Assembly: GCA_030549335.1 (NCBI GenBank)
Contig: CM060186.1
Coordinates: 20,513,189 to 20,577,188 of the forward strand
Source of the DNA: Pontederia crassipes
Taxonomy: Eukaryota; Streptophyta; Magnoliopsida; Commelinales; Pontederiaceae
Direction of reading: 5' to 3'
DNA length: 64,000 nt
A program made the translations under genes and the position numbers. The notes below the pieces were generated by a model. It saw only the letters and a list, made by a program, of their open reading frames with translations, searched no databases and was not told the DNA's origin. Positions 1 through 64,000 of the stretch are shown here, piece by piece (the first letter of the stretch is position 1; each line of letters begins with the position of its first letter).

Positions 1-2789
1 GAATTTTTTAATGATATATATGAAAATAATTATTTAGAATAAGTATTTTGAAGACTTGACTCTAAGTGGGGTATTTGAAAGTTTGATCCTCCTCCAAATG
101 ATTTAATTAGAATTTTAATTAAATTAGGAACCTCTCATCTAGTTAGGGTCTCTAGGTGCCTTTCGGTTAAATTTGAAAATCACGTGCTTGAGAAGTTATA
201 TATTCACATTATGCATTTCCTTTATTAAAAGCATAAGTGATATTTGGATTGTGAAATACAAGTACTCTTTGTCGAAAATCAGTCTGCCACCAATATTTTG
301 AAACAACAGTGGCTAAAATCATGACAATCTTGTAAGAAGATGATGTTGTTATTGTGAGTGAAACGTGTAAGAGAATGAAATGAGGTCATGCTCCGAATTC
401 AAGGCATAACACAGAGGAGGAAAAAACTTACGGAAGCAAGGCATTTAATTAATGACTACAAATCAAACAATCTTTCATAAACTTTTTCTTTTCTTTCTTT
501 TCGGTTGTCACGGAAGGGACGCCGATCATCCAATTCAACTGGCGCTAAAAATTATTTAAAATTTTGATCCACCGTCGAGTCTGATTTTTCTGATGTCATT
601 TCAGACAACATTGTCTAAGTAAGTGAAACTCTCAAGATTTTTTTTTTTACATCCACAAAAATTTAAACTTAAGATATTTACTTAAACGGTAAGAGATACT
701 ATCCACTCCACCCCAACTCCTAAAACTTTTTCTTTTTTTATGATAAAATAACAGAAAAAAACTGCAATAGCCCGACGTACGGATAGTACATAAGCTTAGG
801 TAATTATTACAAGCACTATCACATTCATTCTCATATATACACTAGCAATATTATTCACAAGGATATAGTCACATTCTTAACCTTTGCATTTTCTTATTTC
901 AACTTCAACACTACTTTCTTCATAGGTAATGGTGACTTCAAATATGATCCCGTCATATTTAGGAATAGCAATTTTGTTAGCTTAATCCTGCTCAAGAAAT
1001 CATTAATAAGATGTCAACATTTGAATCCAACCAAAGTATTGACAAACAAGAAGCAAAATATAAATGAAGTATAATTGGTCATAAAAATATAAAGCAATTA
1101 TATGCATATAGAAAGAAATGCTTACTTCATAATTTTGACAACCATGAGTCCTCCAATGGGAATTAGCTTTGGATTATTGCTTCTTTGACATGATAACAGA
1201 AATTGATGTAACAGTTTTTGGTAAGCAATAACTTCAGTTTTTTTTTAAAAAAAAATTATAGTTGTTATCATTATATTGGATCAAGAAACATAGTTGGTAG
1301 TTACTAAAAGTTGAAAAACCCTAAAGCAATATGTTATAAGCTTGCAAATTCTGAGCAAGGCAAAGCAAAAAAAAAAAAAAACAGCGTGTTAAGGAAATAA
1401 ACTATATAAAAAAGTATATTAAGTAGCATTTTAAGGAAAAACACTATATAAAAAATTATCAATTTGGAACATTATAGCACTTCTTAAACTTGTACATAAA
1501 GCCAAGTTTTAGAGCATCGACTTTCTACAATGCTCTATAGCATCAATATCTTATGTTTCAGAGGAGATCATGTGTTCAAATCTACTGAAGCGATGATTTC
1601 AGATTAATTATATTGCATTGCAATTTCTGATGCCAAACAAACTAATAGCATGGAAGCAATTTGCTTGCTAGAGTAAAAAAAAAAAGCATCAGATCTAGAA
1701 AAAAGATGTAGGACGATGAGATCTACACTGCCAATGCTCGATCATCGATTTGCAAGAGGTGTTGGGTGGCCCCATCCATGTGGGAACTTCATCTATGTAC
1801 ATTGAAGATTTTTAGTGTTATGTGAACTTGTGTCGCTGAACTCGTGAGAGACAAAAGGAGAAAGTGAAAAAGAAATGAATGATGCCATTTGTATGTGTTG
1901 TGCTGAGCTGAAGAGTGTTGTGCTCTTTGTTGTTGCCATCTTCTTTCTTATTTCCAAAAATATTAGGTTCGTTATCTTCTTAGAGTTGTTGCTACTAGTT
2001 GGAGCAAGAAGAGTTGTTGTTGTTGTCATTTGTTTATTCTTTATGAAGAAGAAGAAGAGAGAAGAAGTGAAAGCATTATAATTCTTCAAGTTCTCAAGTT
2101 TCAATCTTCAAAGACCTATTTTGGCACTTTATTAAGGTGATCATTTCTTCTGCATTTTCATCTTATTGTTTGATGTAAATGAAAAGTGTTTGTTATAAAG
2201 CTTGTTTGTAGAAAAACATTTATCATATAGTAAAAATTTTGAATTGATCTCAATCCCGTAATTTTTTACCCTTAATTTAAGTGGTTTTTCCATTATGGCA
2301 TAGTGTAATTCTAGATCTTGTTCAGTGTTCACATGTGCATAGTGTACACCTAGATTATATTCATTTTTGGATTGAAATCTACGTTTAGACTATAGTTGCA
2401 AAGTGTACGTCTAAATTATAATCATTTCTGAATTGTGCAAGGTGTATGTCTAGACTATAATCAATTTATATATGCCTAGATGTAAGTCTTCCGCACTTAT
2501 GCTTTGGATCCAACAAGAGGTTCGTGAGAGATGTGTGATTATAGAGGTTATCTGCATCATCCCATTTATTGGGGAGTCAGACGCTTAACCACGAAGACTT
2601 GTTTGCTACAAGCCGTGATCTTGGCCTTGTCCAACTGCACTTCTATTGCCAGCATTTTAATATGCTATACTCATGCTAATGATTCTACATTTCATATGCT
2701 ACTCATGCTAATGATGCCATGGCCACTACCATCTTGCCCGAGTCGTGAAAATATTATTAGTTGTTGATGTTTAATATATATATATATAT
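1..2789. other. AT-rich intergenic DNA, no gene recognised
   Basis: No conserved protein, RNA gene or transposon end could be recognised here. Short open frames near 1.8-2.3 kb and 2.5-2.77 kb are low in complexity or lack any family motif, and look like chance. A short TA run lies at about 2774-2790, directly before the MITE. Confidence 0.5.
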
Positions 2790-2797
2790 AGAAGAAT

Positions 2798-3178
2798 TAG
2801 AGGGGTTCAAAGGTCGAGTTAAATCTGATATGTGAATAAACCCGAATTTAGTTGGGTCGGGTCAAGCCCCTTTTGGGGTCAAATCTGACTCACCACCCAA
2901 TTTTATTTTTATATTTTTTTCTTACTATTTTATATTTATTTATATTATTTTAAAGCATAGATTATGTTTTCGAACTATCTAAATGTTATTTCTATACCTA
3001 AAATAATTTATTTTAATTTTTTTAAAAAATTAAATCAAATATAGACATAAGTTTAAATAAAAAAATTAGGTCATCGAGTTGAATTGAGTTGAAAAAATTT
3101 AACTTATACCCGACCCAATCCATGGTCAGTTCGGGTCATCAGATTCACCGAGTGGACTCGACTCGTTGAACATCCCTA
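2798..3178. mobile_element. hAT-type MITE (381 bp)
   Basis: The ends are imperfect inverted repeats. The left begins TAGAGGGGTTCAAAGGTCGA; the right, read on the other strand, begins TAGGGATGTTCAACGAGTCG. The 8 bases outside each end are AGAAGAAT (2790-2797) and ATAAGAAT (3179-3186), seven of eight matching, as for a hAT target duplication. The interior is AT-rich and non-coding, with GGGTCGGGT-like motifs near both ends. The TAGGG-GTTCA terminus is typical of plant non-autonomous hAT elements. Confidence 0.6.
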
Positions 3179-3186
3179 ATAAGAAT

Positions 3187-4677
3187 AGCATTTATGAATA
3201 AATATATTAGTTTAATTATTTAATATTAAAAATATTGTTTTATTTGTTGGGTCTTAGAATCCCTGATCCTAGAAAAGTTTGGTAGCGAGTTCATCTACAT
3301 ATTGCCGTTGATCTTACAGCTGAAAATGACAACCATGGTAGCTAGTTCATCCACATATTTATATTTATTTATATGAAAGAATAGCTGTTGAGAGCCGGTG
3401 GTCCAGATGGATTGGATTAAATCATGCTAACATATAACCTATTGGCCCCTATGGACTATGATTAATTTCAGTAATGATGAAAATTAACTTCACAACGACA
3501 ATGAGATTGCCAAGGACAGGTCCAAGGTTTTACCATTGTTAAAATGATCAAAGTGAGCATTTTTACATGATCTCGGCATCCGATTTAGATTATTTTTAGT
3601 CTGTGAGATCCACCTACTGAACCTCGGTATAAAAGTCACTCATCAATGGATGCGAAGTTATTTCATCTTTATGATTGTAATTTTTGAAAATGAACGGGTG
3701 AAGTTTGAAGCTGCTGTCGAAGTAAAAAAATTGTAATGTTATGAAAGCATAGATGTTCATCACAATATTGTATCTTTTCAAATAACTTTATGCACTAGTA
3801 GAAAACCTCGGGCAACAATTTATGTCTCCTCATGAATGTTCACTTTTTCAATTGTGACATACAAATATATTGCATTGGTTGGATTTTTTTATGATATTTC
3901 AGTTTCAATATCTGGGTGAAGGTTTCGGTACGTCAGGTTCAAGACAAATGAGAAAAAAAAACAATTTGGCTGGAATACTTGTAAACAAAAGGTCAAGATG
4001 CATGCTAGAAGATATAAATGGTTCTGTTCATCCAAGTTTGCATAGGCCTACCATGCATGCTAGAAGACATGGATGAAACGACACACTTAATCAAAACATG
4101 CACATAAGGGTTTATAAATTAAAAAAAAAAACAACAACTAACTGCAACCGTATTGCTACATGTCAATCGCAAGTGCGACTTTCAATGCACCTGGTAACAT
4201 ATATTATAATAGCAACCAATCAACTTTGGTGTGAATCAACAAAGGCCCACGACAAACGGTTAGTGTAAGATAGTCTGAACATGTTGCTATTCTGATATCA
4301 CAGCCACCAAGGATAACATGTTGCTATTCTGATTAAGCATTAGACAGACAAGAAAGTATAAGTTGAGGTGAGTTTGAAGCTTTCATTAAACACATAACAC
4401 CATGCCTTGAGAAAGCCTACATAACACACAAAAAATGAGGTGAGTTCCTAACTTGAATGATAGAAAACAAAAATATAGAAGGCAAATGAAAAGGAAGGCA
4501 GTGGATGACAGTATAAGTTACATTAAATCTAGAAAGATCTGTCATAAAAAATGATTTTTTAATTTTATTTAGTGCATTGAACACTGTTAAACAGAGAAAC
4601 CAAAATAACACAGGTTAAATCTGACATTTTGCGTATTTAATTCTACAGGGTGAAGGAAATCATTGTTTTTTGTTCAA
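3187..4677. other. Intergenic DNA
   Basis: No coding gene is recognised. At 3792 the sequence CACTAGTAGAAAACCTCGGG looks like a CACTA transposon terminus, but no matching TAGTG end with equal flanking triplets was found downstream. Confidence 0.4.
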
Positions 4678-4696
4678 TGGAGAAGAAACATGAATG

Positions 4697-4907
4697 AACT
4701 CCGCCTATGTTTTATAGCCGGTCCCAAGCCCGGATAAAGGAGGAGGGTTGTGTTAGGCCCCGACAGCCAGCGTAAAATCCTGTCGAATCTTATGAACATG
4801 GATCAACGAATATAAGATTTGGTTACTAATAGAGCGGAATGGCGTCGTATGATTCATGTAGCCGACCCCACCTAGTGGGATAGGACTTTGTTGTTGTTGT
4901 TGTTGTT
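4697..4907 (+). mobile_element. Short non-LTR retrotransposed insert (RTE-like 3' end or SINE) with 19-bp target duplication
   Basis: A 211-bp segment is flanked by a perfect 19-bp direct repeat, TGGAGAAGAAACATGAATG, at 4678-4696 and 4908-4926. It ends in a (GTT)n tail at about 4888-4907. A perfect long duplication plus a simple 3' tail is the mark of target-primed reverse transcription. The body contains GCCGGTCCCAAGCCCGGAT and CCGACCCCACCTAGTGGGAT, which I recall as characteristic of the 3' end of plant RTE-type LINEs. A SINE using that tail is the alternative. Confidence 0.7.
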
Positions 4908-4926
4908 TGGAGAAGAAACATGAATG

Positions 4927-5851
4927 GCATCATGCTTGCAGAAAAAGAATATAACCTCTGCTTGAGCATCCATCCTGGCAAGGGTCCAATGTGTTTGGTT
5001 TTGGTTGATAAAACAGCAAATCTCGTCCTCTATACAATAAATCCCTCTCTTCCCATCCCCACTCTTCCTCTCTTCTCTCACCCTCACCAGTGAGAGAGCC
5101 AACAATTATATTGACTCCTCCAAATCCAATGACCCCAAAGCAAACCCCACCTGACATGCTCTCTCTCTCTTTCTCTCTCTCTCATTTTAACGGCAAGTTA
5201 TAATCCCTGGAGTTAGGACAGTAATAATAACGTAGACAAGAACTGAACCTGAGTACTAACAGTGGATCAGGGGCTCTATGTTTTGACTTGTACAATTCAC
5301 TATTTTTTTGAGAGCTTATACAATTCACTATTTGGTTAATGTTATGCAAGTTAAAATCATGCGCAGAAGGCTTGTTAGTAAAACATTGCAAATTATTATC
5401 TAAAAGTTAGGATGAAGAGATATTAAATGTCGCTCATTATCATCTTTTCAGCTAACATCTTAGTTTCACGAATTGTATGAACTTGATACAGGACTACAAC
5501 TGATATGCCCAGTACTCTGCAGAACAAAAACTTATTGCTGAAATAATCCCTCAAGACAATCACCAGGGTCTCTTAGGAATTGATTGCTGCAAAAGAAGAA
5601 GGTGCAGAACCTTCTCATGGATCTCATTTATGAAAACAATTAAATCCAAGGCGTTCAGGAGTCAATTGCAGAAAAACATTATTCTTTGAAACAAAATACA
5701 GAACTAACCAGAAGTTTGTCTTCCTTTTTTTCTCCAGAGTACAAATTTCATATATAATATTATTCCAGCCCAGCAACTAAAACCTAACCAACAACAGCTA
5801 AAATAGTCCTTCCGCAAATAATAATAAAATATAAAAAACAAAACATTAAAA
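4927..5851. other. Intergenic DNA
   Basis: A pyrimidine-rich CT stretch lies at about 5158-5184. No gene or mobile element was recognised; short open frames on the minus strand lack family motifs. Confidence 0.4.
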
Positions 5852-6450
5852 CTTCTGAAATACGTAATTAGAGGTCATCATATGGAAACTCTAACTCTTG
5901 GTGCACCCCAAACTAACAACATAGTCAAACATGAAAAACAAAAAAAACCTTCCTGGTATTTCTAATTTCTTGCTGCCATTGCTCTGTTCTTTGGTCCTCA
6001 TAATATTTGCTATTAACTTTCTCCACAATATCGAATGATCAGGCCTGTGATCTTGTCGACAACCTCAACAAATTTAACCAATTACTATCAACCATTGAAA
6101 ATATGGCCTAGAACCAGATGGCTATTGACTACTTAGCAACAGCCTTCTGAGATATGTAATTAGAGGCCATTATGAGCGAACTCTTAACTCTTGTTGCACT
6201 CCTGATGCTCCTATTCATCCATCAATTTAGACAAAGACGAGCCATCTTTCCAAACTAACAGAGTCAAACATGAAACACCAAAAACACTTCTCTGATCTTT
6301 AATTTCTTGTTGTCGTTACTCTGTTCTTCAGTCCTAATAATATCTGCATATAAGACAACTCACAACCTTAACCAATTTCACCAATTATTATCAACTCTCG
6401 ACTGTTGAAAATATGGCCTAGCACCAAAAGGCTATTGACTACTTAGCAAC
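5852..6450. repeat. Tandem duplication of a ~300-bp unit
   Basis: Two diverged copies lie head to tail. Copy 1 (about 5852-6140) starts CTTCTGAAATACGTAATTAG and copy 2 (about 6144-6450) starts CTTCTGAGATATGTAATTAG. Both end in GGCTATTGACTACTTAGCAA. Copy 2 carries about 18 extra bases near CTCCTGATGCTCCTATTC. No conserved reading frame was seen in either copy. Confidence 0.75.
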
Positions 6451-7786
6451 TGACAAGAAAATTTGGAACTTGAGGATATTAACCAAAATCTTTCAAGGAT
6501 GGACGAAACCAAAATCAGAATCAGAATAAGGAATTATTCTACTCGAAAATAGGGGAGAAGGAGAAAGGTTGGGGAGACTGGAGAAACTCGCTATGTTTGC
6601 TAGAATCTGCTTCGAAGGCGAAGTCGATGAAGCGGTGAGGCATGAAGTTGTCTGGGCGAAGACGGACAAAGCAGTGAGGCTCGAGAAGGGTGCTATACAT
6701 CAGGCTCAGGTTGGCCCTCATACAAGGGCGAGGAGCCGGGCACAAGCAAGGGCGAAGCAATGAGACTGGAGAAGAAGGGTGCTCCATTGGGCTTCGGTTT
6801 GCCTTCATGGTGAGCAGGGAGGAGAGGAATCGACAAAGGGATTCGGGGAGAGAAAGAGTTTTAGATAGCTTTTTTGTTGCTGGGTTGAATTGGGTCACAC
6901 GTTGGTTGGTTGGTTCAGACAGATAATAAAATCACAGACACATAAGGAGCTTTAATTGCATCCGATGGGTCAGGTTGATCCGTTGCATATTGGTCGCGTC
7001 AAAGTTGGTTGCATAGTACTTTTTGAAATGATGGTTGCATTAATCCCCCACCCAACCCCCACAACAACCCCACCCACACAATATATATCTATGATATAAT
7101 ATGATGGCATCCAAGAGGAGTCTCAAGAGACAAGGTATCCAAGAGTTGACAGGGTGCTATAGGTTGTTGTGTTCATACCACAGGATTCTTTTTCCATCCA
7201 AGATGACGAACAATTTCTTCTAAGTCTCCAAACTTATCTTCTCAAAAAAAAAAAAGTCCAAACTTATGCAAAGCAATTTGTTTTGTTATAATGGTCATTA
7301 TTATCGTTCCTGACCACTGGTCCAATTGGCATATTTTTTAATTGAACCCTTTGTTAGTCTCAATCAGCCATTACAAGTAACTACTTGGGTTCTGTATCGT
7401 TAAAAAAACATGATTATTCAGAAACATTCCTAACATAAGAAATTATATCCATAAAAGCAATGTAATCCTAATCCCCAAGTCCGGGAGGATAGGTGTCAAG
7501 TTTCTCGCATTTTGCAACCTAAAAATGAAATGGAATTTCAAGTTCCATTAATGAAATATCTATGATATCTTAAAGTTTGCATAGGTTTCAAAGGACATTG
7601 CAAAATAGTAGCATCAAGAACCGAAAAGATTATTTTTTGAGGAGAGAACCGAAAAGATTATGAAGTTGCAAGACAAACAAAACTAGTGATATCTTATGTT
7701 AAGAAAATTGAATGAAATTTGAAATTCACACTATACAAGTGTCATCAAGAGAAAGCTGAGATATAGATGACTCAAGCTCACCCATG
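6451..7786. other. Intergenic DNA with a GC-richer 0.4-kb island
   Basis: At 6539-6898 the minus strand has an open frame of 119 codons in a GC-richer patch, preceded on that strand by pyrimidine-rich leader-like sequence. The product is proline- and cysteine-rich with no family I recognise. It may be a non-coding first exon or chance. The remainder to 7786 is AT-rich and probably holds the 3' untranslated region of the gene that follows on the minus strand. Confidence 0.3.
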
Positions 7787-9622
7787 TCAATTTGCAAAGG
7801 ATGCAGCTTCTTTAAGATGTGCTCTCATTATTTCTGCAAGATTTGAAGTGGCGTCAAGGCAGAGTTCCATAGCCTGTTCATTAATGCAGAACAATATATT
7901 ACCTTTTTACTTGAATGCCCTGAATGATGGAAAGATCAGGAACTATTCTCTAGTGTAATCTTTAAGTTCAATTGGTTACCCTTGTAATCTTTGGAGTTGT
8001 CCATTCACCCGTCATTGTGAGTTGTGTGATCTCGTTACGAGCTGGCATGCATGCAATCATCAGGCTCCCATCTTGGCAGGCCTCCTCTTCAGCCATGGGG
8101 TCAATAACAAAATCACTCCCAAAACAAGACTACAATGAAGACAAATCAAAGGATAAGTTGAGATAGGCTCTCCTCAAAAAAAAAAAAAAAAAGGTTGAGA
8201 TAGGCATTTTAAAATACACTAAACATCCTACATGTTGATTGAAAAGTCAGATGTGGGATACTTCCAAAGTCCTACCATTATACTATCATATTTGATGTGC
8301 TATTTGTAATTCCTTAACAAAGAATTTCATTCATATAGCCCAATGCAAGTTAATGATGGCTCAAATTTCTCTGCCATAGTATATTCATGAGAAGGTTCAA
8401 AATCTAGCTTCTTACATAAATGAAAATTAATGATGTGTTAACAGTCAGCTACTTTATAACAAAGCCCACACTGACAATTAATCAAAAGTAATAAACATAT
8501 GACCATTGGGAGAGGACACTGCGTTGAATAAAACTCTGATCAATTTGATAATTCTTTTTTAATAAGGTATTGCATTAAGAACATGAAGAAGTAGGCATGT
8601 GGTGACAACATTGAACAACTAAACAGAAATAGCTACACAGTTGATGTAATCTAACTAAGATGCTGCAAGTGAGAGTGGTATGTTAACATACCACTGATAC
8701 AGATGAAACAAGGTCATGCATCATAATGCCAGCATCTGCTAGGGCAAGACTTGCACAAGATATGATAACCGGAAGGTCACCTAGAAATATGAGGCACCCC
8801 TCTTGTTAATATTAAAGAAAATTCATAAACAAGGATGAATAGTCAACACCTATAATAGAATGATTGAAGTGAGAATTCTATTAAATAATGAACGAGTTTC
8901 CCAAGCTGATGGCTCGTAAAGTACCAACTTAAAGAAGAATATTCTAAATTGTGCTCGAGAAAAAAGAAAAATATTCTGAATGGATAATGATGTAGCATTC
9001 TATTACTCAAAATCACATAAAGAGCTAGTTGATCGCAAGAGTGCAAGATAATATACAAGGGCTAAGTAATTGTGTGAAGAAAAGAAAATACATAAAACTT
9101 GAAAACTGTGGAAATATCAAGATGATTTTCATTGTGGAAACATTAGTCGAATGAGAAAACATAAAACCTGAGAAATTGAGGCAACAATGATTTACATTTA
9201 TCGCAGCATTGGTGAAATCAAACTGAAACACACATGAAAATATGCAATCTAAGTTTGAAATAGATCAAACAAACAAGCAATTCTTCCATATAATATCTTT
9301 TTTACCATAAGGATGAGTCACCCAACGATTCATATAATCCTGAAAGAGCAATACTTTCGTGATTCAAAATATGCAATGAAGATTAGAAACAGAATTGCCA
9401 CATAAATCACACTGCACGTTCTCCATATTCAGTCTAACCTAACCAATGAATAAGGAACAAATTGAACTTTAAGGATGGAAGATTATATCGATCTTACTTT
9501 TGTGGTTAAATTAAAACAAGTTTTTGATTCTTACTATATCTATGTTTTTGAAAGAGACTCTCCTTCAAACAATATAAGCCCTAAACAGGTCAAACAATAT
9601 AAGCCCTAAACTTCTCCTCCAA

Positions 9623-9680
<58 letters not shown>

Positions 9681-10728
9681 CCCTAAACAGGAGAGATATG
9701 TCCTATCACTACCTAGCTAAGATTTCACATAAGAATGCAGATTATACAACAATCATGCAAAAGAAGAACTTACTGCCTCCAGATTCCAGCACCAAAGCAA
9801 AAATATCAACTGTAGTCTTTGGGAATGTTTCTAGCATTATAGCTCCCTCCAAGGCTTTATGAAGCATTGATGAGTATTCTTTGTGGTCTGGTCCCTAAGA
9901 ATCGATTTTGTACAATAATATAATCAATGCCAAAAAAACATATATGAGCAAACTACTTCACTTTGAACTATACAAACTTGTCAAGTGATGAGTAAAAAAA
10001 AAACATACTTGCCCACGAGTTGGGGTTGAGAAATTTGTGTAGGTAACATTGCAGCTCAATCTACCAGTATTGCTGTACATCATAGCTTTCTTACTTTCCC
10101 TTGGACCAAAACTGTAGAAGACAAAAAAACAAAAACACTACCTATTTATTTATTTGGATTATATCCAGTTAATCAAGTTATGAATAAATCATAAATGGAA
10201 ATATTCACATCCATCAGAAGTTTTACTCACACAGATACGATAACCTTAGTTGCACCAAATTCTGCATATGCAGATCCCGATGCGGTATTTACTGCACCTG
10301 TTCGAAGAACTGGAAATAACAAGCATAAGCTAAATCTGAAACATTTAAAATATTTGCTAGCATCTACTAATTTGGCAACTAGAGTATCAAGCGTAGAAAC
10401 TGTTCAAAAGAACAGAAGAGCGAGAGAAAGCATTAAAAGACGTGTAGCATGTTATCTTTAATCTGTTTAAGTAGAAAATAATGGTTTGAAAAAGAAAAGA
10501 AAATCGAAGATCACACACGCACAGGCATAACAACAAACACCTTACGGACCATCTCAGTCGCAAATACATAATAAAACCGGATTAAAGGAGTGGAGGGCAC
10601 GAACATGCGGGTCTGCACTGGTGGAAGCTTCGGTTGTCAGAACGAGTCCCCTCCCCTTGTTGGAAGAGCTTCCTCGTCTGCTTCTGCTGCCTCCTCTCCG
10701 CGTTCTGCGACGGGGAGTATGTCGCCAT
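7787..10728 (-). CDS. RRP41L: Exosome complex component RRP41-like (MTR3-type RNase PH subunit), 7 exons
   Basis: This encodes an RNase PH-fold subunit of the RNA exosome ring, which supports 3'-to-5' RNA decay and processing in nucleus and cytoplasm. Coding exons on the minus strand are 10605-10728, 10231-10309, 10009-10111, 9774-9894, 8692-8780, 7980-8129 and 7787-7873. All introns are GT-AG and phases close, giving 250 residues, close to the ~256 residues I recall for Arabidopsis RRP41L. Visible conserved blocks are LRTGAVNTASGSAYAEFGAT (exons 1-2), VFGPRESKKAMMYS, NVTYTNFSTPTRGQ, HKALEGAIMLETFPKTTVD, CASLALADAGIMMHDL and DPMAEEEACQDGSLMIACMP. The start ATG at 10728 begins MATYSPSQNAE, like the plant N-terminus. 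Plant ring subunits of this type are generally thought to lack their own catalysis. No frameshift or stop was seen. Confidence 0.9.
9626..9678. repeat. (TA)n microsatellite in an intron of RRP41L
   Basis: An uninterrupted run of about 26 TA units lies in the intron between exons 9774-9894 and 8692-8780. Both flanks carry the octamer CCCTAAAC, and a third copy lies at about 9578. Confidence 0.95.
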
Positions 10729-12020
10729 TGCCCGCTCTCCCTCCTTCCGCTGGATTCCTTCGCGAGGGATCCTGACTTTGCGCCTCGACCTACCTCCTCG
10801 TCGCCGTTCGAGGCCGTCGCCGGTTTTTGTTCGTCCGGAGAGAAAAATATTCCGAAGACGAAAAGAGGCGCGCGACCGTGGAGAAAGTCGGGGCTTTTAT
10901 AGTTTTATTTTATCCAAATTTTTAGATCCAGGGTGAGTTTTGAGTTTAAACTGGACGGTAGAGATTAAGCCTGCCTCACTCTTGATTGACCATCGGACGG
11001 TCGTAATCAACATAATTTCCTTTTTTCTCTTCTTCGGATTTCAACCGGGGGATCGCCTCCAAAACCTAAGTACTCTAATTTATACTATGAAATTTCAAAT
11101 TTGAGAAGATAATATATTTATTTAGAAAGGATATTATTGATATTTAAGAACACCAAAAGTTTATTTTCCACCATATTCTATTTTTTTCGTATTAATATTT
11201 TATTCTATATGTATACTTGTTATTTGACAAAAAAATAGTTTATGTTTTATTGAGATAGATAAATATATGACGAGCACCTTTATTACTAGTGCCCAGACTC
11301 GTGATATAAACGACTAATTCAAAAAAAATATTGTATAATGTGACATTAATTTCAGACTAATCAAGAATATTTTGTTAACGATTGATAATAGGTCTATATA
11401 GTTTTTAAAAGGATATCGATAAAAAAAACATAAATATTGATACAAAAATGATTAAATATATTATTATTAAATATACAACTTTGTAATTTAAATTTGTACT
11501 AGTTTTACAATATCAAATTTTAACTAGCTTATGAATATTTATAATTCGACTTTAATTAATCATTATAAATTGCTTTTAAATTTGACATTTCAATTTCTAG
11601 GAAATTGAAACAAATAGAATATATAATTCTGAATTTAATTATAAATTTAACATTTCATGGTTCACACGTCTTTTGCTCAACACCGTCTGAAGCGCGACTC
11701 GAACAATCCAAAAGAGATCGGCTCAAAAGAAGGCATGTGTGGGTGCCGTCAAGATGTGATCCCATGACTGGGCATACATCTCATGAGAAGACGACATGGG
11801 AAGAGAGAGATGAGGACCGCTAAGAAGATGACATCCGTTTCGATGGCTAGCGTACCTTGTGCCGATGGAAGTTTCGCTTCTCCGACGACAACGCATACGA
11901 CGAGGACTCCTTCGATAGCTCAAGTGGTCAGTATTCCACAAGCTGCGACTAGGCGCATGGCCCCGAGTGGGAGGGGGGCGCTGGCTCATCGCTTATATCC
12001 TGATCCGCAACAGCTCCTCT
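10729..12020. other. RRP41L upstream region and AT-rich intergenic DNA
   Basis: The first ~200 bp (to about 10930) are GC-rich and presumably hold the 5' leader and promoter of the minus-strand gene. From about 11080 to 11650 the sequence is AT-rich with no recognised feature. From about 11690 it becomes GC-richer and resembles retrotransposon-internal sequence, with frames broken by stops and no motif I can assign. Confidence 0.4.
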
Positions 12021-12058
12021 GCTGCCTCAAGGACGTTGCTGACTTGAGTGGGGGAGAA
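12021..12058 (+). other. Extra polypurine-tract region outside the 5' LTR
   Basis: Directly before the 5' LTR the sequence reads GCTGACTTGAGTGGGGGAGA (one mismatch in about 30 bp: GACGTTGCTG for GACGTCGCTG). The same string precedes the 3' LTR at 17252-17281. A polypurine tract belongs only at the inner edge of a 3' LTR. Its presence here indicates that the left LTR was once the 3' LTR of another copy, or arose by recombination between copies. Confidence 0.7.
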
Positions 12059-12602
12059 TGTCCCGGGAGCTTCTTCCCGGGGCACGTCGAGTTATCTTAC
12101 CATGTATTTTCCTTTTTCAACCCACTTTTGTACTTAGTTTATTTTCTAAGTGTGGTGATGACAGTTTTATAATTTGCACTCTAAAAAAGTGCACCCCCGG
12201 AGATGGTCCTCCACACCACACATCACAATTCTACCACCCGAAACGATGGTATAGTAGGGGAGACCCGCTAGTGCTCCCCCGAAGCGTTGTAATCATTCCT
12301 ATTTACTCAACAAAGATTTCAAGCTTCCCTAAACCTAGCATTGTGCCTCATGCGTGGGGTGGCAACTCACAAAAAGCGTCACAAAGCGTCCCAAGCGATC
12401 GAGCGTTACGTCGAAGTATCCATTTGTTCATAAACGCCTCAACCGAAGAAGCGTCCGCCCGGGACCGTGCGTCCCAAAAGTTGTGGCATACAAAAAGTGT
12501 CATAAGCAAGCTTCCGCAAAGCGCTCAAAAGAGCTTGCCTAGACGTTGGGCACGTCTAGGCGCCGCACGGGTCGGTCGAGCGAAAAAAATGACCCCGTGA
12601 CA
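12059..12602 (+). repeat. 5' LTR of the Ty3/Gypsy element
   Basis: It starts TGTCCCGGGAGCTTC and ends AATGACCCCGTGACA. It is 544 bp, the same length as the 3' LTR, with scattered substitutions between them. An open frame across most of it is incidental. Confidence 0.9.
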
Positions 12603-12605
12603 AGT

Positions 12606-12617
12606 TGGTATCAGAGC
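12606..12617 (+). other. Primer-binding site for initiator tRNA-Met
   Basis: TGGTATCAGAGC lies three bases inside the 5' LTR. It is complementary to the 3' end of plant initiator tRNA-Met, the usual primer of these elements. Confidence 0.9.
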
Positions 12618-12663
12618 AGCGTTTCTGGGACTGCTCAAGTTGGCGTTCGACGATCAAGGTGAA

Positions 12664-13956
12664 ATGACGTTAAACTCGAAAATGACGCATGAACCCGTCG
12701 CACCGGAGAAGGGCCGCCAGGAGCGAGGGCGCGCCCGCTCGAAGGACAACATGTCCGCCTTCGAGCAACGCCTCGGCCAATTCTAATTGGACGTGGGCGA
12801 GATGCAAGACCAACTTGTAACGCACGAGCGGGAGTTGGAGAAGACCGTGAATCTCACAACGGTGCGGGAGGAGATGACGCCGTTGTATACGCGGCTGAAG
12901 TCCATGGAAGCGACGATCATGGACATGCGGGAGACCTTGGATAATGGTCTCTCAAATATGCGGTTCGAGATGGACCAAGAGTTCAAGACCATGCGGGAAG
13001 AACTCAAGCGACGGTATGGAGATGGGCGGCGTCCCGAGGCGCCCGTCCCGCATGAAGCAAGGATTGAAGTACCGAAATCGCGGCCCTACAAAGGCGAGCG
13101 GTCGGCAAAGGAGATCAATGACTTACTGTGGAACGTCCGAAGGTACATGGAGGCCTTGGACGTGTCATCTGAAGCGAGTCTGTGGTGGCAGTGTCATCGT
13201 TGAGTCTGTGGTGGCAGTGTCATCGTTGAGTCTGTGGTGGCAGTGTACATGGAGACCGCATCATTCTACTTGCAAGATGCGGCGAGTCTGTGGTGGCAGT
13301 GTCATTGCGACGATGTGGAGCGTGGCATCGTTGATCCCATTGAGAAGTGGGACGACTTCAAGAGACAACTTACCAACTATTCTGCCCTGCCAAGTCGGGA
13401 TTGGAAGCTAAGATTGCGTTGTTCAACATTTGTCAGAAGGGCACGTTGAAGAAGTACGTGAAAGAGTTCACCGAGCTCCGCCTACAGAATTTTCAAGTGG
13501 ACGAAGACACGTTGTTGGCGGTCTTCGTGAAGGGTTTGAAGCCATGGGCTAGGACGGAGTTAGAGCGACGAGATTGCCCCAACCTCCGCTCGCTAGTCGT
13601 CGCTGCCGAGTCGCTCGTGGAGTATACCAAAGCGAGCACTCCACCACCAAAGCCCTCGGGCAAGGGCAATGGTGGGGGAGAGAAGTCCAAGTCACAAGGA
13701 GGCAAGCCACACTATCAAGATAAAGGCAAGGGACACCAAGACAAGAAGCCGAACAATGAAAGATTCAAGAGGGACGGAAAGCCGCCAAAGCCTTGCTACG
13801 TTTGCAAGGGTCCACATTGGACAAGCGATTGTCCGCAGAAGACGATAGTCAACGCAATGTATTGCCCCGACGAGAATGAGAAGGATGAGGCGTGTCTCAG
13901 TTCGATGCACGTCCTCAGCGCCATCAACGCCTCAAAGGGTCCTTCAACGGCTGCTC
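12664..13956 (+). pseudogene. gag: Degenerate gag of the Ty3/Gypsy element
   Basis: A start at 12664 (MTLNSKMTHEP) opens a frame that meets a TAA at 12784-12786, then continues with a coiled-coil-like N-terminal part to about 13200. A 26-bp triplication then introduces a TGA. The frame changes near 13395, after which the capsid C-terminal part (KKYVKEFTELRLQNF) and a basic stretch are read. The nucleocapsid knuckle CYVCKGPHWTSDC at about 13793-13831 has the CX2CX3HX4C spacing. Gag would form the retrotransposon particle. At least one stop, one insertion and one frame change make it defective. Confidence 0.85.
13177..13254 (+). repeat. Three tandem 26-bp units inserted in gag
   Basis: GAGTCTGTGGTGGCAGTGTC followed by ATCGTT repeats three times, the last unit incomplete. 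A fourth single occurrence of the core AGTCTGTGGTGGCAGTGTCA lies 35 bp downstream at about 13285, where it belongs to the conserved SLWWQ part of gag. The insert is a multiple of three in total length but brings an in-frame TGA. Confidence 0.85.
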
Positions 13957-14300
13957 GGTTCTATGCGGATATCGAGCTGAACGGGCAAGTCTTCAACGCC
14001 CTCATCGACACGGGAGCATCGGAGTTGTTCGTGTCGAAAGTGGCCGCTAAGAAGCTAAAGCTGCCACTATAGAAGACAAACGCCACGTTCAAGACGGTGA
14101 ACGCGAAGTCTATCTCGACCACAGGAATTTCTCCTGGAGTGAAGGTTCGCATCGGCAAGTGGTCGGGAAGCTTCGACGTGACGGTGGCACTAGTGGATGA
14201 CTACGAAGTGGTGGCGGGTATCTCTTTCCTGCGACACATCGCTGCATGTGTCATCCCGCTCACCAACTCGATGGTCATCTTCGACCTCAAGGGACCTTAC
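13957..14300 (+). pseudogene. pol: Aspartic protease region of pol (interrupted)
   Basis: The active-site motif ALIDTGASELFVS lies at about 13998-14036. A TAG at 14070-14072 interrupts the frame; the protease C-terminal part resumes in the same frame (DVTVALVDDYEVVAG, about 14175-14219). The enzyme would mature Gag-Pol. The stop disables it. Confidence 0.85.
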
Positions 14301-14429
14301 AACGTCCCTGTGAGGTCAGGCGGAGATCTTAAGCAGAAGACCCTCTTCGCTATGCAAGTGGCGAAGGGGTTGCGCAAACAGGAGCACACCTTCTTGACGA
14401 CTGCCATCTTCGAAGATCCGGGGCCCTCC

Positions 14430-15450
14430 ATTCCAACACCTCCCAAAGTCCTTGAAACTCTTGAGGACTTTGCGGATGTCATGCCCCCGGAACTCCCAAA
14501 ACGGCTACCGTCGAAGCGTGAAGTGGACCATGTCATCAACTTGGTCCCAGGATCGAAAGCCCCACATGGAGTCCCCTATCGGCTCGCCCCTCCGGAACTC
14601 GCAAAACTCCGTAAGCAACTTACCGAACTATTGGATGCAGGATATGTTCGGCCTTCAAAGTCTCCATATGGCGCCCGGTTCTCTTCCAGAAGAAGCATGA
14701 CGGTTCCCTCCGGATGTGCATCGACTACCGGACACTCAACAAGCTTACGATGAAGAACAAGTAACCCATCCTCTTGGTGGCGGACTTGTTCGACCAATTT
14801 GGCGGTGCAAGATGGTTTACCAAGTTGGACCTTCGATCGGGCTATTGGCAAGTCCGGATCGCGAAGGATGATGTGCAGAAGACGGCGTGTGTCACAAGAT
14901 ACGGCTCCTACGAGTTCCTCGTGATGCCTTTTGGTCTCACCAATGCCCCGGCGACCTTCTGCACCCTCATGAACAATGTATTACAACCATTTCTTGACAG
15001 GTTCGTGGTTGTCTACCTCGACGACATAATGATCTACAGTTGCACCTTGGAGGAACATATCGAGCACATTCAACAAGTGTTCGAGGTGTTGCGGCAGAAT
15101 GAGCTCTACGTCAAGCGGGAGAAGTGTGCCTTCGCCCAACCGGAAGTGCACTTCTTGGGACATGTCGTCGGAAGTGGAAAGCTGAAGATGGATGGCGCGA
15201 AGATTCGGGCCATCATGGAGTGAGAGCCGCCCAGGCGGATTCCCGACATGCGTTCGTTCCTTGACCTGACGAACTACTATAGGCGGTTCGTCAAGGGGTA
15301 TTCACATGTGACGGCCCCTTTGACGAATCTCCTCCAGAAGAATGTGAAGTGGGAGTAGACGCCGACATGCCAAGAAGCGTTCGACACCCTCAAGAGGGTC
15401 ATGACGGAGGAACTGGTGCTCGTCCTGCCAGACCACACCAAGCCCTACGA
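14430..15450 (+). pseudogene. pol: Reverse transcriptase region of pol (interrupted)
   Basis: Conserved RT blocks are in order: LPSKREVDHVINLVPGSKAP (about 14510), [17 protein letters not shown] (about 14625), FTKLDLRSGYWQVRI (about 14817), VMPFGLTNAPATF (about 14920) and the catalytic VVYLDDIMIYS (about 15010). A frame change after SPYGA (about 14680), TAA at 14761-14763, TGA at about 15221-15223 and TAG at about 15357-15359 break it. The catalytic YLDD itself is intact. Confidence 0.9.
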
Positions 15451-15900
15451 AGTATAGACAGATGCTTCTAACTATGCCATTGGAGGAGTTCTTATACAGG
15501 AAGGCATCCCATGGCATTCGAGAGTCGCAAACTCAACGACACGGAGCGGCGCTACGCCGTTCAGGAGAAGGAGATGACCGCGGTGATTCACTGCCTTCGA
15601 ACATGGCGGCACTACATTCTCGGGTCGCGATTTCACATCAAGACGGACAATGTCGCGATAAGTTACTTCGAGACGCAGAAGAAGCTCTCGTCGAAGCAAG
15701 CAAGATGGCAGGATTTTATGACGAAATTCGACTACGTTCTGGAGTACAAGCCTGGCAAGACGAATGTCGTTACCGATGCCCTCAGCCAACGCACGAAATT
15801 GACGGCCATGAGCTCCTCTCAGGCCGACCTCATCGAGAGGATCAAGAAGGGATTGGAGTCAGATCCCACGGCAAAGAACTTGTTCGAACAAGCGACGAAG
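15451..15900 (+). pseudogene. pol: RNase H region of pol (interrupted)
   Basis: The frame begins with TDASNYAIGGVL just after a TAG at about 15456-15458. It shifts near 15510 and then reads KLNDTERRYAVQEKEMTAV and FHIKTDNVAISYF. The segment ends in YVLEYKPGKTNVVTDALSQR, the usual hinge to integrase. It would degrade the RNA of the RNA-DNA hybrid. Confidence 0.85.
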
Positions 15901-16745
15901 GGCAAGACACGCCGCTTTTGGGTGGAAGATGGGCTGATCTTCACTAAGGAACGTCGTATCTACGTTTCACTCTTCGACAACTTGTGACGCACTATCATGC
16001 AAGAGTGCCATGACTCCAAGTGGGCGGGACATCCGAGCATCCGCCGCACTTTGGCACTCATCGAAGACTACTTCTGGCCAAGGATGGAGGACGACATTGA
16101 AGCTTTCGTGAAGACCTGTCTTGTTTGCCAGCAAGACAAGAATCTCAATCAAGCACCCGGCAGACTTCTGGAACCTCTACCCATCCCAGAGCGTCCATGG
16201 AAAGATGTCTCCATGAACTTCATCACAGACCTGCCCAAGTCTGAAGGGGCAGGTACAATCATGGTGGTCGTCGATCGGTTCTCCAAGTATGCCATCTTCG
16301 TCGCTGGCTCCATAAGTTGTCCTGCTATTGAAGCTGCGGGGTTATTCATGAAGCATATAGTGAAGTATTGGGGCCTACCACAAAGCATCGTCAGCGATCG
16401 GGATGGGCGATTCATTGGCAACTTCTGTAAGGAACTGTTCAAGATGATGGGCTCCAACCTACATTTCTCGACATCACTTCATCCTCACGGTCAAACTGAG
16501 AGGATGAATTGTATCTTGGATATATACCTGCGGCACTATGTAAGTGCCAATCAGAATGACTGGGCGAAGCTACTCGACATCGCGCAATTCTCCTACAACC
16601 TGCAATGGAGCGAATCGACCAATCGGGTCCCTTCGAGATAGTGACGGGACAACAACCTCTTACGCCCCAGGCCGTCGCCACTTCTTATGGTGACAAGGTC
16701 TCTGCCGCTCACCGCATGGCGATGGAATGGCATGAGTAGAACGAC
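15901..16745 (+). pseudogene. pol: Integrase region of pol (interrupted)
   Basis: An HHCC zinc-binding segment (H in GHPSIRR, then CLVCQQDK, about 16030-16140) precedes the catalytic core. The three acidic residues are visible in VVVDRFSKYAIF (about 16264), SIVSDRDGRF (about 16387) and HPHGQTERMN (about 16480). A TGA near 15985 separates the core from RNase H, and the frame is lost after about 16620. Confidence 0.9.
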
Positions 16746-17258
16746 ATGGCGAGAGCATGTTTGCACAAGGCGTCGAAGCACATGAAGAAATGGGCGGACA
16801 CCGCCCGACGGGACGTCAACTTTGAAGTCGGAGACTTGGTCCTAGTGAAGCTGGTCCAACATCTTCGGCTAAGTGGGAAGAATCTGCACAAGGGCCTCGT
16901 TAGGCGTTACGAGGGCCCCTTCAAGATCCTAAAGAAGGTAGGCAAGGTGGCCTATAAGTTGGAGCTCCCGCCTCAGATGCAGCAACACCCCCTCTTTCAT
17001 ATCAGCCTGCTCAAGCCTTTTGTTGAAGACCCTGAAGATCCCGGGCGTGGGGTTTCTGACCGCGCCCCGCCGGCCATCCGTCAATAGTTTACTGATCAAG
17101 TTGAAGAAGTACTCGCCGTCCGCACGAATAATTAGAAGAAGGAGTATCTTGTTCGATGGAGCGGAAAACCGAACGCCGACACAAGTTGGGAGACAGCCGA
17201 AGACCTGTGGCAGTTCAAGCAGAAGATTGAAGAATTCCAAGCTGTAGCTCTAGGGACG
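16746..17258 (+). pseudogene. pol: Integrase C-terminus and chromodomain (interrupted)
   Basis: KASKHMKKWADTARRDV and GDLVLVKL mark the GPY-like module of integrase, followed by YEGPFKILKKVGKVAYKLEL and HPLFHISLLKPF. After a stop at about 17085 the same frame reads VEEVLAVRTNN, a TAG (about 17131), then KKEYLVRWSGKPNADTSWE and EDLWQFKQKIEEF. These are chromodomain strands and the terminal helix. In such elements the chromodomain steers integration to marked chromatin. Confidence 0.85.
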
Positions 17259-17265
17259 TCGCTGA

Positions 17266-17281
17266 CTTGAGTGGGGGAGAA
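17266..17281 (+). other. Polypurine tract
   Basis: The purine-rich string GAGTGGGGGAGAA ends directly at the TG of the 3' LTR and would prime plus-strand DNA synthesis. Confidence 0.85.
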
Positions 17282-17825
17282 TGTCCCGGGGGCTTCTCCC
17301 CGGGGCACGTCGAGTTATCTTACCATGTATTTTCCTTTTCAACCCACTTTTGTACTTAGTTTATTTTCTAAGTGTGGTGATGGCAGTTTTGTAATTTGCA
17401 CTCCAGAAAAGTGCACCCTCGGAGATGGTCCTCCACACCACAAGTCGCAATTCTACTACCCGAAACGGTGGTATAGTAGGGGAGACCCGCTAGTGCTCCC
17501 CCAAAGCGTTGTAATCATTCCTATTTACTCAACAAAGATTTCAAGCTACCCTAAATCTAGCATTGTGCCTCAAGCGTGGGGTGGCAACTCACAAAAGAGC
17601 GTCCCAAAGCGTTCCAAGCGATCGAGCGTTACGTCGAGGTGCCCGTTTGTTCACAAACGTCTCCACCGAAGAAGCGTTCGCTCGGGACCGGCGTCCCAAA
17701 AGTTGTGGCATACAAAAAGTAGCATAAGCAAGTTTCCGCAAAGCGCTCAAAAGAGCTTGCCTAGACGTTGAGTACGTCTAGGCGCCGCACGGGTCAGTCG
17801 AGCGAAAAAAATGACCCCATGATCA
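17282..17825 (+). repeat. 3' LTR of the Ty3/Gypsy element
   Basis: It begins TGTCCCGGGGGCTTC and ends ATGACCCCATGATCA. The end differs from the 5' LTR by a one-base insertion and a few substitutions. Confidence 0.9.
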
Positions 17826-18655
17826 TCAGAACCCCCACATGAATTTTTGGCCCGGCGCGAAGACTGTTAATCTCCCCTCTGAGCCCTCCTCCACTCCTTC
17901 CTCTTCCCTGTCATCGGCCTAGTTCGTCCGTATTTCATACTCTCCGAAGAAGAAGAAAGGAATGTCGCCTCGCAAAGGAGAGGGAGATCGACAGATGGAG
18001 ATCGTGCTTCACATAGTATGAAGTAAAAGACGCTTCACACATCCATTATATATATATATGATGTTCTTTTATATCATAAGTAGTCATTTTTATTGTCGAT
18101 ATTTTAGATGAATTCATGAATTAAAAAATTCCAAAAGTCCTAGTTTATTGAAATAATCAAATGAAACAAATCTCAAATGAAAAATGAAAAATGAAAGAAG
18201 TTTCCAAGATACTACTTATACAAAAGCTAATTTTACCTTTTTAATATTAAATCTAATGAAATTTACAGTTTTAAATTTTTTTTATTTAATCATACCAAAA
18301 TCACTTCTATTAAGAGTTTAACGTGTTGCCTTATATTTATCTCATTAATTCCTAGTTATTATTTAAATGTTTTTTCTTGATTTAATCCTACTCAAACTCT
18401 TATTTCAATTCAAAGTGACTTTTCTATATTTAATCTTATATAATACAAATTATGATTTAAATGAATATGAAATTACAAAAGTGAAAGAATTGTCAAAATC
18501 TGCTATATTTACTCAAATTAAAGAAAATAAAGAAAAAATGAGCGAAAATTTTAGAACTCCTACCTTTCATCTATTTTAATTTTGTTTTAGTTTCAAGATG
18601 GACATTTATTATTATCTTACATATAAAAAAATTTCTTATTGCTTTTTTTTCTTAC
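17826..18655. other. Region between the Ty3/Gypsy element and the CACTA remnant
   Basis: The first ~200 bp are pyrimidine-rich, then GA-rich, resembling a plant 5' leader (short frame MSPRKGEGDRQ at 17961), but no gene continues from it. From 18040 to 18650 the DNA is AT-rich with nothing recognised. No CACTA 5' terminus was found here. Confidence 0.35.
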
Positions 18656-18904
18656 TTATGAGCGGGTGAGCCATCGAGTGAGGGAGGGTGGGAGGCTACC
18701 GATAGGGAGATCGAAGAGCGGGTGAACTGGTGAACGATGAGATAGATTGAAAAAAATGATTGCGGTGAGGGATAAGGAGATTGTCACATTCTGACGAGCG
18801 GACTACCACGGATCATGCAGCGATAGACATCACTCAAGGTGAGAACGTTACTATACATATATAATTATCACTAGTTTAATTTGGTATGATATTAATGATT
18901 TATT

Positions 18905-20400
18905 TTGTAATAAGGCTCGTCGATGATATCGGACCTTCTCAGCCTACTACAGCTGTACGGGGTGATGATTCCTCTTCGATAGATGAAGAGGAATTACACG
19001 ACAATGGGGTTATCACCATGAATAATATTGCTCGGCCGTAAGTTAAATATGTTGTATAAATTTTATTATAGTTTTGCTTATTATTGAAAATTAATTCTTC
19101 TTTCTAATTTGTAGGACCACTTTCATACCCACTAGTACTGTGCGGGATGTCAGTGCTCTTGTTCTTTCCCACTTACCGGAAGGGGCAGAATTGTGGAAAG
19201 ATGTCCAAATTCAAGTGCGGGATGACATCTTTCGGACCCTTACGGTATGATCTTTTTTTTTGCATTACATAATTTGTTTTATATTATTTTTAAATTACTA
19301 AGTTTAAAGTATTATTTAGGAGGCAAATCAATTTCATCCGAATCTTAGTTTGGGGACGAAATGGAAAGCTTTTGCGGAGGTGACTATGAAACGCCTTTGA
19401 AATCGATTATATAAGTTTCGCAAGGTCGTCACATCCACCGGCCTCACTTTGGAGCAAGACATATAAAGATGTCTAAGGCATATTAAGCGCTAGGTTTGAG
19501 AGTCCTTATGTAGGAAGTGATAAGTATGTTTACTTCTAAATTATTTTTATTAGATTTATAATTTTTCAAAGTCTAAATATTTGATGTTCATACAGGACAG
19601 ATGAACAATGGCAAAGAAAGTCGAAAAAGATAAGAATTAACCAATTTTCAAAGCCCGAGGCCCACATCCACATAGAGGGTCGATGCGATTTTATGAGCAT
19701 CGATGACGCATGGTATTTACATACAAAATCAAATAATCAAACTTTTATCTTATACTTATTTTATAAAATATGAAACTTTATTTCAAAAAGAAAAATAATG
19801 TGGTACTGTAGACTTTCGTGCGGTTTACGAGGCCACACATAAGAGTAAAAAAACCAACGACTTGGTCATGTCCGTTGCTTATAGGCTCACTTGGTTGGTG
19901 ATGTTAGTGCAAATAATTTTTTAAATGTGCAATATTTAAATTTTTTAGGATGAGTATAATGCGAAGATGGCTGAAAAGTACGGAGATGATCCGAGTACTC
20001 AGCCATCAGGTAACATTTTTTGAAAGTGATTCACATTTTTAATTTGTGTTTTTTAGTTTATATAATTTATATAATCTATAATGTTTATATGATCGTATAT
20101 TTTTTCTATTTCATAGAGGACTCTAATGTTTGAAAGGAGATGGCCGACAAGACATGAGGAGCGTAGCCTAGGCACAGCCGCTCAGATACCTAGGAGGAGA
20201 GGAGGATATGCATGTGGCCCATCTGCTACGAGCTCATCCGCTGCACCTGATATGACACAGTTATCACAGCAGATGTCGCAACAGATATCGCAGCAATTGG
20301 CTCTTTTATTGCAGGCAATTCATGGATTGATCCTGCCACATAATCAATCTCGCGAGGCCAAGAATCGAGCACATCAGGATCGAACGTCCGGAATGACAAT
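18905..20400 (+). pseudogene. Decayed Ptta/En/Spm-type (Transposase_24) CACTA protein
   Basis: Exon-like blocks separated by AT-rich GT-AG introns read LSHLPEGAELWKDVQIQVRD (about 19160-19230), QFHPNLSLGTKWKAFAE (about 19330-19380), EQWQRKSKKIRINQFSKPEA (about 19606-19665), VYEATHKSKKTNDLV (about 19820-19867), EYNAKMAEKYGDDPSTQ (about 19950-20000) and a glutamine-rich tail, TQLSQQMSQQISQQLALLLQ (20255-20314). The order and the WKxF, ATHKxK and MxEKYG motifs follow the plant Transposase_24 family. Stops inside exon-like blocks (for example after KAFAEVTMKRL) show decay. Exact exon borders are uncertain. Confidence 0.65.
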
Positions 20401-20659
20401 AATTCCCAAACTCGGGATAGAAAACTTTTGCATTATATTAAATATGCTTTTGCTACTTATACGTTTGTTATTAGATATACGTGTTAGTTCTACTTATATG
20501 TTTGCATTATATTAGTTACACTTTTGTTAGTTCAGTTTATTACTTTTCATAATGTGATATTTGATATGATGCTTGTGGTGCTTGTGATCAATGATGAATG
20601 TATTTATATACATTATATATTTGTATGGTGTGGGAAGGGAAGTAAATATGGTTGTAATG

Positions 20660-21144
20660 GAGGCAAAAATGTTCGCAATTAGCGCCTTTGTGGCGTCTCA
20701 ATGGCGTCATAAGTATATACGACGCTATTTTAAATCTATCATTCTAGGGTCATTGTAGCGTCACATTAGCGTTGACGTAAGTATAACATTAGCGGCACCG
20801 TAGCACCGGCCTAGCGTCGATGTATGTATAAAACTCGCGTCACTTCAGCGTTAGAATCGCATCGCAGCGTTCGATGCCACGACCGTGTCTCATTAGCGCC
20901 TTAGTTCTATTGCTCGTGATGATAACTTTCGCGTCAACGTAACGTCGAGTTAGCGTCTACAATTGACGCTATTGCGTCGCTTTATGCGTTGGCGCTATTG
21001 AGACACTATTAGCTATCGATTCTAGGTGTCTCATATTGTCAACGTTATAGCGACGCCAAAGAGATGCTAGTTTTTCCAACCATGCAGTAGCGCCACATTA
21101 GCGTCGCGAGTCATGTGTCACTATTTGTCAATTTTCTTGTAGTG
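20660..21144. repeat. CACTA subterminal repeat block
   Basis: The pentamer GCGTC and its complement GACGC, with AGCG and CGCTA variants, recur dozens of times in both orientations over 480 bp, ending at the terminal TTGTAGTG. In En/Spm, repeated short motifs near the ends are binding sites for the element's own DNA-binding protein. Confidence 0.7.
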
Positions 21145-22748
21145 TGGGTTGGAAATTAGATTTGGTATCTTTTTTTAGAAGAGAAAAAAACCAGATAAAT
21201 TGGTTTAGTTTTGGCATCATAAAAACATTCAATTAAATCTAATAATCAAATATTACTTTATTATTCTCATTGTAGAAATCAAAAGAATTTTAGTAAGAAA
21301 GTTCTAATACATAAAAAAACTTAATTCTTTTTCCTAAACATAATGAAGTTATAAGGCACCTATCATATGCAGCATTTTATTCATGAACTTGAGTTGTCAT
21401 CGTCATTCTTCGTTACCTACACGGATTTAGAGTGTAATAATTTTTTAGTTATAGTATGTAAAGGTCATGCATGTTAATGATACTACATGAAATGTATTTG
21501 TCATTATAACGTAAATATAAATATAATAGCATTCATGTCATGTAGTAATTTGCAATCCTTACTTGTCATTGATGTGGAGAATTTATGTATATATTTCTGC
21601 TACTAATTTGCATGTATTTTGCATTTTTACTATGCCTAATTCCTTTACAAATGTATGTACAACATCATTCAGTCATGTTTCTACACATTCTCTACATCAA
21701 GTTCATTTACAAACCATTACTACTCATTCCTGCTAAAATGTCCCCTGAAATGAACATCCTTGTAGGAAGTTGATGAGCACTCAATGGATGGAGTGGAGCA
21801 GGCTGGATACCATGCTCCGGTGTCTGCATCGATAGAAGGTGGTTTGCTTCAGGGCTGAGAAAAGATCATCAAAATCAACAAGAAACATCGACCAAACCTT
21901 GGGGAGTAGCCAGCTTCTCCAACCGTGTAGCATAAGGAAGCTTCCTCTGCCTGAGGAGGGGACCACTGTCACAACGAGGGACAAAAGCTGCAGAAGCAAC
22001 AGTTGCAGGAGGAGGACAGAGAGAGAGGAGCTTATAAAAGAAGGTTTGGAGCAACTCCAGGAGAGAGGAGGATCAAGTCTAGGAGATATTTTCTTCAAAG
22101 AGAAGGATTCTGAAGAGTGGGGAGAAATGAGAGCTTTGGGAAGAAACAATGTTCTGTTTAATTTTGGTAGAGAGGGTTGCTTGTTCACCATCGATGAACT
22201 ATAACTAACTAGTCAATGAGGTCAGGAGGTATCTGATGCTTTGCACAGTCATGCCTTATGTTCTTGCTTTACATCATTGTTTTTATCGTTAGAACTGAAT
22301 ATCGAGCTTTACCTCTACTTAATTTGTGTTCTGTCGTGAATCTTTAACTTGTCGTAGCCATGATTAGATTAAGGTTTTGAATCACTTTTGCATGCCCCCT
22401 CACGAAAGGGATGTTTATGGGTTTTGTGCGACCAAATGCAGAGACATCGAGCGTTGAAATCAATCGAGTTAGATATTTTTTTCACATAATACTAATTAAT
22501 TTTTTGGATGACATGTGTCGGACGTGATGTCGTTTGTCGCATTGCCTCCTTATATATATATATATATCGGTATCTTTTGCAATACATTGTCCAAGATCTT
22601 TTTTTCTCTTTCACTAAAATTCACAAGAACGCCGAACTTGATTATTTCAAATTTCAGCCGTGGTGATTCGTATTCCCAGTAAGGTCATATTGTAATACTT
22701 GAAAAAAAAGGAAACAAAAATGAAACGGCCAACAATTAGGAGAGAGAG
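21145..22748. other. Intergenic DNA with one unassigned open frame
   Basis: An open frame on the plus strand at 21839-22204 (121 codons) is rich in E, R and S, with segments EELIKEGLEQLQERGGSS and GRNNVLFNFGREGCLF. The opposite strand is also open over 21781-22191. Neither matches a family I know. The flanking sequence looks like a 3' untranslated region (about 22204-22380), so a host gene fragment is possible. Confidence 0.3.
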
Positions 22749-24703
22749 TGTGACAGCCATATCCTGAAGGATATGGGAGAAATCTCGGCAGTTATTGTAG
22801 GGCAATTAGATTAATCCCCCCTAAAAAAAACTCCATATGCCCCACCTCGGCAGGAACCTCTAGGTTGTGATGCATGTTCATCTCAGCACATCTTCAAGGC
22901 GAGAAATCGTGCTTCTTCCTCACCAGAAGGAGAAGCAGCCTGAGGGGAGGCATACAATCTGGGGCGATGAGGAGGACACGACTGCCATTGATCTAAACGA
23001 ATCAAAGAGGGATCTATACGCAAATCAGGTGGGTGAATTTGAAATTACCTTGCATAACTTGCAATTAATTAGATATGAATTTCCAGTAACCTGATCTCAT
23101 CATGTTCATGAATAAGCATGCAAATGATATGAAGACAATATGTATAGTTGATTGTTTGAATGTTTTGTGATGATTTTGATATGCTATACCTAGGAATCAC
23201 ATTGTATTGATCTAATGTGTCATTAAATTTGTATTTATGTATAACTAGTGTGTTGATATACCATTTTATATTATCTACGTCTTGTGTTTTTTTGTACTAG
23301 TTGAATGCTATGAATGTTACTTTTATAAAAATCTAAACACTAAATTAGATAGGAACCCGACCCGGAACTCTAAGAATCCAGTCCGGGTTCGTGCCGAAAC
23401 CGGCTGTGAACCTTTATGCCCGTGCTACCTACTTTCACGCCCGTGCTCATTATTCGGTCGGACAAACTCGGTAGGATTAGTAAGCTATAAACCGTCCGAC
23501 CGATTGATAGTACAGGTCGATCGCACCACACATGACCAGTTACAAATCGGTCGATCGATTGACAGAACCGATCAACCGCTCCAATACCCGACTCGAGTGA
23601 TGCTTAACCCGGACCCCTTGCTGAACTCAATCGGTCTGAGTCCAAGCTATGAACTCGACCTGGGTCACCCTGCACCCGACCCGATTTATAGCAATCCAAG
23701 ACTCTACACTATGTTTACTACTGATCTTTGACTCTTATCTGAATGTTATCTATTCCTTTGTTGATTGAGTATAGTTATGACCAGATTTATCATCATGATT
23801 TATTCCTAATTTAAGATATTGACCCGGATATTGATTCACTCTATTATCGATCCATTGTTTTCCCACATAATGATGAATAATGAATAACAAGGTTCTAAAG
23901 TGATTAATAACTGAAGATGATAGATGAATAATGGGTTGCCAACTTATGCTAAGTGCCTCATGATAAGGGTCGTTCTCTTGATCATAGTTTGATCACCCAT
24001 CGTTCCGTACAATATTATATTATTTTGCTCAGTATACCCCAAGAATTTAAAGACACCTAAAGTCACTTGATTTCTAAGCATGATTCAATATTAAGAATTA
24101 TGGATAAGTAAGGCAAGCATGTACATGAAGTCAAGTTATCCTTATCATTTATGTCATGATTATCAAGTCTACTATTAATTCTAAGCCTATCATGTATCAT
24201 GTGATCTTGCTGATTTTCACTATCTATTGATTCTCCTTATTCATGATTTATGATGAATAATTGTCATCATTACTGATTTATTCTATTTAAAATTATGCAT
24301 TGCATATCCTTATTGGTTCTCCACTAGATTGTAAAACTTACGGGAGGACCTCCTCCCCTGTATTTGATTTCCTTAGTCAGTGATGGTATTGAGTTGATAT
24401 ATTGCGACGATGCTCGGACGACTATAAAGCACATGAACTATAGAGCCTATTTATCTATTTATTTTCTTCTGCATTTATGAATCATGGACTTTATAATATC
24501 TATTCAGGGATGATCTAGCCATTTTTTAATTTCCGCAATTAATGCTATTTTTTCACAATCCTACTTTATTTTATTCTTCCTCTTGCTGACCTGTCTCGAG
24601 TCTTGACTGAGATTTGATCAATATAATGGTCAATTCCATAGTGTTTGTAGTGTTCTTAGGTTGATCTTCGTCACGTAGCGTTAGTCGATTTGGGGGCATT
24701 ACA
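22749..24703 (+). repeat. Probable Tekay-like LTR (solo or truncated)
   Basis: It begins TGTGACAGCC and ends GATTTGGGGGCATTACA, resembling the 961-bp LTR at 61909-62869, which starts TGTGACGTCC and ends GGGGGCGTTACA. A TTCCGCAATTAATGC string near the right end (about 24531) recurs, inverted, in related sequence near 57.5 kb. Flanking 5-mers (GAGAG and CATAT) do not match, so a clean solo LTR is not shown. A short open frame at 22867-23094 has no recognisable motif. Confidence 0.45.
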
Positions 24704-24711
24704 CATATTTT

Positions 24712-25880
24712 ATAACATCACGATCATCGAACTTTAGAAACATTTTAGCTACTGTCATCATGATCGGTTATAGCCAATAAATCTGTAAATCGCTAATGTG
24801 ACGCTGACGTGAATGCTTAACAACACATTCGCTCTCCTTCACGTCCAATTTAAAAATAACAATGCCACATTAGCATTTTTATCTATGCTATGTCCAAATT
24901 TAATTTTGTATCTATATGGTCATCCAACTTTTCAAAATTTTCAGATAAGATCATTCAACTTTTTAAATTTTTAATCGCGATCATCATTAAAAGCTTAAAA
25001 TAAAAATAGTAATAAATAATAAATATAAAAATAAAAATTGAAGACATTTAGACTATTTCGCACAACCCACTCGGATTGAGCCCCTGAAATTTTTAATCTT
25101 TATTAAATGTATAATAATATGGTAATTAATAATTTTTCATTAAGGAAATAAAAAAATAATAATATACCGATTATATTTTTGCCCTAAAATTTAAAATAAT
25201 AAAAATATTGTGTTCACGTGATATTTTATCGGAGCTGGGCCAACACACTAGATGTCAAGTCGTCTAGCAGGGGTCTTGGGCACGACCCGACATCCAACGG
25301 TATGGCTCGACCCCGATAAAATCTCGTGAGAAAAACTATTTTTATTTTATAATTATCATATTTTTTATTATTTTAAAATTTAGGGAAAAAATATAATCGA
25401 TATATTATTATTTTATTTTTATTTCCTTAATTAAAATTATTAATTATCGTAATATTATATATTTAATACACACTAAAAATTAGGTCGGCTCGATCTGAGT
25501 GGGTCGTGCATAAAAAAGTACCGAGTCAGTCTAAGTCCCTCCAATTTTTTTATTTTTATTTTTATATTTATTATTATTTTTTATTTTAACTTTTTAATGA
25601 TGACCGTGATCGAAAATTTGAAAAGTTGAATGATTTTATATGAAAGTTTTGATGACCATGTAGATACGAAATTAAGTTTGGACAGAGCAGAGAAAAAAAT
25701 GTTAATGTAAATTTTTTTTAATTTTTTTAATCTGACGTGAAGGAGAAAGAAAGTACTAACGTGGTGTGAATCAACGTCACATAAGCAATTTACAAATTTA
25801 CTAATTATAACATATCGTGATGGTCACGGCTAAAATATTTTTAAAATTTAATAATTGAATGGCCTTACTGAAATATCATC
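24712..25880. repeat. Large foldback palindrome (~1.1 kb, arms ~550 bp)
   Basis: The left arm (about 24712-25262) and right arm (about 25275-25880) are imperfect inverted copies. Paired segments include CTCCTTCACGTC (about 24835) with GACGTGAAGGAG (about 25733), GATATTTTATCGGAGC (about 25221) with its partner CCCCGATAAAATCTCG (about 25310), and TTTGGCCCTAAAATTT-like runs on both sides. The loop is short, around 25262-25275. No coding frame was found. It is most likely a foldback or MITE-type element. Confidence 0.75.
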
Positions 25881-26063
25881 TAAATTGGATGACCATGATT
25901 AAAATTTACTTGCAACTCTCTTTTGGAAGAGTTTTTTTAGTTACCGGTTCAAGAAAATTAGAATTAGATTCCACCTTATCAATACTGAACCTAGTACTTA
26001 GACTTCTACCTGTAGTTACTACAGAACTGAAAAAAGCGCATGTAACAAGTATTTAGATATGAG

Positions 26064-26570
26064 GTTAAGGGATATATGGATCAAATTTTGATTCATACAT
26101 ATGGATCATCGTCGGATCACGAATGGATGCTCCAGATGATGCGCGGTTTAAAGACCCCGGTCTAACAATTTTATGATGTTAAAATCTGGTTTCCTGGATG
26201 AACCACCGGTCTAGCTAAACCAACTAAAATACCCCCAAATCTAAAAAATGCCCACCTCCCAATTTTGCAATCCTGAATCCCTCGAACAAAAACCCTCTCT
26301 CGTTCTCTCCCTCAACATCTCTCCTCCTTGATCGATTTTCCATGCCGCCGCCGACGTGGTGGTAAATGTCTATCGATTTTTCATGCCGTCGACGCCGATC
26401 CACTTTCATCTCTGATATCGTCTTCGAAAATCTGTTGAGTTGCCTCCACCTTATTATTGCACGAACGCCGTCGGGAAAGGTTAGTTCACCTTATTATTAC
26501 CATTGTATACATAAGATTATTTTGTTTTTTAGTGGTTAATATTGTTTGTTGTCCTGGAAGTCTGGACGTG
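26064..26570 (+). repeat. Left terminal inverted repeat of the MULE
   Basis: It pairs with 35344-35852 over about 507 bp, from GTTAAGGGATATATGGATCA at the tip to TGTCCTGGAAGTCTGGACGT at the inner edge. A GC-rich portion at 26330-26480 could hold the transposase promoter, since MULE promoters usually lie in the TIR. Confidence 0.9.
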
Positions 26571-26661
26571 CTTTTAAGCCACATATTTTTGTACATTTAT
26601 ATATTTAATAATTTCATATCAATACATTGCTAGTTTTCCCTTGATTAGTCTTGTGTGAAAC

Positions 26662-29600
26662 TGTCACGACCCCGATTTAACCCGTGAGTTAAACTAGAGT
26701 TCGTGACTCATTACAGACGATCAAATAAAATTATAAGAAATGCAGAAACGTGATGTGATTTACTCTTCCTTTTACAACATAAGAGTAAAAATATATATCA
26801 TAAAATAAATTACACAATATGTGATCATTTCAGAGCAAACTGATACTTCTTAAGTCGTACATTTTACAAAATGAATTTATTTTCGTTACAACTTATTTTG
26901 ACAAAAATAATAAACTCGACCAACTCTCTCGACATCCTAACAAAAGGACACGACAATAACAACTCCCATCAATACCTTTACATCGAAAGAGTTATCCCTA
27001 CTAAGATTATGAGCTCGCGCAATTCAAGAAGCTATATTGATATGAAAAATATTAGAAACAACATTATGAGCAAAAATAGCTCAGTAAGTTGGTAACTCAT
27101 AGCCTATGTGTTACCAACTAATCAATTCGTAGTTAGAAAAACATGCAATAATCATAATAGCAAAATAAGCATTTTCATATATTTGATAATTACGTATATA
27201 ACATACTAATAAGAAACATCACACTCAACTTGCAGTCAATATCATATAAATCATATCAAACATATGTATGCAAATGCAACACTCTCATATGAATGCACGA
27301 ATCACCAACTGGCCAGTGATCGGTAGGTGGATTCTAGAGGTGGCTTCCATCGTGATCGGCGATGTAGCACTTAGCTCCATTCTACCTCATCCCTTTTGGA
27401 GAACATATCATATAGCGAAAGGTGGATTCTAGAGGTGGCTCCCATCGTGATCAGCGATGTAGCACTTAGCTCCATTCTATCTCATCCCTTTCGGGGAACG
27501 CATAGCGATAGGTGGATTCTATAGGTGGCCCCTACGGATTCTAGAGGTGGCCCCCATCACGACTACTCATGATGTGACACTTAGCTCCAGCCTATCTCAT
27601 CCCATTATTGGGGAACAAAATGATGATTTGAACTCTAGAGGTGGCTCTTATCGTGATCAGCGATGTAGCACTTAGCTCCAACCATCAAACATGTAATGCA
27701 GGCATATACAGATTCATGATTCATCATATAACAATTATATTTCGAACATCATGAATCATGTCGAATACCTTTTCAAACCGAACAAGATTGCACTTCTCAT
27801 AACTCATTCATATCATATCACATATGTTTTTCAAATGTGCAATCATATAATCATTCAAATATACTTTTCACAATTGTATTTCTCGAAATCAATTCATAAC
27901 ATTTCAAAATATATTCAATACATATAATAATCGATGTCACACCGAATTCAAAAGAGGTGAATACATAGAGTAAGAGAAATTAACTTACCTCTTATGACAA
28001 TATGAAAGACTTTTCCTTTTTTTTCTTTTCCTTGTTATTCTTCTAGTCCTATGTCAATAATATGTGTTCTTATTAATACTACTATGTAAGTACCATGTCT
28101 TACATAGATAAAACAATGACCAATTCCATATATTACTCATGCATTCAATCCTATAGCTTAATTAATTGATTAATCGTAAGAATTCATCTTGTACCCACAA
28201 ATCACATACTTGGTGAAATAAAAATGATATATTTTGTTACATGAAACAAAATCTCATGATGCTAATTTTATATGAATGTAGGATTATTAAAATTTAAGCA
28301 ATAATTGTTTCAGATTTTATCTCATCATGATTGATCTTCAGAAAAATTAGCATTCATCCTCCACTTGATGTTAATTCTATGTTTTGACGGACTGAGTGAT
28401 GTTGATTGTGTGATCTATATGAATTGATAAAAAAAACTCCTTTTCTGGCAATTTCAATTTTTCCTAGACTTAGACTTTCAAAGGCATAAGTTATCAATTT
28501 TCTACTTTTTATATCCATCTGAATCGAGCACAATAAATTTCACAAGCACTAAGATAATCTTCTCTAAATTTCCTGTGACAGACTTAGAATGCTCGGTTAG
28601 TCCTTTATTACTTCCTATAGAAATATCCTTTTCAAATGATTCCACTTGAAAATGAAGACTAACATCAGTATCTTGTTGATCCTAAAAAATCCAATATTTA
28701 TATAATATTTTCGATTTAATATCTAATTTACAAAATTAGATAATAGTTTTAATAGATAGAATGATAAAACCTTACAAATGAACACATATCTTTCTCTACA
28801 TATATCTAATTGACCTGATTCCAAAGCTTGGTGAAGGTAGACATAAAATGTAGTCGACATACTTAATTTCATAATTTATACCATTTTAAATACTTATTAG
28901 AAAATCTTGTGGTGATACATACTTAGCTTTAACATCTGTGAGATAAATAGGTAACCAATGTAAATATGATATCTTATTATATATATAATTTATTTTTGAG
29001 TAATTGTAGTTGGGTTAGGTAGACTACAAAAGCGACAAACTCATTTAGAATTTTCAGAATTTTGAATGACCGGTGTGAATAAGAGTATAATATAGAACTT
29101 AACCATATATCTTCGAGAACAACACAACAACTACACACTATTTTGGTGATTACATACTACACGTAATTTTGAGATCATTCTCAAATACCATGGAATCTAG
29201 ACTCATATAAGTTCATGTTATATAAAATTCATAATTTTTAAAAGACTTTTTACATAGGGTTTTCGATCATACAAGAGAACATCCGAAGGTTTTGTAAACT
29301 ATTAAATTCTATTGAATAACTTACTCTTATTATCAATTTGAAACTTGACTGATCGAATAATTATTAAGAATAACTGTTCAAAGATATGAAGTAATAAATT
29401 ACAAAAGATTTAACATACGTACCTTCACCCTTGTCAATTGTCTTCTATCTTTCGTATTTACCTCCTAACAAATTGGCTTCATTCAATTTCCTTGCATAGT
29501 GTCAATAGTAGTTTGAATAATTTCTTGAGATGGCCAAGGGGCTTCCGATGTGCTCATGAATAGATATTGAAAAAAATTGAGAAACTAAGGCGGTTGTGCC

Positions 29601-30366
29601 GAAATAGATAAAAATAAAATAAAGTTTCCTTGATTAATAACTAAGGACTCGGATTTATGTCTAATAAGCTTAACTAAAATTAGGTAATTTAAATATATAT
29701 CGGAACAATGTGCATGAGGGCATAAACATCCAATTGGTAAGCTAAGAGTGTATCCTTATCTTCTTATATTATAGTATGGCGGTAGAGTTAACAAAGGACA
29801 TGGAAGTATGAGGTGTCAACTTAACTTGCACAATGTCTGCATGCAAGGCACACGAGAGTTAGTGGAAGGTGGGGTGAGGTAAAAATATTAAGATTTATTA
29901 TATTTATTACTAGTAACTGTAATCTGTTTTTTTTCCAATATAAGTGGAACAATAAATAAGAGAATACTATATCCTTTATGACAATTAACTAAGTAAATAA
30001 CGGCTATTAATTTGCCAAAGTATTTATATGAACTAATTAATAAACTAATAACGATACAGATAGTTAGGTCAAGTCAAAGCATTCAGTAAATGAGTAATTA
30101 TCTCACCATCTTTGCATGAGAGTCAATTAATCGGAATAAATAATATATATACTAATATTTCGATATGATAATTTAATGGAGCTTGGATAAAAGAGTTACT
30201 TATTAAATCCATATTTAATTAGGCTAATTAACTATTTGCCATTAAATTAATTAGCTTAAAAAATAATTTGGATATAAACATTAAATTGTATTAGATAAAT
30301 GAAAATAGCCAACTTAAACAATTGATCAAGTTAATTATATATGGGGTAAAATCTTGGGATGTTATA
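26662..30366 (-). repeat. Solo LTR (3.7 kb, Tekay-like) inside the MULE
   Basis: It begins TGTCACGACCCCGATTTAAC and ends TTGGGATGTTATA, flanked by GAAAC (26657-26661) and GAAAT (30367-30371), a 5-bp duplication with one mismatch. The terminal CA has apparently mutated to TA. Read on the minus strand the start TATAACATCCCAAGATTTTA resembles Tekay-type LTR starts, so the minus orientation is inferred. No coding sequence is seen inside. It splits the left TIR from the transposase gene. Confidence 0.7.
27325..27690. repeat. Four tandem ~95-110-bp units inside the solo LTR
   Basis: Each unit carries TCTAGAGGTGGC, then GATGTAGCACTTAGCTCCA (or a variant), then CTCATCCC and GGGGAAC or GGAGAAC. Units start near 27325, 27420, 27513 and 27630. 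The third is longer and the fourth is incomplete. Confidence 0.8.
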
Positions 30367-30484
30367 GAAATATCTTTTTCAAGTGAATGAAGATGGTGGT
30401 CATCCGACATTTTCACTATGAGTCAAGATGGTGGTCATTTTTATTTATCTTTTCCCCTCTCTGTATGTAGGTTACTAAAATACA

Positions 30485-32957
30485 ATGGATGCAAGTAATA
30501 TGCAGTCGGACGAAGAAATAACTTATTCGGCAATTACATCAAGGTATATATTATGTGTATCATATGACTCAGTGATGATTGTTCCTATGTCATTTAATCT
30601 TGAGAGGCCTTTATCCTATTCTTTTGTCTTTTTTTTAGGGAAATTAATACTAATTATTTGGTTAATGAAGAGATCCAACCTACAATCATAAAACCCATTT
30701 TAGGTATGGCCTTTGATTCAAAAAGCCAAGCATATGAATATTATAATTTGTATGCTAAAACAGTTGGTTTTTCGGTTCGAAAATCATATACTGGAAAGTG
30801 TAGAAAAACTGGCAATATCGTTAGTAGGTTGCTTGTTTGTTCGAAGGAAGGACACAAGATTACTAATGATGACGAAACCATGAAAAGAGTGAAAAGAAGA
30901 AGAGATGTTAGAGTAGATTGTGGTGCTCATTTGCAAGTCGCGATTAGAAACGATGAAAAGTGGGTGGTTAAAAAATTTGATGAAAGGCATACACATCTCC
31001 TTGCTACTCCCACAAAAATCACAATGTTACGTTCTCATAGCAAAATATCAGATGGATCTAAACTAGTCATGAATACTTTACATGGTATAGGAATGGGTCC
31101 ATCGTTGATTGCTAAAGTACTGAATTATTTAGGTGAGCCATCAGTAACACCGCAAAACTGTATTGACCATTTAAAAACAACACGTGTAAATAAGATTGGA
31201 GAAGAATGTATGGGTGTGATTAGATGCTTTGAGAGAAAAATGGTCAAAGATGAAAACTTTATTTTCAGATGGGAAGTAGATAAAAATAATATTGCAAGAA
31301 GTGTATTTTGGGCTGATTCAAGATCAAGAGATAGTTATGCTATATTTGGAGATGTTGGAAGCTTTGATACAACATATAGAACAAATAAATTATGTATGCC
31401 TTTCGCACAATTTACTGGAGTTAACCACCATAGACAATCAATTCTATTTGGATGTGCTTTATTAGCTGATGAAACAAAAAAAAACATTTGTTTGGTTATT
31501 CGAGACATAGCTAGAGTGTATGCATGAAAAGCATCCTATATGCATAATTACCAATCAAGATGTTGCAATGGGTAATATCATTCATAAAGTGTTTCCTAAA
31601 ACACATCACATGTATTGCATTTGGCATATTAAAAAAAGTGCTATGTCTCATCTCCAAGATTTATATGCACTAGAAAACTTCAAACAAGAACATGGAAAAT
31701 GGATTCATAATTCATCAACAATTGAAGAATTTGAAGATACATGGCTATTGTTAAAGGACAAGTACAAAATTCGAGATGATCATTGGCTTGCAACAACGTA
31801 CGAGAAATGTCAACATTGGGCTACTGTTTATTTAACGAATGTATTTGCTGCGGGCATGCGTACAACTCAAAGATCAGAAAGCATAAATTCATTTTTTGAT
31901 GGCTTTGTGAATGCAAATACTTCTCTAACTGAGTTTGTGCGCCAATATGATAAGGCAGTTTTTGCTAGACGTGAGGCAGAAGAACGGGCATATTTTAAAA
32001 ATTTAAACTCAGTGGCAGCTATAATTACGAGAAATCCTTTGGAGAAGCATGCAGGAAATGTTTATACTGATAAAAATTTTTCAATATTCCAACAAGATTT
32101 CATGTGTACGTTTGATTTTCGCTCTAAAAGAATCGAACAAGAACATCAAAAAGTTGTACATTATGTGTATTTAGGAGGGGATGCACATGATAAAAAAAGT
32201 TATGTTGTGGAATTAAATAAACAGTTGGAAATTTCAATTAAGTGCTCATGCAAAAAGTTTGAGAGGGATGGAATTTTATGTTCTCATGCATTGTATGTTC
32301 TCAATATTGAAGATGTTTCAAAAATACCGGAATATTGCATTCTTCATCGATGGACAATGGATGCTCGATATTCAACAAAATGCAAAATTCATGATGCATC
32401 TAGTTCTACGGTTGGACAAAGAATCATAACACCAATTCAAGATTGGAATTTCAGGCATAATATGCTGATGGCTACTGAAATGGGATTGCGTTCACCTTAT
32501 CATCTTAACATTGCAGCACTCCTCGTAGATAATTTTATTGAAAAGTTAACTTCGATTCAATATGATCAAGCAATTTCAGTTGACACCTCAATTGGACAAA
32601 GAAATGACTCCCAAGGAATGGAGTTTATTATTCATGATCCACCTCGTGTAAAATCAAAGGGGAGACCGAAGAAACTTGGAAGAATAAAATTAGGTATTGA
32701 AATTTCGATGGCACAAGCGACCAAAAAAAAGGGAATCTGACGGAAAACCAACAAAAAAGGAGGAAACTATTGTCATTGGCCCATCATTACAGGTATATAT
32801 CTTAGCAAACTTTAATTAGTTTTATAGGAACTGTTATTATGCACTTAATATCACATGTGGAAAACACTTTTGAACACAGATTGAACGACTTAGCCAAGTT
32901 GGTCAAAGAGCTAACGAATCAACAAGTCACTCACAAAGTCAAAGGTTTAGCACATGA
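30485..32957 (+). pseudogene. FAR1/MULE/SWIM transposase of the Mutator-like element, with two frameshifts and a stop
   Basis: The gene starts MDASNMQSDEEITYS (exon 30485-30543); the second exon opens at 30639. Domains in order are a FAR1 DNA-binding region (GMAFDSKSQAYEYYNLYAK to DERHTHLL, about 30700-31005), the MULE catalytic core and a SWIM zinc finger (CSCKKFERDGILCSHAL, about 32241-32291). Acidic residues are visible in FGDVGSFDTTYR, ITNQDVAMGN and TQRSESINSF. An indel in an A9 run (31476-31484) changes frame, and TAG at 31508-31510 replaces the conserved tryptophan codon. A second A-run shift at about 32724-32731 precedes the tail, which ends with an exon at 32880-32957. It would cut and move the element. 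Location between long TIRs argues against a domesticated FRS gene. Confidence 0.85.
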
Positions 32958-33559
32958 ATGTTTTATTTAAATCTCATGTTTTTCAGCACTAACAAGCTAT
33001 TTATGCATATTTTTCAGCACTAAGGAGGACATTGTTGCCTAATTTCTTCTCATTTTAGCAATGGAGACAAGCTAATTAAGGGTACTAGCAACCTATATTA
33101 TTGCTTTTTATTTTCATTATTAACAAGCTGCATGTTTTATTTTTGTCCATTGACTTGCATTACTAAGAAGTTGTTTTGTTTAATTTTAGGGTCTACATAT
33201 TCAATTCGGGTGCCTAGCTATTTTTGGTTTCAATGATGGACAAGCTAGTTGAAGACACTACATTTTGATTTCTAATTGTAGCAACATTATGTTTTATGAT
33301 GCATTGTGGCATCAAGTTCAATTGTTATGGCATTGCCATCTTTTGTGCTCTTTGAAAATGTGTTGCCAAGAAAATTCAATTACTATGTGGCTATATTTCT
33401 GTAATCCTATCTTGGGGGACTAATGCTATTTACTTGCTCATTTGAGTTATACCTTTTATTACATTATGGTTTAGCGCCTGACATTTGTGAGAAGTCTATG
33501 TGAAGCACATTAACAACATGATGAATGCTGCATTTTTATACCTTTTGAAAACGTGTTGT

Positions 33560-34035
33560 CAAGAAAGATGATGAATGCTGCATTTTTTGCAATGAAGGCT
33601 TCCCCGAGGCTAAAGCCCTCTTCCACATTAACAACATTCTAGTCAGGAAGTTGGAATATAGCTGAAAATGCTACAGTAGCAATAAGAACGGCAACCACGG
33701 TATTGGAATTTATTGCATTGTTGAGACCTCCTATGTGAAGTTTCTGGAGTCTCTTCTTTATCTTCTGGACCTTCACTTCAGTTTGCCTAGTCTGTTTAAT
33801 TTGGGACTGGACATCGTGCTTTATATCACTAAAAGTTTGCTTCAGTTGCTATGCTGCATTAGGAGGATTTGCTGGTTCTTTAATAGTAACAGCGCCAAAT
33901 TCTGTTAAAATGGCAGCAATCTCTTCATGCGAAGATTTCTTTGCAATGGCAAGAGCAGTTTCTCCTGCTCTGTTCGCAGCATTGATATCAATGCCCTCAA
34001 CTGATAATAGTGTTTTAACAATCAGCAACAGGGAA
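33560..34035 (-). pseudogene. Captured fragment of an ITN1-like ankyrin-repeat/PGG-domain gene
   Basis: On the minus strand the sequence reads an ankyrin-like end (EGIDINAANRAGETALAIAK, then HEEIAAILTEFGA), a stop, DIKHDVQSQIKQTRQTEVKV, RLQKLHIGGLNNAINSNTVV, then VAVLIATVAFSAIFQLPD, another stop and EEGFSLGEAFIAKNAAF. This is the junction and first membrane segment of plant ITN1-type ankyrin proteins (PGG domain). It lacks a start, most ankyrin repeats and the later membrane segments, and carries at least two stops. Lying inside the MULE, it looks like a Pack-MULE-style capture. Confidence 0.85.
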
Positions 34036-34296
34036 ATGGGAGTTATTAGGAGAACTATATGCTCCAGAATCTATAATCAAGAGCCACCATATGTGTGTCA
34101 AGCATCTGTACAACTTATAGATAGGTAGATAGAGTGAAGGAAGGCTGCACCCACACTAATGAGAAAAGGTAAATTATAAGTAAAACTACAACATGTAACA
34201 GACCTTTTTTTTTAGGATCTAGGCTCTTGGAAATAAAGTGCTTCCATAAGGTACAAACATGTTTAGTACAAATTATGTTTAGTACAAACTTTCAAA

Positions 34297-34783
34297 CTAA
34301 AGAAAGTTCATTTTAACTAATACAAATGACAACATCATTCCAATAAGTAAATACATTGTTTTATCTCTCCAAGCCACATCTTCATATGCTACAACTTTAT
34401 TGAGCAGACCTATTAAAATGACCCTGTGTTTATCTACTCTGCGTCTTTGGGCTCCACCATCATTTAGCAAACTTATTAGAATACTCCTATGTCGATCTTC
34501 CATAGTTGGATCTAACCATTGAAAAAAATCGCAATCTTGAGATGGGCGTTTAACCTGCAATAAAAGCACATGAAAAATATTCTTTAGTTTAAATGAAGCA
34601 ATACAAAAGAATTTTTATTGTCTAGAATAGAATATTTACTTGAAAATTAGGGCACCCCCAAAATCGTCTTCCAGGATTATTATTTGTCCATGAGGTATTT
34701 AATATTGTCTTATCTCCACGGGCACAAAATGGAATATCTAAGGCATACGAAGGATGCGACGTAAATGAGACAGAAGATGACAT
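34297..34783 (-). CDS. GRF-type zinc-finger protein with C-terminal membrane segment, convergent to the transposase
   Basis: Two minus-strand exons (34640-34783 and 34297-34554) joined by a GT-AG intron give 133 residues. The N-terminal half has the GRF zinc-finger pattern: FCARGDKTILNTSW (Cys20), NNPGRRFWGC (Cys44), then DCDFFQWLDP (Cys56). The usual first C-x-C pair is reduced to a single Cys followed by A-R. The last ~20 residues (MYLLIGMMLSFVLVKMNF) form a hydrophobic segment, as in the plant At4g04775-like small GRF proteins. It sits inside the MULE, transcribed towards the transposase. An upstream in-frame ATG at 34888 would give a longer N-terminus, but 34783 fits the family better. 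Its role is unknown; a captured host gene or an element-encoded helper are both possible. Confidence 0.7.
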
Positions 34784-35343
34784 CTTAATGGATGTATTGC
34801 CTTGTGAAACAAAAAAGATCTTAACTAATGAAATAATCTTATGAAGTTGATTTCTTTTCTTATTAAGAGAGAAAGGGACCACTAACACAACTTCGTATTA
34901 ATTCAATTTGGAGTATGAGTATTATAAGTGACAGGAAAAAGAGTCTACATAATCCCTAAATAACCTACACAATATACAATATTTGGTTGAACATTCCAAA
35001 ACCTGCCACCAAAAAATTAAAGAAACATTGATTTTCAGAAGACTCGGAAGTCTATTGACCATAATGTGAATCATATATTGCTTATTTTATTTAACAGTCG
35101 CTTGCTTGTTTGCTGGTACAAGTATATAACTTGTCATTAGAAACACAAAGTTATAAATAAAAAGGTATGCATGTCCTACAAAACAACATCATCATCTCTG
35201 ATAGTGGATCAGACGTAGAACAACTGAGGAAGGAAAAAAAAGCAAGAAGAGGCAAGACAACCTAGTTCAGAATGAAGCTCTTGCCCTGACACTTGGAGAT
35301 CAATGGATCTAGATGGATTGCAGGTGAGATCACTTTTCCATAT

Positions 35344-35852
35344 CACATCCAGACTTCCAGGACAACAAACAATATTAACCACTAAACAACAAAACAATCT
35401 TATGTATACAGTGGTAATAATAAGGTGAATTAACCTTTCCCGACGGCGTTCGTGCAATAATAAGGTGGAGGCAACTCAACAGATTTTCGAAGACGATATC
35501 AGAGATGAAAGTGGATCAGCATCGACGGCATGAAAAATCGACAGACATTTACCACCACATCGGCGGCGGCATGAAAAATCGATCAGGGAGGAGAGATGTT
35601 GAGGGAGAGAACGAGAGAGGGTTTTTGTTCGAGGGATTCAGGATTGCAAAATTGGGAGGCGGGCATTTTTTAGATTTGGGGGTATTTTAGTTGGTTTAGC
35701 TAGACCGGTGGTTCGTCAAGGAAACCAGATTTTAACATCATAAAATTGTTAGACCGGAGGTCTTTAAACCGCGCATCGATCTGGAGCGTCCATTCGTGAT
35801 CCGACGATAATCCATATGCATGAATCAAAATTTGATCCATATATCCCTTAAC
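35344..35852 (-). repeat. Right terminal inverted repeat of the MULE
   Basis: Inverted partner of 26064-26570; the tip reads TGATCCATATATCCCTTAAC. It ends about 420 bp beyond the GPI8 stop codon. Confidence 0.9.
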
Positions 35853-36272
35853 AATCAAATGTTTAGAGAAGGTGGCAAGGTGATTCTGAAAAGCACACTC
35901 AAATATTTAGGTATTAACGTCTAGTATAAGTAAAATGGTTGGATACAAATGTAATCTCGAAAGTTAGGGATGATGATGAAGTTTTTCTTGTTTCGAAGAA
36001 TGGCCCAAAACTTTGGTCCACCAATCATCACCCTATGAATTACGTTATACAAAGACAAATAGTTCTGATGAAGAAAAAAAAAATCTCTTAGATGTGAAAC
36101 AACATCACAATTGGACATGGAATGTGACTACTCCTATATTATCAAGAATAAAACTGATAAACGTGTTTGGCATATGTACATTCGGATTTCTCTCTCAAAA
36201 AAACATTCGGATTTAGTGGACCAGACTACATTGGTCATATTCGGATGATGGATGCATGTTCTACTCCAGCGA
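35853..36272. other. 3' flank of GPI8
   Basis: This should contain the GPI8 3' untranslated region on the minus strand. I see no clear AATAAA on that strand between the stop codon and the MULE end, so transcripts may end at a variant signal or inside the MULE repeat. Confidence 0.4.
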
Positions 36273-39200
36273 TTATGCTGATAACCAAGTGGATACCGCA
36301 AGCACAAATATCATGGCTCCAAAACCATATTTCACGAGGACGTCTGTATTTTCAGCATTCAATCTTTCTTGCATAGTCTTTAACCATTTATGAAAAGTAC
36401 ACTGCAGCTCCTGAACATGCCAAAAGATTAGCACTCTGGCACTCACAAACCATATCACGTATAACTACTTATAGATATATATTCTATATATCACCTGAGC
36501 TTCCTGATCGTTTGTTATCTCACTAGCTTTGAGCTCAACCATTCTGCGGACCTTTTCGTGATCTCTCAGAGATTGTGGCTCTTGAATATCAGATGGTGAA
36601 GAGAAGATTGGATATGCTACATCCGTATGCATTGTTTTCATGACAGACCCAAAAAAGTTTGTGACAGGCACCTGGCATATTAGAGTAATACTTAGTAAAA
36701 GATTCAGCATGAAAAGATAACATTCGCTAATAATGAAAGCTCTCAAATGTACTAAGAATACATGAAGTGAAAACAAGAACTGTGACCATGAAAAAAATAT
36801 ACCTCATTCAAAGATCGCTGGTATAGATCCATCCGGTAATATGCCGTAGACATCAGCAAACTAGGGTTATAAGAATTAAACAGACTGCAAATGAAAAAGA
36901 AAAAGTGCATTGATGTTATCAGTACCATCCACTCCGACAGAAAAAGTGCTGGAGATCAATTGACAGTTTTTCTCCAATTCTTTTGTTTCTTTTGTTTCTT
37001 TTCTTGACACGTAAGGTAGAAGAGTTGAGCAAATAATCACAATGTATAAGAACAGTTCCATTTGCTTTTCTCTGGTCTATTTAGATTCAACATAATGTGG
37101 TCATTAGAGGGAGTAGATGCTATATGAGAACATTGTCATTCATGCTCGAGCTTTGCTTAGGGACTAGGATACATAGGACTAGACTAAAATCTTGGTATTT
37201 TATGAATTATAGCATGTGCCAGCATTAAACATTTATTCTCTGTACTAGTGGATGTGTATTGATCTCGAATAGACATTCCTCTCCTCTATAAAAAAAGACC
37301 TCATGACATGCATAATTTTCACATTATATATATATATATAGGTATGAGTTCATGAAAGCCTCATGAAGACAAAAGTCGGTGCCAATAATGCAATACATAG
37401 TAATTCATCAAACTAGATCATGAATAACAATTGAAAATGTTCAACAATGTATCTCCTCAAAACCAAAAAAAAAGGAAGAAGAAGAAAAACAACAATCCAC
37501 AGTACATAGGCTTCTCAAATAGTTCAGCACACCTGACAAGTCAAATTTTACATCTACCTTTTCAGAAATATGGTACAATCTTCTGTCACAGATTAGGGAA
37601 TTAAGTCAGCAACTCCTACAATTTTTTTCTCATAAAGAGGTTGATCCGAGAGATTGAGATTGTAGAAATTAAATTACAACTATCGATAGTAGCAGCTCTC
37701 AAACAACTCATTAGATGAGAGATCCCACTAGAAAATCTAAAGGCAAACAGACTAATATTATTAATGATGTGAGATGTCACATTAAAACAGACAAAAAATC
37801 TTACAGTAAAAGGAACGGAAACATGTTATTACCTTCGCAACGAGGCATTGCTATACATATCCAGCTTTTCAAAGAAAGCAAGGGTGTAATAGGTGAACCT
37901 GTCCACGACAGAAACACCAATCTACAAAGAAACAAATCAGAAGAGAAAAACTAACAAAGATGCAAAAGACAAATTCATAGCTTCAATCCAACCTGATTCA
38001 ATAAATACACAACTAAGATGAGGAAAATAAAAACAATAAATGTTGGCCTTACATCAGGGTCAAGATGATGAGAGTATGAATTTTCCCCCTTCATGCTACT
38101 TCCTATAGTTAACACGCCAGGTGATTGCAGCTGTATAAACCAACAAGAGTATCAAATTTGAAAAAAGTTAAATCAACAGACTTAATTTCTTAAGATGCCT
38201 TTACTAAGAACATACAATAAAAAGATAAAAAAAATGTCAAATAAGAAATCAAATCATAGTTGTGCTAGCTCATGTTGTCTAGAACATTTATCCTAATTTT
38301 GTGAAAATGAGATGGCAGAAAGTAGTCAAATGTTGTCCTTAAAAACAGTATTCAAATTTATCACAAGAATATTCGGTCACATCACACGATAACTATTCAC
38401 AAGGATGTGCTAGGTTAATGGTTTTTTCTACTATTCACATTTGATATTTTTCAGTTACAATGGACACCAGAGGCATAGTACAATGAAAGTTAAACTACAA
38501 ATAAAGGGGCACGAAGATTTCCATTATAAGAATCAAACTCAAGACATCTCGGTTTAGGAGCAAATGCAGTCGGCCATGGCACCACAACAGTTTAGATTCT
38601 ATAGAACCATGTGATTACTCCAACCATTAGAGACAAATTATCAGCAATTCATCAATGGGCAACAATTGGATTCTTAAGGTCACTGAGAACGGAACTAGTT
38701 ACTGGTCCCGTATTCTTTGTCCATCTATCAAAAATGACAAACTGACCTGAGAGAAAAGAGTGGCAGCTTGGCAGGTGTCCACCATAATCAGAAGATCTTT
38801 GAATCTGAATATGAAAATTATAAGTGTTATGTCAATAAAGAAGAATAAACTACAAGGATATCATAATTGTAAAAAAGATTAACAGGTACGTAAATAAAAT
38901 TAAGTGGGACTTCAAAATATTTAGTTCAAATAAAAGAACTTTAAATTGTGTGAAAGAAAAAAAATTAAATCTGTAGATATCTCACCTATGTTTCTCCTTC
39001 ATTTGTCTCACTGCATCAGCTAAGTCATGACTTTGAAGTTCTTCAGAATCTTGAAACTTCAGAAACTCATCTCCACCATGTCCAGTCATATACAAGAGAA
39101 CATGGCTCCCTTCATCACTTAAAAGACGCTTTGATCTTGGAACAGAATTCTTGTGTCTACCAGTTAAAACTCTCAAGAAATTCTCTACAGTCACTTCATA

Positions 39201-40970
39201 GCCTCGATAATCAACCTAATATTTTGTATGAAATGTTAGAACAATAACAACAACATTGGAGGGAAATGTCCATTTCAGTGCCCTGATATCAATATGATGG
39301 TATTCCTTAGAAATGGCATAATTAGATTTAATTTTAGTAGACATAAATGCAACAACAAGCACTCTTCACATTTTCCAAGCTATCCTTGAAGAGTTGAATG
39401 TCATTAACATATTTAAGAGAACCATATAATTTAATGTGTTTCTAATTTTTTTTTTTAGGGGGAAGTGTTTCTAAATTATCCTATCTAGGAGTTCAATTAA
39501 TCGCTTCTAGGATGCTACAAAATCAAGTACAGAGATTAATATCCTTTCACCCGCTCAAAAAACAGAAAAAAGATTGCTACAAAACCTAGCATCAAATTAA
39601 CAGCAAAGCTATGTTTCATATGTAGAGCCAAAAAATTAGGATTTATGAGTGGTCTCCAAATTCAGAAGAAATCTCTGGGAAGGGAGAAAATTGGTTGAAA
39701 ACTCACTTCCACATTATCTCCATACAAGTTAAGCTGATGATTTTCATTGTTAAAAACTTGAGCAGGGTAATTGTTCCTGGCATTACAAGCCATATCGTCT
39801 GCCAGCATAAGTATTATTCGTTCATCGGGTATCCCTAGACGCTTCACTGACCTGAGGAAAATAAAGTAATTCATCAACTGGAGCTATTCAAAGAGAAGAT
39901 CCTAAGATGTATAATTAATGATTTACCTATACAAAGATAATGTATTTGCCATGTGGCGATAATTAAACCTGAAAAGGTATATCCCAGATCAGTAAACAAA
40001 GAATAAAATAAGCTAAGGCCTAAAAGTTGAAGAATGCACAAAGATTGACAGTAGATTCATGTAAATGTTCCAACTTAAAGTATAAAACTGTAGGAACTTG
40101 CGGATAGAGTTCTTAAAATTCATGTCCCAAACCTCGTTAAAAAGATCATGTCTCAGAAGGCCATGGTTATAAGTTAAATAAATTTCTCTCCTTGTACTAA
40201 ATTTAACTGCTGCTAACTTCTAACAGCCTCTTTGCTCAGGATACCTTATCACAGTAGAAACAAAAAAGCGGACCCCTGAAAAGTAATTCTTGAAACTTGA
40301 TGTTTTTAGATATTATGCAGCGTGAAAGCATTCCAAAGCAGAAGAATAGCATGTTACAGGTATACGGGGACAAGTTATGAGTCACATATCTGAATGAAAC
40401 CCCATCCTTAGTACAATTGGTTCGCATATTCATTCCTTGTCACCAATTTGGTAAATTGTGAAATGAAATTTAAATTTGGGGAAAATGAGAAATTTGGAGT
40501 TCGAAATAGTTAACATAAAATCCAAACGGAAATTTAAAAAACTTCATCCATCCATCATCCACCCCCTCCCCTCCCATACACTCAATCTAAACAAAGCCTT
40601 ACTAAATGATGGCACAAGCAAGTAAGGGGCGCCATTATCCATCAAAAAGCTGGTAGAATAAGAAATGGACAAGTAAAGTACACCTTTATGCTCCCCGTCG
40701 CATCGTGCATCGAACAAAACCGCAAAAAAGAACTAGCAAAAGTTTACAGCATGGTACGCAGGCGGTGCATTCGTTGGGGGAATGCGGGAGTTACCAGAAT
40801 CGAGATGTGCAGACCAGAACGGCCCAGTTGTTGTTGTGCATCGTCGCCGCCGCGACCGCCCGAGAAGAAAAAGCCGGGGATGATGACCAAATCAAGAGGA
40901 CGATGAGGAAGAGAAAGACCCTCTTGGAGCTTAGGTTCGTACTCGCGTTCGTCTCACGGGCGGCGGCCAT
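36273..40970 (-). CDS. GPI8: GPI-anchor transamidase catalytic subunit GPI8/PIG-K, 10 exons
   Basis: This is the caspase-like cysteine protease of the ER GPI transamidase, which cleaves the C-terminal signal of precursor proteins and attaches the GPI anchor. Minus-strand coding exons are 40795-40970, 39927-39968, 39707-39851, 38986-39215, 38747-38804, 38053-38130, 37833-37921, 36803-36884, 36495-36671 and 36273-36410. All borders are GT-AG and the phases close into 404 residues, close to plant GPI8. A signal peptide ([20 protein letters not shown]) precedes [14 protein letters not shown] and [20 protein letters not shown]. The catalytic pair is His167 in MTGHGGDEF and Cys209 in [11 protein letters not shown]. 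The lumenal domain ends in a C-terminal membrane anchor ([20 protein letters not shown]). No stop or frameshift is seen. Confidence 0.95.
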
Positions 40971-41580
40971 GGCCGTTGCTCCGGCGGTGAGATCTGCTGA
41001 CTATCCCGTCACCACCGGAGGAGGCTGCGCTTTCGATCCGGTTCGGCCAAGTGCTTTGTGGGCCCTTCAGAGCGACGTATATGAACTTTTTAGTGTACGA
41101 AGGCCTTTGAGAACTATTAGGCCAAAGCCCAAATAAAAAGAGAATATTTTTTATTATTTTGGAATTAAAGAAAATCAATGGCATGAGAAAATATTCTCTT
41201 GATTTTTTTTTTTCTGCAATTCAAAAGGGTCAACTTTTTTATTTCTCAATTTATCTATCATGCATTTGTAACCGGACACATGTGCACAATATGGATCATT
41301 GCGAATATACTATTTCATAATCTTAACATTACTTGCTAGAAATGTTATCTCAAAAGTTGAAGTGTTGTATTTGATATAATTTGAAAATGAGAACTTAATT
41401 TCCTTCGAAACGATTCTTAACGGTGCTCCAATGAATTAAAATCTGATTTTTAAAAATAAAAAAATTAATTTGATAGATTGATTCCTGATCATTTTGAAGA
41501 AAACATGAGAATAAAAAAAATAAAGTATATTTATTAATGGACATAAATATTTGAATTTATTTAAAAATGATGATAACTAA
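40971..41580. other. GPI8 5' leader/promoter region and intergenic DNA
   Basis: GC-rich to about 41060, then AT-rich. The GC-rich part abuts the GPI8 start codon and presumably carries its transcription start. Open frames here are shadows of the GPI8 first exon. Confidence 0.5.
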
Positions 41581-42245
41581 GGAGGTGTTTCTCTATAGGT
41601 AATCTTTGTAGATTACCAGATAATATTGTATTAAATTATCTGGGTCCACCGCATTATCTTGTTCATTTGTGATAGGTAATGAGCAATCTGCATTATTCAG
41701 GCAATTCACATTGTCTATGAAGTGACAATGCAGATTGCCCATGGGAGGATAGGCAATATACATTACCACCTGTGTTGCAATCTTTTAAATTTTACTTTCT
41801 CCATTTGTCCTTTTCAGTTTTATTTAAATAAATTCTAAAACACATTGAATAAATTATAATAATAATTAAATAAAGTATAAAATTAATCAAATAAATACTA
41901 TAATTATTATGACTATATTATTATCATATTTTAAAATATATTAATTATTTTATAAATTTTAATTTTATAGGTGAGAATATATATTTGTGATCTAAGTTTA
42001 CGAAGTTAAAAATAATTTATATATCTAAAAATAATTCTTTTGGTTATGGGTATATTGGTAAAAACTGTATATTAACTCATAAATTTTTATTTTCTTATAA
42101 ATAACTAATATGGATTGTTAGATAGATTACTTGTGCATAGTAAATAAGGTAATGTGTATTGTTGACAATTTAACAAGTAGCAATCTTTCTGAGAGACAAT
42201 CTACATTGCTAGATAATGTTGAATGGCAATGCGGTGAACGCACCC
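41581..42245. mobile_element. Possible Tourist/Harbinger-type MITE (665 bp)
   Basis: TAA flanks both sides (41578-41580 and 42246-42248). The ends, GGAGGTGTTTCTC and, on the other strand, GGGTGCGTTCACC, are only weakly alike. Subterminal motifs such as GCAATCTGCATTAT on the left and GCAATGTAGATTGTC (complement) on the right occur in opposite orientation. The core is very AT-rich. Confidence 0.45.
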
Positions 42246-42402
42246 TAAGTAATAAACAAAATAAAGTTGATTGTCGGTCGTGGCCTAGTGGACTTGATGC
42301 CCGCAAGGGTCAAGAGGGTCTGATTTTTAAGAACCAAGCCAAATTCTAAGCGAATTATAATTGGCAAAATATGCATTATATATATATATATATATATATT
42401 AA

Positions 42403-43320
42403 ATGGGGGTCGACCGTCCTCCCCCCATCCATGCCTATCGGATGAGGATCCGACGGGCGCTTTTTTTTCGGGATCAGGGGTAAACAATTGTTTTTTTTGT
42501 CCAATTTTTTCCTCGTCGGAATGAGTTTGGTTTTTTTTTTTTTTTGCCCTCATCGTCTCCTCAGCCTCCTTCCCCTGTCGCTCATCTTTTCAGTGAAGCA
42601 ACCCTCGTCATTTTCTTCCTAGCACGAGATCATTGCGCTCGTTGCCTCTCTTCGCCATTTGCTATCGCGCAAGGTCATCGCCGCTTGCTACTGCCGAGAG
42701 TTCATCATCATCCTCGACACGCGACCCTCTTCGTTTAGCGCGACCATTGTTGTTCCCCTGCCGCTTGTGAGGTCACCATCGCCATCAGATGGGGCGAAGA
42801 AGGCCGGATCGGAGGCAAAGAGATTGCCTCACCACATGATCTTCATCGCCGACGCGTGATAGCCGCTGCTCATGAGGTTGCCGCTCGTGAGATCGCCGCT
42901 CGTGAGGTCGGCGTCACCGTCAGCTGGGGCAAAGAAGGCCGGAACAGAGGCCAAGAGGTCGCCTCGCCAAACAATCTTCATCGTCGCTGCGAGATCACCA
43001 TCGTTGTCGGATGGGGCGAAGAAGGTCAGATCGGAGGTGAAGAGGTCGCCGCCCGCGAGATAGCCGCTCATGAGGACGTCGGATGGGGCGACGCCTCGCT
43101 ACACGATATTTGTCGCTGCCACGAGATCACCACCGCTCGCGAGGTGCTGCTGCTGCCGCCACTGTCACTGCTGTCCGCCTGAACTAAGGAAAAAAACCAA
43201 ACTGAAAAAAAAATGCCCAAGCCGAACCGCTTCATTTTCCAAACAAACAAGCCCACCTGAACCATAAAAAAAGTGTCCATCGGATTTCCATCCGACGGGC
43301 GCAGATGGGGAGGACCCCAT
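42403..43320. mobile_element. TIR element with a GC-rich, tandemly repeated core (918 bp)
   Basis: The left end ATGGGGGTCGACCGTCCTCC and the right end, read inverted, ATGGGGTCCTCCCCATCTGC are alike. Both subtermini carry ATCCGACGGGCGC on the plus strand, followed or preceded by CATCGGAT-like partners. Flanks are TAA (42400-42402) and TAA (43321-43323), as for Harbinger-type insertion. It lies between TA and CA/TA microsatellites. Open frames in the core are repeat-derived. Confidence 0.6.
42760..43130. repeat. Imperfect ~120-130-bp tandem repeat, about three units
   Basis: Units contain GAGGTC or GAGATCACC, then ATGGGGCGAAGAAGG or TGGGGCAAAGAAGG, then GATCGGAGG and CTTCATCG. They begin near 42770, 42900 and 42990, the last shorter. 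The repeats fill the centre of the TIR element. Confidence 0.65.
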
Positions 43321-43323
43321 TAA

Positions 43324-43324
<1 letters not shown>

Positions 43325-43401
<77 letters not shown>
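43325..43401. repeat. (CA)n(TA)n compound microsatellite
   Basis: A CA run of about 14 units is followed directly by about 24 TA units. Confidence 0.95.
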
Positions 43402-43403
<2 letters not shown>

Positions 43404-44879
43404 CCTACTTAAGATCCCTAGTCTCCAAAATTAGTGATTAATTCAGAATCGTATAAAAGAAGAGAATCGTAATTCATAAATCAAACTCAAAACTATTAAC
43501 TACAGAACTTAATGCCCACTAAACATGGTAATATATCATTTTTGTTTATAGGTTTGTTAGTAGTATATATCGATGACTAGGGAGCACAAATGCGCTTCAC
43601 ACGATTAGATTATTATTTTCATAATAATTATAGTTTTTATTATGTATATGTTTAAAATATAATTTTAAAATAAAATATTAAGTCAATTTATCAAAATTAT
43701 TAGATATTTATGATAATGCATATTTTAAGTATTTAGATCCTAGTCTTGTTTTAAAATTTGTATGAAATATTTATTGAAATATATTTAATATTAAATGATA
43801 TTAATTTTGCTCGTTTCTCTACATCATATTTGTGCACTATAATTTTAAATAATTTTTTATTCTTAATTTTCATCCAAGGAAACCTTTCCCCTACATGGGT
43901 GCGAAGGAAAATCTTGTTGCGGAAAAATCATTTCCTAATAGGAGAGGATGAAAAAACCTCCTCCCTTTATAAGAGTCATAGAAATATAATTATTCATTTT
44001 GAATAAATCAAATTGCAACATCAATTATGTTTAAAATTAAGGAAAATATGCATAGGAACGTGTTCCTAATCATTTGTCAATAGTTTCATTGACTGATCAA
44101 CCACTTCAAGATGTGGATTTGCATTGTGATAGCCAATTGAAATAACCTGGACAATACATATAAATTTTAATATTATCATTTCCACAAAAAAATGTGCATG
44201 AAAAAATAAACTATTTAAATGGATACTCCTCAATGATGCACATTGTAGTTATCTAGTCAATATTCAAAACAATAAAATGGTCACAATGTGTGTTTATAAA
44301 GGGAGATGTCCATAAGAGGAACCCGCAAAATACGATATGAGAAATACCTAAAACATTGATTCTAAGATATTATTAATAATATAATATGTAAAAATATCAA
44401 CAATAAAATTAGTTGGATTAATAACATGATAAAAACTACTTCCTCATAAAAATAAATCGCGTATGGCATTATACATGTGAAAAAGTCAAATAAAATTAGA
44501 TATAAAATGTGGTAAAACATATATTAAGCATGGATATTTTTTTTAGAATAATAATTTTTTAACTACGATATAACCATCATAGTCATGTTTTGGATTAGGA
44601 ATCTCTACACTTATTAATTTATCAATTTGTTCAGCAGAAAGATTTTTCACTAATCAACGTAAAAACAATAATATATACCAACGTAAAAATCTCTTTTTTG
44701 AAATTCAATCGTGTACAAACCTATACCAAAGCATAAAAATGGTTAAACTTATTAAAAGAAAAATAACTATAATGATATTATTAGTCAAATCATAATTTTA
44801 AAAAACATATATATAAAAATACTCGCATGCAACTATTTTTTTTGAAAGATTGCTCTTTCTTTAAATCTTGCATTACTTG
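43402..44879. other. AT-rich DNA, possibly Helitron-internal
   Basis: No intact gene is seen. The stretch lies on the downstream side of the Helitron-like fragment that follows on the minus strand and may be decayed sequence from the same element. No Helitron terminus (TC start, or hairpin plus CTRR end) could be placed. Confidence 0.3.
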
Positions 44880-46050
44880 TAACAACTTTATTTGAAATAC
44901 TCTATAAATGATGTCAGGATACTCAATCCATCGATAGCCATGACATCTTGATAATTTTGTATTGTGTGCCTTGCTCCTTCAGTGTGAGATGATGGTAATA
45001 TTATAGCTTTGCCAATCTTTGAACAATCATAATTACAACGATGAACTGCATCCATCAATTCAGTAAAAAGATCTGCTCTAAGTTTTGATTGATTACATCG
45101 AACCATCTAAATTATTCTTCTTCAATTGCCATATAACAATCAAGTATATATTGCTTGAAAAGTCTACCTAATTGAAGAAGTATCCTGTCTTCATCTAATC
45201 TTTGCTGAATTCTAAAGTGATAGTATTACCTCATTGTTAATTTCTCTCTTTTGTAAGAGCTACTGGATTTTTGACACAAAGATACGCCAAACCTATATCC
45301 ATCTTCACCATAAGAATGTATTATTGAATAAGTCATTGACGTAAAACTGGGCGCAAATATGATATTCATTGGAGATAAATTTTTTATGCTCAACTATTAT
45401 ATCTCTTTCAAAATTTGTATCATCTAAATCACCAATAATTAAAGCAGCAACTTCAGAAGCTGTGGGCAAATTGTATTGTCGACCATCTTGTGTTCCATTG
45501 GTGCGAAGGCGTAATCGAAAAATTGATTCTAAATATTTTTGTATCGATCTCTTTCCATTAGAAAATATTTAACCAAAATGTTATTATCAACTAACATTTT
45601 AGATAAATCTTCAACAATTTGCAGGTCATTTTCATGTTGTGCAATTTTTTTTAACTAATTCTATCCTATTTTCAATTTCATGATCAGTGAGCAAAATTTC
45701 TTCCAACATTAAGTAAAAAAGAACCAATATGATGATAACTTTGTCCAGACATTCTAAATACAGAAGGTATTGATCTTTGATTTTGTGAAGTATTAATTTT
45801 TCCTCCCATTGAAGTATATATCTTCGAAACTTAACACATTTACTTCCAAAAATATTGACTCATAAGATATTTTAATGATGGAGGAGGATCTTTAAGTAAA
45901 GGCAATTGCACGGCCTTCCAAACAACAAAATGAGAATTTAAAATTTTGTACCTTTTTAGTTTTTAATGTTCTTTCTTCGTACCACAAAAGAGCACCATAA
46001 TATTCACATGTATATGTGGGAGTCGAAATCCCATACTTTTTAAAAATGAT
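44880..46050 (-). pseudogene. Decayed Helitron helicase-like N-terminal region
   Basis: On the minus strand, broken frames match the Helitron N-terminal (Rep/helicase-like) protein. Recognisable pieces are a GQSYHHIGSFL-like segment (about 45740), a divergent copy of the LPTASEVAALIVGD region (about 45440-45560) and, best preserved, NQSKLRADLFTELMDAVHRC and KIGKAIILPSSHTEGARHTI followed by YQDVMAIDG (44930-45105). Many stops and shifts are present, and the helicase domains were not found nearby. Confidence 0.7.
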
Positions 46051-46166
46051 TTGTGCAATGCAAAGATTAATATTAAATAATAAATATATTTGTAAAGATG
46101 AAATTGAAACGTGTTCTTAAAAGTTGAAACATGCACCTGATTCCTAATTTATTTGATCTTCTCTTT

Positions 46167-46889
46167 GGGTGTGTTTGGTTGAGAACTTTTCGCGAGAACT
46201 TTGCGAAAAATTTCCAAACGCATAAGGTGATGAGAACTTTAAATATTCTCATCACGTAACTCCCACCGGAACATTTGAGAGTTATTGCCGAAGGCAAGAA
46301 CATTTGTTTTTTTTTCAATTTCATGTCATTTCAGCCGTCGTCTTTGACTTTTTTTTTCAAATTTCATCTATTTTTTAATTGTTTTATAATGTTTGTGTTA
46401 TATAATTTAGAATATATTAATACATTATTAGGGATATTATAAAATAATTTATTAAATGTTATTAATTAAAAATTATAAAATAATTAGTTCTAATAATTAA
46501 TAAATTTTTTATTAATTAAACTATTCAATTATTTTTAAAATTTTATATTATATTTGTATCTTAAAATGTACGTAAATTGTAATATTAATAATATTTAAAA
46601 GATTTAATCAAAATAAATAAAAATAATATTAATAATATAATGATTTACGTAAATTATAATATTAATAACATATTCTTATTTATTATAATTTTATACTTCA
46701 TAAAATAATAAATTATATTCTTAGTTCTTCTTTTTTATCCAAACACCCACTAAAACGTATCCATCACATAGACTTTTTAAATCATCATCATTACACTTTT
46801 TCATCCTAACACCAACTCAAACTTTTCTATCAAATCAATTAGTTCTCGAGAACTAATGTTCTCTCAATATTCCCGTAACAAACGCAGCC
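46167..46889. mobile_element. Harbinger/Tourist-type MITE (723 bp)
   Basis: The left end is GGGTGTGTTTGGTTGAGAAC; the right end, inverted, is GGCTGCGTTTGTTACGGGAA, followed on both sides by further GAGAAC motifs. The flanking triplet TTT is present on both sides (46164-46166 and 46890-46892). The GG-TG-GTTTG-TT tip is typical of plant Tourist-like MITEs. The core is AT-rich and non-coding. Confidence 0.65.
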
Positions 46890-46892
46890 TTT

Positions 46893-48010
46893 GGAAGTTC
46901 TTCCTTTTTTTTGAAGAAGAAGAATGCCCTTTATTGTACCCTTTTGATTCGGATAAAGGCAACATCAAATAATTTACATTATTATTTTCATGAAAAGTTA
47001 TTGTTATTCTAATCGAGCAAGCTATAATTATTTCATAAATAAATAAATAAAACAAATTATCTTCACTTTGATAACATGGATGGAGAACAATAAAGATTTC
47101 TTTGATTCCATTTATAAAAGAAAAAAAAACTAATGTAATATTTACACAATTGTTAAAAATTGGTAAAAACAAATTGAATTTAACCTATTTATTATATGAA
47201 CCAAATGTCATAATAACATGATAGTTGAATAAAAAATATTTATATAACATGTCATTACTTAAGATAATTATTATTCTTTCTCATAATTTCTTTTGAAAAT
47301 ATATACTATTATTACATATATCATTGATTGAACAATATTATTGTAAATGGTTGTTTAATGACATTGATTAAAATTTCTTTCTCAACATAGGTTTTAGATG
47401 CACATTCACCCAACGAAGATAAATAAATATAAAACAAGTTTTATGAAGTGGAAAAGAACTTGGATAATGGTATTTTCTTAATATGTGAATCAAATGTCAT
47501 AAAAAGCATGATACATTGTAAAGAACAAATATTTATACATTTTTTATTAATTAAACTTGTATTCTTTTTTCTACAATAATGAACTTGGTGAAATGATCCA
47601 AATAAATAGGAAAATATAATAAATTCTTTCTTAAAAAAAACGAACTATAACAGGGGTGCCAATGAAATATCATGAAGTGACCATCAATGGAAAGATAAAT
47701 ATTTGTGACAAAATTTTTACGAACTTGAGCAATATGCTAGAAGTTGAATACTCCAAAATTGATATGAAAAATTCAACTAATTTGCAATGAAATTGCAATA
47801 TTAGTTGAATTAAATTACATCAAATATTCTCCAACTTTAGTTTTTCCAACGTTATCCTCAAACTTCACTTTGTAAATTACGTCAAATCCCTCCAATTTTG
47901 ACGTTTCCTCAGCGATGTTCTCTAGCTTTAATTTGTAACATAAATATCCTCCATCTTTTAACTCATTATACCAAATGCCCTTATCACTATTGATTGCCCA
48001 TTCTCACTCG
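46893..48010. other. AT-rich intergenic DNA
   Basis: No gene or element was recognised in this stretch. Confidence 0.4.
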
Positions 48011-48014
48011 TTAT

Positions 48015-48270
48015 AAGGACCCCCCCCTCGCCGGAGCAAAATAAAATAAATACAAATCCCCCTCTCCTCATTGGCGCACTGGAGGGGGGCGAGGATCCCC
48101 CCCCCCCCCACTCCGATGAGGAGGAGGGGTCCGAGGTCCCCCACCTCCCGTGCACTGACGAGGAGAAGGGGGGCCTCGCCCCCGCTCAATCGTCGAGGTC
48201 GCAGAGGCTCTCACGCATCGGCGAGGAGAAGAGGGGGGCCTCACCCCCTGCTGCCACCTCGCCACTAAGG
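48015..48270. repeat. GC-rich low-complexity block
   Basis: C- and G-runs (up to 14 C) alternate with GAGGAG and CTCGCC motifs, giving open frames on several strands at once, none credible. It resembles the GC-rich cores flanking the solo LTR at 50.75-50.93 kb and 53.17-53.29 kb, so it may be the core of a related non-autonomous element. Confidence 0.5.
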
Positions 48271-48855
48271 TTCTTGAGAATTTTAGAAAATGTCATTCTT
48301 TAACTCATTGTTAATGTATTAATCTCATTGTGCTAGAGTGAATTTCAATTTTTACTCAAATAACTTATTTGACACGGCCGCACATCTATATCATTTTTTT
48401 CATTGCATTAGTATGAATATTTATTTCGAAACATTTATTTTTTATGTAATTTCCATTCTTTAAAAACTGCATAGCTACTACCATTTGAATTTATCATGTC
48501 CTGGTTTGTGTAGGACCCAATACTTTAAATGTCCATAATTGCTCGCTGGAATCCATAACCATTGCAATGCTAAGCCCATCAATGCATTTATAAAAATGCT
48601 ATAGTTCTGACCACCCGCACGTATATTCGACCACCCACCTTCCGCCCACTCCTCCGCACACCGTCGTTCAGTCCGGCACGGCGGCCACATCCGGTCACGC
48701 AAGACAAATCTAAATGCGAGAAAGCAAAGACAGATCAGGAGTCCAACCAGAGAGTCTGCTTGCATGTGGGTGGATGTATATTCACGATCACAATTGTGAA
48801 AAGAATAGTAAATGTTTTGAATAAATTATTATATTTAAGTAAAAATACTTTAATT
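48271..48855. other. Intergenic DNA
   Basis: No feature was recognised; a minus-strand open frame at 48478-48765 has no family motif. Confidence 0.35.
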
Positions 48856-49466
48856 GATTATTTTAACCGTAGAAGAAAGAGACGGACAGAGCACTTACTT
48901 CAGGATGATATATTTCTCAGAACCCATAAAAAAATAAAGAATGAATTTCATCGTTTGCTCGGAAGACATGGTCAAGAAAATAGTTGATAGCATACGAAAT
49001 TAAATTTGTGATGTGGAAATAGTTGATATCATTTTTCTAATTTTTAGAAGGGTTATAAAACAAGAGAAGCCGAGCATATTACGCAGACCATGCAGAAGGG
49101 GATGCCACCGTTGACCCCTCGACAACTTTGGGCATCAAGAAGGGCCACATTTATGGTCTTGAATCATTTGGTAGTACAGATATCAAATATGACCTTAAAT
49201 CGATATCCGGTTCTCCAAGTCAAGATATGCAACGAATGTTTGACACTATGTGGGAACAACACTTATCCGATGTCCGACAAGAGATCAGTCAGGAGGTGAG
49301 ACAGGAGCTCAAAAAAGAGGTCACTCAAGAGCTCAGACATGAGTTCGGACAAGAGCTCTAAGAACGAGAGCAACGCATGGCAAGAGCTCAAAGGAAAGAG
49401 ATGGAAAAAATGATGCATCAAATGATGCATGGGGAGCTCGACGACGAGGACGACGACGACAAGTGA
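48856..49466 (+). pseudogene. C-terminal part of a CACTA (Ptta/En/Spm-like) protein
   Basis: Exon-like pieces read RRKRRTEHLLQDDIFLRTHK (48862-48921) and, after an apparent intron, GIKKGHIYGLESFGS (about 49128-49175), MQRMFDTMWEQHL and a long charged helix (QEISQEVRQELKKEVTQEL) broken by a TAA at about 49360. It ends MMHQMMHGELDDEDDDDK with TGA at about 49464. The THKK motif, the YGL segment and the terminal coiled coil resemble plant Transposase_24-type CACTA proteins. It is a different copy from that at 18.9-20.4 kb. Confidence 0.6.
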
Positions 49467-49679
49467 AATAAATTTGTAATTTTGTAAGGATGATTTACAA
49501 ATTTCTTTTAACAATTTGTGATTTTCATTTATGAATTTGTGATTTTCAATTTCATTTTTCAAAAAATTTAAATTTCTAATGCAAATTATAATTTAAATGT
49601 ATTTACATAATAAATGAAAATGAAATTAATCCAAGAGAAATTAATTTTTTAAATAAATGAAATTATTTAAAAATTTTAA

Positions 49680-49915
49680 TTATTCCGATTGCTCAAATTG
49701 TTGAAACCGTCAAACTCGACGATTTGTGTCGTTGATTGTTCGGAGCTTTTTGATGATTAGTACCGTCGATTGTTTCAACAGTTCAGGCCAGGTTGGCTGT
49801 GGAATGTTTCAACGGTCGTTTGATAATGGTCGGAAAAAAATTGTGACGCCTAATTTTTGCGTAGATTTCAGCCGTCGATAAACTCGTCGAAAATGACGTT
49901 TTCCAATGGATTTTG
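49680..49915. repeat. Possible CACTA subterminal repeats
   Basis: Short CGTCGA, CCGTCGA, TTTCAACGGTC and GTTGAAACCGTC motifs recur in both orientations just downstream of the CACTA-like frame. No terminal TAGTG was seen to close the element. Confidence 0.45.
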
Positions 49916-50519
49916 CCTCATTACATAGATCACAAACATATCCGAAATATAAATCATACAGCATGTACATGTATCTAGAAAGAGAAGAGAGCGTTGGGAG
50001 TGGGACTATATATGTGCATAATGAATGAACAAGAAATGTTAAATTATTTGATATATAATGTTTATCGAAAGATAAAATTGGGTAATTTAGATACTACAAA
50101 CGTACGAGGAATGAAATAGGGAGTATAACATTGAGGTTCACTAAAGGGTGCGGCAATTTTGTGTGGTCTGAAAAATTGAAGTATAATATATTCATTTCAA
50201 GAATAGTTCGCCTCACAGAAGCATATATCCAGCAGTACAGAAGATAATTAAAATAGGTGTTGAAGTAAATATAATATTATTTATATCCAAAGAGAAAACA
50301 TGAATTCATAAACCTGATTTTCCATCGTAGTCATCACCTATTTCTTACATTAATTGTGTATTTATTTAGGTATGCATATTACTACATACTACATGGACAA
50401 TAGTAGATTGATGGACCTATTGTTTATAGTACAATTTATTAAAAGCACATTTATATGGTAGATAAATCAACTTTCCTTACAAAATATAGAAAATATCATT
50501 TTAATTTCATAATCAAGAA
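49916..50519. other. AT-rich intergenic DNA
   Basis: No gene or element was recognised. Confidence 0.4.
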
Positions 50520-50529
50520 CAAACTAATG

Positions 50530-53426
50530 AGATAAATTTCACTAAATGCACTCCAATTTTATCTTTTTTTTTCAAATTTTCTACTCGAACTTACTTTACT
50601 ATGTAATCAAATGGTCATTCAATTATTAATTTGTCTCCTCAAATACCATGTTAACCAATTATAGCTCATTATCCGTTTATTTTACTATGATAAATTATTT
50701 AAAAATAAAATAATAATATAAATATTTAAAAATGTTTTTTTAAGAAAAAGAAAGGACTCGACCCCCTTTGTCTTTTCCTCCGATCACTTGAGCTGACGCC
50801 CATGCTCAAACGTTCGATTGGAGAGAAGGAGCTGGGGCCACCCCCTCCTCTCCTCTTCAGCTTAGAGAGAGGGTGAGGGGCGGGGTGGTGCCCCTCCTCC
50901 TCCTCTGCACTCACAGCAGAGGAGGGGTGCTGTAACATCTCGAAATTCACGTGATTATCACGTGTTCAGAGTCATCTCACAGGTGTTACGCAATTTTATA
51001 TGAAATAATTTTATAGAAAATAAGCTCTAAAAATGCAGAAATAACAATAAGATCGTCTAACAATATACATTGGTAAGGAGCTGGAAATATCCATGATTTC
51101 ACCATACTAAATATGCAGAAAATAAGAATTAATTCAATAATCTAGTAGGACTAAATCCTACACTATGTGCAATATCCCTGTCACTGAGCTTAACCACCTG
51201 CATCACCATCTTCTATCATTTCACCTGCATGAATCCAAATACAGAGGAAAACTCACGAATATAAAAATACTCAATATGTAGGGTCTAATCATAATAATAA
51301 ATAAAAGATGTGCTCAAAATCAATAATCAATAAGGAGCAATAATCAATAGAGCACAGGATATGACAATATAAGAAGAGATCAATAATAAACCATAGATAA
51401 ATAAGACCACGAATCAATAAAGAGGATCAGGTAGGAGATCAATGGACCAATTAATAACAATTACCAACTATACCTGATCACGATGACACCTATCTAATTT
51501 ACTAATTTTTCTATTATCTACGTATAAAGTCATCGGCCAATACCAATTTCTATTCAATTCAATAGGCGGCGATAAAGCCAATCAACGCCAAAATTTGAAT
51601 GACCAAGGTTCAATTCAATTCAATTCTTTTCAATTTCAATTCAATAGGAAGCGCTCAATCAATTATGAGAAACTTCATATCTCTATCATGTAAGTCAGTG
51701 GGAGATCAAACCATGGCAAGTCTCCCTCCAATAGTAGCGTTAACAATAGCTTCGTGATGGTAGGGGACCATGACCATCATAGGACAGCCATGGCTTCCCT
51801 AAATAATGACGTCTAAAATCTCTAGATACACTATCTGCCCCATACAATACGATAACAATAATGGCACAAGGGGTTTAGAGACAATCGGAGAACATGGAAA
51901 CCCAACAGTTTCCATCTTTGATCTTACTTAACCTAAAGACCTATCTTTAATAATTTACTTTAGATTAGACAAGGACCTAATTAGGGGAAAAACTACTGGA
52001 TCAATATCATGATGGATAACGGGATTTGATAGGATAACAATGAAGATAATCTCAAATCAAATCTAATAAAAAATTGATGAGGTCAGATCTGCTAACAATA
52101 CAATTCAGGAACAATTATAGTATCTATCCAATTATCTATATTAAAATATCATAATTTACGTTTTTTGTTCCCAAAATTTGACCTGCGTCGGGTGGAACCT
52201 CGGCCAGAGCAAATCCGGGCGGGGTGTATGGTGAACTCGGGCCGGGTTGACCGGTTCACCTCCAAAATAATCGCGCCGAGTCCGAGTCGAGCCGAGCCCG
52301 AACCCGGGTCGGACCAATAGGAATCCGGGTCGGGTTGGACAGCTCAATCCGGTTCCGAATTTGATTCAATCTGGATTCAACGAAAATCCGGGCCGGGTAC
52401 AGTAAAACCCGGGCCGAGTTCTACCGTCGACGGAGAAGTGCGTTCCGACGTGACTTTCCGACCATCATAATTATACCCTACGATATCCAAACTATGCATA
52501 CGATATATCAATAAATTCACAGTACGAAGGAGAAGATAATAGGGTTCCATGTCGTAGAAAATCGATGACATAGGGATTCTCCCTACGTACCTAAAGTTGG
52601 CTGAAAAATCAACTGGATTCCCTTCTCTGAAAATATGCACGAACGTCGAACTTTGACAGGCGATTGCTCTCTGTCATCGCTCCGAAACTCACGACCATCG
52701 TCTAGAACTTCTTCTCCTATGTGCCGACTTTAAAATCAGCTGCCACACGTTCTCGGATGTGCCTTGAATGAGAGGAAAAAAGGGACTTGTGGGTAAAATT
52801 CTGTTTGGCAGAAAAAATGAGTTTTCAGCCACTCTTTAATGCCTATTTATAGGTGCAGATTTAATATAACAATTCTATTAGGTCTTGGACTCCTTTATAA
52901 TCAATCTTGGTCATCCATCAATGACTAATCACTTCTTAATTATTCAGATTTATTTAAATCCAAATTTACTTCATAAATCTATGCTTGTCTCTATAATAAT
53001 TCTATCTTTATTCAAATTCTATCATCTTTCTCCATCTTATCTCATAATTATCATTAATTTTGAAATTATTTAATTCTAAAATATTAACATTGGGATTTTC
53101 ATATTCATTAAATAAAAATAAATATCTTTTATTTATTTTTTGAAAATCCGAGTCGTTACAGGTGCCCTCTCTTTTTCAACGTGGAGAAGAGAAGCAATGG
53201 AAGGCCTCTTTTTTTTATCCCCTTTCTTTTCGGCCATCTGCCTTTACCAATCCGAGGGAGAGAGGAGGTCGGGCCTCTCTTTTTTAATTTTTTAAAAATT
53301 ATTATGTTATTATTCTAATATTATTTTATTTTTATATTTATTTTATTTTAAATAAAATTTTACATAATCAAAATGATCGATTTAAAAAAGAGAATAAAAT
53401 TAGAGAATATTTAGTGAAATTTATCT
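50530..53426. mobile_element. Mutator-type MITE split by a solo LTR
   Basis: The ends are inverted: AGATAAATTTCACTAAATGC on the left and, inverted, AGATAAATTTCACTAAATAT on the right, then both continue CTAATTTTAT-like. The 10-bp sequence CAAACTAATG is present directly outside both ends (50520-50529 and 53427-53436). Removal of the internal LTR would leave about 660 bp. TIR plus a 9-11-bp duplication points to a Mutator-like non-autonomous element. The core next to the LTR is GC-rich (GAGGAGGGG and CCTCCTCC runs). Confidence 0.85.
50931..53160 (-). repeat. Solo LTR (2,230 bp, Tekay-like) inside the MITE
   Basis: It begins TGTAACATCTCGAAATTCAC and ends TCCGAGTCGTTACA, with perfect 5-bp flanks GGTGC at 50926-50930 and 53161-53165. 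No internal domains or second LTR are present, so it is the product of LTR-LTR recombination. The left end is the complement of a Tekay LTR 3' end (ATTTCGAGATGTTACA), so the minus orientation is inferred. Confidence 0.88.
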
Positions 53427-53436
53427 CAAACTAATG

Positions 53437-54599
53437 ACACGCTTAACAAGCATTGTCACAATATCATGTGTGGCTTAACTCGTACCGGGCTGACCGAGTT
53501 AACACTTCGCTCGCCCAGACAGCTTAATTGGGTTAAAGTTAAAAAATATTACTATACTAATTACTTATATGTGTATTAATTATATATATATTACTAAATA
53601 GTAAATACTAATTAATAATGGATTGAATGCATAATACATACGGGTTTAATATACTTGTACTTGTGTTTCTATTAACAACTACTACTAAGACTATGCAGGA
53701 ATATTAAAAAAATTATTATATTATTATAAAATTATAATATTTTTAGAGCCACCATAATTATTTAAACAATTAAAGACGATGAATAAGTCAAATTACTTTG
53801 AGAAAGAATCTTGTTTCAACATAATAAATTAAGTATAAGCTAATTCGAATTTGGGACCGGTTCCGACCATCCCGGTCTCCACCTGTTTTGCTCTAATTTC
53901 AAGAAAGAAATTCGGTCCCATCCCCGGTCTCAGTCGAGAATCAGACGTTCCATTTAAATCGGGATAAAAATGGACAATTTTTCGATTATCCCGATTTTCA
54001 TAAAAAAATTGTAAACTAAGTACGGTAATAAAATATTTAATATTATTATACAAAATATGATAGTTTATTGATGAAATTACATATAATAACATAATATAAT
54101 GTATATTTAATATATATAATAAAAATTTAATTAAAATAAACACAAATATAATATTTAAAAAATAATTAATATTATATAATACTAGGTCAGGATGCAGTCT
54201 CGATCTCCTCCCGACCTGAATACCTACTAATAGGATCTAAAAAAATAATCTCAATTTTTGAATTAGTGCAGGTTAGGGTGACCGGATCGCCTCTGATCAT
54301 GCTCACTCCTATAATAAATGAATTGTCATTTAAATAAATTTGAAACATTGATAGTAAATCACATATACTTATAGATATATAAGCATACAAATGTATACAT
54401 AAATATATATAGACAATAGTTATTTACCATTATATTTTTTAGTTAGAAAATTAATTTAAAATATAACATTTTTTAAAAAAAAATTGTGAGCATCCCACAT
54501 GACATATATTGCTCTAATTCTTTTTTTTTTGGAAAAAGATGTTTCTCAATTTAATTCAACAAAAACTTCTGCTCTTGCTCAACTTAAATTCACATTTCT
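53437..54599. other. Intergenic DNA with a hAT-like MITE remnant
   Basis: At about 53840-54312 the sequence contains GGGACCGGTTCCG, CCGGTCTC and, at the right edge, GATCATGCTCACTCCTAT. The complement of that edge, ATAGGAGTGAGCATGATC, resembles a hAT MITE tip. The left tip was not found. Confidence 0.35.
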
Positions 54600-56640
54600 T
54601 ACACGCTGAAAAAATTATCATTTTTTATATTTAATATTATTTATTTTTAGGTATACTTATATTACATGGTGACGCCTCTAGTTTTTTGTTATAAAAAAGT
54701 CAATTTATTTAAATCAATTAAAACTTGACCTTATAATATATTATATGTTTTAAAATAAATATTTTATTTAAAAATACTAAGAACATAAAAATTAGTTTTT
54801 AAAAATTAGAAAATTAAAAATTTTTTAGCATTCCGAATGACATGTATTAACGCCGCTTGTTATTTTATTAAATTTTTTAAGTTTAGTTCAATTCAAAAAT
54901 CCATTTATACCAAAATTAAATTAAATTTTTAGCATTTAATGTCATTTATTTTTAAATTAGTGATATAATGTTATTAGGGCATGTTTTACATTTTATCCAA
55001 CAAAAAAATCTCTTTTTAGTTAATCCAACTAAAACTCCAACTCATCCATACCTATTATGTTACATAAAATTATTACTATTATTATATTTTTTGTTTGAAA
55101 AATAAAAAATAAAAAAATATAGTTTTATTTAAAAAGAATTTACAACATTTACCTATTTAATCGAACAAAGAATTTTACTTCTAATCAAATTACATTTATC
55201 ATTCAGGTTTAATCTTCTTTTGTTTTTAGGATCATGAGTATTATTATCCGGAGAAAATTATGAAAATAATATATATATATATATATATATTATCTATTTT
55301 AATTACACAAATCTCATCATATATTGAAATTTAAAAACGATTGAACCATTTATTTTTTAAAAACCAATCCTGCTTATAATCTTATTTTATTTTTAGGCTT
55401 ATGGATATTATTACCTTACATAATAATTTTTTATTATAATTTATTATTTATTTTCTGAAAATATCCAAAAGGAAAATAATAATAAGTTACATATATTATT
55501 TATTTTTAAGTATACAAATCTTACAGCTTAATGATATTTAAAAAGTAAGTAAAATATTTATTTGTCTAAGGAAACCTAATTCAAATCAAGTTTATTTTTA
55601 GTTATACAATATTATTACCTAATTAAATTTAAAAGAAATTAATATATGTTTTCAAACAAACAAAGAATCACACTTATCAAATTAGACTTTACCTTTTAAA
55701 ATTTAATCTTCTTCTATTTTGAGGCTTACAAATATTTTTACTTTCATTGAATGATTTTTCTTATAAGATATTTATATTTTTTTTAAAGAAATCAGAAAAT
55801 AATAATAAATGGTATAATTCAATTTTTTATATACAAATCTTATTATCTCGTGTAACTAAAAAACAAGTATACTTCTAATCAAATTAAAATAAATTATTAG
55901 ATTTACCTATTGAATCTAATCTTCTTTCATTTTTATGATACATAAAAATTTTATTATAATAATTTTTTTACATCCATATCTTGTAATTTGCAATATTTTT
56001 TTCCTAAAAAAATGAGGTGGCATTCATAAAGACGCCACTTGTCACAACTTCATGCAGAATTGGTTATATCACATCACAATTATAGATAATAAGACATTAA
56101 TTTAAGAAAGAGTAAAATCATTTATTGTTTAATTAAATATGATATTAAGTATATCATATATATATATATATCACTGCACAATCGTTATAAAAAAAACAAT
56201 TATATAAAAAATGTATACACAAATTCATTCATCCCAATTGAATATATAATTTCACAATCTGAATTTGTCGAAGTTTTATGAGATTTAAAGCTTAAGTAGA
56301 TGCATAAGATATATTATTTTAATTTTAATTTTATTTGAAATTTTAATTTTATATAATCAAATGAAGATTGTTTAATTCATGGTAATGAATATTATTACCT
56401 TATATAACAAATATATATTATTTTCTGAAAATTGTGTACATAATAATATTTTATATTATTTATTTTTAGGATTAAAATATTATTACATAAAAATAAAATT
56501 AATAGATTTATTTATTGAATCAAACAAATAATTCTACTTCTCATAAAATTAAACTTACTTTTTAGATTTAATCTTACTTTACTCTACGGCTTATAATTTT
56601 TTTATCTAACAAACTTCTATTATAGCAAATTTATCAAATA
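54600..56640. repeat. Degenerate AT-rich repeat array, spacing ~100-300 bp
   Basis: A motif like AATCTTCTTTTATTTTTAGG followed by CTTATGGATATTATTACC recurs in diverged form near 54643, 55210, 55375, 55485, 55585, 55710, 55915, 56440 and 56560. It is often preceded by ACTTCTAATCAAATTA. Spacing is uneven. No coding frame is present. Confidence 0.5.
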
Positions 56641-56654
56641 TTAAATAACAAATA

Positions 56655-56673
56655 TTATCTATCTATCTATCTA

Positions 56674-56738
<65 letters not shown>
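56655..56738. repeat. (ATCT)n(CT)n(TA)n compound microsatellite
   Basis: Runs of ATCT, then CT, then about 22 TA units. Confidence 0.95.
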
Positions 56739-56741
<3 letters not shown>

Positions 56742-57384
56742 GATTCATATTAGTATTAATTTTAATTATTAATATTAGGATACACGCTAACATTAGATAT
56801 GTCACCCAAACGCTTATAAATAAATTTCTTTATCTGTGTCTCTCCCATGTAACCAAATATTAAATGTTATTAGTTTTATATCGGATATTTCTTAGGATAT
56901 TGAGGATATTGTAATGCATATATATATAAATATATACAGTATTAATAATTTTATATATTTGATTTTTGTAAATGTGATCCAATACTACAGATTTAGGATT
57001 ATAATTAGACATCACCCAAAAGTTTTAAATAACTTTATATATTTCTGTCCTTTCAAGTCTTAACATCCAGCCCTTAACTTCCTTGAGGTAGGTGAATAAA
57101 CATGTGAATAGAGTTTTATTCAGTTTTAATTGACCCAAACACACATAAAAAAAGGAATTAGAATAATAATTCAGTCAGCACCTACAAAGATGTGTCAACT
57201 CAGTTTTTATGATTCTTATATCAACAGGAATTACTAATTTAAAGTTTTCATCTCTCTTTTATTCCTACCTAACTGTGTTTATTCTTTCAACCAAACACAA
57301 CTCGGATAAGAATTGTATTCTTTGTGCACACCAAATCCATCTTATTCATGTTAATATTCTATGAATATTGAACCAAACTTATAA
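56739..57384. other. AT-rich intergenic DNA
   Basis: Nothing recognised apart from short TA runs. Confidence 0.4.
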
Positions 57385-57450
57385 TGTCTTCGAAATGCAC
57401 CCCGCCACGTGGTCGAATACACATCGGGAATGTTACGAGACATAGCTTAC
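57385..57450 (-). repeat. Inverted LTR end
   Basis: Read on the minus strand, it contains ATGTCTCGTAACATTCCCGA and CCACGTGGCGGGGTGCATTT. These match ATGTCTCGCAACGTTCCCGA and CCACGTGGCGAAGTACATTT near the end of the plus-strand LTR at 62.8 kb. Confidence 0.7.
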
Positions 57451-57775
57451 GTGTACAATAATTTGACCAAAATAAAACTTTGACTGGTCAATATAATAGA
57501 GGCATAATTGCGGAAGGAAACATAGCTATCATTTGATTAAAAAGATGCATAATTAAAATGAATGCAGAAGTCTTAACAAGATAACATAATTGAGTCTCAA
57601 ATAATCTAAACATGATAGTTTTCATAAATAAATACAACTCGATGAAAATAAAAAGGAAGCTGAAGAGACTCGATTTCATGTGCAAAGTTCACCACGAGCT
57701 CGATCTGTCGCATGTGCCATCATCCTTTTTACTAGGACATGTTATTACCTATGACATTGAATACACAGGGGAGAT

Positions 57776-58026
57776 GAACCTCCCTGTGAGCTTCGTCATT
57801 GGGGAGGCTATCTTCGAGAAGTCCTTTATGAATCGTCTATAGTATCCAGCCAATCCGAGAAAATTATGTATCTCGGTCACATTCTTCGGTCGAGCCCAAT
57901 TTGTCACTGCATCTACCTTTGCTGGATCAACAGAAATACCCTTCTTAGAGACAATGTGTCCAAGGAACATAATTTCTTCCAGTCAGAATTCACACTTCGA
58001 CAGCTTTGCATAGAGTTTGTGCTGAC
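57776..58026 (-). pseudogene. pol: Antisense reverse transcriptase fragment (Tekay-like)
   Basis: The minus strand reads HKLYAKLSKCEF, a stop where tryptophan is normal, then [20 protein letters not shown] and [20 protein letters not shown]. This is the RT thumb/connection region. The frame ends after MTKLT. At its 5' side it joins the plus-strand LTR stub within a few bases. Confidence 0.85.
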
Positions 58027-58050
58027 GGGGTGCATTTCGGGAGCGTTACA

Positions 58051-58066
58051 GTAAGGTATCAGAGCC
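58051..58066 (+). other. Primer-binding site (tRNA-Met type)
   Basis: GGTATCAGAGCC follows the LTR end GTTACA after four bases and matches initiator tRNA-Met priming. Confidence 0.75.
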
Positions 58067-58919
58067 TAAAGTCAGGACATTCTTATGTTCTGAAATGTTA
58101 AGTATGTCTAAGGATCCATGTGCAAAGAGCCACGAGTAGTCGCCGCGCCACCGAATGTAAATCCAAGTAAGTTATGTCTTTCTCTCGTAATAAATGACGA
58201 TGACAACTCTTAATTCATGATATTTGGCTATGCCAATATTAATTTTAATGACTCTTATGATGATGAGATGTGACAATTAGCAATGTCAATAATTACCTTT
58301 CATGTGATCTTATCATATCTATTATATGTCATATTATTGACTTGATCACATTGTCTATCCTGCTAGTATCCCTATATATTGACTAAGGAATGATTCAATG
58401 ATGTTTTGACTAATGTCTATTGGTGATTTCATATGACACCCTCATCTTTATTGTTAACCATGCTATTCATTGAAGAATGACCCTTTCATGATGATGTTTA
58501 GAAAATAGCCGCATTAAGATAATTCATAGTGAAACTCATTAATCTATATTGAGTATATAATGATGAAATGTCATTATGCCATTACCAATCTTATGAAATC
58601 GAAGATGACTCTATCAATAATGACAGACAACACTCTTATTGAGCCTTGCATGTCATAAGTTATTCGATGAGGATTATGACTCTATGAATATAGTTTCACA
58701 CCTGATGTATGTTCTTAAGATACCAATGATGATCAGAAATAAGATCTTTTCTTCATATCTCATACTAATTTCTAAGGAGGATTATGATGCAATTCTTGAC
58801 ATCAATTGATTTTCTTGCTATGATGTATAAGTGTTATGCAAGAAGAAGAAGATAGTTATTAGTAATCTTGTGAACCTAAAGCTATAGTTAGAAGTTGAGT
58901 GTCATATCGACCTCCTTTC

Positions 58920-59370
58920 AAGTATGACCTTGATTTCAAAGGCTCCACAGAGAATGACACTTGTAGAAATGTATGGATTGGAGAAACTGATTTAGTAACT
59001 TTTAGATAAGGGGTTTATTAGACCGAGTCTCACATTTAAGTGTGCTTGTTCTATTAAGGAAAAATGACTCAAGGAAATCAGTTATTTATTATAAGATATT
59101 AAATAAGACAATCATCAAGAACTATTTATTATTGTGTATAGATGACCTATTTAAGATCACGATGTTTTTCAAGATCGACTTTTAAAGTGGGTACCACTAG
59201 CTAGAGTTGTTCAATATGATGTACCAAAGGCAACCTTTCGATCAATGTACATAAATTTCAGCAATTCCATTCGGATTAACGAACATAACTTTTATGGACC
59301 TAGAACATGGTATTCAAATGATATTTGATTAGTTTGTCATTATTTTGTTTATGACACCTATATGTATTCG
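58920..59370 (+). pseudogene. pol: Decayed plus-strand reverse transcriptase
   Basis: Translated pieces still show ISKAPQRMTLVEM and LLDKGFIRPSL (about 58930-59030). Below that, diverged counterparts of the YPLPRIDDL, FSKIDLRSGYHQ and FIDDILVYS regions are recognisable only by order and spacing. Many substitutions look like C-to-T or G-to-A changes, as expected for a long-methylated element. Confidence 0.6.
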
Positions 59371-59682
59371 AAAAGAAGAAAAAAAACAATGTAATATAAA
59401 GAATATATGAACATTATATTGGAAACATTAAAATAAGATAAATCCATATCAAAGACATAATAGATGAATTAGTTAACTTATGATATCAAATGGGCAGTAG
59501 TGTTAACTCTAAAGATTCAAGACACTACTTATTCGAAGTTTCTAAAGGAGGTTGAGTTCCCCATGAATTACCATCTTAGGAAGGCGAACTCGATTCCACA
59601 TGCAAGAGGGAAGGTTCACTAGGCTTGGTTGCGTACGAGATGATGAAGGAACTAAACACATGGAATCCAAATAATGAAGTCC

Positions 59683-59686
<4 letters not shown>

Positions 59687-59746
<60 letters not shown>
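59687..59746. repeat. (GA)n microsatellite
   Basis: About 29 GA units within the decayed Tekay element. Confidence 0.95.
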
Positions 59747-59750
<4 letters not shown>

Positions 59751-61329
59751 GGATGAATGTTGTGAGCCTGGGTTGCGATCCATTTGGAAAGTACAAAGGC
59801 ATGGATGTACAATTAGTTAGGATGAAATGAGATGAAATACAAAAAATATAAAATATGTTATAATAGCCCAATATGTCAATAAAAATAAAAAAGTAGAACA
59901 CTAGAAGCGCAATGAAAAGATGATGCATGATGTCACTAACTCTGCACAAAGATGATCTTATCTATGACAATGATTTTACCTCATGACGTCAATGTTAATT
60001 CTGATCATCCTTATGATCATGCACAATGATGATATAATATATGATCGAAGAATATTCCTTAAAGATGATAATTAACCATGATGAGGGATTGTGTCCACGG
60101 ATACCATTGATCTTTTATATGATTTTTATTTATTTTGCTATATCTTATGTCACTACTGATCTTAGCGATCCACATGATGATGATTTTTATTTATTTCTTC
60201 ACATAACGCTTGATGATACCATTGATGATCTTAATGATCCATAAGATAATTTAGATGATTCTTTTATGATTAAAGAATGATCCTGTGATGGCGATTATCA
60301 ATCTGTGACGTCATTCAACATTTTTTTTATTCTCTTATGATGTCCCATGTTTAGGTAATTGACCATACCATATTCTACTATGATGATTCCTAACATTAGG
60401 ATTGTCTATGACCATGCCGTATTTTTTTATGATTTTGATAATTGTGATCACCCATGAAATTGATCTTGAGATATTCTATCTCGCATCCAATGATACTTAT
60501 CGAACCTATTTGTGAACCATAATGACTGTCACACGGTAAGAATAATTATGAGCCATGCTCAATGTTCCCGGAGGCCTTGTATATGATATCCTACCATTCA
60601 GCTACATGTAGGAATGAAATAGGTGAAATAAAATTTCTAAGGCCTAAGATCTGAAACAGATAAAAGATTATGCGAAAAAAAAGTAACTAAAATATGTTAG
60701 TTCATTTGAGGTGTTGGAACTCGTCGATAAGGGTGATTATAGTCTAGCATTACCTTCATCTTACGAACGAGTTTGCAATATCTTCAACATCTCAATGCCC
60801 AAAAGTTGGATATAGAAGATGCTTAATCTAAACTACTGATTTGAAAAAAAAATGTCCATATGATTGCATGACATTCTCATATGTTTACCCATGATGATAT
60901 GGAGCTAACTTTGTTTCCAAGAGCCTTAAGTGATCCCTTGTGATCAAAAGATAGCATGATAGGTTAAGAAAAAAATATAAAATGAAAAGAGGTTTGCCAG
61001 TATTTACGTAAAGTGGATTTTACCACATTGAATGAGGTAATTCCTTTATCGTGGGGCACTCATGGCACTGATTTCGTTAACATATTGATGAAAGAAAATA
61101 CTATATAATGTAAGGACATTGTCCATAATTTATATGGTGATGAAAGGACTCTCCTTAAGATGATGAAAAAATGACCAATAATGATTCCAAATAAAAGAAA
61201 GACTATAATACAAATGGCTTAAGAATTTTTCTTATTAGTAAGCTCTTAATATATGATTAATTCGATGCTTTGTATTGGAGGTTGTGTCAATCACTAGTTT
61301 GTTGGAATGAAGTTGGCAAATGAAAGTTC

Positions 61330-61873
61330 AGAGGAACTAAAGGATACTGAGAAATATGTCAAGAAGGTGAAGCTAATATAGCAAAGAATGAAGGTACCTA
61401 TGCACACAAGGGCCCATGTGAGCAGATTTTTTTGAGTAGGTGATCAGGTACTGCTAAAAGTCTCCCCGACAAAAGGAGTCATGAGATTTAGCAAGAAGGA
61501 TAAGCTCAGTCCGAGGTATGTGGGTCCGTTCGAGGTACTGGAATTAGTCAGAGAGGCGGCATGCAGATTAGCACTACCCCCATCATATGGATGAGTTCAT
61601 AATGTTTTTCGTATATCTATGCTCCGAAAGTATAAACATAATGAGGCAAATATTACCAGATATGAGGAGCCGAATCTTAAAGAAGATCTCACGTAATGAA
61701 GAGCAGCCACTCAGAATCCTAGAATACAAAGTCCAACGTCACAAGAACAGAGATGTGCCACTAGTTAAAGTCGCATGGAGTCATCACCAAGGCGATGAAG
61801 CGACTTGGGAACTCGAGTCAAAAATGCGGCAACAGTTTCCCAGACTATTTGGTAAGTTCCTACACTATACATA
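61330..61873 (+). pseudogene. pol: Integrase C-terminus and chromodomain of the Tekay-like element
   Basis: Pieces read [17 protein letters not shown] and [18 protein letters not shown] (about 61440-61550), then LALPPSYG and VFRISMLRKYKH in another frame. The chromodomain follows in a continuous frame: LRILEYKVQRHKNRDVPLVK and VAWSHHQGDEATWELES (61710-61820), ending FGKFLHYT with TAA at about 61872-61874. This C-terminal chromodomain with ...VPLVKV-W-H is typical of Tekay/Del elements. Confidence 0.85.
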
Positions 61874-61908
61874 ATTCGAGGAAGAATTTTATTTTAAGGG
61901 GTTTATAA

Positions 61909-62869
61909 TGTGACGTCCGAAAATTTCGTTAAAAAAAATAAAAAGAAAAAAAAGTGGACTCGTTCGTAACTGTCTCCTACATTCACGAAGCACCACTATG
62001 CCCTTATAATGGTGACCTACACGCCGACCTAAAGGATTTTTACCATCTTGGCATCACGGCAGGAGAGGTGGAGAGAGAAGCGCCGAGACGCCGTGACCGA
62101 GGGAGACGTGTAGGCCGTCAATAGTGAAATCAAGTTCGTCGCTTACAAAAGGTACACAAAAATCTGCTATAGTCAGTAGAGCTTATTAAGAAATTTTGAT
62201 CATTATTAGAGCCTTTAAAAATACATCATGCGCAGTCATTTTGTCTTACTTTCTTATCGTGATCGATGTCAGATGGGATGATTTATGGTGCTAAAGTCTG
62301 CCTTATTTATACTATTTCATGTGAATAATGGCCAATGTCCTATTTCAGGCTGTCAATTCGTATGAATATTTTTCTTTAATCACATTATTAGAAATGACAT
62401 ACATTCGTATTTCGTGCCGAACATATTAACGTGTATAGTCATATCTATCTTGTATGGTTCCACGCATCTTGCACATACAAACATCACTATGGGTGCAATT
62501 AATGCTCTGAAATGATGTTTTCATAAATTCAGTTAATGCTTTTAGCAGGCAACACACACCCTTAAATATATTCATACGTACTCATCATGCCATCATGCCT
62601 GCTACAGCACCCATGTTAATACATCTTTACATCTTAATCATTCCATTAGTATATTAATATAGTAACCCTATTACAATACTCCCTGCTGATCCACAAAGTC
62701 TATTTTTGCCGCTACTTATCAATGCATAAATATTCTGATGTATTTCTACAGATTTATATATTCTTATTCCACAATTTTACGGTCGGTCATTTTCATACGT
62801 ATGTCATGTCTCGCAACGTTCCCGAAGTGTATTCGGCCACGTGGCGAAGTACATTTCGGGGGCGTTACA
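61909..62869 (+). repeat. 3' LTR of the Tekay-like element (961 bp)
   Basis: It starts TGTGACGTCCGAAAATTTCG directly after a purine-rich AAGGGG stretch and ends CATTTCGGGGGCGTTACA. It follows the chromodomain stop by about 35 bp. Confidence 0.8.
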
Positions 62870-64000
62870 AAACTTTTGGTTCTCATTCTATCCATGCATT
62901 TAGTCCCGTCCTTATCAATGTAATCGGCCCATGCACGTTCTCCAGTATACGCTGGAGATTGGCTGGAGTTGAATTTTCAGACCCTGAAATCTTCTGACCA
63001 TTATTGATCTTTCCTCGCCTTGTATTGTTGCTCCATGCATGCAGTACTGCGCATGTATCACACTTGTTTAAAGTTGGAAAGAGAACGAGTAATATGCTGC
63101 ATGCATGGCTTATCAAGTTGGGAATCCAGAAACCCTGCAGGCAAGCTTTGACAAAGAAAAGCTCGACAAGAAAACTTGTTACTGTGAAATGACATTGACA
63201 GCACGCTTGTCTTGAAAAATATCTCATCAGCTATATAAATGCCATTTGACATGATAATTGTGCAACTGTTGGATTCCTTTGATCAATATTATATAACATG
63301 TGAACCTGGAGAGCCATCTCTTCCGAGTACATAACATACCACATCAAAACAGATATGATATGATTCTCAAATCCATAATGTGATATCATGCTTATTATGA
63401 CAACTCTTTTTTTCTTCCCCCACTCCCCGGAATTATATGTCTCTCTGCATGTTTCATGAGAACTCTTGACTTGTTCCCAAGCTCTAGATCGATCCTATAT
63501 ACAGATGTATCCACTTGGACTTTTCTTTATTCCATCCCACGTTGATGACTCACACCATCACTTATTAATTTTCACAGTATACCAAGCATCCAACATTCGT
63601 ACCGAAACACATCAACATTAGTCATTCCCTAGATCTGTTTAGCTAAAAGAGATCCACAAGAATGTGAAATTTATCTCCAGATCTTGTCTTTTTTTGTGGA
63701 TATTATGTCTTTCCTGAATTATAGAACGTAGCCTGTGTGGAATGCAAGATCAAGAATAAGTCAGCAACGAATCCTTTGTAATCTCAGAGAATCTTTGCGA
63801 TCTTCGAGTGCTGACCAATGACAATGTGGCGTCCGGAAAAAAAAAGACAAAAAATGCTAACCCTGCAAGCTTATATAGATTTTCTGATCTAATTAGGCTT
63901 TTAAGTACAAACCATATCCGAATTAGAGCCATTTGGAAGACATCTTTCTCTGCACACCGTTGACTGATCCGTTATTAGGTTACAACTGGAGTTTTGAATC
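62870..64000. other. Intergenic DNA
   Basis: No gene was recognised. At 63826 TGTGGCGTCCGGAAAAAAAA weakly resembles the start of the Tekay-like LTR, but nothing further supports an LTR within the window. Short open frames near 62.9-63.25 kb on both strands overlap each other and lack motifs. Confidence 0.35.

Follow-up and report, generated by a model that had tools for sequence, protein, structure and literature searches.

A dead two-gene MULE of Pontederia crassipes with a convergent GRF zinc-finger gene, a likely accessory gene probably passed between element families

Introduction

The maize genes mudrA and mudrB converge. In MuDR, the transposase gene and a second gene are described as oppositely directed inside one pair of terminal inverted repeats (TIRs) (PMC9168764); the TIRs serve both genes as promoters, and integration requires mudrB (PMC8224964). 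The ULP1 MULEs (Kaonashi type) of grapevine and melon have an accessory coding sequence, in one or the other orientation, on the downstream side of the transposase. It encodes a protease domain, ULP1, which occurs in both MuDR-like and Jittery-like families and is held to have been captured several times (PMC2528002). The VANC protein of VANDAL elements carries DUF1985/DUF287 (PMC5735166). Two types of Abermu MULEs have a reversed frame, ORFR, between the transposase and the 3' TIR, with Ka/Ks below 1; its function is called unclear there, and the ORFRs of distant plants are reported as lacking mutual similarity (PMC9168764). For the Jittery sub-group of dicots and monocots, a 2019 survey lists one ORF, TIRs of 39-292 bp, no other motif than FAR1 and, where given, 8-bp duplications (PMC6446971).

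Among the matches listed from the open-access full-text literature, we found no link between a GRF protein and a MULE, and the word GRF is absent from the main text of the Abermu paper (PMC9168764). A wheat QTL paper that contains both 'GRF zinc finger' and 'transposase' was set aside, as the two are unrelated in the text seen (PMC7729826), and so was PMC3091740, where 'GRF' denotes another gene family.

Results

A two-gene MULE in the window

The window is a 64,000-nucleotide stretch of Pontederia crassipes DNA, and all relatives of its MULE come from this one plant genome. The MULE spans 26064-35852 (9.8 kb) and encloses a FAR1/MULE/SWIM transposase gene on the plus strand and a GRF gene on the minus strand. 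The first-pass annotation had proposed that both genes converge inside one TIR pair, and this was confirmed: the left repeat aligns with the reversed right repeat over 509 columns at 96.3% identity. An ungapped inverted-repeat search of the window detected no TIRs, and the pair was recovered by gapped blastn. The terminal motif GAGGTTAAGGGATATATGG starts at 26061, at the left end of the element. Its features are:

26064-26570, plus strand: left TIR (gapped blastn pair with 35344-35852)
26662-30366, unstranded: nested LTR-like insertion, TGTCACGACC...GGGATGTTATA, with flanks GAAAC/GAAAT; sister copy L029 is without it
30485-32957, plus strand: FAR1-MULE-SWIM transposase gene (open pieces 30604-31527 and 31511-32740; Pfam domains)
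33639-34070, minus strand: ankyrin repeat and PGG fragment, probably captured host DNA (profile matches), between the two genes
34554-34297, minus strand: GRF exon 2, with the end of the zinc ribbon, the middle region and the hydrophobic C-terminal tail (copy alignment, Pfam, hydropathy)
34639-34555, minus strand: GRF intron, GT-AG (GT in 19/20 aligned copies, AG in 16/20)
34783-34640, minus strand: GRF exon 1, with the start codon and the first part of the zinc ribbon (copy alignment; Cys22 is Arg here)
34801-34802, minus strand: AG, candidate acceptor of an intron in the 5'UTR (many of the 20 copies have a GTTTCACAG/G-like pattern ahead of the start codon)
35344-35852, minus strand: right TIR (gapped blastn pair with 26064-26570)

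Flanks of the window copy and L029 were checked for a target-site duplication, and no clean one was found. The LTR-like insertion is 3.7 kb long. The ankyrin/PGG fragment, presumably ITN1-like, has 12 genome matches including the window, with 97% identical relatives at two other places; among the sister loci read it was missing, and among the element copies it was seen only in the window copy. It looks like an ordinary recent capture, which fits the Pack-MULE pattern. The first-pass annotation was silent on the insertion, on this fragment and on the loss of Cys22.

In the transposase, the first frame matches FAR1 (E 3.1e-21) and MULE (E 3.1e-11) in Pfam, and the second, from about 31511, matches MULE (E 1.1e-8) and SWIM (E 6.8e-7). 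Since FAR1 and MULE lie in one frame and MULE and SWIM in another, the gene is frameshifted near 31480-31530, in agreement with the first-pass view that it is broken. The MULE domain thus comes in two pieces, and we picked out by eye the motifs FDTTY, NQD and QRSES, which we take to carry the DDE residues. The N-terminal FAR1 and C-terminal SWIM domains are those of the Jittery clade.

The GRF coding sequence has two exons and 402 nt with the stop, and gives a product of 133 aa. The spliced protein matched Zn_ribbon_GRF (PF06839) with 31.5 bits (cut-off 25.9, E 1.9e-7), the sole Pfam family above the cut-off in the second gene. Residues 115-133 form a C-terminal hydrophobic stretch (Kyte-Doolittle mean 1.85), so the proposed two-exon zinc-finger gene with a hydrophobic C-terminus was upheld. 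In 19 of the 20 GRF copies, all but L040, the best 19-residue stretch begins at residue 114-115 and has a hydropathy of 1.73-2.47. The hydropathy suggests that the tail may be membrane-anchored.

The zinc-binding residues of the GRF copies are presumed from the GRF pattern. All four Cys are complete in 10/20 copies, L047 and L048 included. The second ligand, Cys22, is Cys in 14 of the 19 other aligned copies and Arg in the window copy, which thus falls short of four ligands. The frame, which had been called intact, is indeed open, but this is misleading because the zinc ligand is lost. Judged from its sequence, the window copy is dead, with a frameshifted transposase and a GRF zinc ligand gone.

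When solved structures were searched by sequence, the nearest was the GRF of NEIL3 (E 0.0021; second NEIL3 match 0.0056), followed by ZCCHC4 (E 0.099). Matches to syntaxin-1A (E 0.17) and TIAM1 (E 0.77) were taken as chance. The GRF fingers of mouse NEIL3 are reported to bind ssDNA (PMC9266487).

The left TIR contains a candidate 5'UTR exon with the splice donor GGAAAG/GTTAG at its 3' end (GT at 26480-26481), and the right TIR has an identical candidate donor on the minus strand (GT at 35434-35433). Among seven copies checked, the candidate donor was present in both TIRs of the window copy and L029, and it was not found in L031, L033, L037, L040 and L048.

The GRF gene accompanies the transposase in sister copies

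The GRF search gave 322 genome candidates, 40 of which were scored. We fetched 20 loci, namely ranks 2-20 of the candidate list (19 loci) and L048 (rank 30). Transposase similarity was present at 17/20, convergent in every case; as L048 was chosen for its adjoining transposase match, the unbiased count is 16/19. The match is a short piece in L030, L032 and L043. L034, L040 and L044 had none inside the fetched stretch, and the L034 match lies about 11.5 kb away, beyond that stretch. Two separate searches (40 x 40 places) yielded 10 transposase-GRF pairs at most 15 kb apart, and all 10 are convergent (chance 0.04). From the transposase side, 11 transposase places of the window family reach 83% identity or more, and 10 of them have an adjoining GRF match in the scored list.

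A single TIR pair surrounds both genes in L029, L031, L033, L037, L047 and L048. TIR-bounded places also lie at C5:49804486-49808802 and C7:24925958-24928828. Target-site duplications are perfect, at 9 bp, in L031 and L047 and near-perfect in L033, L040 and L048, while they are absent or unclear in the window copy, L029, L035, L037 and L042 (5/10 copies with both ends recognised). The family's 9 bp falls within the 8-11 bp of MULEs, although the window copy does not show it. In L031, L033, L047 and L048 the matching duplications lie outside both genes; the L031 transposase is partial. The GRF gene, by these sequence comparisons, moves with the MULE, and its place and orientation are kept in the copies seen.

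Stops occur in the projected frame of 17/20 aligned GRF copies and in 14/14 aligned sister transposases, and no fully intact element was found among these aligned copies (20 GRF, 14 sister transposases). The stop counts are not the full damage count, because insertions against the window frame, of which L031 and L040 have some, do not enter the codon projection. L032 was excluded from the GRF alignment because an insertion splits its GRF. No intact GRF source gene was found among the 20 loci read (40 of 322 candidates scored), and the genome holds other GRF domains (46 matches over the cut-off).

A second family carries the same gene

L047 has TIRs unlike those of the window family and the same gene order. 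Its family's transposase is near synonymous saturation against that of the window family, and the TIRs of the subfamilies differ strongly. With the second family's GRF as query we obtained 236 candidates. The GRF gene was at 34 of the 40 places scored, none reversed, and 6/40 were without it. The first-pass annotation had asked whether sister copies keep the gene at one place and in one orientation, which these counts and the ten convergent pairs affirm. It had also named sister copies lacking the gene as counter-evidence; such places are a minority (6/40 here, 1/11 in the window family's scored list), as decay would give.

In both families the GRF gene occupies the same site, points the same way, has the same intron and is preceded by a similar acceptor. 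Beyond a weaker match of the transposases, the sequence similarity of the two families is mostly restricted to the GRF gene. Fourfold-site identity between the main group and L046/L047 is 0.374 for the transposase and 0.688 for the GRF. Since the GRF is far more alike between families than the transposases are, the GRF module was probably exchanged between MULE families.

Selection and inheritance

In codon models of 20 copies, GRF ω was 0.268 on internal and 0.716 on terminal branches, and an internal ω of 1 was rejected (2ΔlnL 46.6). The wrong frames gave 1.92 and 1.81. For the tail alone ω was not significantly below 1 (2ΔlnL 3.75, borderline). Stops were treated as missing data and branch lengths were fixed proportional to nucleotide trees. 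The codon models thus indicate that the GRF gene is under purifying selection over its length, with the tail borderline; the dN/dS below 1 that the first-pass annotation had proposed to look for is there on internal branches. For the transposase (window and 14 loci) internal ω was 0.15-0.18 across copies, with 15-copy values of 0.15 internal and 0.53 terminal.

GRF and transposase distances were correlated (Mantel r 0.58, 0/5000 permutations, 13 copies, pairs sharing at least 100 codons). Strict co-inheritance of both genes was rejected in 15 copies (AU test: transposase tree with the GRF alignment, p 0.017; the converse, p 0.004). The main conflict between the trees is the position of L046/L047.

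Discussion

We consider it likely that the MULE in the window is a dead two-gene element whose GRF gene is an accessory gene, either a helper or a protector of expression, passed between families. Since it was kept by selection through many jumps and is also present in a second family, we take it as a probable functional helper of the element rather than accidentally acquired host DNA. Of the first-pass proposal of a new type of helper gene, the accessory gene is supported by copies and selection; its helper role is putative, and its membrane location is a prediction from hydropathy.

Each TIR may act as promoter of the adjoining gene and contain its first, non-coding exon, so both genes would be made together. 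The tail may anchor or oligomerise the protein, and its GRF ribbon may bind single-stranded DNA or RNA. The protein could aid transposition, in strand handling or at integration like mudrB, or alternatively protect the expression of the element. Recombination or template switching would have carried the module from one MULE family to another. We are evenly divided on the wider proposal that the GRF is a portable, nucleic-acid-binding, possibly membrane-tethered module which is swapped among FAR1-type MULEs with different TIRs, raises their success and evolved apart from mudrB and VANC.

The best surviving alternative is that the GRF protein acts against silencing, like VANC of VANDAL, and is not a catalytic or integration helper. 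The layout is comparable, with a selected accessory gene beside the transposase, and accessory genes of MULEs are able to counter methylation, as VANC shows (PMC10398659, PMC5735166). Strong TIR divergence among subfamilies is also expected if recognition sequences turn over. However, no Pfam family besides GRF is above the cut-off, and the same type of GRF in families with different TIRs fits a sequence-independent role better. We regard anti-silencing as possible, though the less probable role.

Two MULE families could also have captured one host GRF gene independently, instead of exchanging it. The confinement of inter-family similarity largely to the GRF, and the other GRF domains in the genome, would agree with this. 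The shared site, orientation, intron and upstream acceptor, and the lack of an intact source gene among the 20 loci read, speak against it and make it unlikely.

Passive capture, the rival that the first-pass annotation named, in which the GRF would be a host gene carried as cargo in the Pack-MULE style (transduplication) with no role in transposition, is improbable. MULEs often capture genes, the window copy itself has the ankyrin/PGG capture, and most aligned GRF copies have stops. However, that fragment is low-copy and absent from the sister loci read, whereas the GRF is in many divergent copies and convergent in all pairs seen. A near-identical host source and cargo private to few copies, the marks of Pack-MULEs, were not found for the GRF among the scored matches. 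Since passive cargo should drift on every branch, the internal ω largely refutes this explanation. That two separate transposons adjoin by chance, as MULEs often nest and an LTR-like insert is nested here, is refuted by the shared TIR pairs, the duplications outside both genes and the ten convergent pairs, and we give it practically no weight.

That two TIR families have a selected second gene in common suggests that accessory genes of MULEs can be exchanged as modules, and the role of MULE second genes becomes a testable question. As a lead, such elements may explain some small plant GRF zinc-finger proteins annotated as host genes; a list of Asteraceae-enriched domains names the GRF type beside transposon-linked zinc fingers (PMC10359422).

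FAR1 (Jittery) MULEs are listed as one-gene elements, and mudrB, VANC and ULP1 are accessory genes elsewhere in MULEs. The window element shares its transposase domains, an N-terminal FAR1 and a C-terminal SWIM, with Jittery-type MULEs, but unlike the listed sub-group its family keeps a second gene, has TIRs of 509 bp and makes 9-bp duplications. MuDR, in contrast, has a transposase of the MURA clade, and to our knowledge MURB is not a GRF protein. The ULP1 MULEs differ by their domain, as the window family has GRF instead, convergent in all pairs seen. The Abermu ORFR is, by its published description, like the GRF a second ORF in opposite orientation. VANDAL elements with VANC likewise have a conserved transposase gene and, next to it, an accessory gene kept throughout a MULE family, whereas neither DUF1985 nor DUF287 was reported in the Pfam search of the GRF protein. 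On the best reading, FAR1-type (Jittery-like) MULEs have in the GRF gene a new accessory gene, comparable to mudrB or VANC.

Structure of the window element and its GRF gene

The GRF gene is a genuine second gene of FAR1-type MULEs; it has been kept by selection and is common to two families. On re-examination, the first-pass coordinates were correct. The TIRs of the element in the window are 509 bp and 96.3% identical, and their positions give a MULE of ~9.8 kb from TIR to TIR. This copy is a relic.

Features of the window element
26064-26570, left TIR (gapped blastn)
26662-30366, LTR-like insertion of 3.7 kb with edges GAAAC/GAAAT, missing in the sister locus L029
30485-32957, transposase with FAR1, MULE and SWIM domains, coding split across two frames
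33639-34070, minus strand, ankyrin/PGG fragment
34783-34297, minus strand, GRF gene
35344-35852, right TIR (gapped blastn)

The LTR-like insertion is bounded by TGTCACGACC...GGGATGTTATA inside its 5-bp flanks, contains a roughly 95-bp tandem array (27325-27529) and is possibly a solo LTR. An imperfect long palindrome lies just beyond the left TIR (24730-25848; 71% identity over 1180 aligned columns). At 12043-17771, open frames at ~13.3-16.6 kb resemble, on visual inspection, a retrotransposon of Ty3/gypsy type; a pair of frames similar to each other flanks them, one at 12.0 kb and one at 17.3 kb.

The GRF gene encodes 133 aa in two exons separated by a GT-AG intron of 85 bp. The spliced protein matched Pfam Zn_ribbon_GRF (31.5 bits, cut-off 25.9), and the solved structures nearest to it in sequence were NEIL3 GRF fingers (E 0.0021 and 0.0056), with ZCCHC4 as a weak match (E 0.099). 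The C-terminal hydrophobic stretch is present in 19/20 aligned copies. The frame, described at first pass as intact, is indeed open, however, this does not imply a working protein, since the second zinc ligand (Cys22) is Arg in the window copy. It is Cys in 14 of the 19 other copies, and all four Cys are retained in 10/20. Elsewhere in the genome, 150 of 1181 GRF-domain candidates were scored and 46 exceeded the Pfam cut-off. Many hold the domain within one exon, several with a ~98-aa open frame, and they may be another repeated GRF family.

Pairing of transposase and GRF across the genome

The 1.13-Gb genome, which its gene content marks as that of a plant, was searched separately with the FAR1 portion of the transposase sequence and with the GRF gene, and we scored the best 40 of 1132 and the best 40 of 322 candidates, respectively. 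Ten transposase-GRF pairs lay no more than 15 kb apart, where 0.04 were expected by chance. Of the 11 transposase places reaching 83% identity or more, 10 had a GRF partner (exception C16:41128354); the other 29 are uninformative on GRF, since the GRF matches are the best 40 of 322. Transposase similarity was also found in 17 of 20 sister loci fetched by their GRF matches, or 16/19 without L048, which was chosen by its transposase; three of the 17 hold short transposase pieces. The convergent arrangement noted at first pass therefore recurs in sister copies, in 10/10 pairs and 17/17 fetched loci.

Searching with the TIR, which takes no account of the genes inside, yielded 21 matches. Six elements had two TIR matches: the window, L029 and L031 contain both genes (the L031 transposase is partial), and neither gene was among the matches listed for C13:37250446, C5:49804486 and C7:24925958. 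Three of the nine single matches adjoin the GRF loci L030, L032 and L040; the other six had no adjoining gene match among those listed.

Element termini read GAGG(A/T)TAAGGGATATATGG. Perfect 9-bp duplications surround L031 and the second-family locus L047, and near-perfect ones L033, L040 and L048; no clean target duplication was seen at the window, L029, L035, L037 or L042. Both genes fall between the duplications in L031, L033, L047 and L048 and are therefore mobile as a single unit. L040 retains GRF only. We have high confidence that the GRF gene is part of the MULE.

The ankyrin/PGG fragment had no match in the 20 sister loci. Across the genome, 11 candidates yielded 12 matches to it, one of them the window itself: two others are 97% full-length matches (C12:43886925 and C11:46474145) and the remainder 71-85%. 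This looks like recent host capture, unlike the GRF pattern.

Selection on the GRF gene

To 20 GRF copies (the window and 19 others) we fitted a codon model in which internal and terminal branches each have their own omega. Omega was 0.268 on internal and 0.716 on terminal branches. The log-likelihoods were -3240.99 (neutral), -3221.93 (one omega) and -3212.85 (two omegas), and -3236.16 or -3216.17 with the internal or terminal omega fixed at 1. Internal omega was 0.22 in the N-terminus, 0.26 in the GRF, 0.25 in the middle and 0.35 in the tail, the last alone non-significant (2dlnL 3.75). Wrong-frame readings gave 1.92 and 1.81. In the comparison of copies suggested at first pass, dN/dS is below 1 on internal branches. 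The transposase (15 copies) followed the same pattern, 0.15 internal and 0.53 terminal. Low omega in moving lineages, relaxed after insertion, is what a transposon-required gene should show. Because of decay after insertion, 17/20 GRF copies and all 14 aligned sister transposases carry stops in the projected frame.

A second family with the GRF gene

L046 and L047 represent a second family with different TIRs. Their transposases are distant from the others, with 0.43 aa and 0.374 4-fold-site identity versus 0.72 and 0.739 among members of the main group (the window's family), yet their GRF genes are similar, at 0.65 and 0.688 versus 0.70 and 0.771.

Complete second-family element
L047, 3123-9542, termini GGAAATAATGGGTGTC, perfect 9-bp duplication TTTTTTCAA

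Among the fetched loci, the outer TIR of L047 matched only itself and L043. With an L047 query spanning the transposase end and GRF, GRF stood in the same arrangement at 34 of the 40 places scored (best of 911 candidates; 33 nearly whole), a ranking biased toward GRF-bearing places by the GRF in the query; six lacked GRF and none had it reversed. Of the best 40 ranked by transposase alone, 16 were also scored with the spanning query, 15 with GRF. Transposase-only and GRF-only tables gave eight pairs, all convergent. The family is apparently very abundant, with 1652 candidate places for the L047 transposase piece at a first look; in the best 40, which were scored, the main pieces had 85% identity or more.

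The transposase and GRF trees conflict (AU p 0.017 and 0.004); within the main group the distances are concordant (Mantel r 0.58, 0/5000 permutations, 13 copies). From these comparisons, the simplest account would be that MULE families have exchanged the GRF module. It is possible that both families took GRF independently from a host gene.

Possible role and comparison with known MULEs

Near the inner end of both window TIRs is a candidate donor, GGAAAG/GTTAG or GTTAA (slash, junction). The L029 TIRs have one with GTTAG; the motif was not found in the TIRs of L031, L033, L037, L040 or L048. In many copies, an acceptor resembling GTTTCACAG/G lies immediately upstream of the start codon of GRF. 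Each TIR may thus supply a promoter and first exon to its gene, one side giving the cut-and-paste transposase and the other the GRF protein. The account of MuDR in PMC8224964 has TIRs as promoters for both genes and mudrB needed for integration, and VANC is described as protecting against silencing (PMC10398659). The GRF protein could act in strand handling or integration, or in VANC-like protection; we hold with moderate confidence that it is a helper.

Among the open-access papers listed in our searches, we found no earlier account of a GRF-MULE link, and a term search of a 2026 gene-capture review did not return the word GRF. Other second genes are described: ULP1 sequences adjoin Jittery-like transposases, in either orientation in MULEs (PMC2528002), and Abermu elements carry an opposite-strand ORF described as of unknown function (PMC9168764). 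Table 1 of a MULE survey gives the plant Jittery (FAR1) sub-group a single ORF, with FAR1 the sole other motif (PMC6446971), whereas the elements described here have kept a second gene.
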